Shown piece after piece: positions 1 to 43,432 of a stretch of 43,432 bases of DNA. Position numbers and translations under genes: made by a program. The stretch's first letter is position 1. Each line of letters begins with the position of its first letter. The notes under the pieces were generated by a model. It was not told where the DNA came from and searched no databases. It saw only the letters and a program-made list of their open reading frames with translations. The DNA is from Rhizobium sp. Q54 (GTDB lineage Bacteria; Pseudomonadota; Alphaproteobacteria; ATCC43930; CGMCC-115725): contig CAMATN010000031.1 in the NCBI GenBank assembly GCA_945861155.1, forward strand, positions 1 to 43,432, written 5' to 3'.

Positions 1-64
1 ACGTCTTACTCCGGCAACACCGGCACACCAGAAGACGTGGATGGCCGGGACAAGCCCGGCCACG
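1..64. repeat. Interspersed palindromic repeat, family A (copy 1, at window edge)
   Basis: Positions 35-62 are identical over 28 bases to 27917-27944, where a fuller copy of the same element lies. The inner part is a quasi-palindrome: GGCCGGG at 43-49 pairs with CCCGGCC at 55-61. A second dyad, ACGTCTT at 1-7 against AAGACGT at 32-38, encloses a short stem. The other arm of the element seen at 27889 is absent here or replaced. The left boundary is cut by the window. Such elements are common, non-coding and often mis-translated in alphaproteobacterial genomes. Confidence 0.7.
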
Positions 65-84
65 GGGTTGTGGGCTGGCACTCC

Positions 85-630
85 TCAGCGGATCGGGGCC
101 GTGCCGCAGCGGTTGGCGAGCCGACCGCCATCGGCGATCGCCATGATGACGACGATCTCGTCGGGCAGCGGCGCGTCGGCGACGTACACCGTCACCGTGT
201 CGAAATGCTCGAACGACCACGGATCGTCCTTGTGGCCAAGCGGTATGTCGATCGCCGTGCCGGGCGCTGCAACCTTGACATTCGATCCGATCACCGCCTG
301 GCCGCCGCCGATTGCCGCGCGCATCGGCCGCCCCAGCATCGGGTGCACGCAGGCGCCGCCATGCTCCATCTCGCCGGCCAGCCCAACCAGCGCGCCCTTG
401 CCGTAGCTGACCGCCGGTCCGTCCAAGAGCCGCACCAGTTCCGGCATCAGCCGCTCGCCGAGCGCGGCGCCGGCCTCGAACAACGGGCGCAGATCCTCGA
501 CCCAGCGGCCTGCGAACGGATTGCGGATCACCCCGATGCCGATCGCCCGGACGATCGGGCGGGCGCCCTGGCGCCCCAATTCCGAGAAGATCGACTCGCG
601 CAGCGTGATGATCTTGCGAATATCGGTCAT
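85..630 (-). CDS. Amino acid synthesis (AA_synth, DUF1185) family protein
   Basis: This 181-residue protein resembles the AA_synth family (Pfam PF06684), whose members are annotated as amino acid synthesis or peptide synthetase-like, without a proven reaction. The start MTDIRKII is preferred over a codon six residues upstream because it follows a purine-rich GGAGGCGAGCCG stretch on the minus strand. The protein is soluble, with no signal peptide or membrane segment. Recognisable stretches are an N-terminal TLRESIFSELG, a central GKGALVGLAGEMEHGGACVHP and a C-terminal DEIVVIMAIADGGR, which suit the family. It lies 81 bases downstream of the APH-fold kinase on the same strand, so the two may be cotranscribed. 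The family call is from recall of motifs, and its function is unknown. Confidence 0.72.
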   Translation of the reverse strand: MTDIRKIITLRESIFSELGRQGARPIVRAIGIGVIRNPFAGRWVEDLRPLFEAGAALGERLMPELVRLLDGPAVSYGKGALVGLAGEMEHGGACVHPMLGRPMRAAIGGGQAVIGSNVKVAAPGTAIDIPLGHKDDPWSFEHFDTVTVYVADAPLPDEIVVIMAIADGGRLANRCGTAPIR

Positions 631-711
631 CGGCTCGCCTCCTGGCATTTTACCGTGTCACCTGATCGGGGCGGCGCCGCCGGCCTCGCAATGCTGCTAT
701 GCGCGTGTCGC

Positions 712-1830
712 TCACACCCCTGCCCGGGCTGCCGCCCAAGCCTCGCGGACCGCGTAGAGCCGGTCGACCGGGTTGAGGAGGAGCGCCCGCGCGACCCGCC
801 GCACCCGGCCCTTGTCCATCTCGGACGTTACGCACTCGACCGGAGATTTACCGTCGATTCGCGCCAGCAACAGACCCGGCAGCAGGTGTGACGCGCGCTT
901 TTCGATGTCGTCGCGCGGCTCCCATTCGACCTGGCCGAGATAGGTTTCGGCGAGGCGGTCGAAGCAGGCCAGGTAGCGACTGACCGCCCGCGTGTTCCAC
1001 AGGCATTTGAGCAAAAGATGGTTCAGACAGAAGGCGAGGTCGAACGCCGGGTCGCCATACCAGGCGCATTCGGCATCGAGGAATACCGGGCCGCGCCGAC
1101 CGACCAAAATGTTTTTCGGGCTGACGTCGCCATGGACGAGCGTGAGATGGGTGCGGGCGGTGGCGTGCGCCAGCCGTCCCAACGGACCGGCGAGATCGGG
1201 ATGCAGCCGGGTCGGCGCGATCAGATAGGGCTCCAGTCGAAGCGCGTAGAAACTGTCGTTGGTCGCGAACATCCGGGCGATTTCGCTGTCGCCCGCGGTC
1301 GCACCGTGGATCTGCGCCAGCCGCGCCCCGACCGATGCCGCGATCGCCGGATCGGCGTGGCCGTCGCGCAGCTGGTTCTTCCACAGCGGGTACATTCCGG
1401 GATCGAGATATTCCATCACGAACAGACCGTGCGCCGAATCCTGGCCGACAAGCCGCGGCACGGCCTCCGGGCAGATCCGTCCGGCGACGCGAAACCAGGC
1501 GAACTCGTGATGGTTGCGGATGACCGGCGCTTCCCAGATCTGGGCGAGCTTGAGCTGCGGCAGCGCGCGTTTGAGGCAGAGCCGCCGGCCCGGCAGCTCG
1601 ATCAGCCAGATCTCGGACGAAACGCCGCCGTCAAGCGGCCGGCAGTGCGGCTGTTCGTGCGAGCCGATGACGCCCATGCGCTTCAACGAAGCGGCGATCT
1701 CTGCCTGGCCGAGCGGGATCACGGGCTCCGGGGGCCGCGACGGCTCGGCGGCGCGCGGCGGAACCCCGTCGGGCGCGAATTCGCCCAGGGGTTCGGATAG
1801 GAGATCGGGCAGCGGGGGTGATCCGGTCAT
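712..1830 (-). CDS. APH-fold phosphotransferase family protein
   Basis: This is a 372-residue aminoglycoside-phosphotransferase/choline-kinase-fold protein. The catalytic loop is HGDVSPKNILV (Brenner motif HGDxxxxN), followed by the Mg-binding FLDAECAWYGDPAFDLAF. An N-terminal nucleotide-binding lobe contains EIWLIELPGRRLCLKRAL, with the expected lysine. These features predict an ATP-dependent small-molecule kinase in the cytoplasm. The substrate cannot be read from sequence: the family also covers homoserine, choline, methylthioribose and macrolide kinases. I chose MTGSPPLP as start; a start five codons upstream is possible. The gene precedes the AA_synth gene in the same direction. An imperfect tandem repeat lies just upstream of its start (1856-1900). 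Confidence 0.8.
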   Translation of the reverse strand: MTGSPPLPDLLSEPLGEFAPDGVPPRAAEPSRPPEPVIPLGQAEIAASLKRMGVIGSHEQPHCRPLDGGVSSEIWLIELPGRRLCLKRALPQLKLAQIWEAPVIRNHHEFAWFRVAGRICPEAVPRLVGQDSAHGLFVMEYLDPGMYPLWKNQLRDGHADPAIAASVGARLAQIHGATAGDSEIARMFATNDSFYALRLEPYLIAPTRLHPDLAGPLGRLAHATARTHLTLVHGDVSPKNILVGRRGPVFLDAECAWYGDPAFDLAFCLNHLLLKCLWNTRAVSRYLACFDRLAETYLGQVEWEPRDDIEKRASHLLPGLLLARIDGKSPVECVTSEMDKGRVRRVARALLLNPVDRLYAVREAWAAARAGV

Positions 1831-1855
1831 GGTCGCTATCTGCATTCGTCATCTA

Positions 1856-1900
1856 TCTTAGAGAAAGATGAAGGCGGTCTTAGCGAAAGAATGAAGGCAA
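1856..1900. repeat. Imperfect tandem direct repeat upstream of the APH-fold kinase
   Basis: Two adjacent units, 1856-1877 and 1878-1900, both begin TCTTAG, continue GAAAG and end ATGAAGGC. They differ at only a few positions plus one inserted base. They lie 26-70 bases upstream of the kinase start, where an activator or repressor would bind. No function is shown. Confidence 0.45.
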
Positions 1901-1971
1901 TCGTCCGTTACGAGGCCGCCGCACTTACCAGCCCGCTTGGCACGCTTGTCGGTGACGGGCTCGCTCGGGTC

Positions 1972-1997
1972 GTGACCGCAAAAAAAAGCGCGGTCAC
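1972..1997 (-). terminator. Hairpin overlapping the emrA stop codon (possible terminator)
   Basis: A perfect 8-base stem (1972-1979 with 1990-1997) encloses a 10-base loop that is mostly an A8/T8 run. It overlaps the stop codon of the membrane fusion protein gene. The T-run is in the loop rather than after the stem, so this is not a standard intrinsic terminator. It may act in mRNA 3'-end protection or may be chance. Confidence 0.3.
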
Positions 1998-3058
1998 TCC
2001 GGCTTGGCGGCGCTGGCGCTGCCGTGCAAGAGGCCGGACAGGCTGCGCTGCCGGTTGATATCGATCGTCACGGTCGCGGTCATGCCGGCGCGCAGCGGCG
2101 GCTCGCCCGAATGCGGCACGAGGCGCACCCGCACCGGCAGCCGTTGCACCACCTTGACCCAGTTCCCGGAGGCGTTTTGCGGCGGCAGGATCGCGAATTC
2201 CGCCCCGGTCGCCGGGCTGATGCTGTCGACCTCCGCGGTCCAGGTCACGTCGGGGTAGATGTCGAGCACCACCCTGGCGGTCTGACCGGTCTTCACATAG
2301 GTCAGGTCGGTCTCTTTCATGTTGGCTTCGACCCAGGGCCGGGTCTTCGTCACCAGCACGAACAGCGGCGTCGCGGCCCGGACCTGCTCGCCTGGCTGCA
2401 ATTTGACGTTGACCGCGGTGCCGCTGACCGGCGCGCGGATCGTCGTGCGGTTGAGATCGAGTGCGGCGCGGTCGCGCTCGGCGCGCTTTTCGCGCACCAG
2501 CGGGTGGTCGTCGGTCGCGATCTTCGGGTTGCCGCCCAGCGCCGCCAGCATGCGCGCCAGACGTTTCTTGACGACGCCGACCCGGTCGCGCGCAACCGCG
2601 GCAGCGTTCTGCGCCTCTTCGAGCTTGGTGATCGAGGTGACGCCGGTCGCGGCCAGCGCCTGCTGGCGCGCCGCCTGTCGCGTCACAAAATCGGCCTGGC
2701 TCTCGACCTCGCCGAGTTCGCTCTGCGTCTCGTGCCATTGCGCACGCGCCGTTTCGACCGACGTGCGGGCGTTGTCCAGCTCGGCATCGGCCTTGTCGAG
2801 CGCCAGCTGGAACGGCGCCGGGTCGAGTGTGACCAGCGGCGTGCCGGCCTCGACCGTCGCGTGATCGCGCACCAGCACCTGGACCACCCGCCCGGCGACC
2901 TCCGGCGCGATCTGGGCGATGTCGGCCTTGACGTAGGCATCGTCGGTGCCGACCGTGCGGCCGCCGCGCAGCCACACCGCGCCGCCGATCAGGGCGAAGA
3001 TAAGGGGCACCACGACCAGGAGCACGAGGCGGATGATTTTCGGGTGCGGCCGGGTCAC
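1994..3058 (-). CDS. emrA: EmrA/HlyD-type membrane fusion protein of a drug efflux pump
   Basis: This 354-residue periplasmic adaptor belongs to the EmrA branch of the HlyD family. It has one N-terminal membrane anchor (about residues 10-30). The signature GTDDAYVKADIAQIAPEVAGR follows and opens the biotinyl-lipoyl domain. A long Ala/Glu/Arg-rich coiled-coil hairpin comes next (about 85-185), then the second lipoyl half with TTIRAPVSGTAVN and a beta-barrel region ending near residue 340. It would bridge an inner-membrane MFS pump to an outer-membrane channel. It starts with GTG inside the marR stop codon (GTGA overlap), so regulator and adaptor are translationally coupled. The partner pump is the divergent EmrB-type gene at 3655. 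No TolC-like channel is encoded in the window. Substrates are unknown. Confidence 0.9.
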   Translation of the reverse strand: MTRPHPKIIRLVLLVVVPLIFALIGGAVWLRGGRTVGTDDAYVKADIAQIAPEVAGRVVQVLVRDHATVEAGTPLVTLDPAPFQLALDKADAELDNARTSVETARAQWHETQSELGEVESQADFVTRQAARQQALAATGVTSITKLEEAQNAAAVARDRVGVVKKRLARMLAALGGNPKIATDDHPLVREKRAERDRAALDLNRTTIRAPVSGTAVNVKLQPGEQVRAATPLFVLVTKTRPWVEANMKETDLTYVKTGQTARVVLDIYPDVTWTAEVDSISPATGAEFAILPPQNASGNWVKVVQRLPVRVRLVPHSGEPPLRAGMTATVTIDINRQRSLSGLLHGSASAAKPE

Positions 3059-3552
3059 CGAACCAGCTCCGCTACCGGTTCGGCCGCGACCGGTTCGATC
3101 ATGGCCGCGACTTCAGGTTCGAGCATAGCCTGCAACTGACGCTTAACCCGTCGCATCCACTCGGAAAATTGCTCCTGCTCCGGCGCCGACAGCAGCGCCA
3201 GCGCGTCGTCGACGGTGCGCTCGGAGATCTGCGCCAATTGCATCTGGATCAGATCGGCGTCGGCGGTCAAATGGAGGCGGTTGACGCGGCGGTCGGCGGC
3301 GTCCGGTCGGCGCACCACCCAGCCTTTCTTCTCCATCCGGTCGACCATGCGCCCGGCGGTTGCCTTCTCGACCTCGAGCATCTCGGCGAGCTCGGACTGG
3401 GTGGCGCCCGGCCGGCGATGCAGCCGGTTGATCACTAGCCATTGCGATCGGGTCAGGCCGAGCTGACGCACGCGGCGGTCGAAAGCGGTGCGCATCAGCC
3501 GCGCGACATCGGAGATCAGAAATCCGATATGGCGTTCGTCGTCAAACGACAA
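3055..3552 (-). CDS. MarR-family transcriptional regulator of the efflux locus
   Basis: This 165-residue winged-helix regulator has an N-terminal helix region, then LGLTRSQWLVINRLHRRPGATQSELAEMLEV, the characteristic recognition-helix region. The wing contains RMEKKGWVVRRPDAADRRVNRLHLT, with the DxRxxxxxLT pattern of MarR proteins. The C-terminal helices form the dimer interface. The predicted start is TTG (no in-frame ATG precedes the conserved core), with GGGGA about 8 bases upstream. The family usually represses adjacent efflux genes and releases DNA on binding a phenolic or other small ligand. The position here, between emrA and the divergent pump, fits local autoregulation. A candidate operator is at 3567-3584. 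Confidence 0.9.
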   Translation of the reverse strand: MSFDDERHIGFLISDVARLMRTAFDRRVRQLGLTRSQWLVINRLHRRPGATQSELAEMLEVEKATAGRMVDRMEKKGWVVRRPDAADRRVNRLHLTADADLIQMQLAQISERTVDDALALLSAPEQEQFSEWMRRVKRQLQAMLEPEVAAMIEPVAAEPVAELVR

Positions 3553-3566
3553 AAGGGTTTCCCCGA

Positions 3567-3584
3567 AGTTAGGTGCCTAGGTTA
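3567..3584. promoter_or_regulatory. Candidate MarR operator in the divergent marR/emrB promoter region
   Basis: The intergenic stretch contains TAGG-TG-CCTA (3570-3579), a perfect short dyad, extended by flanking A/T bases to a partly symmetric 18-base site. It sits between the marR start and the EmrB-type start, where a repressor of both transcripts would bind. This rests on symmetry and position only. Confidence 0.35.
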
Positions 3585-3654
3585 TGGTCGCTCAGCATAC
3601 CGTTAGTTGGGCAATGAATTCAAGCATCGCAAGTTCCAGCGGAGCCAATTCGGC

Positions 3655-5175
3655 ATGAGCGACGACGCGCCTCGCGATCCGACGACGCTGTCGCGGCGGG
3701 TCATGATCATGGTTTCGGTCATCCTCGGGTCGACCCTGTACTCGACGACCTTGCTGATCGCATCGACGCTGTTGCCGCAGATGCAGGGGGCGATGGCGGC
3801 GACCCAGGACGAGATCGCCTGGACAATGACGTTCAACATCCTCGCCACCGCGGTCGTGACGCCGATGACCGGGTGGCTGGTCGCCAGTTTCGGCCGCCGC
3901 AACGTGATGGTCGGTTCGATGGCGCTGTTTTCGATGGCCACCTATCTGTGCGGCGCGGCCGAATCGCTCGAGAGCCTGGTACTTTGGCGGGTTCTGCAGG
4001 GCGGGGCGGGCGCGCCGGTGACCCCGTTGTCGCAGACGATCCTGTTTGACAGCTTCCCGCGACGCCAGCACCGCATTATCACCTCGATCTATGGCATGAC
4101 GGTGGTCATCGGCCCGGTGATCGGCCCGGCGCTCGGCGGCTATATGTCTGACCTCTACAGCTGGCGCTGGGCGTTTTACGGGCTGGTGCCGGTCGGGATC
4201 GCGTCCTGCATCGGTCTTCAGCTCAGTTTGCTGCGCGACCCGCCGCGCCAGATCGTGCGGCTCGACTGGATCGGCTTTCTGAGCCTTTCGGCGGCGATCT
4301 CCTGCGTGCAGCTGGTCCTGTCGCGCGGGCAGCGGCTCGATTGGTACGAATCGCCCGAGATTTGGCTGGAAACCATCGGCGCCGTCTTCGCCCTATACCT
4401 CTTCATCGCGCATAGCCTGACGAGCGGGAAGCCGTTCCTGAACCCGCGGCTGCTGCTCGACCGCAATTTCGCGCTCGGCCTCCTGCTCGTCGGCGTCTTT
4501 GGCATGCTCAACGTCACCCCGATGGTGCTGTTGCCGCCGCTGTTGCAGCAGCATGCCGGGTTTCCCGACGCGATGATCGGCGAGGTGCTGGCGGCGCGCG
4601 GCGTCGGGGCGACGATCGGGTTTTTCGCCGCGATGTTCATCGGCCGGCTCGACCCGCGCATCGGGATGAGCATCGGCTTCGGGTTGCAGGTGATATCCGG
4701 CCTGTGGCTGATGAGCATCGATCTCAATGTCAGCCTGGAGATCCTCGCCGCCAACAGCATCCTCCAGGGGATGGCGATCGGCATCATCTGGGTGCCGCTG
4801 ACGACCGCCAGTTTCGAGACGCTGGAAAACCGCTTCTGGCCCGAGGGGATGGCGGTGTTCCACCTGATGCGCAACATCGGATCGAGCTTTTTCATCTCGC
4901 TCTCGGTCGCCGACATCGTGCGCGTCACGGCGCAGAACTACAGCCGCATGACCGAGATGATCTCGCCCTATAATGACCGGCTGGACTATCCGTGGGTGAT
5001 GGGCGGATGGAGCATCGAGACGCTGCCCGGGCTGGCGCGGCTGTCGAAGGAAATTCACCGACAGGCGGCGCTGATCGGCTATCTCGACGCCTTCGCGATG
5101 TACACCGCCGCCTCGGTCGGGGCGATGGTGCTTGTCATGCTGGTCAGAAGGCGGCGCCGCGGCGCGGGAGCCTAG
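3655..5175 (+). CDS. emrB: DHA2-family MFS drug efflux transporter (EmrB/QacA type)
   Basis: This 506-residue protein has about 14 hydrophobic helices, the length and topology of the DHA2 (EmrB/QacA) family of proton-driven multidrug exporters. Family landmarks are WTMTFNILATAVVTPMTGWLV in helix 2, FGRRNVMVGSM as the loop 2-3 motif A, RVLQGGAGAPVTPLSQTI (a helix 4 stretch), and the motif C-like VIGPVIGPALGGYMSD. ATG 3655 is preferred because GGAG is 10 bases upstream; an earlier in-frame TTG would add 16 residues without hydrophobic character. It is divergent from marR-emrA, so adaptor and pump are made from separate transcripts sharing one regulatory region. Its stop overlaps the convergent hepT stop by four bases. 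Confidence 0.92.
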   Translation: MSDDAPRDPTTLSRRVMIMVSVILGSTLYSTTLLIASTLLPQMQGAMAATQDEIAWTMTFNILATAVVTPMTGWLVASFGRRNVMVGSMALFSMATYLCGAAESLESLVLWRVLQGGAGAPVTPLSQTILFDSFPRRQHRIITSIYGMTVVIGPVIGPALGGYMSDLYSWRWAFYGLVPVGIASCIGLQLSLLRDPPRQIVRLDWIGFLSLSAAISCVQLVLSRGQRLDWYESPEIWLETIGAVFALYLFIAHSLTSGKPFLNPRLLLDRNFALGLLLVGVFGMLNVTPMVLLPPLLQQHAGFPDAMIGEVLAARGVGATIGFFAAMFIGRLDPRIGMSIGFGLQVISGLWLMSIDLNVSLEILAANSILQGMAIGIIWVPLTTASFETLENRFWPEGMAVFHLMRNIGSSFFISLSVADIVRVTAQNYSRMTEMISPYNDRLDYPWVMGGWSIETLPGLARLSKEIHRQAALIGYLDAFAMYTAASVGAMVLVMLVRRRRRGAGA

Positions 5176-5531
5176 CCTTGCTTCGTCCGCAACAGCGCCA
5201 GCGCGCGTTCCGCATCCGCTTTGAGGGCGGGAAGATCGTTTCTGACCACGTCCCAGACAGTGTCGAGATCGACACGATCATAGGCATGGCGAAACCGGTT
5301 GCCCATCCCACGAATATCGTGCCAGGGCTGGCTGGGCATTAGCTCCACTGCCGAATCTCCCAGCCGAAATGCCGCTTCACAGATCCGTTCCAGGCATCGT
5401 TCAACAGCATCACGAGTGCGCCCATCGCTCGCAAAGCTTTCCTTGGAGAGGCCTGCCGCGTAGCTCTCAATACGAGAAACGTTGTCGAGAATATCGGACA
5501 GGCAATCCGCCGGATCATGCTTAGAAGGCAC
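5172..5531 (-). CDS. hepT: HepT-like toxin (type VII toxin-antitoxin)
   Basis: This 119-residue all-helical HEPN (DUF86) protein is the predicted RNase toxin of an MntA/HepT pair. The catalytic region reads GMGNRFRHAYDRVD, so the HxY of the RX4HXY motif is present (H82, Y84). The arginine expected five residues before the histidine is glycine (G77); R74, R79 and R81 lie nearby. I place the start at GTG 5531, inside the 3' end of mntA (11-base overlap). This gives the usual HepT length; the open frame runs further upstream, but only through mntA sequence. In studied systems the MntA antitoxin adds AMP units to the HepT tyrosine to silence it. Confidence 0.85.
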   Translation of the reverse strand: MPSKHDPADCLSDILDNVSRIESYAAGLSKESFASDGRTRDAVERCLERICEAAFRLGDSAVELMPSQPWHDIRGMGNRFRHAYDRVDLDTVWDVVRNDLPALKADAERALALLRTKQG

Positions 5532-5835
5532 GGCGGCGATCCCGGTCGATGTTCGCCTGTAAGCGTTTCTTTTCGACTGGTTCGGGCAGAAGGTCCACTT
5601 TCCTACCAAGCAGTTCGCCCAGGCGCCGTTCGAGAGCGATCAACCCAAAAAGGCCGATATGCTTATCTCGGTCGAGTTCGACGGCCAGATCGATATCACT
5701 GTCCGGGCCGGCTTCCCCGCGCGCGACCGAGCCAAACAGCGAAACACGGCGAATGCCGGCCGCGCGCAGTTCTGCCGCGTGCGCCCGCAAGCTGGCAATG
5801 ACGTCGTCAGCCGTGGTGTTTGCGAGTGTATTCAT
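5521..5835 (-). CDS. mntA: MntA-like nucleotidyltransferase antitoxin
   Basis: This 104-residue minimal nucleotidyltransferase carries the GSX10DXD signature (G35, S36, D47, D49). A third acidic residue, D81, sits in the GRKVDLLP strand, so all three metal ligands look intact. By analogy with MntA/HepT pairs it would use ATP to modify the tyrosine of the HepT HxY motif and neutralise it. The start MNTLAN at 5835 was chosen over a codon seven residues upstream because it matches usual MNT lengths. It is upstream of hepT on the same strand with an 11-base overlap, the usual antitoxin-first order. Convergent emrB lies beyond hepT, and the sensor kinase is divergent on the other side. Confidence 0.88.
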   Translation of the reverse strand: MNTLANTTADDVIASLRAHAAELRAAGIRRVSLFGSVARGEAGPDSDIDLAVELDRDKHIGLFGLIALERRLGELLGRKVDLLPEPVEKKRLQANIDRDRRRAF

Positions 5836-5966
5836 TGGCTTTCCTGGCCCCACCATAACACGGTCCGGTTACGGCGTCATGATGGCAGCAGTCAACGGCA
5901 TCCTGAGCCCAGTTCAAATAAGCCAACATTTACCCCCTGTTAAGAGCCGCCGCCGATGCTGGGGCG

Positions 5967-7609
5967 ATGCCGCACATTCTCACCTGCATCACGCAGCACC
6001 ACGATATCCGCCTGTTGTTCTCGCCGGGCTGGTTTGCCTGCTGGCGTGCTTGACCGCGTTCAACCTGATGACCCGCGGTCGCGGCGCGCCATCGCCGCGC
6101 GCCCGGGGGCTGTGGGTCACCGCAGCCGCATTGGTCAGCGGTTCCGGCGTTTGGGCGACGCATTTTGTCGCTATGCTCGCCTATCGGCCCGACTTGCCGG
6201 TCGGGTACAATCTCGACCTGACCGTGCTGTCGGTCGTGATCGCCGTCGCGATCATCTGGCTGGGTTGCGCGATCAGCCTGTCGGGAGCGGGTTGGGCGGC
6301 AATCGGCGGCGCGGTCGCCGGTGCCGGGATCGGCGCCATGCACTATACCGGCATGGCCGCGATGCACGCTCCGGCCAATGTCGCTTACGACCCGCTGACG
6401 GTGGCGGTCTCGCTGGTGTGCGGCGTGGTGCTGGGCGCCTGCGCCTTTCACCTGCGCGAGCGCCGGCACGATCTGCGCGGCGACGTCGGCGCGGCCGCGG
6501 TTTTCGCGCTCGCGATCGTCGCGCTGCACTTCACCGGCATGTCCGCCCTCACACTCGAGCCCGGCATGGGGTTGCCGATCCCCTTCCAGGTCACCTCCCC
6601 CGAATGGCTGGCCGTCGCGGTAGCCGCCGTCACGCTAATGATCATCGGCCTGAGCCTCGCCGGCTCGGTCATGGACCAGCACCTGGCGGAGCGCAAGGTG
6701 CTAGAGACCGAGCGGCTGCGGCAGCACGTCGTCGAGCTTGAAGCCACCAAACAGGAGCTCGAAGCGACCGGCGCCAGTCTGCGCGACGCGCTCGATCGGG
6801 CGGCGGCGAGCAACCGGGCCAAGTCGCAGTTCCTGGCGACGATGAGCCACGAGCTGCGCACCCCGCTGAACGCGGTCATCGGGTTTTCCGAGCTGCTCGA
6901 ACTGGAACTGCACGGCGCCCTGGGCGACCGGCGTTATCGCGATTACGCGACGAGCATCCGCGACAGCGGCGCGCATCTTCTGGCGCTGATCAACGACGTG
7001 CTCGATTTCGCCAAGATCGACGCCGGCCGGCTGACACTCGCCGACGACGAGGTCGACATTCCTGAATTGTTCGCGGCCTCGCTGCGCATCGTGCAAGGGG
7101 CGGCGGCCGATGCCGGGCTCGAATTGCGCGTGGATCGGCCATCGGCCGACCTTCCGCGCCTGCGGGCCGACGAACGCCGGGTCAAGCAGATCGTGCTAAA
7201 TCTGTTGTCCAACGCGATCAAGTTCACGCCGAGCCCGGGAACCGTGACGATCGCCGCGCGGCGCCGGGGTCCCGATCTGATCATGACGGTCTCGGATACC
7301 GGCATCGGCATCGCCCCGGCCGACTTCGATAAGGCCCTGGAGCCGTTTGGTCAGATCGACAACCGGCTGGCGCGCGCTTATGAGGGCACGGGGCTTGGCC
7401 TGCCGCTGTGCAAGCAGCTGGTGGAGCTGCATGGCGGCTCGCTCAGCCTCGACAGCGAACTTGGCCGCGGCACGACCGTGACGGCGATCTTCCCGGCGGA
7501 GCGTCAGATGCCATGCGGGGCGAGCAAGGCCGACCAGTCCGATGTTGTCTGCGACCGTCACGTGACCAATCCCTTCGCACTCCCGGTCCTGCACAGCCGT
7601 GCCGCCTGA
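5967..7609 (+). CDS. MHYT-domain sensor histidine kinase with a frameshift near its 5' end
   Basis: This is a membrane sensor kinase. The N-terminal part carries MHYT repeats with paired His/Met motifs (ATHFVAML, MHYTGMAAM, LHFTGMSAL) in about seven helices. This domain is proposed to bind copper and sense O2, CO or NO. A coiled coil (about 6680-6800) follows, then HisKA with SHELRTPLN (phospho-His codon at 6848). The HATPase has NAIKFTP, DTGIGI and GTGLGLPLCKQLVELHGG. No receiver domain follows. The natural start, ATG 5967, encodes MPHILTCITQHHDIRL, a typical MHYT opening. The rest (VVLAGLVCLLACLTAFN onward) is in another frame joined at G6014, equivalent to one missing base. If 5967 is not used, in-frame ATGs at 5879 or 5882 could give a full-length protein with a different leader. 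Confidence 0.85.
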
Positions 7610-7617
7610 CGCCCCGG

Positions 7618-7860
7618 CTAGCCGGGGCTCGCGGTATCTGAGCCTGGTGCTCCGAGTACACGACCGCCGAATTCTTGTACGAAAGCGATCGCCTCCTGCT
7701 CGGTCTTAAGATTGACATGGCAGACCTGCGGCAGCACGCCGCCGCCTGAAATCCGAAAGCTGATTGGTTCGAATCCCTGGTGGTCAAGCCACGTCCGCAT
7801 GCGGCTCATTAGCGTGGTCAGATCGCCGTCGGTGACCTGGATCTCCACAATATACGGCAT
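7618..7860 (-). CDS. Uncharacterised 80-residue protein
   Basis: This small soluble protein starts MPYIVEIQVTDGDL. Its apparent beta-alpha-beta pattern includes RMRTWLDHQGFEPISFRISGGG and later HVNLKTEQEAIAFVQEFGGRV. The composition is that of a real folded protein, not a shadow reading frame. It ends eight bases from the stop of the convergent MHYT kinase and has about 160 bases of non-coding sequence upstream for its own promoter. I do not recognise a family with a known function. The glycine-rich turn and terminal helix suggest a small ferredoxin-like alpha/beta fold, which is only a guess. Confidence 0.6.
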   Translation of the reverse strand: MPYIVEIQVTDGDLTTLMSRMRTWLDHQGFEPISFRISGGGVLPQVCHVNLKTEQEAIAFVQEFGGRVLGAPGSDTASPG

Positions 7861-8018
7861 AAGGCGCGTCGCTCCGCCATCCTGACGGCAGAGGTCGACA
7901 GTAGGGCCGGGTGCATGTGAGCGTCGCTAACATGGGTTATTCCGGATGCTAGAATATATGATGGCCCCAAAATGCCGACGCGGCCCTTTGTGACCCGGCC
8001 AGATCGCCGGCGAGTTCG

Positions 8019-8327
8019 CTAAGACGAGCGCTGGGCTCGGCGACCGCGTTTGGCGCCGGGCGCATCGGCCCGCGCCGCCGCGATGCTGGCCCTGATCGAC
8101 GACAACAGCGTCGCCGCGGCGCGCGAGATCTCCGGACTGCCGCTCTCGACAGCCATCGCCTGCTCGGCGGCGATCACGATTTCGATTGCCTCAAGCGCCC
8201 GATCCTTATCGAGGATCCTGGCGTCAATCAAAGCCAGGATCAGGCTCTCGGTCAGCCACAGTCCGGCTTGTCCTTCGGCGAGGAGCCGGGTCGTTTCGTC
8301 GCTCCGGTCAGGGAGTTTATCGGCCAT
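8019..8327 (-). CDS. Uncharacterised 102-residue helical protein downstream of the Crp/Fnr gene
   Basis: The protein appears almost wholly alpha-helical. The core TESLILALIDARILDKDRALEAIEIVIAAEQA has heptad-like spacing. The C-terminal tail is basic and Ala/Arg-rich (GAKRGRRAQRSS), which could contact nucleic acid or simply be disordered. It begins 10 bases after the Crp/Fnr-type gene on the same strand, so both are probably on one mRNA and it may act in the same response. I do not recognise a named family. It could be a small partner or target of that regulator; no catalytic motif is visible. Confidence 0.6.
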   Translation of the reverse strand: MADKLPDRSDETTRLLAEGQAGLWLTESLILALIDARILDKDRALEAIEIVIAAEQAMAVESGSPEISRAAATLLSSIRASIAAARADAPGAKRGRRAQRSS

Positions 8328-8337
8328 TTGCGCTCAC

Positions 8338-9045
8338 CTATTCTCCAACCAGATCCTGAACCGGCCGGGCCAGCGCTTCGAGCGATCCGACATCGTTGAG
8401 AAAGACCACCTCACCCCTTTGGATCGAAACCATATTGAGCTCGCGAAAGCGCCGTAATACACGGTTCACATGGACCGTCGTCAGGCCGACATGGTCGGCT
8501 ATCTGCTGTTGGGTAAGCGGCAGGACATAACTCTCGCCCGCATTGACGCCGAGTTTCACCAATCGGTTGCGGAATTCCAGCAACAACGCGGCCAGCCGTT
8601 CCTCGGCATTGGCTCGGCCGAGACGCACATTCCAATTATGCAGATGGCGTTCGTCGAGCGCGAGCTGCCAAGCGAGATGCATCGCCACCGCAAAATCCTG
8701 GGCCGCGAGCGCGAGGACTTCCTGATAATGAATTCGCCGCGTCGAGGCCTGCGTGAGGGCCTCGATCGCGTCCGGCTGGCGGGTCATAAAGATGGTCTTG
8801 ATGCCGCAGAACTCGCCGGGCAGAAAGATTATGATGATCTGCCGCCTGCCATCGCTGATTGTACGGGTACGCGCGAACCAACCGCTTTCGACCGCGTAAA
8901 CGAATTCGTGCGGTTCCCCGGTTTGGACCAGTATCTCGCCCCGCTGAAGAACCCGAGGCGTTGGGGACATCGCGGCGAGGAGCGCGGCCTCGCCGCGTTT
9001 CAATAAATCCTCGATCTCCGGTCGCGAAATGGGATCCTCAGACAC
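8338..9045 (-). CDS. Crp/Fnr-family transcriptional regulator
   Basis: This 235-residue regulator has an N-terminal cyclic-nucleotide-binding-type beta-roll, a long dimer helix and a C-terminal Crp helix-turn-helix. The beta-roll runs from about VLQRGEILVQTGEPHEFVYA to IIIFLPGEFCGI. The recognition region is LTQQQIADHVGLTTVHVNRV followed by LRRFRELNMV. No cysteine cluster like that of Fnr is present, so an FeS oxygen sensor is unlikely. The beta-roll lacks a clear Arg-Ser/Thr-Ala phosphate cassette, so cAMP binding is doubtful. It resembles the many alphaproteobacterial Crp-like regulators with unknown ligand. I prefer GTG 9045, which has GAGG nine bases upstream; ATG 9123 would add 26 residues but has no ribosome-binding site. 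Confidence 0.85.
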   Translation of the reverse strand: MSEDPISRPEIEDLLKRGEAALLAAMSPTPRVLQRGEILVQTGEPHEFVYAVESGWFARTRTISDGRRQIIIIFLPGEFCGIKTIFMTRQPDAIEALTQASTRRIHYQEVLALAAQDFAVAMHLAWQLALDERHLHNWNVRLGRANAEERLAALLLEFRNRLVKLGVNAGESYVLPLTQQQIADHVGLTTVHVNRVLRRFRELNMVSIQRGEVVFLNDVGSLEALARPVQDLVGE

Positions 9046-9272
9046 AGACGCCAACCTCGTCCCCTTGTATCGGTTCTTATGGAAACACCCATCGACGTAA
9101 GATAGTTCGCTCGGAGCGTGCATTTACAGAGAGCGAAGGAATGGCAATCGGGTTCCGCCGTTTCCCGAAGCCCGCGGGGTTATTGCCCGCTTTCCCTTCT
9201 CCCACCGGCCCGATCCCGGTAATATCGTCGGCGCGTCCATCTACCAAACCGGATCAGGCGAAGGGAGGACCG

Positions 9273-10013
9273 ATGGATCTCACCGCGCTCCGCGAAGCGA
9301 CGATCGAGGCGACCCAGCGCGCCCTTCACGACAGGCATGGCTTCGTGCCGAGCGAGGACAGCGACGAGTGGGAGGAGGAATACCGCCGCCAGTTCGTGGT
9401 GCTGAAGCAGCGTTTCGCGACCGCGCCGCCGGCCGTGCCGCGGACCCAATTTGCGCCGAGCGCCGCCGAGCGCCTGTGGCCCGAGCTTTCCGGCACGCCG
9501 GAACAGAAGCGCTGGGCGGCGACGATCCGCGACGACCGGATGCGCGAGATCCCGAGCGAGCCGTTCCGGATCTGGCTCGCCGGCGCCTGGACCCGCGCCA
9601 AGCTCTGGGTCGACACGCGCGACGTGCCGGCCGCGGTGCTGGTTCAGCGGCTGAAGCCGCAATTCGACGAGTATCGCCGCCAATCCGCCGACGCGGCCAA
9701 GGCGCGCGCCGCCGAGGCGCAGCGCAAGGCAGCCGAAGCGGCGGCCTTTCAGCGGCGGCTGAAGGATGCGGGCATCACCCCCGACGGCCTCGTCGAGCTG
9801 GTCGACGCCAGCGAGCGGTTCGACCTGGCGCCGATCGCGGCCAAGCTCGCCGAGATTGACGTCGAGGGCCGCCATTTGCGGGTGTTCGAGACGAGCGACC
9901 CCAACCTGCTGCTGGTCAAGGAGAAAAGGGGGCCGCTGCAAATGCCCGATTACGCGATCGAGCGCGACGAGGGCCTCGTCGCCGACCTAAGACTCTATGC
10001 GCAAACTCCTTAG
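9273..10013 (+). CDS. Uncharacterised 246-residue protein with an Ala/Arg-rich coiled coil
   Basis: The ATG at 9273 has a strong ribosome-binding site (GGGAGG, 9263-9268), although the frame is open for another 138 codons upstream. The N-terminal half is acidic and Trp/Arg-rich (SDEWEEEYRRQFVVLKQRFA). It is followed by PFRIWLAGAWTRAKLWVDTRDVP. A charged helix near residues 130-160 (SADAAKARAAEAQRKAAEAA) looks like a coiled coil. The C-terminal part, RHLRVFETSDPNLLLVKEKR, looks like a small beta domain. It has no signal peptide or membrane segment. I do not recognise a family. It is divergent from the Crp/Fnr gene and convergent with the antiporter, so there is no operon context. Confidence 0.65.
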   Translation: MDLTALREATIEATQRALHDRHGFVPSEDSDEWEEEYRRQFVVLKQRFATAPPAVPRTQFAPSAAERLWPELSGTPEQKRWAATIRDDRMREIPSEPFRIWLAGAWTRAKLWVDTRDVPAAVLVQRLKPQFDEYRRQSADAAKARAAEAQRKAAEAAAFQRRLKDAGITPDGLVELVDASERFDLAPIAAKLAEIDVEGRHLRVFETSDPNLLLVKEKRGPLQMPDYAIERDEGLVADLRLYAQTP

Positions 10014-10045
10014 CCTGTGCGCGCAAACCCCTTGAGGCGCGGGCT

Positions 10046-12535
10046 TCACGCGTTGTGCCGCGTGCCGGCGCGAGCGCGGGCGTCGGCGGTCATTTCGATT
10101 TCGGCTTTGGCGCGCGGATAATTCGACAGGAAGCGCTGGAAATCGGCGGCCGGCAGTTCGAGCACCCGGCCATAGCCGAGTGAGATCACGTCGGCCAGAC
10201 GCGGCTGGTGGCTCAACAGCGCCATCTCGCCGAAAAATTCGCCGCTGCCGAGACGCACCCGCTCGTTCGCCAGCACGACCTCGACCGCGCCCGAGGAGAT
10301 GAAATACATGCCGCGGCCGCGTTCGCCCTTGCGGATGATGATCTCGTCCGGCACCAGGAGCCGCGGCCGGAACAGCGGTGCCAGCGCCTTCAGTTCGGCC
10401 GGCTCCAGCCCGGAAAACATCGAGAAGGAGCCGATCAACTCCTCGGTCTGCAGCCCCAGATCGAGCGGCGGCAGCTTGCCGCCGAGCAGCCGGCCGGCGT
10501 GCTCGTGCTCGAGATCATTGAACAATTCGCCGCCGATCAACCCTTCCTCGTACAAATCCCGATAGCGCGACAGCAACAGTCGCAGCCCGGATTGCTGGAG
10601 AAACCGGGTCTCCAGCATGTCGGCATGGCCGGGGTATTGCAGGCGCAGCGCGTCGAGAGCGCGGGCGGTGCCGTCGGTACGGCCGGCGACGACCTCGGCG
10701 AGGCTGCGCGCCACCGCCTCGCCGAGCAAGGGCTGAAGCCGCTGGCGGGTGAAGCGGGCCAGGACTTCGAGCGCGAGGCGGCGGGTCAGCAGCGTCTCGA
10801 AGCGGATCGATACTTCGCGCTGCAATGGTCCGTCGATGTGCATCCTGCGATGGAGGAAATGGGCGATTCGAAAGCCGCGGGTGAAATTGAGCAGCTCGCA
10901 GGCGGCCCGGTCATAGCCCTCGCGTCCCTCGGTTCTGGCGGCATCGAGGATGAAATTGGTGTTGTGCAGCAGGCGCTCGATCGCGGCGCCCGAAACGGTG
11001 CGCTGCTCGTGATGGTCGAGGATGATGCGCCGCTCGCGGTTGGCCAGCGCGACCAGCCCGATATTGATGCGGTCGGTATCCGAGATCGCCTGCTCCAAAT
11101 CGGGGCGGGAGGCGATCTCATCGATGCGCTCCTCATAGGCCTCGACGACCGACCTCGCGGCTGCCGGCTCGATGCGATATTCGAGGCCGGTCTCCCGGAC
11201 GAGGTCGCGCACGTCGGCCAAGGACAGCGCCAGCACCTTGCCGCGGACCGCCTGGTCCAGCGGCGACAGGCGGTCGAGCTTTAGGAGGCGGATCACCGGG
11301 CGCAGCGTCAGCCCGTTGACGAGCAGCGTGAACAGCACAAATCCGGTCGCCAGGACCGCGACGAAATCCTTTATGGCTGGATCGATCCGGGCGTTTTCGG
11401 TCACCGCGAGGGCGAGCGCGAACGTGACCGCGCCGCGCAACCCGCCCCAGGTGATCGCGAGCTTGTAGGCGCCGCTGACCTTCTGGCTGAGGCGGACCGC
11501 GCTGAGCAGCGGCAGGACGCCGAACAGCACCGCGGCGCGCGAGACCAACGCCGCGACAAGCGCGATCGTCAGCAGCCAGACATGGCGCAGTTCGATCGTG
11601 CCGAGCAGTTTGGGCACGAGAGTGGACGCGGTGACGAAGATCAGCGAGCCGGCCCAGAAGCCGGTCTGCGCCCATACCCGCTCGATGTATCGCCAATTGC
11701 CGGGTCGCATCCGCACCCGGGCGACCGCCCCGGCCGTCAACCCGGCGCTGACGACGGCGACGACCCCGGAGACGTGCAGCATATGTTCGCCGACCAGATA
11801 GACGATATAGGGCAGCGCCACCGACAGGGTGACCTCGGCGGTCCGCGAACCGCCGAGCAGCGACAGTGCGGCGCCAAACAGGCGCCCCGCCACCGCGCCG
11901 AAAATCAGCCCGCCGAGAAACGTCTCGGCGAAATGCACGATGCCGACGGCGAGGCTCGAATGGGTGCCGCCGGCCAGCATGTCGATCAGAATGCCGAACA
12001 GCACGATCGCCGCGGCGTCATTAAGCAGGCTTTCGCCCTCGAGGAGACGGGTCAGACGCGGCGGCGCGCCGAGATCGCGAAAGATCGCGACCACCGCCGC
12101 CGGATCGGTGGTCGCGACGATCGTGCCGAGCAGCAACCCGACGATCAGCGGCACGCCGGCGAGCGACAGGCTGAAGCCAATTGCCGCGGCGGCGGCGAAC
12201 ACCGCGAGGATCGCCAGCGTCAGAATCGGCGCGGCGTCCTGGGCGATTTCCCGCAGATCGATTGTCAGCGCGGCGTGAAACAGCAGCAGCGGAAGAAAGA
12301 TGATCAGAAAGACCGGCGCGCTGATCGGCAGGTTGACGATCGGCCCGACGATATCGTCGAACAGGGTGGTCAGCGGCGTATGGAGCAGGAATGACGAAAC
12401 GCCGCCAACCGTGACGCCGACAAAGGCCAGCAGCACCGTATAGGGCACATGCAGCCGCTCCGCCGCCGGCTGGACCATGCTGATCAAGACGAGAAACGCG
12501 GCAATGACTAGAGTTATGCTCGCGATGTCGTTCAA
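10046..12535 (-). CDS. CPA1-type Na+/H+ antiporter with C-terminal cyclic-nucleotide-binding domain
   Basis: This 829-residue protein has three parts. Residues 1 to about 400 form a 12-13 helix CPA1 (NhaP/NHE-like) exchanger, with TTDPAAVVAIFRDLGAP and GESLLNDAAAIVLF carrying the ion-binding acidic residues. Residues 400-690 are a long helical cytoplasmic region. Residues 700-815 are a cyclic-nucleotide-binding domain with GEFFGEMALL followed by QPRLADV; the cassette arginine is present, but the usual Ser/Thr after it is Leu. The layout resembles plant SOS1 and sperm NHE exchangers. The start is TTG, one base after the stop of the carbonic anhydrase gene, so the two are translationally coupled. 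It probably exchanges Na+ or K+ for H+ across the inner membrane under second-messenger control. Confidence 0.9.
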   Translation of the reverse strand: MNDIASITLVIAAFLVLISMVQPAAERLHVPYTVLLAFVGVTVGGVSSFLLHTPLTTLFDDIVGPIVNLPISAPVFLIIFLPLLLFHAALTIDLREIAQDAAPILTLAILAVFAAAAAIGFSLSLAGVPLIVGLLLGTIVATTDPAAVVAIFRDLGAPPRLTRLLEGESLLNDAAAIVLFGILIDMLAGGTHSSLAVGIVHFAETFLGGLIFGAVAGRLFGAALSLLGGSRTAEVTLSVALPYIVYLVGEHMLHVSGVVAVVSAGLTAGAVARVRMRPGNWRYIERVWAQTGFWAGSLIFVTASTLVPKLLGTIELRHVWLLTIALVAALVSRAAVLFGVLPLLSAVRLSQKVSGAYKLAITWGGLRGAVTFALALAVTENARIDPAIKDFVAVLATGFVLFTLLVNGLTLRPVIRLLKLDRLSPLDQAVRGKVLALSLADVRDLVRETGLEYRIEPAAARSVVEAYEERIDEIASRPDLEQAISDTDRINIGLVALANRERRIILDHHEQRTVSGAAIERLLHNTNFILDAARTEGREGYDRAACELLNFTRGFRIAHFLHRRMHIDGPLQREVSIRFETLLTRRLALEVLARFTRQRLQPLLGEAVARSLAEVVAGRTDGTARALDALRLQYPGHADMLETRFLQQSGLRLLLSRYRDLYEEGLIGGELFNDLEHEHAGRLLGGKLPPLDLGLQTEELIGSFSMFSGLEPAELKALAPLFRPRLLVPDEIIIRKGERGRGMYFISSGAVEVVLANERVRLGSGEFFGEMALLSHQPRLADVISLGYGRVLELPAADFQRFLSNYPRAKAEIEMTADARARAGTRHNA

Positions 12536-12536
12536 A

Positions 12537-13187
12537 TCAGCGGCTTCCTAGGCGCTGTGGACGGTAAGCAAAATCTCCCGTTGCGGGATCAGCTGTCGAT
12601 AGCATCCCGGTAGCCACGTCGAAATATGCCGCATGGAGCCGCAGCCGCCGGTGTTCCACCGCAATGCGAACAAACGGGAATGTCATCAGATTGTCGAGCG
12701 TGTGGAGGGTCGAGGCCTGTTCGAGCCGGGTCAGGTATTCCGCCAGCGGACGGCCCGCGGGCGATCCAACGCTTGCCGCGGCGGGCGCGATCAACGACAT
12801 CCATTTTCCGATAAAATTGCCCGCGGAGAGCGGTGCATTTGACTCCGCATAGGCACGAATGCCGCCGCAGCGGGCATGCCCGAGCACGACAATGTGCCTC
12901 ACCCGGAGCCCCTCGACGGCAAATTCGAGCGCCGCCGAAACGCCGTGCGCAAACCCTGTCGGAGAATAGGTTGGCACGAGGTTCGCCACGTTGCGCACGA
13001 CGAACAGCTCGCCGGGGCGCGCGTCAAAGATCACCTCGGGCGACACCCGCGAATCGGAGCAGCCGATGAGCATGATCTCCGGCTGCTGCCCGGTCTCGGC
13101 GAGCTCCCGATAGCGGTTCTGCTCGACGACAAGTCTTGTATCGCGAAAAATGCGATAGCCGTCGATCAGCCGCTCGGGAAACCCCAT
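12537..13187 (-). CDS. Beta-class carbonic anhydrase
   Basis: This 216-residue cytoplasmic enzyme interconverts CO2 and bicarbonate. All zinc-site residues are present: C43-x-D45-x-R47 (CSDSR), H104 and C107 (HARCGG). The length and the N-terminal LIDGYRIFRDTRL helix fit clade-B beta enzymes of Proteobacteria. The start MGFPERL at 13187 follows an AGGGGCGG ribosome-binding site; a further 34 upstream codons lack homology to the family. The stop is followed after one base by the TTG of the Na+/H+ antiporter, so protons released by CO2 hydration and proton exchange are made from one message. It is divergent from thrC. Assignment to the beta class is firm; the physiological role as a pH/bicarbonate unit is inferred. 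Confidence 0.93.
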   Translation of the reverse strand: MGFPERLIDGYRIFRDTRLVVEQNRYRELAETGQQPEIMLIGCSDSRVSPEVIFDARPGELFVVRNVANLVPTYSPTGFAHGVSAALEFAVEGLRVRHIVVLGHARCGGIRAYAESNAPLSAGNFIGKWMSLIAPAAASVGSPAGRPLAEYLTRLEQASTLHTLDNLMTFPFVRIAVEHRRLRLHAAYFDVATGMLSTADPATGDFAYRPQRLGSR

Positions 13188-13374
13188 GGTGCCGCCCCTA
13201 AGAACCCGGAATATATAGGGCGCGAGACTGATCCCCCAAATCCGGGGAAGCAATCGCCGTCCTGCGAGCGCGGCTGCGTGACGCCGCATACCGCCGTGTG
13301 CATTAGCAAATCATCTCCGCAACCGCGTTCCTGAGCGGTTGCGGTGCGGCGGGCGGGGTTATAGGGTCGTTGCG

Positions 13375-14823
13375 ATGCGCTATCTGAGTACCCGCGATGT
13401 CCGGCCGGCGCCAGCCACCCTTGCCTTCGATGAGGTGCTGCTCGCCGGCCTCGCCGAGGATGGCGGGCTCTATGTCCCCGACGAACTTCCCGCGCTCGAT
13501 CCGGCGGCGCTGCGCGGGCTGGCCGGGCTGCCCTATGCCGAGCTGGCCGCCCGCATCGTCGCGCTGTTCGCCGGCGACAGTTTCGCGCCGGGCGAATTGG
13601 CTCGAATGACGGCTGGCGCGTATGGCGCCTTCCGCCATGCCGCGGTAGCGCCGCTGGTTCAGCTCGACGAGCGCCTGTGGCTGCTGGAGTTGTTTCACGG
13701 CCCGACGTTGGCCTTCAAGGACCTCGCGCTGCAACTGGTCGGGCTGATGTTCGATTCGGTCCTGGCGCGGCGGGCCGAGCAGGTGACGATCGTCGGCGCG
13801 ACCTCGGGCGATACCGGGTCGGCCGCGCTGGCCGCCTGCCGTGATCGCGCCGCGCTCGACATCTTCATCCTCTACCCGCAGGGCCGCATCTCCGAGGTGC
13901 AGCGCCGGCAGATGACGACGCTCGACGCCGGCAATGCCTATGCGCTGGCAATCGAGGGCAATTTCGACGATTGCCAGGACATAGTCAAAGCCCTGTTCGC
14001 CGACCTCGCATTGCGGCGGGAGCTCAACCTCTCCGCGGTCAACTCGATCAATTTTGCCCGGATCGCGGCGCAGATCGTCTATTATTTTGCCGCCGGCCTC
14101 GCGCTCGGCGCGAGGGCGGGGGCATCCGGGCGGGCGGTGTCGTTCAGCGTGCCGACCGGGAATTTCGGCAACGTCTATGCCGGGCATTTGGCCCGCGGGC
14201 TGGGCCTGCCGATCGAGCGCCTGGTGATCGGCACCAACGCCAACGACAGTCTCGCGCGCTATCTGACGAGCGGCGCGATGACGATTGCCCCGGTCCAGCC
14301 GAGCCTCAGCCCGAGCATGGATATCCAGATCGCCAGCAATTTCGAGCGCCTGCTGTTCGAATTGAAGGCGCGCAACGGCAGCGCCGTTGTCGGCGCGCTG
14401 CGGGAGTTCCGCGAAACCGGCACGCTCCCGGCCGACGACCAGGCCTGGCGCGCGGCGCGGGCGCAGTTCTCCGGCCACCGGGTTGACGATTCGACCACGC
14501 TCGCCACGATTTCGGAGACGTATCGCTACTCGGGCCTGTTGATCGACCCGCATACCGCGGTCGCGGTCGCCGCCGCCCGCCGCGAGCTGTCCCGGGACGA
14601 GGGCGGCGCGACCCCGATCGTGGCGCTCGCCAGCGCGCACCCCGCCAAATTTCCCGACGCGGTCGCGAGCGCGACCGGCATCCGCCCGGCGCTGCCGCCC
14701 GCGCTCGCGGAGATTTACGACAAACGCGAGCGGATCACGGTTCTGCGCAACGATGTTGCGGCGGTCGCGCGTTTCGTGCGGGCTCACGCAAGGCGGGCGC
14801 GGCCAAACCAGGGGGCAGCATGA
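13375..14823 (+). CDS. thrC: Threonine synthase
   Basis: This 482-residue PLP enzyme converts O-phosphohomoserine to threonine, the last step of threonine synthesis. The start MRYLSTRD is typical of the proteobacterial (fungal-like) class, which has an N-terminal helical domain. The PLP lysine lies in HGPTLAFKDLALQ. The phosphate cup follows in GATSGDTGSAALAA, and VPTGNFGN gives the glycine loop of the fold. The full family length (460-490) is present and no key residue is missing. The stop overlaps the M16 protease start by four bases (ATGA), an arrangement seen in many alphaproteobacteria. It starts about 190 bases from the divergent carbonic anhydrase gene, so the operon promoter lies in that gap. 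Confidence 0.96.
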   Translation: MRYLSTRDVRPAPATLAFDEVLLAGLAEDGGLYVPDELPALDPAALRGLAGLPYAELAARIVALFAGDSFAPGELARMTAGAYGAFRHAAVAPLVQLDERLWLLELFHGPTLAFKDLALQLVGLMFDSVLARRAEQVTIVGATSGDTGSAALAACRDRAALDIFILYPQGRISEVQRRQMTTLDAGNAYALAIEGNFDDCQDIVKALFADLALRRELNLSAVNSINFARIAAQIVYYFAAGLALGARAGASGRAVSFSVPTGNFGNVYAGHLARGLGLPIERLVIGTNANDSLARYLTSGAMTIAPVQPSLSPSMDIQIASNFERLLFELKARNGSAVVGALREFRETGTLPADDQAWRAARAQFSGHRVDDSTTLATISETYRYSGLLIDPHTAVAVAAARRELSRDEGGATPIVALASAHPAKFPDAVASATGIRPALPPALAEIYDKRERITVLRNDVAAVARFVRAHARRARPNQGAA

Positions 14824-16091
14824 CGATAGGTCTCGCGACATTGCCGAACGGCCTCAGGATCGTGACCGACCGCATCGATACGGTTGCCACCGTGTCGCTC
14901 GGCCTGTGGGTCGACGTCGGCACCAGGCACGAGGCGCCGGCGATCAACGGCGTCGCCCATTTCCTCGAACACATGGCGTTCAAGGGCACCGAGCGGCGCA
15001 GCGCCCGCGCGATCGCCGAAGAGATCGAGGCGGTTGGCGGCCATCTCAACGCCTATACCTCGCGCGAGAGCACCGCCTATTACGCCAAGGTGCTGAAGGA
15101 GGATGTGCCGCTCGCCCTCGACATATTGTCCGACATCCTGTTGAATTCGAGCTTCGAGGCGGCCGAACTCGAACGCGAGCGCACGGTCATCCTGCAAGAG
15201 ATCGGGCAGGCCAACGATACCCCCGACGACATCATCTTCGACCAGTTCCAGGAGCGCGCCTTTCCCGACCAGGCGATGGGCCGGCCGGTGCTGGGCAGCC
15301 CCGAGATCATCCGCCAGATGTCGCGCGACACCGTCGTCGCCTATCTGCGCGACCATTACGGCGCGGCGCGCATGGTGCTGTCGGCCGCCGGCAACCTCGA
15401 CCACGAGCAGTTCGTCGCGCTGGCCGATACGCTGTTGTCGGGGATGCCGCCACATGGCGCCAATGGGGGTGCGGTGACGACGGAGCCGGCCAACTATGTC
15501 GGCGGCGAGCACCGCGAGGGACGCGATCTCGAACAGCTGCACCTCGTGCTCGGCTTTCCCGGCATTCCGCTCGGCGACCCGGATTATTACGCCGCCTCGG
15601 TGCTGTCGACGGCGTTCGGCGGCGGCATGTCGTCCCGGCTGTTTCAAGAGGTCCGAGAAAAGCGCGGGCTGGTCTATTCGATCCACTCCTTCGCGCATGG
15701 CTATCGTGACGGCGGGATGTTCGGCATCTATGCCGGGACCGGCGAAGGGGACGCGGGCGAATTGATGCCGGTGCTGTGCGAGGAGATGATGCGGCTCGAT
15801 GACGGGCTGAGCCCCGGCGAACTGGCCCGCGCCAAGGCGCAGATGAAAGCGGGCCTCTTGATGTCGCTCGAAAGCACCGGGGCGCGCTGCGAGCAGATGG
15901 CGCAGCACATGCTGATCTACGGCACCCCGTTCGACCCGGCCGACATGGTTCGCCGCATCGAGGCGGTCGACGATGCCGCGATTGGCCGCGTCGTCGCCCA
16001 GTGGCGCCGCGGACCGCCGACCCTGGCGGCGCTCGGCCCGGTTGGCCAGCTCGAGGATTTCGAGCGCCTGCGCGCCCGGCTCTCGGCATAA
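14820..16091 (+). CDS. M16-family zinc protease (processing-peptidase-like)
   Basis: This 423-residue protein is related to the beta subunit of mitochondrial processing peptidase. The inverted zinc motif HFLEH (H47, E50, H51) is intact, and E127 in RTVILQEIGQ supplies the third ligand. Two homologous M16 domains span about residues 5-200 and 210-420. The second carries the R/Y-type pair in MSSRLFQEVREKRGLVYSIHS, typical of the active single-chain bacterial enzymes. There is no signal peptide, so it acts in the cytoplasm, probably on short peptides. The ATG overlaps the thrC stop codon. This coupling to threonine synthase is conserved in alphaproteobacteria, although no metabolic link is known. 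Confidence 0.94.
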   Translation: MTIGLATLPNGLRIVTDRIDTVATVSLGLWVDVGTRHEAPAINGVAHFLEHMAFKGTERRSARAIAEEIEAVGGHLNAYTSRESTAYYAKVLKEDVPLALDILSDILLNSSFEAAELERERTVILQEIGQANDTPDDIIFDQFQERAFPDQAMGRPVLGSPEIIRQMSRDTVVAYLRDHYGAARMVLSAAGNLDHEQFVALADTLLSGMPPHGANGGAVTTEPANYVGGEHREGRDLEQLHLVLGFPGIPLGDPDYYAASVLSTAFGGGMSSRLFQEVREKRGLVYSIHSFAHGYRDGGMFGIYAGTGEGDAGELMPVLCEEMMRLDDGLSPGELARAKAQMKAGLLMSLESTGARCEQMAQHMLIYGTPFDPADMVRRIEAVDDAAIGRVVAQWRRGPPTLAALGPVGQLEDFERLRARLSA

Positions 16092-16097
16092 GCGAGC

Positions 16098-16712
16098 GTG
16101 GCCTGGAACGCGATGGCCCCGCAACGCAAGACATTCCCGCGTCTGTTCCTGACCCGGTCGGAGCCGTTGCGGCTGGTCGGCGACCGCGTGTTTCTGCGCC
16201 CGCCCGATCGCGGCGATTACGAGGACTGGGCCAGCTTGCGCGCCCGCTCGCGCGATTTTTTGATGCCGTGGGAGCCGAGCTGGCCGCCCGACGCGCTGAG
16301 CCGCGCCAGCTTTCGGGCGCGGATCTCGCGCTATGCCGAGGATTGGCGCACCGATCTGGGCTATAATTTTTTGATTTTCCGCAGCGACGATGTCCTGGTG
16401 GGCGGTGTCGGCCTGTCTAATTTGCGCCGCGGCGTCGCCGAAACGGCGAGCCTGGGCTACTGGATCGGCGAAACCTTCGCGCGGCAGCGCCACATGAGCG
16501 CGGCGTTGCCGCTGATCCTCGATTTCGCGTTCGACCGGCTGCGCCTGCACCGGGTCGAGGCCGCCTGTCTGCCGACCAACGTGCCGAGCCGCGCGCTACT
16601 GTTGCGGACCGGGTTTCAGCAGGAGGGCTATGCTCGCAACTACCTGCTGATCGATGGTAAATGGCAGGATCACCTGCTGTTCGCGATCCTGCGCGAGGAT
16701 TGGCGCGGCTGA
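16098..16712 (+). CDS. GNAT acetyltransferase, RimJ/RimL-like
   Basis: This GNAT-fold N-acetyltransferase is about 200 residues long. It opens with LRLVGDRVFLRPPDRGDYEDW, the usual RimJ/RimL start. SLGYWIGETFARQRHMSAAL holds the acetyl-CoA pyrophosphate loop, and RLHRVEAACLPTNVPSRALL, with its conserved Asn, forms the substrate-side core, followed by LLRTGFQQEGYARNYLLIDG. It would transfer acetyl from acetyl-CoA to a protein N-terminus (ribosomal protein or other). The substrate is not predictable. GTG 16098 and ATG 16113 are both possible starts, neither with a strong ribosome-binding site. It begins six bases after the M16 protease gene, so it is probably the third gene of a thrC operon. 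Confidence 0.9.
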   Translation: MAWNAMAPQRKTFPRLFLTRSEPLRLVGDRVFLRPPDRGDYEDWASLRARSRDFLMPWEPSWPPDALSRASFRARISRYAEDWRTDLGYNFLIFRSDDVLVGGVGLSNLRRGVAETASLGYWIGETFARQRHMSAALPLILDFAFDRLRLHRVEAACLPTNVPSRALLLRTGFQQEGYARNYLLIDGKWQDHLLFAILREDWRG

Positions 16713-16755
16713 CGAAACTGGACCGCGGCGGGCTGGGCCGCGCAGGGAGGGGACG

Positions 16756-17817
16756 ATGAACCTGTTCAAGGAGCACGCGGTGCGCGATCACGCCGCCGCC
16801 GCGGCGCAGATCCCGGTCATCGATTTCGGCCCGGTCTTTGCCGGCGAGCCCGATGCGCTGCGCCGGATCGCGGCGCAGGCACGGCATGCGTGCGAAAATG
16901 TCGGGTTTTTCTACGCGCTGAACCACGGCGTGCCCGAGGATGTCGTCGAGCGCGCGTTTGCCGCGTCGCGCCGGTTTCACGCCCTGCCGCTCGCCGACAA
17001 ACTAACGCTGCGGCTCAACGAAAACAATATCGGGTATCTGCCGATCGACGCCTCGGTGCAGGGCGCCTCGACCGTGCATAAGGCGACCCGTCCAAACCGC
17101 AACGAGAGCTTTTTCGTCAGTCACGACCGCGGCCCTGACCACCCCGACGTACTGGCCGGGAAGCCTTTGCGCGGGCGCAACCAGTGGCCGCCCGAGGTCA
17201 GCGACGGAATGGCTGAAATGCGCCGCGACATGATGGGATATTTCGACGCGCTTGGAGCGATGTGCGACCGCATCCTGCCGGTCTTCGCGGTGGCGCTCGA
17301 CATGCCGGATGGTTTTTTCGGGCCGTTCTTCGCCAATGAAGGGCACGCCAATCTGCGCCTCCTGCATTATCCGCCGCAGCCCGCCGACGAGGACAATCTG
17401 TTCGGCCAGGCGCCGCACACCGACAACAGCTTTATGACCGCGCTCGCCCGCACCGACGTGCCGGGGCTCGCGGTGCGGCTGCCTTCCGGCGAGTGGTTCG
17501 CGCCGCCGATCGTGCCCGGCACGTTCCTGATCAACCTCGGCAACATCATGCGGCGCTGGTCGAACGACCGCTTCCTGTCGACCCCGCACGGCGTGCTTAA
17601 CGACAGCGGCGCCGACCGCTATTCGCTCGCCTATTTCCACAGCCCGAACCCGGACAGCGTCATCGAATGCCTGCCGAGCTGCGTGTCGGCCGACAACCCG
17701 GCCCGCTATGCGCCGGCGGTCTACCGCGACCTCGTGCTGGAATTCTACCGCGCCAATTATTTCCACCAGAAAGGCCACATCTCCGACGCCGCGGCGCAAG
17801 CCGCGGCGGCCGAATAG
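16756..17817 (+). CDS. Isopenicillin N synthase-like 2OG-Fe(II) dioxygenase
   Basis: This 353-residue member of the non-heme iron oxygenase superfamily begins with IPVIDFGPVFAG, the conserved DIOX_N opening. The iron triad is visible: H221 and D223 in PHTDNSF, and H278 in STPHGVL. R288 and S290 (RYS) bind the 2-oxoglutarate carboxylate. The length and ARHACENVGFFYALNHGVPED are like plant/bacterial IPNS-type dioxygenases. Substrates in bacteria range from flavonoid-like to amino acid compounds; none can be chosen here. A strong ribosome-binding site (AGGGAGGGG) precedes ATG 16756. It starts 43 bases after the GNAT gene and ends seven bases before the lactonase-like gene, so the last two are probably cotranslated. 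Confidence 0.9.
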   Translation: MNLFKEHAVRDHAAAAAQIPVIDFGPVFAGEPDALRRIAAQARHACENVGFFYALNHGVPEDVVERAFAASRRFHALPLADKLTLRLNENNIGYLPIDASVQGASTVHKATRPNRNESFFVSHDRGPDHPDVLAGKPLRGRNQWPPEVSDGMAEMRRDMMGYFDALGAMCDRILPVFAVALDMPDGFFGPFFANEGHANLRLLHYPPQPADEDNLFGQAPHTDNSFMTALARTDVPGLAVRLPSGEWFAPPIVPGTFLINLGNIMRRWSNDRFLSTPHGVLNDSGADRYSLAYFHSPNPDSVIECLPSCVSADNPARYAPAVYRDLVLEFYRANYFHQKGHISDAAAQAAAAE

Positions 17818-17824
17818 CGCCGCA

Positions 17825-18589
17825 ATGAGCCTCGCCGTCTACGCCCTGACTTGCGGCCACCTCACCGGTGAGCTCGCGCACCTGATGGAAGGCGGCGAGG
17901 GCCGCATCCGGCTGCCGATCCCGGCCTATCTGATCGAGCACCATCGAGGAACGGCGCTGTTCGACACGGGTATGCATCTCGATTGCCAGCATGACCCGGC
18001 CGGGCGGGTCGGAGCGCGCCTCGCCGGCCTGTTCGATTTCGACTACCGTCCCGGCGAGGAGATCGGCGCGCGCCTGGCGGCGCTCGACCGTGACCCGGCG
18101 AGAATCGACCTCGTCATCAACTCGCATTTCCATTTCGACCATGTCGGCGGCAACGCGCAGATCCCGAACGCGACGATCGTCGTGCAGCGCCGCGAATGGG
18201 ATGCCGGCATGGACCCCGACAGCGCCGCGCGGCGCGGCTTCGACCCGCGCGATTTCGATCTCGGCCACAAATTGCGCCTCGTCGATGGCGAGCACGATGT
18301 ATTCGGCGACGGCTCGGTTGTCTGCCTGCCGACATACGGCCACACGCCGGGGCACCAATCGCTAAAGCTGCGGCTGGAGGGCGGAGATATCGTGCTCGCC
18401 GCCGACAGCTGCTATTTCTGCCGCACCCTGCGCGAGCACCGCCTGCCGCGCTTCATGCACGACCGCGCGGCGATGCTCGCCTCGCTCGACCGCCTCGCCG
18501 CGCTCGAAGCGAACGGCGCCCGCATTTTTTTCGGCCACGACCCCGAATTCTGGCAAACCGTGCCGCAGGCGCCAGAGGCGCTTTCGTAG
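17825..18589 (+). CDS. AiiA-like metallo-beta-lactamase-fold lactonase (N-acyl homoserine lactonase family)
   Basis: This 254-residue MBL-fold hydrolase matches the AiiA quorum-quenching lactonase at each metal position. H101-x-H103-x-D105-H106 is HFHFDH, H177 lies in GHTPGHQS, D194 bridges the two metals and H238 is in FFGHD. Y197 (DSCY) sits where AiiA Tyr194 contacts the lactone. The N-terminal IPAYLIEHHRGTALFDTGMH is also typical of the family. It would hydrolyse the lactone ring of acyl-homoserine lactones or a related lactone in the cytoplasm. The gene follows the 2OG oxygenase by seven bases, so a shared substrate pathway is possible. No luxI or luxR is in the window, so the natural substrate remains open. 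Confidence 0.9.
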   Translation: MSLAVYALTCGHLTGELAHLMEGGEGRIRLPIPAYLIEHHRGTALFDTGMHLDCQHDPAGRVGARLAGLFDFDYRPGEEIGARLAALDRDPARIDLVINSHFHFDHVGGNAQIPNATIVVQRREWDAGMDPDSAARRGFDPRDFDLGHKLRLVDGEHDVFGDGSVVCLPTYGHTPGHQSLKLRLEGGDIVLAADSCYFCRTLREHRLPRFMHDRAAMLASLDRLAALEANGARIFFGHDPEFWQTVPQAPEALS

Positions 18590-18611
18590 CCCAGGGAAGT
18601 GCTTCTGAGGG

Positions 18612-18986
18612 TTACCAAATCAATGTAGCACCGTAAGCAGCAAATGCGCGGTCGCCGGTGACGATCGGCAACTGATCCGCCAATGCTTGCGAAATCAGGA
18701 GACGATCAAACGGGTCTCTGTGCAAATGGGGCAACGACTCTAGTACGCGCAAATGCTCGAAAGTGATGCCGATCACCGAAAAACCCTCGTCGCGAACGAC
18801 GGCCTCCAGGTCGTGCGGGAAATTCAACTTGCCTAGCGATCGCTTGATCGTAAGTTCCCACAGCGAACCGATTCCCAGCAACACCTCGTTGCCGGGGTCA
18901 GAGACGGCTCGACGAGCTCGGACGGTCAGTGCAGATGAGGCGGTGAGCCACCATATGAATGCATGAGCGTCGAGCATCAGCCTCAA
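18612..18986 (-). CDS. vapC: PIN-domain toxin (VapC-type)
   Basis: This 124-residue PIN-domain RNase is the predicted toxin of a type II pair. The four acidic metal ligands are present: D6 (MLDAHAF), E44 (GSLWELTIK), D94 (RDPFDRLL) and D112 (VTGDRAF). The pattern LDAHAFIWWLTASSAL and the RDPFDRLLISQA region belong to the VapC subgroup usually paired with Phd-type antitoxins. VapC toxins cleave initiator tRNA, other tRNAs or rRNA; the target here is unknown. The start codon overlaps the antitoxin stop by four bases (ATGA), giving coupled translation with antitoxin first. It is convergent with the lactonase-like gene. Confidence 0.92.
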   Translation of the reverse strand: MRLMLDAHAFIWWLTASSALTVRARRAVSDPGNEVLLGIGSLWELTIKRSLGKLNFPHDLEAVVRDEGFSVIGITFEHLRVLESLPHLHRDPFDRLLISQALADQLPIVTGDRAFAAYGATLIW

Positions 18987-19219
18987 AGGGGCCTCTCAAA
19001 ATCGTCGATCTCCTCGTCGGTGAACTCGAAATCGGGAGAAATCCAGATTTGGCCTTTGAGGCGACCCGGAACCCGCGGCTCGGCCTTCTTGGGCACCGGA
19101 ACGAGCTTGACCAGTGGATTGCCGTTGCGGCCGATGATGACTTCTTCGCCGGCCAGAGCGCGTTCGACGAGCCGTGAAAGCGTGGTTTTGGCCTGGTGCA
19201 TATTGATGACTTCGCTCAT
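18983..19219 (-). CDS. Phd/YefM-type antitoxin of the PIN toxin
   Basis: This 78-residue antitoxin has the Phd/YefM N-terminal DNA-binding fold (MSEVINMHQAKTTLSRLVER, then ALAGEEVIIGRNGNPLVKLVP). The C-terminal tail (SPDFEFTDEEIDDFERPL) is acidic and probably disordered. It would wrap the toxin and block its active site. The start at 19219 was chosen because it gives the standard N-terminus; a longer reading frame would cross the palindromic operator. The pair is probably autorepressed through the TTAGCTA/TAGCTAA palindrome 11 bases upstream. The overlapping gene order antitoxin-toxin is standard for type II modules. It is often called VapB in such pairs, although the fold is Phd and not AbrB. 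Confidence 0.92.
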   Translation of the reverse strand: MSEVINMHQAKTTLSRLVERALAGEEVIIGRNGNPLVKLVPVPKKAEPRVPGRLKGQIWISPDFEFTDEEIDDFERPL

Positions 19220-19229
19220 GTCGGCACCC

Positions 19230-19276
19230 TTAGCTAACCTAGCTAAAGTAAATGACGAATGCGCCGTAGCCGTCAA
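19230..19276 (-). promoter_or_regulatory. Promoter and palindromic operator of the toxin-antitoxin module
   Basis: A perfect inverted repeat, TTAGCTA-ACC-TAGCTAA, lies at 19230-19246, eleven bases before the antitoxin ATG. On the minus strand a TTGACG -35-like hexamer (19271-19276) is followed 17 bases later by ATTTAC (19248-19253), a weak -10. Transcription would then start inside the palindrome. This geometry fits autorepression by the antitoxin-toxin complex. The palindrome is directly visible; the promoter elements are inferred. Confidence 0.6.
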
Positions 19277-19342
19277 GGTTCCGCCTGTCTCGGAGCGCCT
19301 ATTCCGGTAGACGCCCGTTTCCTGCCGGCGTAAGTTCCCGCC

Positions 19343-20530
19343 ATGGTTTGGGCGGTCGGTCGGGCGCCCTATGCGTCACATTCGGAAAACAGCCGCGGCC
19401 GGCTCCATCCCGAGCCGGAGCATGTTATGCGCTCGCCGTTCCAGCGCGACCGCGACCGCATCATCCATTCGACCGCGTTCCGACGGCTGAAGCACAAGAC
19501 CCAGGTCTTCGTCTATCACGAGGGCGACCACTACCGCACCCGGCTGACCCACAGCCTCGAAGTCGCTCAGATCGCGCGTACGATCGCCCGGGCATTGGGG
19601 CTCGACGAGGACCTCGCCGAGGCGGTTGGCCTCGCCCACGATCTCGGCCACACTCCGTTCGGCCATGCCGGGGAGGAGGCGCTCAACGCCGAGATGCAGC
19701 CCTTTGGCGGCTTCTCGCACAACGACCAGACCTTGCGCATTCTGACCCGGCTCGAGCGCCGCTATGCCGAGTTCGACGGGCTGAACCTGACCTGGGAGAG
19801 CCTCGAAGGCACGGTCAAGCATAACGGACCGCTTTGCGGGCCGTTCAGCGGCGTGTGCGGCGAGCGGCCGGTGCCGTCCTCGATCGCCGAATACGATTTG
19901 CGGCACAAGCTCGAACTCGACAGCTTTCCGGGCCCCGAGGCGCAGGTCGCCGCCCTCGCCGACGACATCGCCTATAACAATCACGACCTCGACGACGGGC
20001 TGCGCGCCGGCCTCTTTGCCGTGGCCGACCTCGCCGAGGTGCCGCTCGTTGGCCCGATGTTCGACGAGGTCGCCCGGCGCTATCCCGGCATCGACGAATC
20101 CCGGCTGATCCACGAGGCGATTCGCCGCGTGATCGATCGCATGGTGCGCGACGTGGTCGACCAGACCCGGCGACGCCTCGCCGAAAGCGGGGTCGGCAGC
20201 GTGGACGAGGTGCGCCGGCTAGGCATTCCGGTCGCGGCTTTTTCGGACGAGATGCGGGAGCACGACCGGGCGCTCAAGCGATTCCTGTTCGAGCGGATGT
20301 ACCGGCACTATCGGGTTAACCGCATGAGTTCAAAAGCCCGCCGCGTCGTGCGCGAGCTGTTCCAGCTGTTCCTCGCCGAGCCCGAATGCCTGCCCGGCGA
20401 ATGGCGCGCGCTGACCGGCGGCAGCCCGCCCGAGACCGCCCGGATCGTCGCCGATTACCTCGCCGGCATGACCGACCGATTCGCACTCGACGAGCATCGC
20501 CGGTTGTTCGATACCTACGCTCCGGTATGA
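19343..20530 (+). CDS. dgt: Deoxyguanosinetriphosphate triphosphohydrolase-like HD protein
   Basis: This 395-residue HD-domain dNTP triphosphohydrolase removes tripolyphosphate from dNTPs, thereby controlling nucleotide pools. The metal site is H70 ([10 protein letters not shown]), H99-D100 ([15 protein letters not shown]) and D207/D208 ([10 protein letters not shown]). The N-terminal [29 protein letters not shown] and [19 protein letters not shown] stretches are those of the short proteobacterial class (about 390 residues), distinct from the longer E. coli Dgt. It starts the run dgt-argS-SPOR-nagZ, an order widely kept in alphaproteobacteria, and ends ten bases before argS. The toxin-antitoxin module stands just upstream on the other strand. 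Confidence 0.94.
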
Positions 20531-20540
20531 CAAAGATGCC

Positions 20541-22319
20541 ATGACCAATATCTTCGGCGATTTCCGCCGGCTCGTTGTCGCCGCGCTCGATGATCTCGCG
20601 GCAGCGGGAACGCTCCCGGCGGGGCTCGATTTCAGCCGCGTCGCGGTCGAGCCGCCGCGCGACCCGGCCCACGGCGATCTCGCGACCAACGCGGCGATGG
20701 TGCTGGCCGGCCCTCTCAAACAAAACCCGATGGCGCTGGCCGAGCGGATCGCCGCCGCGCTCGCCGGACGCGAGCTGGTCAGCGCCGATTACCGCGGCTC
20801 CGGTTTTACCGTGACCGCGGTGCGGCCGGGGTTTCTGAACATCCGGCTCGACCCGGCGGTGTGGCACGCGCAATTGCGCGCGATCCTGCGCGCCGGGACC
20901 GCTTACGGCAATTCGACGATCGGCGGCGGCGAACCGGTCAATGTCGAATTCGTCTCGGCCAACCCGACCGGGCCGTTGCATGTCGGGCATGGCCGCGGCG
21001 CGGTGGTCGGCGATGCGCTGGCGACGCTGCTCGCCAAGGCCGGGTTCGCGGTCCATCGCGAATATTACATCAACGATGCCGGCGCCCAGGTCGATGTCCT
21101 CGCCCGCTCGACCCATCTGCGCTATCGCGAGGCGCTTGGCGAGACCGTCGGCGCGATCCCGGAAGGGTTCTATCCCGGCGAGTACCTGGTCGCGACCGGC
21201 CAGGCCCTCGCCGAGTGCGACGGTGATCGCTGGCTCGGGCGTCCCGAGGCGGAATGGCTCGCGCCGCTGCGCGAGTTCGCGGTCGCCGAGATGATCGGGC
21301 TGATCCGCGCCGACCTGGCGGCGCTCGGGGTCGGCTTCGACGCCTTCGTCTCGGAACAGGCGCTGGTCGCCAGCGGCGCGGTCGACGCCGCGCTCGCCGC
21401 GCTCGCCGAGCGCGGGCTGATCTATACCGGGGTGCTCGAACCGCCCAAGGGCAAATTGCCCGACGATTGGGAGCCGCGCCCGCAGACCCTGTTCCGCGCC
21501 ACCCGGTTCGGCGACGAGGTCGACCGGCCGCTCAAGAAATCCGACGGGTCGTGGACTTATTTCGCCGCCGACATCGCCTATCACCACGACAAATTCCGCC
21601 GCGGCTTCCGTAACCTGATCGATGTCTGGGGGGCCGATCACGGCGGCTATGTCAAGCGCATGCAGGCGGCGGTAAAGGCGCTGAGCGAAAGCGAGGCGGC
21701 GCTCGACGTCAAGCTGACCCAGCTCGTCAATTTGTTCGACAAGGGCGAGCCGGTGCGGATGTCGAAACGCGCCGGCACGTTCGTGACGTTGCGCGAGGTC
21801 ATCGACGAGGTCGGCCGCGACGCCTTTCGCTTTATCATGCTGACCCGCAAGAACGACCAGACCCTCGAATTCGACTTCGCCAAGGTCATGGAGCAGTCGA
21901 AGGACAACCCGGTCTTTTATGTGCAGTACGCGCATGCCCGCGCCGCCTCGGTGATGCGCCACGCGGCCGAGCAATTTGCGCCCGAACTGCTCGCCGACGC
22001 GGCGCTGGCGGCGACGCCGCTCGATCGTCTCGCCGATCCGGTCGAACTGGCGCTGATCCGCCTCTTGGCGGGCTGGCCGCGCATCGTCGAAAGCGCCGCC
22101 GAAGCGCACGAGCCGCACCGCATCGCCTTTTTCCTCCAGGAGGTCGCGGCGCAATTCCATCTGCTGTGGACCAAGGGCAGGGACGAGGCCTCGCTGCGGT
22201 TTCTGATCGCGGCCGATCCCGAGCTCACGCGCGCGCGGCTCGCGCTGGTGCGGGCGGTGGCGCTCGTCATCGCGTCGGGCCTCGCGGTGTTTGGGGTCGA
22301 ACCGGCGGAGGAGATGTGA
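20541..22319 (+). CDS. argS: Arginyl-tRNA synthetase
   Basis: This 592-residue class I aminoacyl-tRNA synthetase charges tRNA-Arg. The N-terminal Add1 domain (residues 1-110) has [16 protein letters not shown]. The catalytic domain has [17 protein letters not shown], in which HVGH (147-150) is the HIGH motif. [10 protein letters not shown] around residue 407 takes the place of KMSKS; many ArgS enzymes lack the canonical form. The C-terminal DALR anticodon-binding domain (about 470-592) ends near [21 protein letters not shown]. It lies between dgt and the SPOR protein, and its TGA shares one base with the next ATG (TGATG). All domains are complete. Confidence 0.97.
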
Positions 22320-23194
22320 TGCGCCAGCCGGTCAGCCATTATGATGAGCGCCCCGGGGAGCGCCCCGACAAGAGGTTTGAGCTGGTCGGCGAGGAACGTC
22401 AGGACGAGGCCGCGCGCCGCGACCGGCGGTTGCCGGCTGTGCTGATCGCGGTGCTCGCGATGGTGCTGTTCGCCGGCGGTCTGTGGTTCGCTTATGTGCA
22501 AGGCGCCCGCAATCCGGCCGTGACCGCGTCGGGCGATGGGGTGCCGCTGATCCGCGCCGATGAGCGCCCGACCAAGGTCAAGCCCGATCAGCCGGGCGGC
22601 ATGCCGATCCCCGATCAGAACGTCTCGCTCTACGGCGAGAAGCCGGCGAAGCCCGGGGTGGAGAAACTGCTCCCGGCGGCCGAACAGCCGATGCCGCGTC
22701 CGGCGCCCGCGCCCCCATCGCCACCCAGGGAGGCCGCGCTGCCGACGCAAGCTGGCGCTGTATCGGCGACCCCAGGCGGGAGTGCGCCGGCCGCCCCGGC
22801 ACCGCAGCCGGCCATGGCTTCGACCAAGCCGGCGGCCGAGCCCAAGCCGGCGGCCGAGCCCAAACCGCCCGCAGCCTCCAAGCCGCCAGCGCCCAAAGTG
22901 GCGGCGGCGACACCGGCGACACCGGCGCCGGCCGAAGGCGCGGCCGGCGGCAAGCACCAGGTTCGGCTTGGCTCGCTGCGCAGCCCCGAGGCCGCCCGCG
23001 AGGAATGGACCCGGCTGAAACGCGACAACCCGGATTTGCTTGGAAATCTGACCGCCAACGCGGTCCGCACCGATCTGGGCGAGAAGGGGATCTATTACCG
23101 CATCGAGGCCGGCCCGTTTGCCGATGCGGCTTCCGCCGAGCGGCTGTGCGGCGAGCTGAAGCGGCGCAATCGCGGGTGCATCCTTGCGCGATGA
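22319..23194 (+). CDS. SPOR-domain inner-membrane protein
   Basis: This 291-residue bitopic protein has a charged cytoplasmic start (about residues 1-40) and one membrane helix (AVLIAVLAMVLFAGGLWFAY). A long Pro/Ala-rich periplasmic linker follows (about 115-210) with tandem KPAAEPKPAAEPKP. The C-terminal SPOR domain (about 215-290) runs from HQVRLGSLRSPEAAREEW to RIEAGPFADAASAERLCGEL. SPOR domains bind denuded glycan strands at the division site. It starts on the last base of argS and overlaps nagZ by four bases, so it is an obligate operon member. The function is probably cell-envelope or septum related; no specific FtsN assignment is made. Confidence 0.92.
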   Translation: MRQPVSHYDERPGERPDKRFELVGEERQDEAARRDRRLPAVLIAVLAMVLFAGGLWFAYVQGARNPAVTASGDGVPLIRADERPTKVKPDQPGGMPIPDQNVSLYGEKPAKPGVEKLLPAAEQPMPRPAPAPPSPPREAALPTQAGAVSATPGGSAPAAPAPQPAMASTKPAAEPKPAAEPKPPAASKPPAPKVAAATPATPAPAEGAAGGKHQVRLGSLRSPEAAREEWTRLKRDNPDLLGNLTANAVRTDLGEKGIYYRIEAGPFADAASAERLCGELKRRNRGCILAR

Positions 23195-24261
23195 GCCCAT
23201 CCTTGCGCGATGAAGCGCCCGACCCCCCCGAGGGACGGCCGCGCGCCGTCATACTGGGCGTTGCCGGCGAGCGCTTGAGCGCGGCCGAAAAACGCTTTTA
23301 CGCGACCGCCGATCCGCTCGGCTTCGTCCTGTTCCGGCGGAACTGCCAGACGCGCGACCAGCTCCGGGCGCTGGTCGACGAGTTGCGCGGGTCGGTCGGC
23401 CGGGCCGACGCGCCGGTGCTGGTCGACCAGGAAGGCGGTCGCGTCGCGCGCTTGACCTCTCCCGAGTGGCGCGCCTATCCGGCCGCCGGGCAAATCGCCG
23501 CGCTGCCCGACCCGATCGCGCACGAGGCCGCCCGGCTGGGCGCCCGGTTGATCGCCGACGACCTCGCCTGGGTCGGCATCACGGTGGATTGCGCACCGGT
23601 GCTCGACCTGCCGACGCGCGATGCCGACCCGGTGATCGGCGACCGCGCCTGGGGCGCCGATCCGGGGCGGGCGGCCCGGCTCGGCCGCGCGTTCTGCGAG
23701 GGGCTCCTTGCCGGCGGCGTATTGCCGGTCATCAAGCACATCCCCGGACATGGCCGGGCGCGGGTCGACAGCCATCATGCGCTGCCGCGGGTCGAGCACA
23801 ACCGGGCGGTCCTCTCGCACAGCGATTTCGCGCCGTTCCGCGCGCTCTCGGCGATGCCGTGGGCGATGACCGCGCATATCGTTTTCGCCGCGATCGACGA
23901 TACCGCGCCGGCGACGCTGTCGCGCAAGGTGATCGACACGGTCATCCGCGGCGATATCGGGTTCGGCGGCGTGTTGCTGTCCGACGACATCTCGATGGCG
24001 GCGCTCGACGGCACGCTGGGCGAGCGCACCAGCCGTGCCCTGGACGCGGGCTGCGATCTCGTGCTGCACTGCAATGGGTTGCTGGACGAGATGGCCGAGA
24101 TTGCCGAGGCCGCGTCGCCGATCACCCCGGCCGCCCAGGCGCGAATCGCACGCGGCGAAGCCCTGCGCCGACGCTGGCGCGAGGACATCGATCGCCGCGC
24201 CGCCGGACTGCGCTTTACCGAATTGTTGTCGAGCGCCGCGACGAGGCAGGCGCGCCGATGA
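23191..24261 (+). CDS. nagZ: Beta-N-acetylhexosaminidase (peptidoglycan recycling)
   Basis: This 356-residue glycoside hydrolase family 3 enzyme removes N-acetylglucosamine from anhydromuropeptides in the cytoplasm during wall recycling. The signature VIKHIPGHGRARVDSHHALP is present, including the histidine of the mobile catalytic loop. The catalytic aspartate is in GVLLSDDISMAAL. Substrate-binding VDQEGGRVARL is intact. The ATG overlaps the SPOR stop (ATGA), and its own stop overlaps the M50 protease start (ATGA). This continuous overlap shows that wall recycling, an intramembrane protease and condensin proteins share one message. Some NagZ proteins influence beta-lactamase induction, but no ampR or ampC is present here. 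Confidence 0.95.
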   Translation: MSPSLRDEAPDPPEGRPRAVILGVAGERLSAAEKRFYATADPLGFVLFRRNCQTRDQLRALVDELRGSVGRADAPVLVDQEGGRVARLTSPEWRAYPAAGQIAALPDPIAHEAARLGARLIADDLAWVGITVDCAPVLDLPTRDADPVIGDRAWGADPGRAARLGRAFCEGLLAGGVLPVIKHIPGHGRARVDSHHALPRVEHNRAVLSHSDFAPFRALSAMPWAMTAHIVFAAIDDTAPATLSRKVIDTVIRGDIGFGGVLLSDDISMAALDGTLGERTSRALDAGCDLVLHCNGLLDEMAEIAEAASPITPAAQARIARGEALRRRWREDIDRRAAGLRFTELLSSAATRQARR

Positions 24262-24959
24262 ATATGACGGGCGATTGGTCGGCCATGCTCTACACGGCCA
24301 GCACCTGGGTGCTGCCGGTTCTCCTCGCCATCACCTTTCACGAGGCGGCGCACGGCTTTGTCGCGCTGCGGTTCGGCGACGACACGGCGCTGCGCGAAGG
24401 CCGCGTCACGCTCAACCCGTTGAAGCACGTAGACCCTTTCGGCACGGTCCTGCTGCCGGCGCTGCTGATCATGCTGCGTTCGCCCTTCCTGTTCGGCTAT
24501 GCCAAGCCGGTGCCGGTGAATTTCGCTCGGCTCCGCCACCCGCGGCTGGACATGGTGTGGGTGGCGCTGGCCGGGCCGGTCATGAACATCCTGCTGGCCA
24601 TCGTCTCGGCGCTGCTGTTCTACGGCGTCGCCTGGATGCCGCCGCGTCCGGCGCAGTGGGCGGCCGAAAACCTGGTGCATTCGATTCAGCTCAACGCGGT
24701 GCTGTGCGTCTTCAACATGCTGCCCTTGCCGCCGCTCGACGGCGGCCGGGTCGCGGTCGGGCTGCTGCCGAATTTCCTGGCGTTTCCGCTGGCAAGGCTC
24801 GAGCCCTACGGCATGCCGATCCTGCTGCTGCTGTTGTTCGTGCTGCCGTTTGCCGGCAGCCAGATCGGGCTCGATCTGAACATCGTCGGGAAGCTGATTG
24901 CCGGGCCGACCAACGCGCTGATCCAACTCGTGCTCCAGCTGACGGGACAGGGTTCTTGA
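24258..24959 (+). CDS. M50-family site-2 protease (small polytopic)
   Basis: This 233-residue membrane metalloprotease has zinc motif H28-E29-x-x-H32 (FHEAAHGF) in the first helix and the third ligand D161 in LPPLDGGRV near the C-terminal helix. AGPVMNILLA and FNMLPLPPLDGG are the usual M50 landmarks. It has about six hydrophobic segments. No PDZ or CBS domain is attached, so it is the minimal type (Rip-like/YwhC-like) and not RseP. It would cut transmembrane substrates within the inner membrane; the target is unknown. Both ends overlap neighbours by four bases (nagZ and scpA), an order also found in other Rhodospirillales-like genomes. Confidence 0.93.
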   Translation: MNMTGDWSAMLYTASTWVLPVLLAITFHEAAHGFVALRFGDDTALREGRVTLNPLKHVDPFGTVLLPALLIMLRSPFLFGYAKPVPVNFARLRHPRLDMVWVALAGPVMNILLAIVSALLFYGVAWMPPRPAQWAAENLVHSIQLNAVLCVFNMLPLPPLDGGRVAVGLLPNFLAFPLARLEPYGMPILLLLLFVLPFAGSQIGLDLNIVGKLIAGPTNALIQLVLQLTGQGS

Positions 24960-25732
24960 GCGCGGCCCAGCCGGCGCTGGTGCTCGACCTCGACGGCTAT
25001 GAGGGGCCGATCGATTTGCTGCTCGCGCTCGCCCGCGAGCAGAAGGTCGATCTCGCCAAATTATCGATCCTGGCGCTGGCTGACCAGTATCTGGCGTTCA
25101 TCGCGGCTCAAACCCGGCTGTGTCTCGAAATCGCCGCCGATTACCTGGTCATGGCGGCGTGGCTCGCCTACCTCAAATCGCGGCTGCTGCTGCCCGAGCC
25201 GCCCTCCGACGACGATGCGCCAAGCGGCGAGCAGCTGGCGGCGGCGCTCGCCCATCGCCTGCGGCTGCTCGCCGCGATGCAGCGCGCCGGGGCGGCGCTG
25301 CTGGCCCGCCCGCAGCTTGGCCGCGAGGTGTTCCTGCGCGGCGCGCCCGAAGGCATCCCGCGAATCGACCGGCCGGTCTATTCGTTGAGCCTTTATGAAT
25401 TGCTGGCCGCGTATGGCGAGGGTCACCGCCGGGTCCATGCCCGGGTCCTGACGATCGAGGCGCCGGCCCTGCATTCGCTCGACGAGGCGTTGCGCCGCCT
25501 TGCCGAGTTCGTCGGGCAGGTGCCGGAATGGCGCGAGCTCGCCAGCTTTTTGCCGGCGGAAATGCGCGGTGGGGTGTTTCGCCGTTCGGCGCTCGCCTCG
25601 ACCTTCGCGGCGCTGTTGGAGCTGACCCGCGCCGGCCGGATCGAACTGCGCCAGGATCGCGCGTTCGGCCCGATCTATCTGCGCAGCCCGGCGGCGCGCC
25701 GCAGCCCGGCCGGCGGGGCTGGCGCCGGATGA
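24956..25732 (+). CDS. scpA: Segregation and condensation protein A
   Basis: This 258-residue kleisin of the SMC-ScpAB condensin bridges SMC heads. Characteristic stretches are the N-terminal LDGYEGPIDLLLALAREQKVD and DYLVMAAWLAYLKSRLLLPEP. The middle linker is Ala/Arg-rich, and the C-terminal winged helix is around FRRSALASTFAALLELTRAGRIELRQ. The start is TTG (24956) inside the stop codon of the M50 gene (TTGA overlap); the frame continues upstream but only through the neighbour. This start gives SAAQPALVLDLDG, typical of the family. It overlaps scpB by four bases. The SMC partner is not in the window. Confidence 0.93.
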   Translation: MSAAQPALVLDLDGYEGPIDLLLALAREQKVDLAKLSILALADQYLAFIAAQTRLCLEIAADYLVMAAWLAYLKSRLLLPEPPSDDDAPSGEQLAAALAHRLRLLAAMQRAGAALLARPQLGREVFLRGAPEGIPRIDRPVYSLSLYELLAAYGEGHRRVHARVLTIEAPALHSLDEALRRLAEFVGQVPEWRELASFLPAEMRGGVFRRSALASTFAALLELTRAGRIELRQDRAFGPIYLRSPAARRSPAGGAGAG

Positions 25733-26325
25733 GCGAGCGCCGGGAGCAATTGCGCCTGCTCGAGGCGCTGTTCTTCGCCGCGCCGGAGCCGCTGGCCGAG
25801 GACGAGCTGTCGCAGCGTCTCGGCGACGGCTCGGATGTGGTGGCGCTGGTGCGCGAGCTGGCGGAGAGCTATGCGGAGCGTGGGGTCAATTTGGTTTGCC
25901 TCGCCGGGGGCTGGACCTTCCGCACCGCGCCGGACCTTGCCCCGCTTCTCGCCACGGAACGGGTCGTCGCGCGCAAGCTGTCGCGCGCCGCGGTCGAGAC
26001 GCTGGCGATCGTCGCCTATCACCAGCCGGTCACCCGCGCCGAGATCGAGGCGATCCGCGGCGTCGCGCTGGCGCGCGGCACGCTCGACCGGCTGCTGGAG
26101 GCAGGCTGGGTGCGCCCGAGGGGACGGCGGGAGGGTCCGGGACGGCCGCTCAATTGGGTGACGACATCGTCCTTTTTGGTCCATTTCGGGCTCGACAGCG
26201 TCAACGAGCTACCCGGGCTCGATGAGTTGCGCGCGGCAGGGCTGCTCGATATCGGGCCGGCCGCCCTCGGCGAGGCTCCGGAGCTTGCGGCGGACGCGGC
26301 CGAGCCCGGCGAATTCGAGGCCTAA
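25729..26325 (+). CDS. scpB: Segregation and condensation protein B
   Basis: This 198-residue winged-helix protein is the dimeric partner of ScpA in the SMC complex, needed for chromosome condensation and partition. Landmarks are LLEALFFAAPEPLAEDELSQRL in the first winged helix, then KLSRAAVETLAIVAYHQPVTRAEIEAIRGV in the second, the most conserved ScpB motif. RGRREGPGRPLNWVTTSSFL follows and the tail is acidic. The start codon overlaps the scpA stop (ATGA). It is followed by 129 non-coding bases where tatA might be expected, and then tatB. Its length agrees with other alphaproteobacterial ScpB proteins. Confidence 0.93.
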   Translation: MSERREQLRLLEALFFAAPEPLAEDELSQRLGDGSDVVALVRELAESYAERGVNLVCLAGGWTFRTAPDLAPLLATERVVARKLSRAAVETLAIVAYHQPVTRAEIEAIRGVALARGTLDRLLEAGWVRPRGRREGPGRPLNWVTTSSFLVHFGLDSVNELPGLDELRAAGLLDIGPAALGEAPELAADAAEPGEFEA

Positions 26326-26454
26326 GGCGGGCCGATTGCCGCTGGGTCGCCTTTCTGAGATTATCGCGCGCCTTGCGGAGCCATTCCATGCCGTTGTCCC
26401 ATCACCGACGCGCGGGCGCCATCGGCGCCCGGCCGCCCTGTTGTCCCTGCCGCG

Positions 26455-26955
26455 ATGCTGTTTGACATCGGCTGGCCGGAATTGTTGCTGATCGGGGTTG
26501 TCGCGTTGATCGTGATCGGGCCGAAGGAATTGCCGAACGCGTTGCGCATCGCCGGCTTCTGGTTTCGCAAGGCGCGCAGCCTGTCGCGCGAGTTTCAGGG
26601 CAGCGTCGAGCAGATGATCCGCGAGGCCGAGCTCGACGAAATTCGCAAGGATTTGAAAAAGGCGACTGAATTCGATATCGAGAAGGAATTCCAAAAGACC
26701 GTCGACCCGACTGGCGAGCTTGCCGAAAGCATCAAGCCGCCGCAGATCCCGGATTATTTCGACGACGCGCCCAAGATCGCGGCGGCGCTGCCCGCTCCCG
26801 AAGCCGTCGGGGAGGCGGCGACGGCGGCTCCGACCGAAATCGTCGGGTTTGAGCAGATCGGCGCCGGCGAAGGCGCGGCGCCGGCGTCGAGCGCGCCGGA
26901 CAACTCGGCCGCTGCGCCCGGAGCGGCCGGCGAGCCCGCTCGATCGAAGGCGTAG
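26455..26955 (+). CDS. tatB: Sec-independent translocase subunit TatB
   Basis: This 166-residue protein has an N-terminal helix (FDIGWPELLLIGVVALIVIG), then the hinge GPKELPNALRIAGFWFRKAR and an amphipathic helix rich in Glu/Arg (SLSREFQGSVEQMIREAELD). The tail is Ala/Pro-rich. The glutamate in the helix (WPELLLI) and the longer tail mark TatB rather than TatA. TatB with TatC recognises twin-arginine signal peptides at the inner membrane. It is followed after eight bases by tatC. No tatA precedes it: the 129-base gap to scpB codes nothing TatA-like. Either tatA is elsewhere or TatB is dual-purpose here. Confidence 0.93.
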   Translation: MLFDIGWPELLLIGVVALIVIGPKELPNALRIAGFWFRKARSLSREFQGSVEQMIREAELDEIRKDLKKATEFDIEKEFQKTVDPTGELAESIKPPQIPDYFDDAPKIAAALPAPEAVGEAATAAPTEIVGFEQIGAGEGAAPASSAPDNSAAAPGAAGEPARSKA

Positions 26956-26963
26956 GACCGACC

Positions 26964-27815
26964 ATGGCCGATGACGACAAGTTAGCGGGCGATAAAGAGG
27001 AGGACGAACTCGAAGGTGGGCGGATGCCGCTCCTCGACCACCTGATCGAGCTGCGCAACCGGCTGATGTGGTCGCTCGGCGCGGTCATCATCGCATTCAT
27101 CGTCGCCTATCAGTTCAAGGAGAGCATCTACGCCTTTCTGACCCAGCCGCTCGCCGACATCTATGCCGGCCAGCCCGGTCGCAAGATGATCTTTACCGCG
27201 CTGACCGAGGCGTTCTTCACCTACCTCAAGGTGTCGTTCTGGGCGGCGATCTGCATCGCCTTTCCGGTCGTCGCGATGCAGCTGTGGAGATTCGTCGCGC
27301 CCGGTCTCTACAAGACCGAGAAACACGCCTTTCTGCCCTATCTATGCGCGACTCCGCTCTTGTTCGCGCTGGGCGGGGCGCTCGCCTATTACGTCGTCAT
27401 ACCGATGGCGTTCCGCTTTTTCCTGAGCTTCGAGTCGCCGGGCACGGACGGGTCGCTGCCGATCGTCTCCGAGCCCAAGGTCAACGAATACCTGTCGCTG
27501 GTGATGACGCTTCTGTTCGCGTTCGGGGTCTCGTTCCAGCTGCCGGTGCTGCTGACCTTGATGGCGCATGCCGGGCTCGTCACCGCCGCGGGCCTAGCCT
27601 CGAAACGGCGATACGCGATCGTGGCGATGTTCGCTGTCGCCGCAGTGCTGACCCCGCCCGACGTGATCAGCCAGATCTGCCTCGCGATCCCGTTGATCAT
27701 CCTCTACGAGGTCTCGATCTATGCCGCGCGCCTGGTCGAGAAGGCGCGCGCCAGGCGCGAGGCCGAGGAAGAGGCGGAACTCGCCGGCGGCGGCAAGCCC
27801 GCTCCGGGGGAGTAG
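26964..27815 (+). CDS. tatC: Sec-independent translocase subunit TatC
   Basis: This 283-residue polytopic inner-membrane protein is the core of the twin-arginine translocase. The cytosolic N-terminal signal-recognition stretch MPLLDHLIELRNRLMWSL is followed by six helices. FVAPGLYKTEKHAFLPYL (first cytoplasmic loop) and the DVISQICLAIPLIILYE helix are family signatures. The N-terminal leader MADDDKLAGDKEEDELEGG is acidic and longer than in E. coli. The C-terminal tail is rich in Glu and Arg (KARARREAEEEAELAGG). It is coupled to tatB (8-base gap). The following 160 bases contain a palindromic repeat before serS, suggesting the Tat message may end or be processed there. Confidence 0.95.
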   Translation: MADDDKLAGDKEEDELEGGRMPLLDHLIELRNRLMWSLGAVIIAFIVAYQFKESIYAFLTQPLADIYAGQPGRKMIFTALTEAFFTYLKVSFWAAICIAFPVVAMQLWRFVAPGLYKTEKHAFLPYLCATPLLFALGGALAYYVVIPMAFRFFLSFESPGTDGSLPIVSEPKVNEYLSLVMTLLFAFGVSFQLPVLLTLMAHAGLVTAAGLASKRRYAIVAMFAVAAVLTPPDVISQICLAIPLIILYEVSIYAARLVEKARARREAEEEAELAGGGKPAPGE

Positions 27816-27888
27816 GGGGCGAGAGCTTTATTGGGTGTCTGGCCGGTGAGAGCTTTCGTTATTAGGAGTGCACACGATTTCCTTGACC

Positions 27889-27948
27889 GTCATCACTGGG
27901 CTTGTCCCGGTGATCCACGTGGATGGCCGGGACAAGCCCGGCCATGAC
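27889..27948. repeat. Interspersed palindromic repeat, family A (copy 2)
   Basis: A 28-base left arm (27889-27916) and a 28-base right arm (27921-27948) form an imperfect hairpin with loop ACGT and five mismatches. Each arm contains the inner motif GGGCTTGTCCCGG or its complement. A copy of the right arm is at 35-62. The element lies between tatC and serS and is readable in frame with serS, encoding a peptide of the [17 protein letters not shown] type that often appears in automated annotation. Confidence 0.85.
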
Positions 27949-27975
27949 GAAGTGGGAGAGCTTCGAAGGGCAGTC

Positions 27976-29256
27976 ATGCACGATTTGCGATGGATCCGGG
28001 AAAACCCGGAGGAATTCGACACGGGTCTCGCTCGGCGTGGCCTGGCGCGCGCGGCCGAGGGGGTTCTCAGGCTCGATAGTCAATGGCGAGCGCTGGAAAC
28101 CGAGGCGCAGGAATCGCAGGCGACGCGCAATCGGATGTCGCGCGAGGTCGGCGCCATGAAGAAGCGCGGCGAGCCGGTTGATGAGGTCATGCGGCAAATT
28201 CAGTATGGCAAAGACAGCGAGGCCGCGACAGCCGCCCGAGCAGCCGAGTTGCGCCGACAATTGGACGAATTGCTCGCGAGCCTGCCGAACCTGCCGGCGG
28301 CGGATGTGCCGGATGGCGACGAGAGCGCCAACCGCGAATTGCGCCGGATCGGGGCGCCGCCCTCGTTCGATTTCGCGCCGCTGCCGCACGAGGCGATCGG
28401 CGACAATTCAGGGCTGATGGATTTCGCCCTCGCCGCGAAGCTGTCGGGCGCGCGTTTTGTCGTGCTGAAAGGCGCGCTGGCCCGGCTCGAACGCGCGATC
28501 GCGCAATTCATGCTCGATCTGCACACGGGCGAATTCAGCTACACAGAGATCGCGCCGCCTTATCTGGTGCGCGACGAGATCGCGTTCGGCACCGGCAATC
28601 TGCCGAAAGCCGCCGAGGACATGTTTCGCACCACCGGCGGGCTGTGGCTGATTCCGACCGCCGAGATGCCGCTGACCAACCTCGTCGCCGGCGAGATCCT
28701 CGACGAGGCCGCGCTGCCGCTCAGGTTTACCGCGTGGACTCCGTGTTTTCGCTCGGAAGCGGGCGCCGCGGGGCGCGACACCCGCGGCATGATCCGCCAG
28801 CACCAATTTGCCAAGGTCGAGCTGGTGTCGATCACCCGGCCGGAGGATTCCGAGGCCGAGCACGAGCGCATGACCGGCTGTGCCGAGGAAGTCCTGAAGC
28901 GGCTCGGCCTCGCCTACCGGGTCGTGCTGCTGGCGACCGGCGACATGGGTTTCGCGGCACGCAAGACCTACGATATCGAGGTATGGCTGCCCGGCCAGAA
29001 CGCCTATCGCGAGATTTCAAGCTGCTCGAATTGCGGCCCGTTCCAGGCCCAGCGGATGAAGGCGCGCTATCGCCCCGCGGGTGGCCCGCGGGAGGGCAGG
29101 GGGACCCAGCCGGTGCATACCCTCAACGGCTCCGCGCTCGCGGTCGGCCGCACGATGATCGCGATCCTCGAGAACTTTCAGCGCAGCGACGGCACCGTCG
29201 CGATCCCCGAGGCGTTGCAGCCCTATATGGGCGGGCAAAAGGTGATTGGGGGCTGA
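27976..29256 (+). CDS. serS: Seryl-tRNA synthetase
   Basis: This 426-residue class II synthetase charges tRNA-Ser (and tRNA-Sec if present). It begins with the antiparallel coiled-coil arm (about residues 25-105) and has motif 2 in [20 protein letters not shown] and motif 3 in [18 protein letters not shown]. All active-site arginines expected from these motifs are visible. The start [15 protein letters not shown] at 27976 is family-standard; the frame runs upstream through the palindromic repeat and would add 36 spurious residues. The next ATG overlaps the serS stop (TGATG), but the reading frame there is only a 20-codon surE remnant. Confidence 0.96.
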
Positions 29257-29318
29257 TGGCTGATGCACATATCGATCCGGGCAAATGCCGGATTCTGATT
29301 TCCAACGCATTGCGCTAG
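29256..29318 (+). pseudogene. surE: surE remnant (first codons only)
   Basis: A 20-codon frame starts on the last base of serS (TGATG) and reads [20 protein letters not shown] before a stop. CRILISN matches the RILISN that opens SurE 5'-nucleotidases, where DDG normally follows. In many alphaproteobacteria surE and then pcm stand exactly here, between serS and the LysM/M23 gene. The rest of surE and all of pcm seem deleted. The bases up to the next gene (29319-29431) show no recognisable SurE or Pcm sequence. This is inferred from seven matching residues plus position, so it is probable but not proved. Confidence 0.5.
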
Positions 29319-29431
29319 GGCGCGGGGCGATTTCGCCCTAAACTATCGCGAACCGCTTGGCGCCTCCGCGGCGTGGGGTCGATCGAGGGCGTGGCGGGCT
29401 TGCTTGTCGGGGGACGGGCAAGGAGGGGGAA

Positions 29432-30454
29432 ATGAGCCAACCGCGATTCGGGCGGCCACGCATCCTGCGGGCTGCTGCGGCTGCCGTACTTGCCGGCCTT
29501 GTTGCGGGCTGCGGATCCGGTCCGCCGGCGCCGGTTATCCTGAACGGCGCCGCGCCGGGCATGGCCGGGGACGGCCCGGCAGGGGCGATGCCCGGAGCGA
29601 TGCCCCGGGCGCTGACCAACCCGGTTCCCAAAGCGATGCCGGCTTTGCGCGAGAACCGCCGTATCGTCGTGCAACGCGGCCAGTCGCTGGGTCGCATCGC
29701 GCAGGAATACCGCGTGTCGGAGCGCGCGATCATCGCGGCCAACAATCTGAAGCCGCCCTACAAGATCGAAACCGGGCAGAATCTGCTGATCCCCGGAGCC
29801 GGTGCGCCGCTCAGCCAGGCAAAAGCCGCACCGCCGGCTGGGGCGGGGCGCCCGCCGCCCGAGATCATCCCGCTGGACGGACCGGCGCCAGGAAAATCGA
29901 TCGCCTTCCCGCCGGCCGCGTCCGCGCCCGCCGAGCCGCCTGCCATTGCCGGTTCGCAAAGGCCGCCGCCGGGTCCGCCGCACGGCGCCGCCGAGAGCGC
30001 GCGCGCCGAAGCCGCGAAACCGGCGCCGAGCTCGAAGGGCAGCCCCATGCCGTGGCCGGTGCAGGGCCGGGTCCTTGCCGGGTATGGCGTCGCGGCGGGG
30101 GGCGCCCACAATGATGGAATAAACATCGCCGCGCCGCGCGGGGCGCCGGTCCGGGCCGTCGACGGCGGTGTCGTCGCCTATGCCGGAAACGAGGTGCGCG
30201 GCTACGGCAATCTGGTCCTCGTCAAGCACGCCAACGGCTTTATCTCGGCCTATGCGCATCTGGAGGAGCTGCTGGTTAAGCGCGATGAGCAGGTCAAACG
30301 TGGCCAGGTGATCGCCAAGGTCGGCGCGACCGGCGGGGTCGGCGAGCCGCAGCTCCATTTCGAGCTGCGCCGCGACAAGCGCGCCGTCGATCCGCGCGAG
30401 TTTCTCGCTCCCACGCCCAGCGCCGGCAGCAAGGGTGTCGCGAGCCCGGGCTGA
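29432..30454 (+). CDS. NlpD/DipM-like LysM and degenerate M23 lipoprotein
   Basis: This 340-residue lipoprotein has its signal peptide ending in lipobox LVAGC, with lipidated Cys27. A LysM peptidoglycan-binding domain follows (about 77-121, VVQRGQSLGRIAQEYRVSER). A Pro/Ala linker leads to an M23 fold (about 200-335). The zinc site looks disabled: H226 is followed by N231 where the metal-binding Asp is expected, and the terminal HxH reads Q307-L-H309 (PQLHFELR). H276 is present. Such degenerate proteins activate cell-wall amidases instead of cutting. The start at 29432 has a strong ribosome-binding site (AGGAGGGG). It lies between the surE remnant and the convergent ATPase. Confidence 0.9.
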   Translation: MSQPRFGRPRILRAAAAAVLAGLVAGCGSGPPAPVILNGAAPGMAGDGPAGAMPGAMPRALTNPVPKAMPALRENRRIVVQRGQSLGRIAQEYRVSERAIIAANNLKPPYKIETGQNLLIPGAGAPLSQAKAAPPAGAGRPPPEIIPLDGPAPGKSIAFPPAASAPAEPPAIAGSQRPPPGPPHGAAESARAEAAKPAPSSKGSPMPWPVQGRVLAGYGVAAGGAHNDGINIAAPRGAPVRAVDGGVVAYAGNEVRGYGNLVLVKHANGFISAYAHLEELLVKRDEQVKRGQVIAKVGATGGVGEPQLHFELRRDKRAVDPREFLAPTPSAGSKGVASPG

Positions 30455-30468
30455 GCGGATTTGCCTTA

Positions 30469-31329
30469 TCAGGAAAGCGGTTTGCCGAGCCGGCCGGCGA
30501 CGTCCTGGATGAACTGCCAGGCGACGCGCCCCGAGCGTGCGCCGCGGGTGATCGACCATTCGCTGGCTTCGGCGCGGAGCTGGTCGGCCGGCAGGTCGAG
30601 TCGGTAATGCGCGGCGTAGCCCCGCACGATCGCCTGATAGGTTTCCTGGTCGACATTGTGAAACCCGAGCCACAGCCCGAACCGGTCGGACAGCGACACC
30701 TTCTCCTCGACCGCCTCGGCCGGGTTGATCGCGGTCGAGCGCTCGTTTTCGATCATGTCGCGCGCCATCAGATGGCGCCGGTTCGAGGTGGCGTACAGCA
30801 CGACATTGCCGGGGCGCCCCTCGATCCCGCCTTCGAGCACCGCCTTCAGCGATTTATAACTGGCATCGTTCTGGTCGAATGACAGGTCGTCGCAGAACAA
30901 CAGGCAGCGCCGCGCGCTGCTCCGGGCCAGCGTCAACAGGCGCGGCAGGCTCGGGATGTCCTCGCGATGGATCTCGATCAGCGCGAGCGCCCCCGGTTGC
31001 TGCTCATCATTGACGGCGGCATGGACAGCCTTGACCAGCGCGCTCTTGCCGGTGCCGCGCGCGCCCCACAAGAGCACGTTGTTGGCCGGCAGCCCGGCCG
31101 CGAAACGCTCGGTGTTCTCGACGAGGATATCGCGCACCCGGTCGATGCCGCGCAACAGGCCGAGCGGCACGCGATTGACGACCGGCACCGGCTCCAGCCA
31201 TTCCCGCTCGGCATGCCAGACAAAGGCGTCGGCCGCGTCGAGATCGTTGACCGCGGCCGGGGTTGGAGCGAGGCGCTCGAGCGCCTCGGCGATGCGGTGG
31301 AGAAGCGGGACAAGATCGTGTTCGGGCAT
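30469..31329 (-). CDS. DUF815-family AAA+ ATPase
   Basis: This 286-residue ATPase has Walker A GARGTGKS (in NVLLWGARGTGKSALVKAV) and Walker B CLLFCDDLSF. NVVLYATSNRRHLMARDM holds the sensor-1 Asn region. Residues after position 200 carry the SLSDRFGLWLGFHN stretch typical of DUF815, and an arginine finger is likely near there. The N-terminal 70 residues include the helix FVWHAEREWLEPVPVVN. Its function is unknown; the family is often called an uncharacterised ATP-binding protein and has been compared with DnaA/RuvB-type AAA+ proteins. MPEHDLV at 31329 is preferred; a 13-codon extension is poor. It is on the opposite strand between the nlpD-like gene and yajC, a placement common in Rhizobiales-like genomes. 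Confidence 0.87.
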   Translation of the reverse strand: MPEHDLVPLLHRIAEALERLAPTPAAVNDLDAADAFVWHAEREWLEPVPVVNRVPLGLLRGIDRVRDILVENTERFAAGLPANNVLLWGARGTGKSALVKAVHAAVNDEQQPGALALIEIHREDIPSLPRLLTLARSSARRCLLFCDDLSFDQNDASYKSLKAVLEGGIEGRPGNVVLYATSNRRHLMARDMIENERSTAINPAEAVEEKVSLSDRFGLWLGFHNVDQETYQAIVRGYAAHYRLDLPADQLRAEASEWSITRGARSGRVAWQFIQDVAGRLGKPLS

Positions 31330-31577
31330 AGGCCTCGATTTGCGGGAGAGGCGCCGGGCAAGCGGCAAAGGCGGCGGACGCTATCACAGCCGCCGTCGCG
31401 GCGGAAACGCGTGAAGTGACCAACGATTGCCCTTTTCCGGGGCATCGCGTACCAATGCGCGCGGGGCTGGTCGCCTCGTGCGGGCGTTGCGACAGCGCTT
31501 GTCCGGACCGGCGGAGCGCACCATTTCGATGCCGGCGCCGGCGCCTCATTCGCCGGCTTGGGGTAAGGACGGGCCTG

Positions 31578-31916
31578 ATGGATCAGAATGCGTTAATCCA
31601 GTTTCTGCCGCTCGTTCTGATCTTCATCGTGTTCTATTTCCTGTTGATCCGGCCGCAGCAGAAAAAGCAGAAGGATCACCGAACGATGCTCGACGCGCTC
31701 CGGCGCGGCGATCGCATCGTCACCGGCGGCGGATTTCTCGGCACGGTCTCGAAGGTGGTGAGCCCCGAGGAAGTCGAGGTCGATCTCGCGCCGAACGTCC
31801 GCGTTCGGGTGCTGCGCAGCACCATTGGGAGCGTCCTGACCAAGCCCGACCCCGCCGCCGCGCGCGAAGCCGCCAAGGACAAGGAACCGGCGCGGCGCGA
31901 GGCTGACAAGGTGTGA
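31578..31916 (+). CDS. yajC: Preprotein translocase accessory subunit YajC
   Basis: This 112-residue single-pass protein has an N-terminal helix (IQFLPLVLIFIVFYFLLIRP), then PQQKKQKDHRTMLDALRRGD. A conserved cytoplasmic small beta domain follows: RIVTGGGFLGTVSKVV, then LAPNVRVRVLRSTIGSVL. YajC forms a complex with SecD and SecF at the SecYEG channel. It is the first gene of yajC-secD-secF. About 250 bases separate it from the divergent ATPase gene, so the promoter is there. The stop at 31916 is 98 bases before secD. Confidence 0.95.
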   Translation: MDQNALIQFLPLVLIFIVFYFLLIRPQQKKQKDHRTMLDALRRGDRIVTGGGFLGTVSKVVSPEEVEVDLAPNVRVRVLRSTIGSVLTKPDPAAAREAAKDKEPARREADKV

Positions 31917-32014
31917 CCCTGTTGGCGCCTTGTTTTCGAATCCCTGATCGAAAGGTCGACGGCCGGGTTGAGTGGGGATCGTTCTCGCTCATTCGGACCG
32001 GGAAATCCTAGCGG

Positions 32015-33592
32015 ATGCTCTATTTCGCCACCTGGAAAGTGCTGCTGATCTGTGCGATTTGCGCGCTCGGCGTGCTGTTGAGCCTGCCCAATTTGTTCAC
32101 CCCGGCGCAGCTCGCGGTCTTGCCGCAGTTCATCCCCCATAAGCAGGTGGCGCTCGGTCTCGACCTGCGCGGCGGCTCGTATCTGCTGCTCGAAGTCGAT
32201 GTCGCCGCAGCCGAGCGCGAGCGCCTCAATTCGGTCACCGAAACCGTGCGCAACGCGCTGCGCAACGCGAAGATCGGCTATACCGGTCTCAACGCCGAGG
32301 GCAATGCGATCGTCTTCACGATCCGCGACGCCGACCGGCTGGAGGAGGCGCGGCAGCTCCTCGCAAAGACCGATTCCGAACTGACCGTGGAGATTCGCGG
32401 CGACGGGGCCGGTACGATGAAGTTCGGCCAGGTCGCGACCGAGACACGTCGCCGGCAGGCGGTCGAACAGTCGATCGAGATCATCCGCCGGCGCGTCGAC
32501 GAAACCGGCACCAAGGAGCCGACGATCCAGCGCGAGGGGCAGAACCGCATCCTCGTGCAGCTGCCCGGGATCGACAATCCCGAGCACGTCAAGGCGCTGC
32601 TCGGACGCACCGCCAAGCTGACCTTCCAGATGGTCGATTCGAGCGTCACGCTGGAGGATGCGCGCCGCGGCCGTTTGCCGCCCGGCACCGAAATCCTGCA
32701 GGCTCAGGAGGAGCGCGGCAATCGCGGCGGTGCGGCGGCCTATGTCGTGCGCAAGCGGGTCATCGTTGGCGGCGACACGCTGACCGACGCGCAAGCCACC
32801 TTCCAGGACAACCAGCCGGTCGTCAGCTTCAAATTCGACGGCGCCGGGGCGCGCCGTTTCGGCGACGCGACCCGCGAGAATGTCGGCAAGCCCTTCGCGA
32901 TCGTGCTCGACAACAAGGTGATCAGCGCGCCGGTGATCCGCGAGCCGATCACCGGCGGCAGCGGCATTATCTCCGGCAGTTTCACCGTGCAGTCGGCGAG
33001 CGACCTGGCGCTATTGCTGCGCGCCGGCGCGTTGCCGGCGCCGATCACGATCCTCGAAGAGCGCACCGTCGGGGCGCAGCTCGGCGCCGATTCAATCCAG
33101 GCCGGGACCCTCGCCAGCATCGTCGCGGTTGTCCTCGTCGTCGTATTCATGGTGCTGTTCTACGGGCTGTTCGGAATCTTCGCCGACGTGGCGCTGTTCT
33201 TCAATTTGTGCCTGATGCTGGCGGCGTTGTCGCTGCTCGGCGCGACCTTGACCCTGCCGGGCATCGCCGGGATCGCTCTGACGATAGGCATGGCGGTCGA
33301 CGCCAACGTCTTGATCTACGAGCGCATCAAGGAGGAGGTGCGGAGCGGGCGCTCGATGCTATCCTCACTGGAGGCCGGGTTTACCCGCGCCTTTGGCACG
33401 ATCCTCGACAGCCATGTGACGACGCTGGTGGCCGGAATCCTGCTCTATTGGCTGGGCTCGGGTCCGGTGAAAGGGTTTGCCGTCACGCTCAGCATCGGCG
33501 TGCTGACATCGCTGTTCTCGGCAATCCTGGTGACCCGGTTGCAGATCGTGACCTGGGTGCGGCAAACAAAGCCGAAGGAAATCCCGCTGTGA
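32015..33592 (+). CDS. secD: Protein translocase subunit SecD
   Basis: This 525-residue RND-type membrane protein uses the proton motive force to pull secreted proteins from SecYEG on the periplasmic side. The first helix (FATWKVLLICAICALGVLLS) is followed by the D2-type GLDLRGGSYLLLEVD, the large periplasmic P1 domain and a block of five helices. The proton-path region is GIAGIALTIGMAVDANVLIY followed by ERIKEE, including the conserved Asp. The length is between the short (about 415) and long (615) types, typical of alphaproteobacteria. It lies 98 bases after yajC and 51 bases before the preferred start of secF. All signatures are intact. Confidence 0.96.
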   Translation: MLYFATWKVLLICAICALGVLLSLPNLFTPAQLAVLPQFIPHKQVALGLDLRGGSYLLLEVDVAAAERERLNSVTETVRNALRNAKIGYTGLNAEGNAIVFTIRDADRLEEARQLLAKTDSELTVEIRGDGAGTMKFGQVATETRRRQAVEQSIEIIRRRVDETGTKEPTIQREGQNRILVQLPGIDNPEHVKALLGRTAKLTFQMVDSSVTLEDARRGRLPPGTEILQAQEERGNRGGAAAYVVRKRVIVGGDTLTDAQATFQDNQPVVSFKFDGAGARRFGDATRENVGKPFAIVLDNKVISAPVIREPITGGSGIISGSFTVQSASDLALLLRAGALPAPITILEERTVGAQLGADSIQAGTLASIVAVVLVVVFMVLFYGLFGIFADVALFFNLCLMLAALSLLGATLTLPGIAGIALTIGMAVDANVLIYERIKEEVRSGRSMLSSLEAGFTRAFGTILDSHVTTLVAGILLYWLGSGPVKGFAVTLSIGVLTSLFSAILVTRLQIVTWVRQTKPKEIPL

Positions 33593-33643
33593 TCGTAGAT
33601 CCCCTTGGTCTCAATCTGGGGGCCTCAAAATGATCGCATTGCC

Positions 33644-34579
33644 ATGAGACCGCTGATCGTTATCGGGCGGATACCGAAGATCGAGTTCATGCGCTGGCAT
33701 GTGCCCGGTTTTGCTATTTCGCTGGCTTTGATCGTGCTGACGATCGGGAGTTTCTTCACGGTCGGGCTCAATTACGGCATCGACTTTGTCGGCGGCACGT
33801 TGATCGAGGCGCGAACGACGGACGGGCCGGCGGATCTCGCCGGGATGCGCGCGAAGCTCAACGCGCTCCACCTCGGCGACGCCTCGCTGCAGCAATTCGG
33901 CGGCCCGAACGACGTTCTGATCCGTCTGCCGCAACAGGCCGGCGGCGATCCCGCCCAGCAGAAAGCGGTGCGAGCGGCGCGCGAAGCCTTGGGTTCCAAT
34001 GTCGAATACCGCCGGGTCGAGGTGGTCGGTCCGAGCGTCGGCGGCGAACTAATCCGCGCCGGGGTGCTGGCGACCGTGCTCGCCCTTGGCGCGATCATGA
34101 TCTATGTGTGGTTCCGTTTCGAATGGCAGTTCGGCCTCGGCGCGATGGTGTCGACCTTGCACGACGTGGTCACCATGGTCGGGCTGTTCGTGATTTTTCA
34201 GCTCGAATTCAACCTGACGACCTTGGCGGCCATCCTGACGATCGCCGGCTATTCGATCAACGACACGGTCGTGATCTACGACCGCATGCGCGAAAACATG
34301 CGCAAGCATCGCACGATGCCGTTTCGCGACCTGATCGACCTGGCGCTCAACGAGACTCTGTCGCGCACGATCCTGACCGTCAGCACCGTCACACTCTCGG
34401 TGCTGGCGCTGTTGATCTTCGGCGGCGAGGTGCTGAGGGGTTTCAGCATCGCGATGCTGTGGGGCACCGCGATCGGGACGTACTCCTCGCTCTTCGTCGC
34501 CGCTCCGCTGCTCTATTACATCCAGCCGAACCGGCGCGCGATCGCCAAGGAGCCCGAACCCGCGACACCGGGCGCATAG
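33644..34579 (+). CDS. secF: Protein translocase subunit SecF
   Basis: This 311-residue partner of SecD has six helices, with LNYGIDFVGGTLIEARTTDG (F2-type) and TIAGYSINDTVVIYDRMREN (proton-path region). EWQFGLGAMVSTLHDVVTMV and STVTLSVLALLIFGGEVL are the other membrane blocks. I prefer ATG 33644 (MRPLIVIGRIPKIEFMR), since the 13 codons before it, in an open frame back to 33605, are not family-like. SecDF-YajC assists late steps of Sec export and membrane insertion. The following Mth938-type gene starts 10 bases after the stop, so it is probably in the same message. Confidence 0.95.
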   Translation: MRPLIVIGRIPKIEFMRWHVPGFAISLALIVLTIGSFFTVGLNYGIDFVGGTLIEARTTDGPADLAGMRAKLNALHLGDASLQQFGGPNDVLIRLPQQAGGDPAQQKAVRAAREALGSNVEYRRVEVVGPSVGGELIRAGVLATVLALGAIMIYVWFRFEWQFGLGAMVSTLHDVVTMVGLFVIFQLEFNLTTLAAILTIAGYSINDTVVIYDRMRENMRKHRTMPFRDLIDLALNETLSRTILTVSTVTLSVLALLIFGGEVLRGFSIAMLWGTAIGTYSSLFVAAPLLYYIQPNRRAIAKEPEPATPGA

Positions 34580-34589
34580 CGACGCCGAG

Positions 34590-34955
34590 GTGGAGCTGAT
34601 CCAGCTCGTTCCGCCCGGACGCCAGATCATCGAGCGTTACGGGCCAAGCGGATTTCGCGTCAGCGGCAAGATCTTTCTCGGGCCGGTCCTGGTGTTTCCC
34701 GATCTGACACTTGATTGGGCCGGCGCGGGAATGAGCCTTGAGGGCCTGGCCGGCGTGGTAGAGCGCGGCGGGGTCGATCTGCTGCTGCTCGGGCAGGGAC
34801 CCCGCATGGTTCCGCTGCCCGCGGCGTTGCGGTCCTGGCTCAAGGCAGGCGGCATTGCGGTCGAGGCGATGGATACCGGTGCGGCATGCCGGACCTACAA
34901 TTTGCTGCTGGCCGAGGACCGCCGCGTCGCCGCGGCGCTGCTGCTGCCGGCCTGA
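34590..34955 (+). CDS. Mth938-like (DUF498) domain protein
   Basis: This 121-residue alpha/beta protein has the Mth938/NDUFAF3 fold. Landmarks are the N-terminal IERYGPSGFRVSGKIFLGPVL, then the LLLLGQGPRMVPLP strand-turn and GIAVEAMDTGAACRTYNLLL with the conserved Asp-Thr. Human NDUFAF3 and bacterial relatives are linked to assembly of respiratory complex I. The start is GTG at 34590; no closer ATG keeps the fold. It is placed after secF with a 10-base gap, the usual alphaproteobacterial position. The NDUFAF6-type squalene/phytoene synthase relative that often follows directly is about 1.2 kb further on, separated here by a small gene, a palindromic repeat and sodB. Confidence 0.88.
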   Translation: MELIQLVPPGRQIIERYGPSGFRVSGKIFLGPVLVFPDLTLDWAGAGMSLEGLAGVVERGGVDLLLLGQGPRMVPLPAALRSWLKAGGIAVEAMDTGAACRTYNLLLAEDRRVAAALLLPA

Positions 34956-35008
34956 TCGATCTGCCCGTCTGGCACGCCGCTTGCTGCGGGTCCGAGCGGG
35001 AGGTGATC

Positions 35009-35245
35009 ATGGAGAACGGTCACGGCGCTGCGGGTCTAATGCCGTTTGGTATCGGCCATAATGGCGGGCCGCCGCTCGACCCCGGCGCCGGCTGGCGGCA
35101 TTTTTGCTGGAAGAAAGCGCACGCGAACGCCTGGAAAACGCCGCCGCGCGAGATTGCGCTGGCGCGTCTGGCGCGTGCCGAGGCGCTCGGCATCAGCTAC
35201 CGCGACTACACTGCGGCGCTGCTCGACACCGGCGTCCATTTGTAG
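35009..35245 (+). CDS. Conserved 78-residue protein with a GHNGGPP motif
   Basis: This small protein has MPFGIGHNGGPPLDPGAGWRH near its N-terminus, then FCWKKAHANAWKTPPREIAL. The rest is helical: ARLARAEALGISYRDYTAALLD. I recall similar short proteins in Rhizobiales genomes, annotated only as hypothetical. The Trp-Lys-Arg-rich helix and the Arg-Asp-Tyr end suggest nucleic acid or protein binding, without proof. The ATG at 35009 has GGGAGG about 6 bases upstream, so translation is credible. It is 53 bases after the Mth938 gene and is followed by a palindromic repeat, which may mark the end of the secDF transcript. Confidence 0.7.
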   Translation: MENGHGAAGLMPFGIGHNGGPPLDPGAGWRHFCWKKAHANAWKTPPREIALARLARAEALGISYRDYTAALLDTGVHL

Positions 35246-35260
35246 CGCGAATGATCGTCT

Positions 35261-35390
35261 CACCACGGAGATACGGAGAAGAAAACATAACGCCGGCCCG
35301 GACGTCGCAAGGGATCAGAGGCGCTACGCGCCCCGTTGGGTTTTCCCTTGCACCCTCCGCGGTAGATTCCTTCTCCGTGCCTCCGTGGTG
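35261..35390. repeat. Large palindromic intergenic repeat, family D
   Basis: The outer arms are 35261-35281 and 35370-35390 (21 bases, two mismatches), starting CACCACGGAG and ending CTCCGTGGTG. The 88 bases between contain a second partial dyad around GGCGCTACGCGCC. The element fills the gap between the 78-residue gene and convergent sodB. It is of the CACGGAG type often seen scattered in alphaproteobacterial genomes; there is only one copy in this window. Confidence 0.8.
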
Positions 35391-35407
35391 AATTGTCAGG
35401 AGGCCGA

Positions 35408-36010
35408 TCAGCGCGCCTTGGACAGGTTTTGCGCGACGAAATCCCAATTGACGAGGTGATCGAGAAACGCCTGGACGAAGTCCGGCCGGCGGTTCTGGTA
35501 GTCGAGATAATAGGCGTGCTCCCACACATCGCAGGTCAGCAGCGCGTTTCCGCCCTCGGCCAGCGGGTTCACCGCGTTGGGCGTGCGGGTGATCGAGAGC
35601 TTGCCGCCGCTGGCGACGAGCCAGGCCCAGCCGCTGCCGAACTGGCCGACCGCGGCCGCCTTGAAATCATCCTTGAACTTGGCGAGGCCACCGAGATCGC
35701 GGTCGATCGCCTGAGCGATGTTGCCGCTCGGCGCGCCGCCACCCTGCGGCTTCATGCAGTTCCAGAAGAAGGTGTGGTTCCACACCTGGGCGGCGTTGTT
35801 GAACACACCGGCCTTGGATGCGTCCTTGGCAGTCGCCTGGATGATTTCCTCGAGCGACTGGTTCTCCATCGGCGAGCCTTTGACCAGATTGTTCAGATTG
35901 GTCACATAGGCCTGATGGTGCTTGCCGTGGTGGAAATCGAGCGTCTGCGCGGAAGTATGCGGCTCCAGCGCGTTTTTCGGATAAGGCAGGGGCGGCAGTT
36001 CAAAAGCCAT
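35408..36010 (-). CDS. sodB: Iron superoxide dismutase
   Basis: This 200-residue enzyme converts superoxide to O2 and H2O2 in the cytoplasm. Metal ligands are H27 (DFHHGKHHQAYV), H79 (VWNHTFFW), D161 and H165 (CDVWEHAYYLDY). Q75 in NNAAQVW is the outer-sphere glutamine that marks the Fe type. AVGQFGSGWAWLV and QNRRPDFV are standard. The ATG at 36010 gives a family-standard MAFELPPLPYPKNAL start; the frame continues upstream without homology. It has no signal peptide. It is divergent from the squalene-synthase-like gene and converges on the palindromic repeat D. Confidence 0.96.
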   Translation of the reverse strand: MAFELPPLPYPKNALEPHTSAQTLDFHHGKHHQAYVTNLNNLVKGSPMENQSLEEIIQATAKDASKAGVFNNAAQVWNHTFFWNCMKPQGGGAPSGNIAQAIDRDLGGLAKFKDDFKAAAVGQFGSGWAWLVASGGKLSITRTPNAVNPLAEGGNALLTCDVWEHAYYLDYQNRRPDFVQAFLDHLVNWDFVAQNLSKAR

Positions 36011-36115
36011 GGCTATCCCTTGACGATGGTTGAGTGACGACGCGTGCGGGAAGATATTGTGATCGCTGAAACGCACTACCCAACGTCGCGTTCCGCGGGG
36101 CGGAGCATATCGCCA

Positions 36116-36934
36116 ATGGCGGCGCTCGTACAACGGCACGACCGCGACCGCTATCAGACCGCGCTGTTTGCGCCGGCCAATCGGCGCGAGGCGCTGTTCG
36201 CGCTCTACGCCTTCAACTACGAGATTGCGCGGGTGCGCGAGAGCGTGACCCAGCCGATGCTTGGGCAGATCCGTCTGCAATGGTGGCGCGAGATCGTCGA
36301 TGGCGCGTATGCCGGCGCGGCGCGGCGTCAGCACGAGGTGGCCGGGCCGCTCGCCGAGATCATTTGCGACCACGCGCTGACCCGCACTCATCTCGATCGC
36401 CTGATCGATACGCGCGATCGCGATCTGGCCGACGAGCCGCCGGCTGATCTGGCGGCGCTTGAGGATTATGCCGAGGGCAGTTCGGCGACGCTGCTAGCCC
36501 TGGCGCTCGAGGTGCTTGGCGCGCCGGTCGCCGATGCCGCCGCGCGCGGGATCGGCATCGCCTATGCGCTCGCCGGGCTGCTGCGCGCCATGCCGCACCA
36601 TGCCCGCGCTCGGCGGCAATACATTCCGGCGGACATCGCCGCGCGCGTCGGGCTCGATCCGGCCGACTACGCCGGGCTGCGAGCCAGCCCCGCGTTGCGC
36701 ATGGCTGTCGCGGAGATTGCGGAGGCGGCAACCGCCCATTTGCGGGCTGCGCGCCGGCATCGGTCCGATATCAGTCGAGCGGCGCGCGCCGCCTTGTTGC
36801 CGGCCGTGATCGCGGCTCGGTACCTGGCGCGGGTCGAACGGGCCGGCTACGACCCGTTCGCGCCCGAGCTGGCGATTCCCGATACGCTGCAGAGCTGGCG
36901 GCTGTTCGCCGCCGCGCTCCGCGGCAGGTTCTGA
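36116..36934 (+). CDS. Squalene/phytoene synthase-like protein (NDUFAF6 type)
   Basis: This 272-residue trans-isoprenyl-fold protein resembles mitochondrial NDUFAF6, a complex I assembly factor. The N-terminal DRDRYQTALFAPANRREALF is followed by ALYAFNYEIARVRESV and MLGQIRLQWWREIVDG, all family-typical. The first Asp-rich site of true synthases (DxxxD) is not obvious; the second region has DTRDRDLADEPPAD. GIGIAYALAGLLRAM and RRQYIPADIA are also recognisable. It is therefore probably not a terpene enzyme. I choose ATG 36116; a GTG at 36044 would add 24 residues. With the Mth938 gene it forms a pair of complex-I-factor relatives. Confidence 0.85.
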   Translation: MAALVQRHDRDRYQTALFAPANRREALFALYAFNYEIARVRESVTQPMLGQIRLQWWREIVDGAYAGAARRQHEVAGPLAEIICDHALTRTHLDRLIDTRDRDLADEPPADLAALEDYAEGSSATLLALALEVLGAPVADAAARGIGIAYALAGLLRAMPHHARARRQYIPADIAARVGLDPADYAGLRASPALRMAVAEIAEAATAHLRAARRHRSDISRAARAALLPAVIAARYLARVERAGYDPFAPELAIPDTLQSWRLFAAALRGRF

Positions 36935-36938
36935 CCCC

Positions 36939-37445
36939 CTAGTACCGGTGCGCCGCGAACACCATCGCGTACAGCATCGGGATGGACAGCATCGTGTTGA
37001 CGCGCGACGCGAGCCCGGCGATGCGGCGAGCGGCGTTGACCTCGTCGGGCGTTGCCTGGACGACGCCCATCACCTTCTGCTGGTTCGGCCAGATCACCAG
37101 CCACACGTTGAGGAACATGATGAAGCCGAGCCACATGCCCCAGCCTATCGCCGTGGTCTTATAGTGCGGATGCGGATCGGGGATGCCGAGCGCCAGCGCG
37201 CTGAGCAGATAGCCTTGCATCCAGGCGACGATCAGCCCGGTGACGAGCGTCGCCACCGCACCCCAGCGGAACCAGAACAGCGCCTCGGGCAGGATGTAGC
37301 GGACGATCGCCGGGCGCAGCTCCGCTGGAATCGTCGGCATCGTCGGCGTCTGGGTGAAGTTGAAGTACCAGAGGTGGCCGATCCACATGATGCCGCTGAT
37401 CACGTGAAGCCACCGGAAACAAACCGACCACCATTGGAAATCCAT
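36939..37445 (-). CDS. PuuD-like integral membrane protein (urate oxidase N-terminal-type)
   Basis: This 168-residue protein has four predicted helices: RWLHVISGIMWIGHLWYFNF, then AVATLVTGLIVAWMQGYLLS, TAIGWGMWLGFIMFLNVWLV and a C-terminal SIPMLYAMVFAAHRY. H14 and H24 in the first helix look like possible heme or metal ligands. It resembles the membrane part of PuuD urate hydroxylase (Pfam Urate_ox_N) but lacks the cytochrome c part of the full enzyme. Stand-alone forms are widespread and their function is not proved. It is preceded 21 bases upstream by a 30-residue membrane peptide on the same strand, so the two are probably translated together. It converges on the squalene-synthase-like gene. 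Confidence 0.8.
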   Translation of the reverse strand: MDFQWWSVCFRWLHVISGIMWIGHLWYFNFTQTPTMPTIPAELRPAIVRYILPEALFWFRWGAVATLVTGLIVAWMQGYLLSALALGIPDPHPHYKTTAIGWGMWLGFIMFLNVWLVIWPNQQKVMGVVQATPDEVNAARRIAGLASRVNTMLSIPMLYAMVFAAHRY

Positions 37446-37466
37446 CGCCCGTCCCCCCTTTTTGTC

Positions 37467-37559
37467 TCACGCCATCGCGCGAATGATGATCGCCAGGATG
37501 ATCGTCAGCACGACCCCGGCGCCGATTGTCGCCCATAGATTGTTCAAGAGCTTTTCCAT
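37467..37559 (-). CDS. 30-residue single-helix membrane peptide
   Basis: The minus strand from ATG 37559 encodes MEKLLNNLWATIGAGVVLTI and then ten more residues ending RAMA, followed by TGA. The core is one strongly hydrophobic helix with charged ends, like small respiratory-complex subunits. GGGGGAG lies about 8 bases before the ATG, and a weak promoter-like pair (GACAAA complement at 37627-37632, AGAATA complement at 37605-37610) lies upstream. The peptide gene ends 21 bases before the PuuD-like gene. It may be a small subunit or assembly partner of that protein. It is too short for usual gene finders and I know no named family for it. Confidence 0.55.
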   Translation of the reverse strand: MEKLLNNLWATIGAGVVLTIILAIIIRAMA

Positions 37560-37718
37560 CCCGCTTTCTCCCCCGGTTGATGGCGGGCCAAACTTACGGT
37601 TGAGAGAATAGCAAGATAAATGGTGCGACAAAATGCGCGTTTTCGGCGAGGCAGGGGCGCGCGAAAGCCGCCCCCTGGGGACCCCGTTAGGACCGGCGGC
37701 GAGGGGACGCGAAGCGGC

Positions 37719-38516
37719 TTATCGCCCCTGGAAATTGGGTAATCGGCGCTCGCCCATCGCCTTGATGCCCTCCTGGAAATCCTCGGTGCGGCGCAGCCAG
37801 TCCTGCTCCACGAGCTCGCGCTCGGTCGCCGCCTCGACCGCGTCTATCAGGCCGCGCCGCACGGTTTCGCGGGTCGCGAGAACCGCGAGTGGGGCCGATT
37901 GCGCGATCTCCAGGGCCAAAGCCTGCGCCGCGCCGCGCACCTCGGCCTGCGGCACCAGCACATCGGCCAGCCCGATGCGGACGGCTTCGTCGCCCGCGAT
38001 GCGTCGTCCGGTATAGAACAGGAGGGCCGCCTGCTGCGCCCCGACGAGGCGGGGCAGGGTGACGGTCAGGCCAAAGCCGGGATGGAAACCGAGCCGGTTG
38101 AAATTGGCGCTGAACCGCGCTTCCGCGCAGGTCACCCGGAAATCGGGAACCAGCGCGAGGCCGAGCCCGCCGCCGACCGCCGCCCCGTGGACCGCGCCGA
38201 TGATGGGCTTGGCCGTGCGGAACAGGCGAATCGCCTCCTTGTAGAGGTGCCGGCCGGCGCCGCTGCGGGCCGATTCCTGGACCGTGCCGGTATCCATGCG
38301 TTTGGCGAAATCGGCGCCGGCGCAGAACGAGCGGCCCTGCGCGGCGAGCACGATGGCGCGGCAAGCCGGGTCGGAATCGAGCCGCTCGAAGGCCTGTCCG
38401 ATCTCGGCGATCAACTCGCTGTCGAAGAAATTATGCGGCGGGCGGCGCATCTCGACGGTGAAGACCATGCCGTCTGAGGTGACGGCGATCTCCGTGAAGC
38501 CGGTGTAGTCGGTCAT
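37719..38516 (-). CDS. Crotonase-fold protein lacking both hydratase glutamates
   Basis: This 265-residue member of the enoyl-CoA hydratase/isomerase family has the oxyanion and CoA region RSFCAGADFAKRM, then IGAVHGAAVGGGLGLALVPD. FSANFNRLGFHPGFGLT follows. Aligned by eye to mammalian enoyl-CoA hydratase, Glu144 (GGCELAM) is Gly here (GGGLGLAL), and Glu164 (PEILLG) falls on Phe (NFNRLG). So water addition by the usual mechanism is unlikely; isomerase, hydrolase, decarboxylase or another crotonase activity is possible. ATG 38516 has AGGGAG nine bases upstream. It lies last in the acyl-CoA cluster, separated from the ligase gene by palindrome B. Confidence 0.88.
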   Translation of the reverse strand: MTDYTGFTEIAVTSDGMVFTVEMRRPPHNFFDSELIAEIGQAFERLDSDPACRAIVLAAQGRSFCAGADFAKRMDTGTVQESARSGAGRHLYKEAIRLFRTAKPIIGAVHGAAVGGGLGLALVPDFRVTCAEARFSANFNRLGFHPGFGLTVTLPRLVGAQQAALLFYTGRRIAGDEAVRIGLADVLVPQAEVRGAAQALALEIAQSAPLAVLATRETVRRGLIDAVEAATERELVEQDWLRRTEDFQEGIKAMGERRLPNFQGR

Positions 38517-38560
38517 TGTCAAGCTCTCCCTGCTAGGCCGCCGCGGGCAGCAATTTCTAT

Positions 38561-38640
38561 GTCATCCCGGCGAAGGCCGGGATCCACTGATCCGCCGCAC
38601 GAGCGGTTGAAGGGTGGATCCCGGCCTTCGCCGGGATGAC
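38561..38640. repeat. Perfect 25-base inverted repeat, family B
   Basis: The arms 38561-38585 and 38616-38640 are exact reverse complements, with a 30-base loop. They start GTCATCCCGG and end CCGGGATGAC. The element lies between the ADP-forming ligase gene (upstream in transcription) and the crotonase-fold gene. This sequence type is a frequent dispersed palindrome of alphaproteobacteria. As RNA it would make a very stable hairpin between two genes on one strand. Confidence 0.88.
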
Positions 38641-38660
38641 AATTTAGATTTTACCACTGT

Positions 38661-40793
38661 TCAGCGCTTGACAATCAGCGCGTCGACGATCGTCAGACCC
38701 TCGCCGGCGGGGTGGACGATCACCGGGTTGAGGTCGATCTCGGCGATCGCGTCCGCATGGTCGGCGGCAAAGCGCGACAGCGCGACCATCAGCTCGGCCA
38801 GGGCGGCGCGGTCGGCGGCGGGCTCGCCGCGCACCCCGTCGAGGATGGCCGCGCCCTTCAATTCGCCGATCAGCTCCAGTGCCTCCTCGATGCCGAGTGG
38901 GACCGGAGCGAACGCGACATCGCGCAATATTTCGACATGGATGCCGCCGAGCCCGACCATCAGCATCGGGCCGAAATCGGGATCGCGCGTGACCCCGAGG
39001 ATAATCTCGACGCCGCGGGGCGCCATCGCCTGGACCAGTACGCCCTCGATCGCCGCGCTCGGATGCGCTGCCCGGGCCCGCGCCAGCACCGACCGGTAGG
39101 CCTCGTGCACCGCCGCCGCGCCGCTGACCCCGAGCGCCACAGCGCCGGCCTCGGTCTTGTGCAATATGTCGGGCGATTGCACCTTCAATGCGACCGCGCC
39201 GCCTATCCTGGCGGCGGCCGCGGCGGCCACCTCCTCGCTCAGCGCCAAGGTCTCCGGCGGCAACGGCACGCCGTAGTGCGCGAGCAGCGCCTTCGAGGCA
39301 ATTTCGGTCAGCACCGGGCCGGATTGGGCGAGCGCGCGCGCGACCTCGTCGCGCGGCATCGGCGGGGCAGGGGGCGCGGCCGCCCGCTTGGCGACGCGCT
39401 CGCGGAACCGGCCGTAATCGACCAGCGCGCGGATCGCCCGGGCGCAGCTCGGCATCGAGGTGTAGCAGGGGATGCCGGCCTGGCCCAACGTGGCGATCGC
39501 CAGCGGGGACGCGGTCGTATAGGTCGACATCAGGATCGGCTTGTCGCTCGAAGCGGCGATCCCGGCCAATTCCTCGGCCATCTTCCTGGCCCGGCTGTCG
39601 TTGGCCAGCGAGCTGATCAACAGGATCGTGTCTATGCATTTCGACTCGCGCACGATCTCGACCATCGGCGCGTAGCCGACTTCGCCGATCGCCTGCGCCG
39701 TCGCGTCGATCGGGTTCAGCGCCGAGGCGTAGGAGGGCAGCAGCGCCATCAGGCGCTGTTGGAGCTCGTCCTCCAATACGGGCAGTTCGAGCCCGTGCGC
39801 CGACAGGATATCGGCCATCCACACCGCGCTGCCGCCCGAGCCGGTAATGATCGCCACCCGGTTGCCGCGCGGCAGCGGGCAATAGGCGAAGGCCGTTGCG
39901 ACATCGACCATGTGGTCGAGGTCCTCGCCCCGAATGATGCCGTGATGGCGGAAGATCGCATCGTCGGCCAGGCCGGCGCGGGCCAGCGACCCGGTATGCG
40001 AGGCGGCGGCGCGGCGGCCCGCGTCGGAGCGTCCGACCTTGGCGACGATCATCGGTTTACCGGCGCGCGCGGCCTTGTCGGCGACGGCGCGAAAGCGGGC
40101 GGTATCGCGAATGCCTTCGAGGTAGCACATGAAGATGTCGGCGCCGCCGGCATCGAGCACCCAATCGATATAATCGTGGGCTTCGAGCACGGTCTGGTTG
40201 CCGGCGCTGATCTGGTAGGTGAATTTGAGCTGGCGGTCGCGCCCCCGGCTCAAAAAGGCGAAGGTCAGCGCGCCGCTTTGGCAGGTGACCGCGATCGGCT
40301 TGGCGCGGCTGTGCTCCGGCAGCAGCGGCATTTTCGGGTCGTGGAACACCGGGCTGAAGGTCGCGACCAGCGGGCGCAGCGGGTTGACGAGGCCCTCCGA
40401 ATTCGGTCCGGCTATGACCATGCCGGTGCGCGTCGCGAGCGCCCGCAATGCGGCGTCGCGCGCCGCTGCCTCCTCGCTTTTCTCCTCGCCGAAACCGGAG
40501 CTGATGATAACCGCCGCCGGGATGCCGCGCGCGGCGCATTGCTCGATCGTCGAGACGACATGCGCCGCCGGCACCAGGATCACCGCGAGGTCTGCGGCTT
40601 CCGGCAGGTCGGCGATCGCGGCGTAGGCCTTGTGTCCGAGCACCTCGCTCTGGCTGCGTGTCACCGGATAGATCCGGCCGGGGAAACCGTGCTCGATCAG
40701 CTGGTGGGTCAGCCGGCCGCGCAGCGACTGGTCGGCCGAAGCGCCGACGATGGCGACGCTGTCGGGCGAGAGAAGAGGACGAAGATCGGGCAT
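38661..40793 (-). CDS. ADP-forming acyl-CoA synthetase (acetate-CoA ligase family)
   Basis: This 710-residue fused ACD-type enzyme has an N-terminal CoA-binding Rossmann domain (SPDSVAIVGASADQSLRGRL, IYPVTRSQSEVLGHKAYA). Succinyl-CoA-synthetase-like domains follow, with catalytic phospho-His H266 in RRAAASHTGSLARAG. The C-terminal ATP-grasp part (about 485-710) has EIASKALLAHYGVPLPPET and GAVALKVQSPDILHKTEAGA. It forms acyl-CoA with ATP to ADP and Pi, or reverses to make ATP. The acid substrate is unknown; neighbours suggest a branched, aromatic or other organic acid. MPDLRPL at 40793 is preferred over a 10-codon extension. It has palindrome B after and palindrome C before. Confidence 0.92.
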   Translation of the reverse strand: MPDLRPLLSPDSVAIVGASADQSLRGRLTHQLIEHGFPGRIYPVTRSQSEVLGHKAYAAIADLPEAADLAVILVPAAHVVSTIEQCAARGIPAAVIISSGFGEEKSEEAAARDAALRALATRTGMVIAGPNSEGLVNPLRPLVATFSPVFHDPKMPLLPEHSRAKPIAVTCQSGALTFAFLSRGRDRQLKFTYQISAGNQTVLEAHDYIDWVLDAGGADIFMCYLEGIRDTARFRAVADKAARAGKPMIVAKVGRSDAGRRAAASHTGSLARAGLADDAIFRHHGIIRGEDLDHMVDVATAFAYCPLPRGNRVAIITGSGGSAVWMADILSAHGLELPVLEDELQQRLMALLPSYASALNPIDATAQAIGEVGYAPMVEIVRESKCIDTILLISSLANDSRARKMAEELAGIAASSDKPILMSTYTTASPLAIATLGQAGIPCYTSMPSCARAIRALVDYGRFRERVAKRAAAPPAPPMPRDEVARALAQSGPVLTEIASKALLAHYGVPLPPETLALSEEVAAAAAARIGGAVALKVQSPDILHKTEAGAVALGVSGAAAVHEAYRSVLARARAAHPSAAIEGVLVQAMAPRGVEIILGVTRDPDFGPMLMVGLGGIHVEILRDVAFAPVPLGIEEALELIGELKGAAILDGVRGEPAADRAALAELMVALSRFAADHADAIAEIDLNPVIVHPAGEGLTIVDALIVKR

Positions 40794-40827
40794 GCAGTAA
40801 CCTATGCGACGTGCCGCATCCACGCCC

Positions 40828-40944
40828 TGCGTCCTTCGAGACGCGCCCTTCGGGCGCTCCTCAGGATGAGGTACAAAGTGGATGGCATTGACAAAGATCC
40901 CTCATCCTGAGGAGGTCGCGAAGCGGCCGTCTCGAAGGACGCAC
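40828..40944. repeat. Large palindromic repeat, family C (copy 1)
   Basis: The outer 16-base arms (40828-40843 and 40929-40944) are perfect reverse complements starting TGCGTCCTTCGAGACG. The inner arms CTCCTCAGGATGAG (40857-40870) and CTCATCCTGAGGAG (40901-40914) are also perfect. Each half has a small side stem, for example CGCCC/GGGCG at 40843-40855. The whole forms a cruciform-like structure. It lies between the two-subunit dehydrogenase genes and the ligase gene. A second, truncated copy is at 43336. Confidence 0.9.
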
Positions 40945-40960
40945 GGCGCTGTTCCAGCGT

Positions 40961-42121
40961 TCAGCGCAGCCCCAACCCGCGGGCGATGATGCCGCGCAAT
41001 ACCTCGCGGGTGCCGCCCTGGATCGTCAGCTTCGGCGCGATCAGGGTCGTGTGGCGCAGCGCCTCCTCGAAGCGGTCGTCGTTGCTCTCGGGGCTCGAAT
41101 CGCCGCTCGGCGGTGCGAGAAGACGCACCTTGTTGGGCAATGCCTGTTCCCAATTGGTGCCGAGGTCTTTGACGACGGCGGCTTCGACCCCGGGGGTCTT
41201 GCCGGCGTGCAGCATCCCGGCGACGCTGACCGACATGCGGCGCAGGGTCGCCAGATGCGCGACCTCGCGGCCGATGCCTTCGGCGAGGCGCTCGCTCGGC
41301 TCGGGGCCGGCGCGGCGCACCAGCTCGACCAGGCCCGAAAATGTTTCGAGCCAGCGGTCGGGGCCGCTGCGCTCATAGGCCAGTTCGTCGGTGGCCTGCT
41401 TCCAGGCCATGTCGACCTCGCCGATCAGATGCAGATCGGGCACGAACACATCGTCGAAGAAGATCTCGTTGAAATCGTGCTGGCCGGTCAGGTTGATGAT
41501 CGGGCGGATCGTGATCCCCGGCGATTTGCACTCGATCAGGAACTGGGTCAGCCCGTGCCGGTGATTCTCCTTGGTCTTGGGCGAGGTACGTAAGAGGGCG
41601 ATCATGTAGTCCGAATTATGCGCGTTGCTGGTCCAGATCTTGCGCCCATTGACCAGCCAACCGCCCTCGGTCTTGGTCGCGCGGGTCGAGGCGGCGAACA
41701 CGTCGGAGCCGGAATTGGGCTCGCTGAGGCCGATGCAGAAGCACAGATCGCCCGACGCGATTTGCGGCAGGATCTTCTGCTTAATCTCCTCCTGGCCGTA
41801 ACGCAGGATGACCGGGCCGCTCTGCCGGTCGGCTGTCGCATAGGAACGGTTTGGCGCGCGATGCGCCAGCATCTCCTCGATCACGACATAGCGCTCGAGG
41901 TGCGAGCGCTCGTGGCCGCCATATTGCTTGGGCCAGGTCATGCCAAGCCAGCCGCGCGCCCCGACCTTGCGGGCGAACGCTTTCGAGAAGCTGCCCTTGC
42001 CGCCAGTCGGGCTGAAGGTCCCGGCCTCGATCTCCTGGCGCAGGAAGGTGCGCACTTCCTGGCGCAGCTCCTGGCATTCGGGCGGAAGGTCTACGGGATC
42101 GAAATGAAAATTATAGGCCAT
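40961..42121 (-). CDS. Acyl-CoA dehydrogenase, larger subunit (likely catalytic)
   Basis: This 386-residue FAD enzyme has the usual N-terminal helical domain (ELRQEVRTFLRQEIEAGTFS). The middle beta domain has GDLCFCIGLSEPNSGSDVFA and GGWLVNGRKIWTSNAHNSDY, both standard motifs, and the C-terminal helical domain ends IQGGTREVLRGIIARGLGLR. The usual late glutamate of medium-chain enzymes is Gly (QGGT). An acid in TDELAYERSGPDRW may act instead, as in isovaleryl-type and actinobacterial ChsE-type enzymes. The gene starts 15 bases after the smaller subunit gene and both are likely needed. It oxidises an unknown acyl-CoA, passing electrons to ETF. Confidence 0.92.
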   Translation of the reverse strand: MAYNFHFDPVDLPPECQELRQEVRTFLRQEIEAGTFSPTGGKGSFSKAFARKVGARGWLGMTWPKQYGGHERSHLERYVVIEEMLAHRAPNRSYATADRQSGPVILRYGQEEIKQKILPQIASGDLCFCIGLSEPNSGSDVFAASTRATKTEGGWLVNGRKIWTSNAHNSDYMIALLRTSPKTKENHRHGLTQFLIECKSPGITIRPIINLTGQHDFNEIFFDDVFVPDLHLIGEVDMAWKQATDELAYERSGPDRWLETFSGLVELVRRAGPEPSERLAEGIGREVAHLATLRRMSVSVAGMLHAGKTPGVEAAVVKDLGTNWEQALPNKVRLLAPPSGDSSPESNDDRFEEALRHTTLIAPKLTIQGGTREVLRGIIARGLGLR

Positions 42122-42136
42122 CGCCGCCTCGCAACC

Positions 42137-43192
42137 TTAGGAGCCTTGGGTGATGAACGGCCACAGCGCGTCGGCGCCGCGCGCGGCGACCATGTGGCCG
42201 AGCTGGGTCGCCCAATGCGTCTCGTTGCCGAATTCCTCGCGCCACGTCCACAGCCGGCGCGTCGCGTGGTGCAGCGAGTGCTCGTAGGTGAAGCCCATCG
42301 CGCCATGCACTTGGTGGGCGATCGCCGCGCCGGTCCCAGCCGCCTCACCGACCCGCAACTTGGCGATCGCGACCTCGGCCGCGACCAGTTCGCCGCCGAT
42401 CCCGTAGCGGGCGATCGCCTCGGCGGCGGCATCGGCGGCGGCGCCGGCGGCGGCGACCTCGCCCGCCAATGCCGCGAGGCTGTGCTGTACGGCCTGGAAC
42501 TTGGCGATCGGCCGGCCGAACTGCACGCGGTCGAGCGACCATTGCACCGATTGGTCGAGAATATGTTCGAGGGCGCCCGCCATCTGCTGCGCCCGCGCCG
42601 CGGCGCCGAGCTGCACCAGCCCGAGCGTGCCGAGGCCGGGGGCGGGACCGACCGCGACCGCGGTCGCGCCGTCGAACGTCACCGTGTCGCGCGGCTCGCC
42701 GGCGAGGCTCGTGCCGGGGCTGATCGCGAGGCCGCTTGTCGGGACGAGCGCCACCGAGGGGGTGCCCGCCTCGTAGGCGAGGACGACGATGTGCTCGGCG
42801 TTGCGGGCGAAGGGCACGTGGCGCGCCCGGCCGCGCAAGCTGCGGTTCGCGAGCTCGATATGGCCGTCTTCGTAGACCGGGGCGATCGTCATCGGGCCGG
42901 CAGGCGCGTCGAGCCCGGCCTGCGTCAAGAGCCAGCCGGCGAGCAGCGTCTCGGCGAGCGGCACCGGCGCGCTCGCGCGCCCGGCGGCGCGCAATACCGC
43001 AAAGCCGTCGATGATGTCGGCGCCGGCGCCGCCGAGCGTGTCGGGGACCCAGGTCAAGGTCAGGCCGGATTCCTCCAGCGCGTCCCACAGCGCCTTCGGC
43101 CATTGCCCCTCTTCGGCCGCATTGACCGTGCCGGGCTCGCACAGATCGGCGAAGATCCGGGTGGCGGTGTCGACGATGATGCTGTCTGTCAT
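42137..43192 (-). CDS. Acyl-CoA dehydrogenase, smaller subunit
   Basis: This 351-residue acyl-CoA dehydrogenase relative has a shortened middle domain. FAD-contacting RVQFGRPIAKFQAVQHSLA and QVHGAMGFTYEHSLHHATRR followed by LWTWRE are conserved. The first 100 residues are the N-terminal helical domain with GLTLTWVPDTLGGAGADIID. I see no acid in the helix (AARAQQMAGALEHIL) where the larger subunit has its Glu, so this is likely the non-catalytic partner of an alpha2-beta2 enzyme. It is the first gene of the cluster, 15 bases before the larger subunit gene. Its upstream region (43193-43335) is about 140 bases and ends at palindrome C copy 2. Confidence 0.9.
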   Translation of the reverse strand: MTDSIIVDTATRIFADLCEPGTVNAAEEGQWPKALWDALEESGLTLTWVPDTLGGAGADIIDGFAVLRAAGRASAPVPLAETLLAGWLLTQAGLDAPAGPMTIAPVYEDGHIELANRSLRGRARHVPFARNAEHIVVLAYEAGTPSVALVPTSGLAISPGTSLAGEPRDTVTFDGATAVAVGPAPGLGTLGLVQLGAAARAQQMAGALEHILDQSVQWSLDRVQFGRPIAKFQAVQHSLAALAGEVAAAGAAADAAAEAIARYGIGGELVAAEVAIAKLRVGEAAGTGAAIAHQVHGAMGFTYEHSLHHATRRLWTWREEFGNETHWATQLGHMVAARGADALWPFITQGS

Positions 43193-43335
43193 GAGCTTTC
43201 CGGCGGGCGGCTGCGGCGGCGGGTCAGTCGATAAACCATGAAGCGCGCCGCCTTGACAAGCACCCGGGAGGCTATCCTCAGGGCTTGTGAATCAAATCCA
43301 AGCGGACCCAAACGACCGGCTGCAATACCAGTCGC

Positions 43336-43432
43336 GCGTCCTTCGAGACGGCGCTCCGCGCCTCCTCAGGATGAGGATATGTCTTTGATGGCATTAAGAA
43401 AGAACCTCATCCTGAGGAGCCCGCAACGCGGG
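43336..43432. repeat. Large palindromic repeat, family C (copy 2, cut by window end)
   Basis: The arm GCGTCCTTCGAGACG (43336-43350) matches the outer arm of copy 1. CCTCCTCAGGATGAGG (43361-43376) and CCTCATCCTGAGGAG (43405-43419) repeat the inner arms. The loops of both copies share GATGGCATT. The side stem in the right half differs (CCCGC/GCGGG, 43420-43432) from copy 1. The closing outer arm is expected just beyond the window. Confidence 0.88.

Follow-up and report, generated by a model that had tools for sequence, protein, structure and literature searches.

The locus was analysed within the window, i.e., the whole stretch of DNA studied, which is 43,432 nucleotides long. The locus extends from the seryl-tRNA synthetase gene serS to a LysM/peptidase M23 gene, and genomes of relatives are denoted by the labels G001, G002 and so on. 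The features of the locus are as follows:

27976 to 29256, forward strand: serS (seryl-tRNA synthetase), complete, with the Pfam domains Seryl_tRNA_N and tRNA-synt_2b
29256 to 29306, forward strand: 5' end of a surE remnant, codons 1 to 17, at the place and in the frame of surE in G001, G004, G005 and G006
29307 to 29318, forward strand: GCA TTG CGC TAG, three codons probably of the surE 3' end (ALR of ...VLSALRKVFEG), then a stop
29319 to 29431, forward strand: residual intergenic region ahead of the M23 gene, its last approximately 50 bases similar in most of the genus
29432 to 30454, forward strand: LysM/peptidase M23 gene (nlpD-like), assigned by Pfam LysM and Peptidase_M23 and by synteny

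The open frame of serS reaches upstream to a GTG at 27868, and the SerS N-terminal domain starts at the ATG at 27976. An inverted repeat with a long stem is located between tatC and serS (27888–27949; z-score of -6.0 when folded as DNA) and extends the serS open frame upstream of this ATG. One arm of the repeat, CGGGACAAGCCCGGCCATGACG, has 25 exact copies in the genome and none when read backwards; the repeat has the appearance of a dispersed palindromic element.

The serS stop codon TGA (29254–29256) shares its last base with the A of an ATG at 29256, which gives a one-base overlap (TGATG). The frame opened by this ATG (29256–29318) has 20 codons and ends with TAG at 29316–29318, and 113 bases separate this stop from the start of the M23 gene. 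No sigma-70 consensus promoter was found at the scar, and no terminator was found there by consensus. In relatives, the nlpD-like M23 gene is, by synteny, the gene that follows surE or pcm. The gene downstream of the frame in the window carries LysM and Peptidase_M23, so serS was indeed left adjoining the nlpD-like gene, as had been proposed for this locus.

surE is a stress-survival gene whose product is the 5'/3'-nucleotidase SurE (Pfam PF01975), and NDDG is the N-terminal metal site of the SurE domain. According to the original prediction, the 20-codon frame on the serS stop is the SurE N-terminus, left behind when surE was deleted from a syntenic position. The comparison with relatives bore out both points. 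surE was located at the serS stop in five of the seven other genomes of the genus (G001, G003, G004, G005 and G006), and it is intact in all of these except G004, in which the gene is divided between contigs, with approximately 26 codons behind serS on the first and the remainder on a second. serS is not followed by surE in G002, and the junction is not visible in G007. On contig 537 of G004 (L071, positions 1–300), the sequence past serS and the approximately 26 surE codons becomes a second serS 3' end, which is probably a misassembly at the contig end, or a partial duplication.

The first residues of surE are MADLRIEPGRCRILISNDDG in G001, which is the closest to the window, MAERIDHNNCRILISNDDG in G006, MAEPINRDKCRILISNDDG in G005, MAEHKRLARILISNDDG in G004 and MVNCGSKGSDVRGQPRILISNDDG in G003, where the beginning is divergent. 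The remnant and the G001 surE were equal at 13 of 17 residues, and the DNA at 29256–29306 was identical to G001 surE at 41 of 51 bases with no gaps. The same segment was identical to G006, where the serS match continues into surE, in 39 of 51 columns (3 gap columns), to G005 in 40 of 52 columns (5 gap columns) and to G004 in 36 of 51 columns (9 gap columns); for G003, the alignable part was the last 19 bases only. The motif class [RK][IV][LV][LIV][ST]N, which includes RILISN, was matched at a single one of the 86,860 codon positions that the six window frames contain, and this occurrence is the remnant frame. Because the place, the DNA identity and 13 of 17 residues are common with relatives, the likeness of the frame to surE is far above chance. 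Judged from sequence, the 20-codon frame is a genuine remnant of a surE deletion, and this reading is firm. The remnant resembles serS-linked surE in its start position, in its overlap with the serS stop, in its first 17 codons and, probably, in three tail codons. In intact SurE, SN is followed by DDG, whereas DDG is missing from the remnant; a functional SurE would have a SurE domain with the N-terminal NDDG, and the frame ends after SNALR. Among the genomes seen, no relative had the same short frame with no surE history.

The left endpoint of the deletion was clear and lies after codon 17. At the other end, the nine bases GCATTGCGC, which occur once in the window with both strands counted, are identical to the G006 surE tail (...CTC AGC GCA TTG CGC AAA GTG TTC GAG GGG TAA) and have the same codon register. 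The corresponding place in the G005 tail reads GCACTGCGC, G003 and G001 differ more, and none of these three has the nine bases exactly. The local alignment of the head segment with G006 had a score of 21, below the 95th percentile of the shuffles (24), and that with G005 had a weak score of 24 (95th percentile 23, largest shuffle 30). Hence, with the G006 match not significant and the G005 match barely passing, the right end is probable only. The nine-base G006 match, which is not significant by shuffles, places the right breakpoint probably in the last surE codons. The remnant would then differ from intact surE by the loss of about 236 of the 260 codons of G006, i.e., residues 17–252 by a hand count from the nine-base match. 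A few bases shared by both ends would be in keeping with a short-repeat deletion.

The stretch up to the M23 start exceeded all 200 shuffles for five of six relatives (G006, G005, G003, G002 and G004), and its score against G001 was 31, below the 95th percentile of 34. Positions 29313–29344 were weakly similar to the intergenic stretch of G005 before its M23 gene. Because the stop is immediate and this segment weakly resembles the G005 intergenic DNA, the last surE codons would have to have gone in a further step. Given the same weak alignment, DNA behind the surE tail may have been lost in a second small deletion, or the two ends may have been joined once, within the intergenic region.

The absence of pcm from the serS locus of the window is real. 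When the eight genus members were searched with the G002 Pcm, a close Pcm was detected only in G002 itself and in G004 (74% identity). The order serS–surE–M23 was present on one contig in G001, G003 and G006. The G005 contig continues past the end of surE with DNA similar to the M23 upstream stretch of the window and ends soon after. surE, pcm and the M23 gene are all present in G004. As a separate observation, contig 212 of G006 (L186), a genome without the locus pcm, encodes a Pcm-like protein that is 52% identical to the G002 Pcm and lies inside a 705-aa open frame.

The order of the losses was explored with a multi-gene tree that covered 16 of the 37 family genomes and combined SerS, the DUF815 ATPase, SecD, SecF, TatC and the M23 protein. 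Gene pieces shorter than 35% of the query were omitted; in 11 of the 16 rows, one or more of the six genes was missing or less than 60% complete, and G007 has three. The window formed one clade with G001, G003, G005 and G006 (SH-aLRT of 99.6, UFBoot of only 74), and G002, G004 and G007 were placed apart from this pcm-less clade. In a constrained-tree comparison, the constraint was already satisfied by the best multi-gene tree. In the serS-only protein tree, the window nests beside G003 and G006, G002 and G004 fall among the pcm-less genomes and G001 falls outside, with moderate support; the branching of G001, G002, G004 and G005 thus differs between the serS-only trees and the multi-gene tree. 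On the serS-only branching, pcm would have been lost at least twice or regained. Preference was given to the multi-gene tree, whose alignment has more columns. The genus members are all drafts, 74–99% complete and one per species, so an absence in a single genome carries some error. pcm was probably lost first, because the four relatives that bear surE and lack pcm group with the window apart from G002 and G004. On the multi-gene tree, a single loss of pcm before that of surE is probably the simplest history.

The original prediction had surE and pcm removed together. One deletion that took both genes from an ancestor with both would account for a window that has neither, and it would start from the commonest order of the family, serS–surE–pcm–M23, in which 19 of the 32 resolved genomes have both genes. 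G004, of the same genus, has both as well, and the serS-only tree does not unite the pcm-less genomes. However, pcm is already absent from four (G001, G003, G005 and G006) of the five genus members that have surE at serS, and these four group with the window (UFBoot of 74); the residual nine bases resemble the end of surE. The joint event was rejected on the relatives and the multi-gene tree, the serS-only tree being less clear, and it is considered unlikely.

The presence of surE and pcm in the window's genome was tested by profile and protein searches. This genome is a draft in 226 contigs with a completeness of 96.9%, and a copy may lie in the missing part. The PF01975 profile had no match in it at E up to 0.001, and the same profile matched in 10 of 14 named genomes used as a control and in 46 of 61 genomes, the window's own among those searched. 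When the window's genome was searched with the G006 SurE protein, nothing matched up to an E of 10; this search had no positive control. Other SurE matches were observed away from serS. G002, which has no serS-linked surE, bears a second, divergent SurE at an unlinked place on contig 115 (L075, approximately 3958–4671) that is 45% identical to the G006 SurE. Matches of lower score lay away from serS in G025, G033, G035 and G036; in G019, G029 and G034, such matches were additional to the main copy. The unlinked matches suggest replacement in some lineages.

For pcm, the window's genome had seven PF01135 (PCMT) matches, and the only strong one was a paralogue of 225 aa on contig 7 (105 bits), which adjoins a gene that is TolC-like from a look at its sequence, without a profile. 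This protein belongs to the PCMT family like Pcm, but it is only 31.5% identical to the serS-linked Pcm of G002; it is 53–73% identical to its counterpart in eight relatives, and four of these (G002, G004, G012 and G034) have serS-linked Pcm too. The best TIGR00080 (Pcm/PIMT) match in the window's genome, this paralogue, was at 106.2 bits, below the cut-off of 159.05, which alone is weak because only 4 of 14 control genomes passed. A moved pcm was rejected, as the sole strong PCMT match is a paralogue that coexists with serS-linked Pcm in four relatives.

In a draft of 226 contigs, an apparent deletion could stem from faulty assembly or from a minority strain within a metagenome bin. Against this stand the normal gene order on either side of the junction and the lack of a displaced surE in the other contigs. 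Moreover, few bases seem to be common to the two breakpoints as placed above, and a long-word assembler would not be expected to join them. An artefact or a minority variant therefore has only a small probability. None of the sister genomes carries the surE scar, which may thus not be fixed in the species.

The start codon was retained at the junction. The serS stop lies inside the surE start ATGGCTGA in G001, G004, G005, G006, G029 and G034 and inside ATGGTTAA in G003; the overlap in the window is TGATG. Owing to its overlap with the serS stop, the surE start stays in place in any deletion that leaves serS whole; therefore, its survival requires no selection for coupling. The 'retained translational coupling' of the original prediction thus stands as far as the TGATG overlap is concerned, but the overlap explains the retention, which does not point to selection.

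A function for the frame, for example as a coupled leader peptide or as a device setting ribosome release between serS and the M23 gene, would accord with its intactness, its overlap with the serS stop and its continuing closeness to the surE start of the relatives. However, the frame was seen in one genome only, 113 bases intervene before the M23 start, the start codon would be left by any deletion that spares serS, and a recent deletion accounts for the similarity equally well. No argument for a role of the 20-codon frame was seen, and its retention for a function is very unlikely.

Similar starts were present elsewhere in the family. G033 has lost surE and kept pcm, and ATGGCTGA and a 19-codon frame, MADTAFVAMMRGSSGAGCH, remain. 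G025 has lost surE, and ATGGCTGA at its serS stop now serves as the in-frame start of pcm. The pcm of G035 begins at the serS overlap, with ATGACTGA. The position and the letters suggest that these three starts descend from surE. Like the window, these genomes have no surE after serS and keep a start codon that overlaps the serS stop; they differ in that they keep pcm, whereas the window has no pcm but has 17 surE codons. The start at the surE site opens pcm in G025 and probably in G035, which is not so in the window. In G002, there is no leftover, and it is pcm that overlaps the serS stop. The surE-less G017, G014, G023 and G027 showed no ATGGCTGA start at the serS end. Tentatively, the serS-overlapping surE may have been lost repeatedly, with the freed start taken by the next gene (pcm in G025, probably G035) or kept as that of a short translated peptide (the window, G033). 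If this were true, the site would be a natural series for watching a translational start pass from a dead gene to its neighbour.

The length of only 20 codons might speak for a likeness to SurE that arose by chance, with no surE history. This reading is already refuted by the surE of relatives, given that G001 surE has the same position, frame and start overlap and 13 of 17 residues and that the motif class occurs once in the six window frames, and its probability is negligible.

The frequency of such losses was evaluated in 37 family genomes, the window included. The serS 3' junction was resolved in 32 of them (G007, G026, G031, G032 and G036 were left out). Both genes were present at serS in 19 of the 32, including G004, where they are split over contigs, and G030, where a piece of pcm lies on another contig. 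surE without pcm was found in 4 genomes, pcm without surE in 8 (G002, G014, G017, G023, G025, G027, G033 and G035) and neither gene in 1, the window. Among the matches listed for 80 named alphaproteobacterial loci, 66 had a surE match beside serS, in agreement with the claim that surE has this position in many alphaproteobacteria, and 14 did not. Among the matches listed, these 14 included five Bartonella and one Rhizobium, and 5 of the 14 were without pcm too; L125, which by the same matches has neither gene, has a LysM/M23 gene directly after serS. The loss had been expected to be unusual, and the eight other family genomes without surE after serS do not bear this out. Together with the surE-less named loci, they make the absence of surE a recurring state. 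Hence, the surE remnant is real but ordinary, and surE losses recur in the family. In the open-licence literature, no paper treating surE, pcm, serS and nlpD together was found, and among the titles listed none dealt with alphaproteobacterial surE loss.

The history that we strongly favour is a stepwise loss, pcm and then surE, that left a dead, functionless remnant. It would start from the ancestral order serS–surE–pcm–M23. pcm would have been lost in the ancestor common to the window, G001, G003, G005 and G006, which would give serS–surE–M23. In the lineage of the window, approximately 0.7 kb would then have been deleted, starting directly behind codon 17 of surE and probably reaching almost to the last codons; what remained of the surE 3' end would have been trimmed afterwards. 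The start codon would have survived via its overlap with the serS stop, and the 20-codon frame is probably still translated by coupling to serS, presumably without function.

The remnant does not indicate a new system. The locus is a clean example of a probably stepwise loss of surE and pcm from a widely conserved neighbourhood, and the start codon retained after the deletion of an overlapping gene requires no selective explanation. The stress survival of the organism may be affected by the absence of SurE and the locus Pcm.
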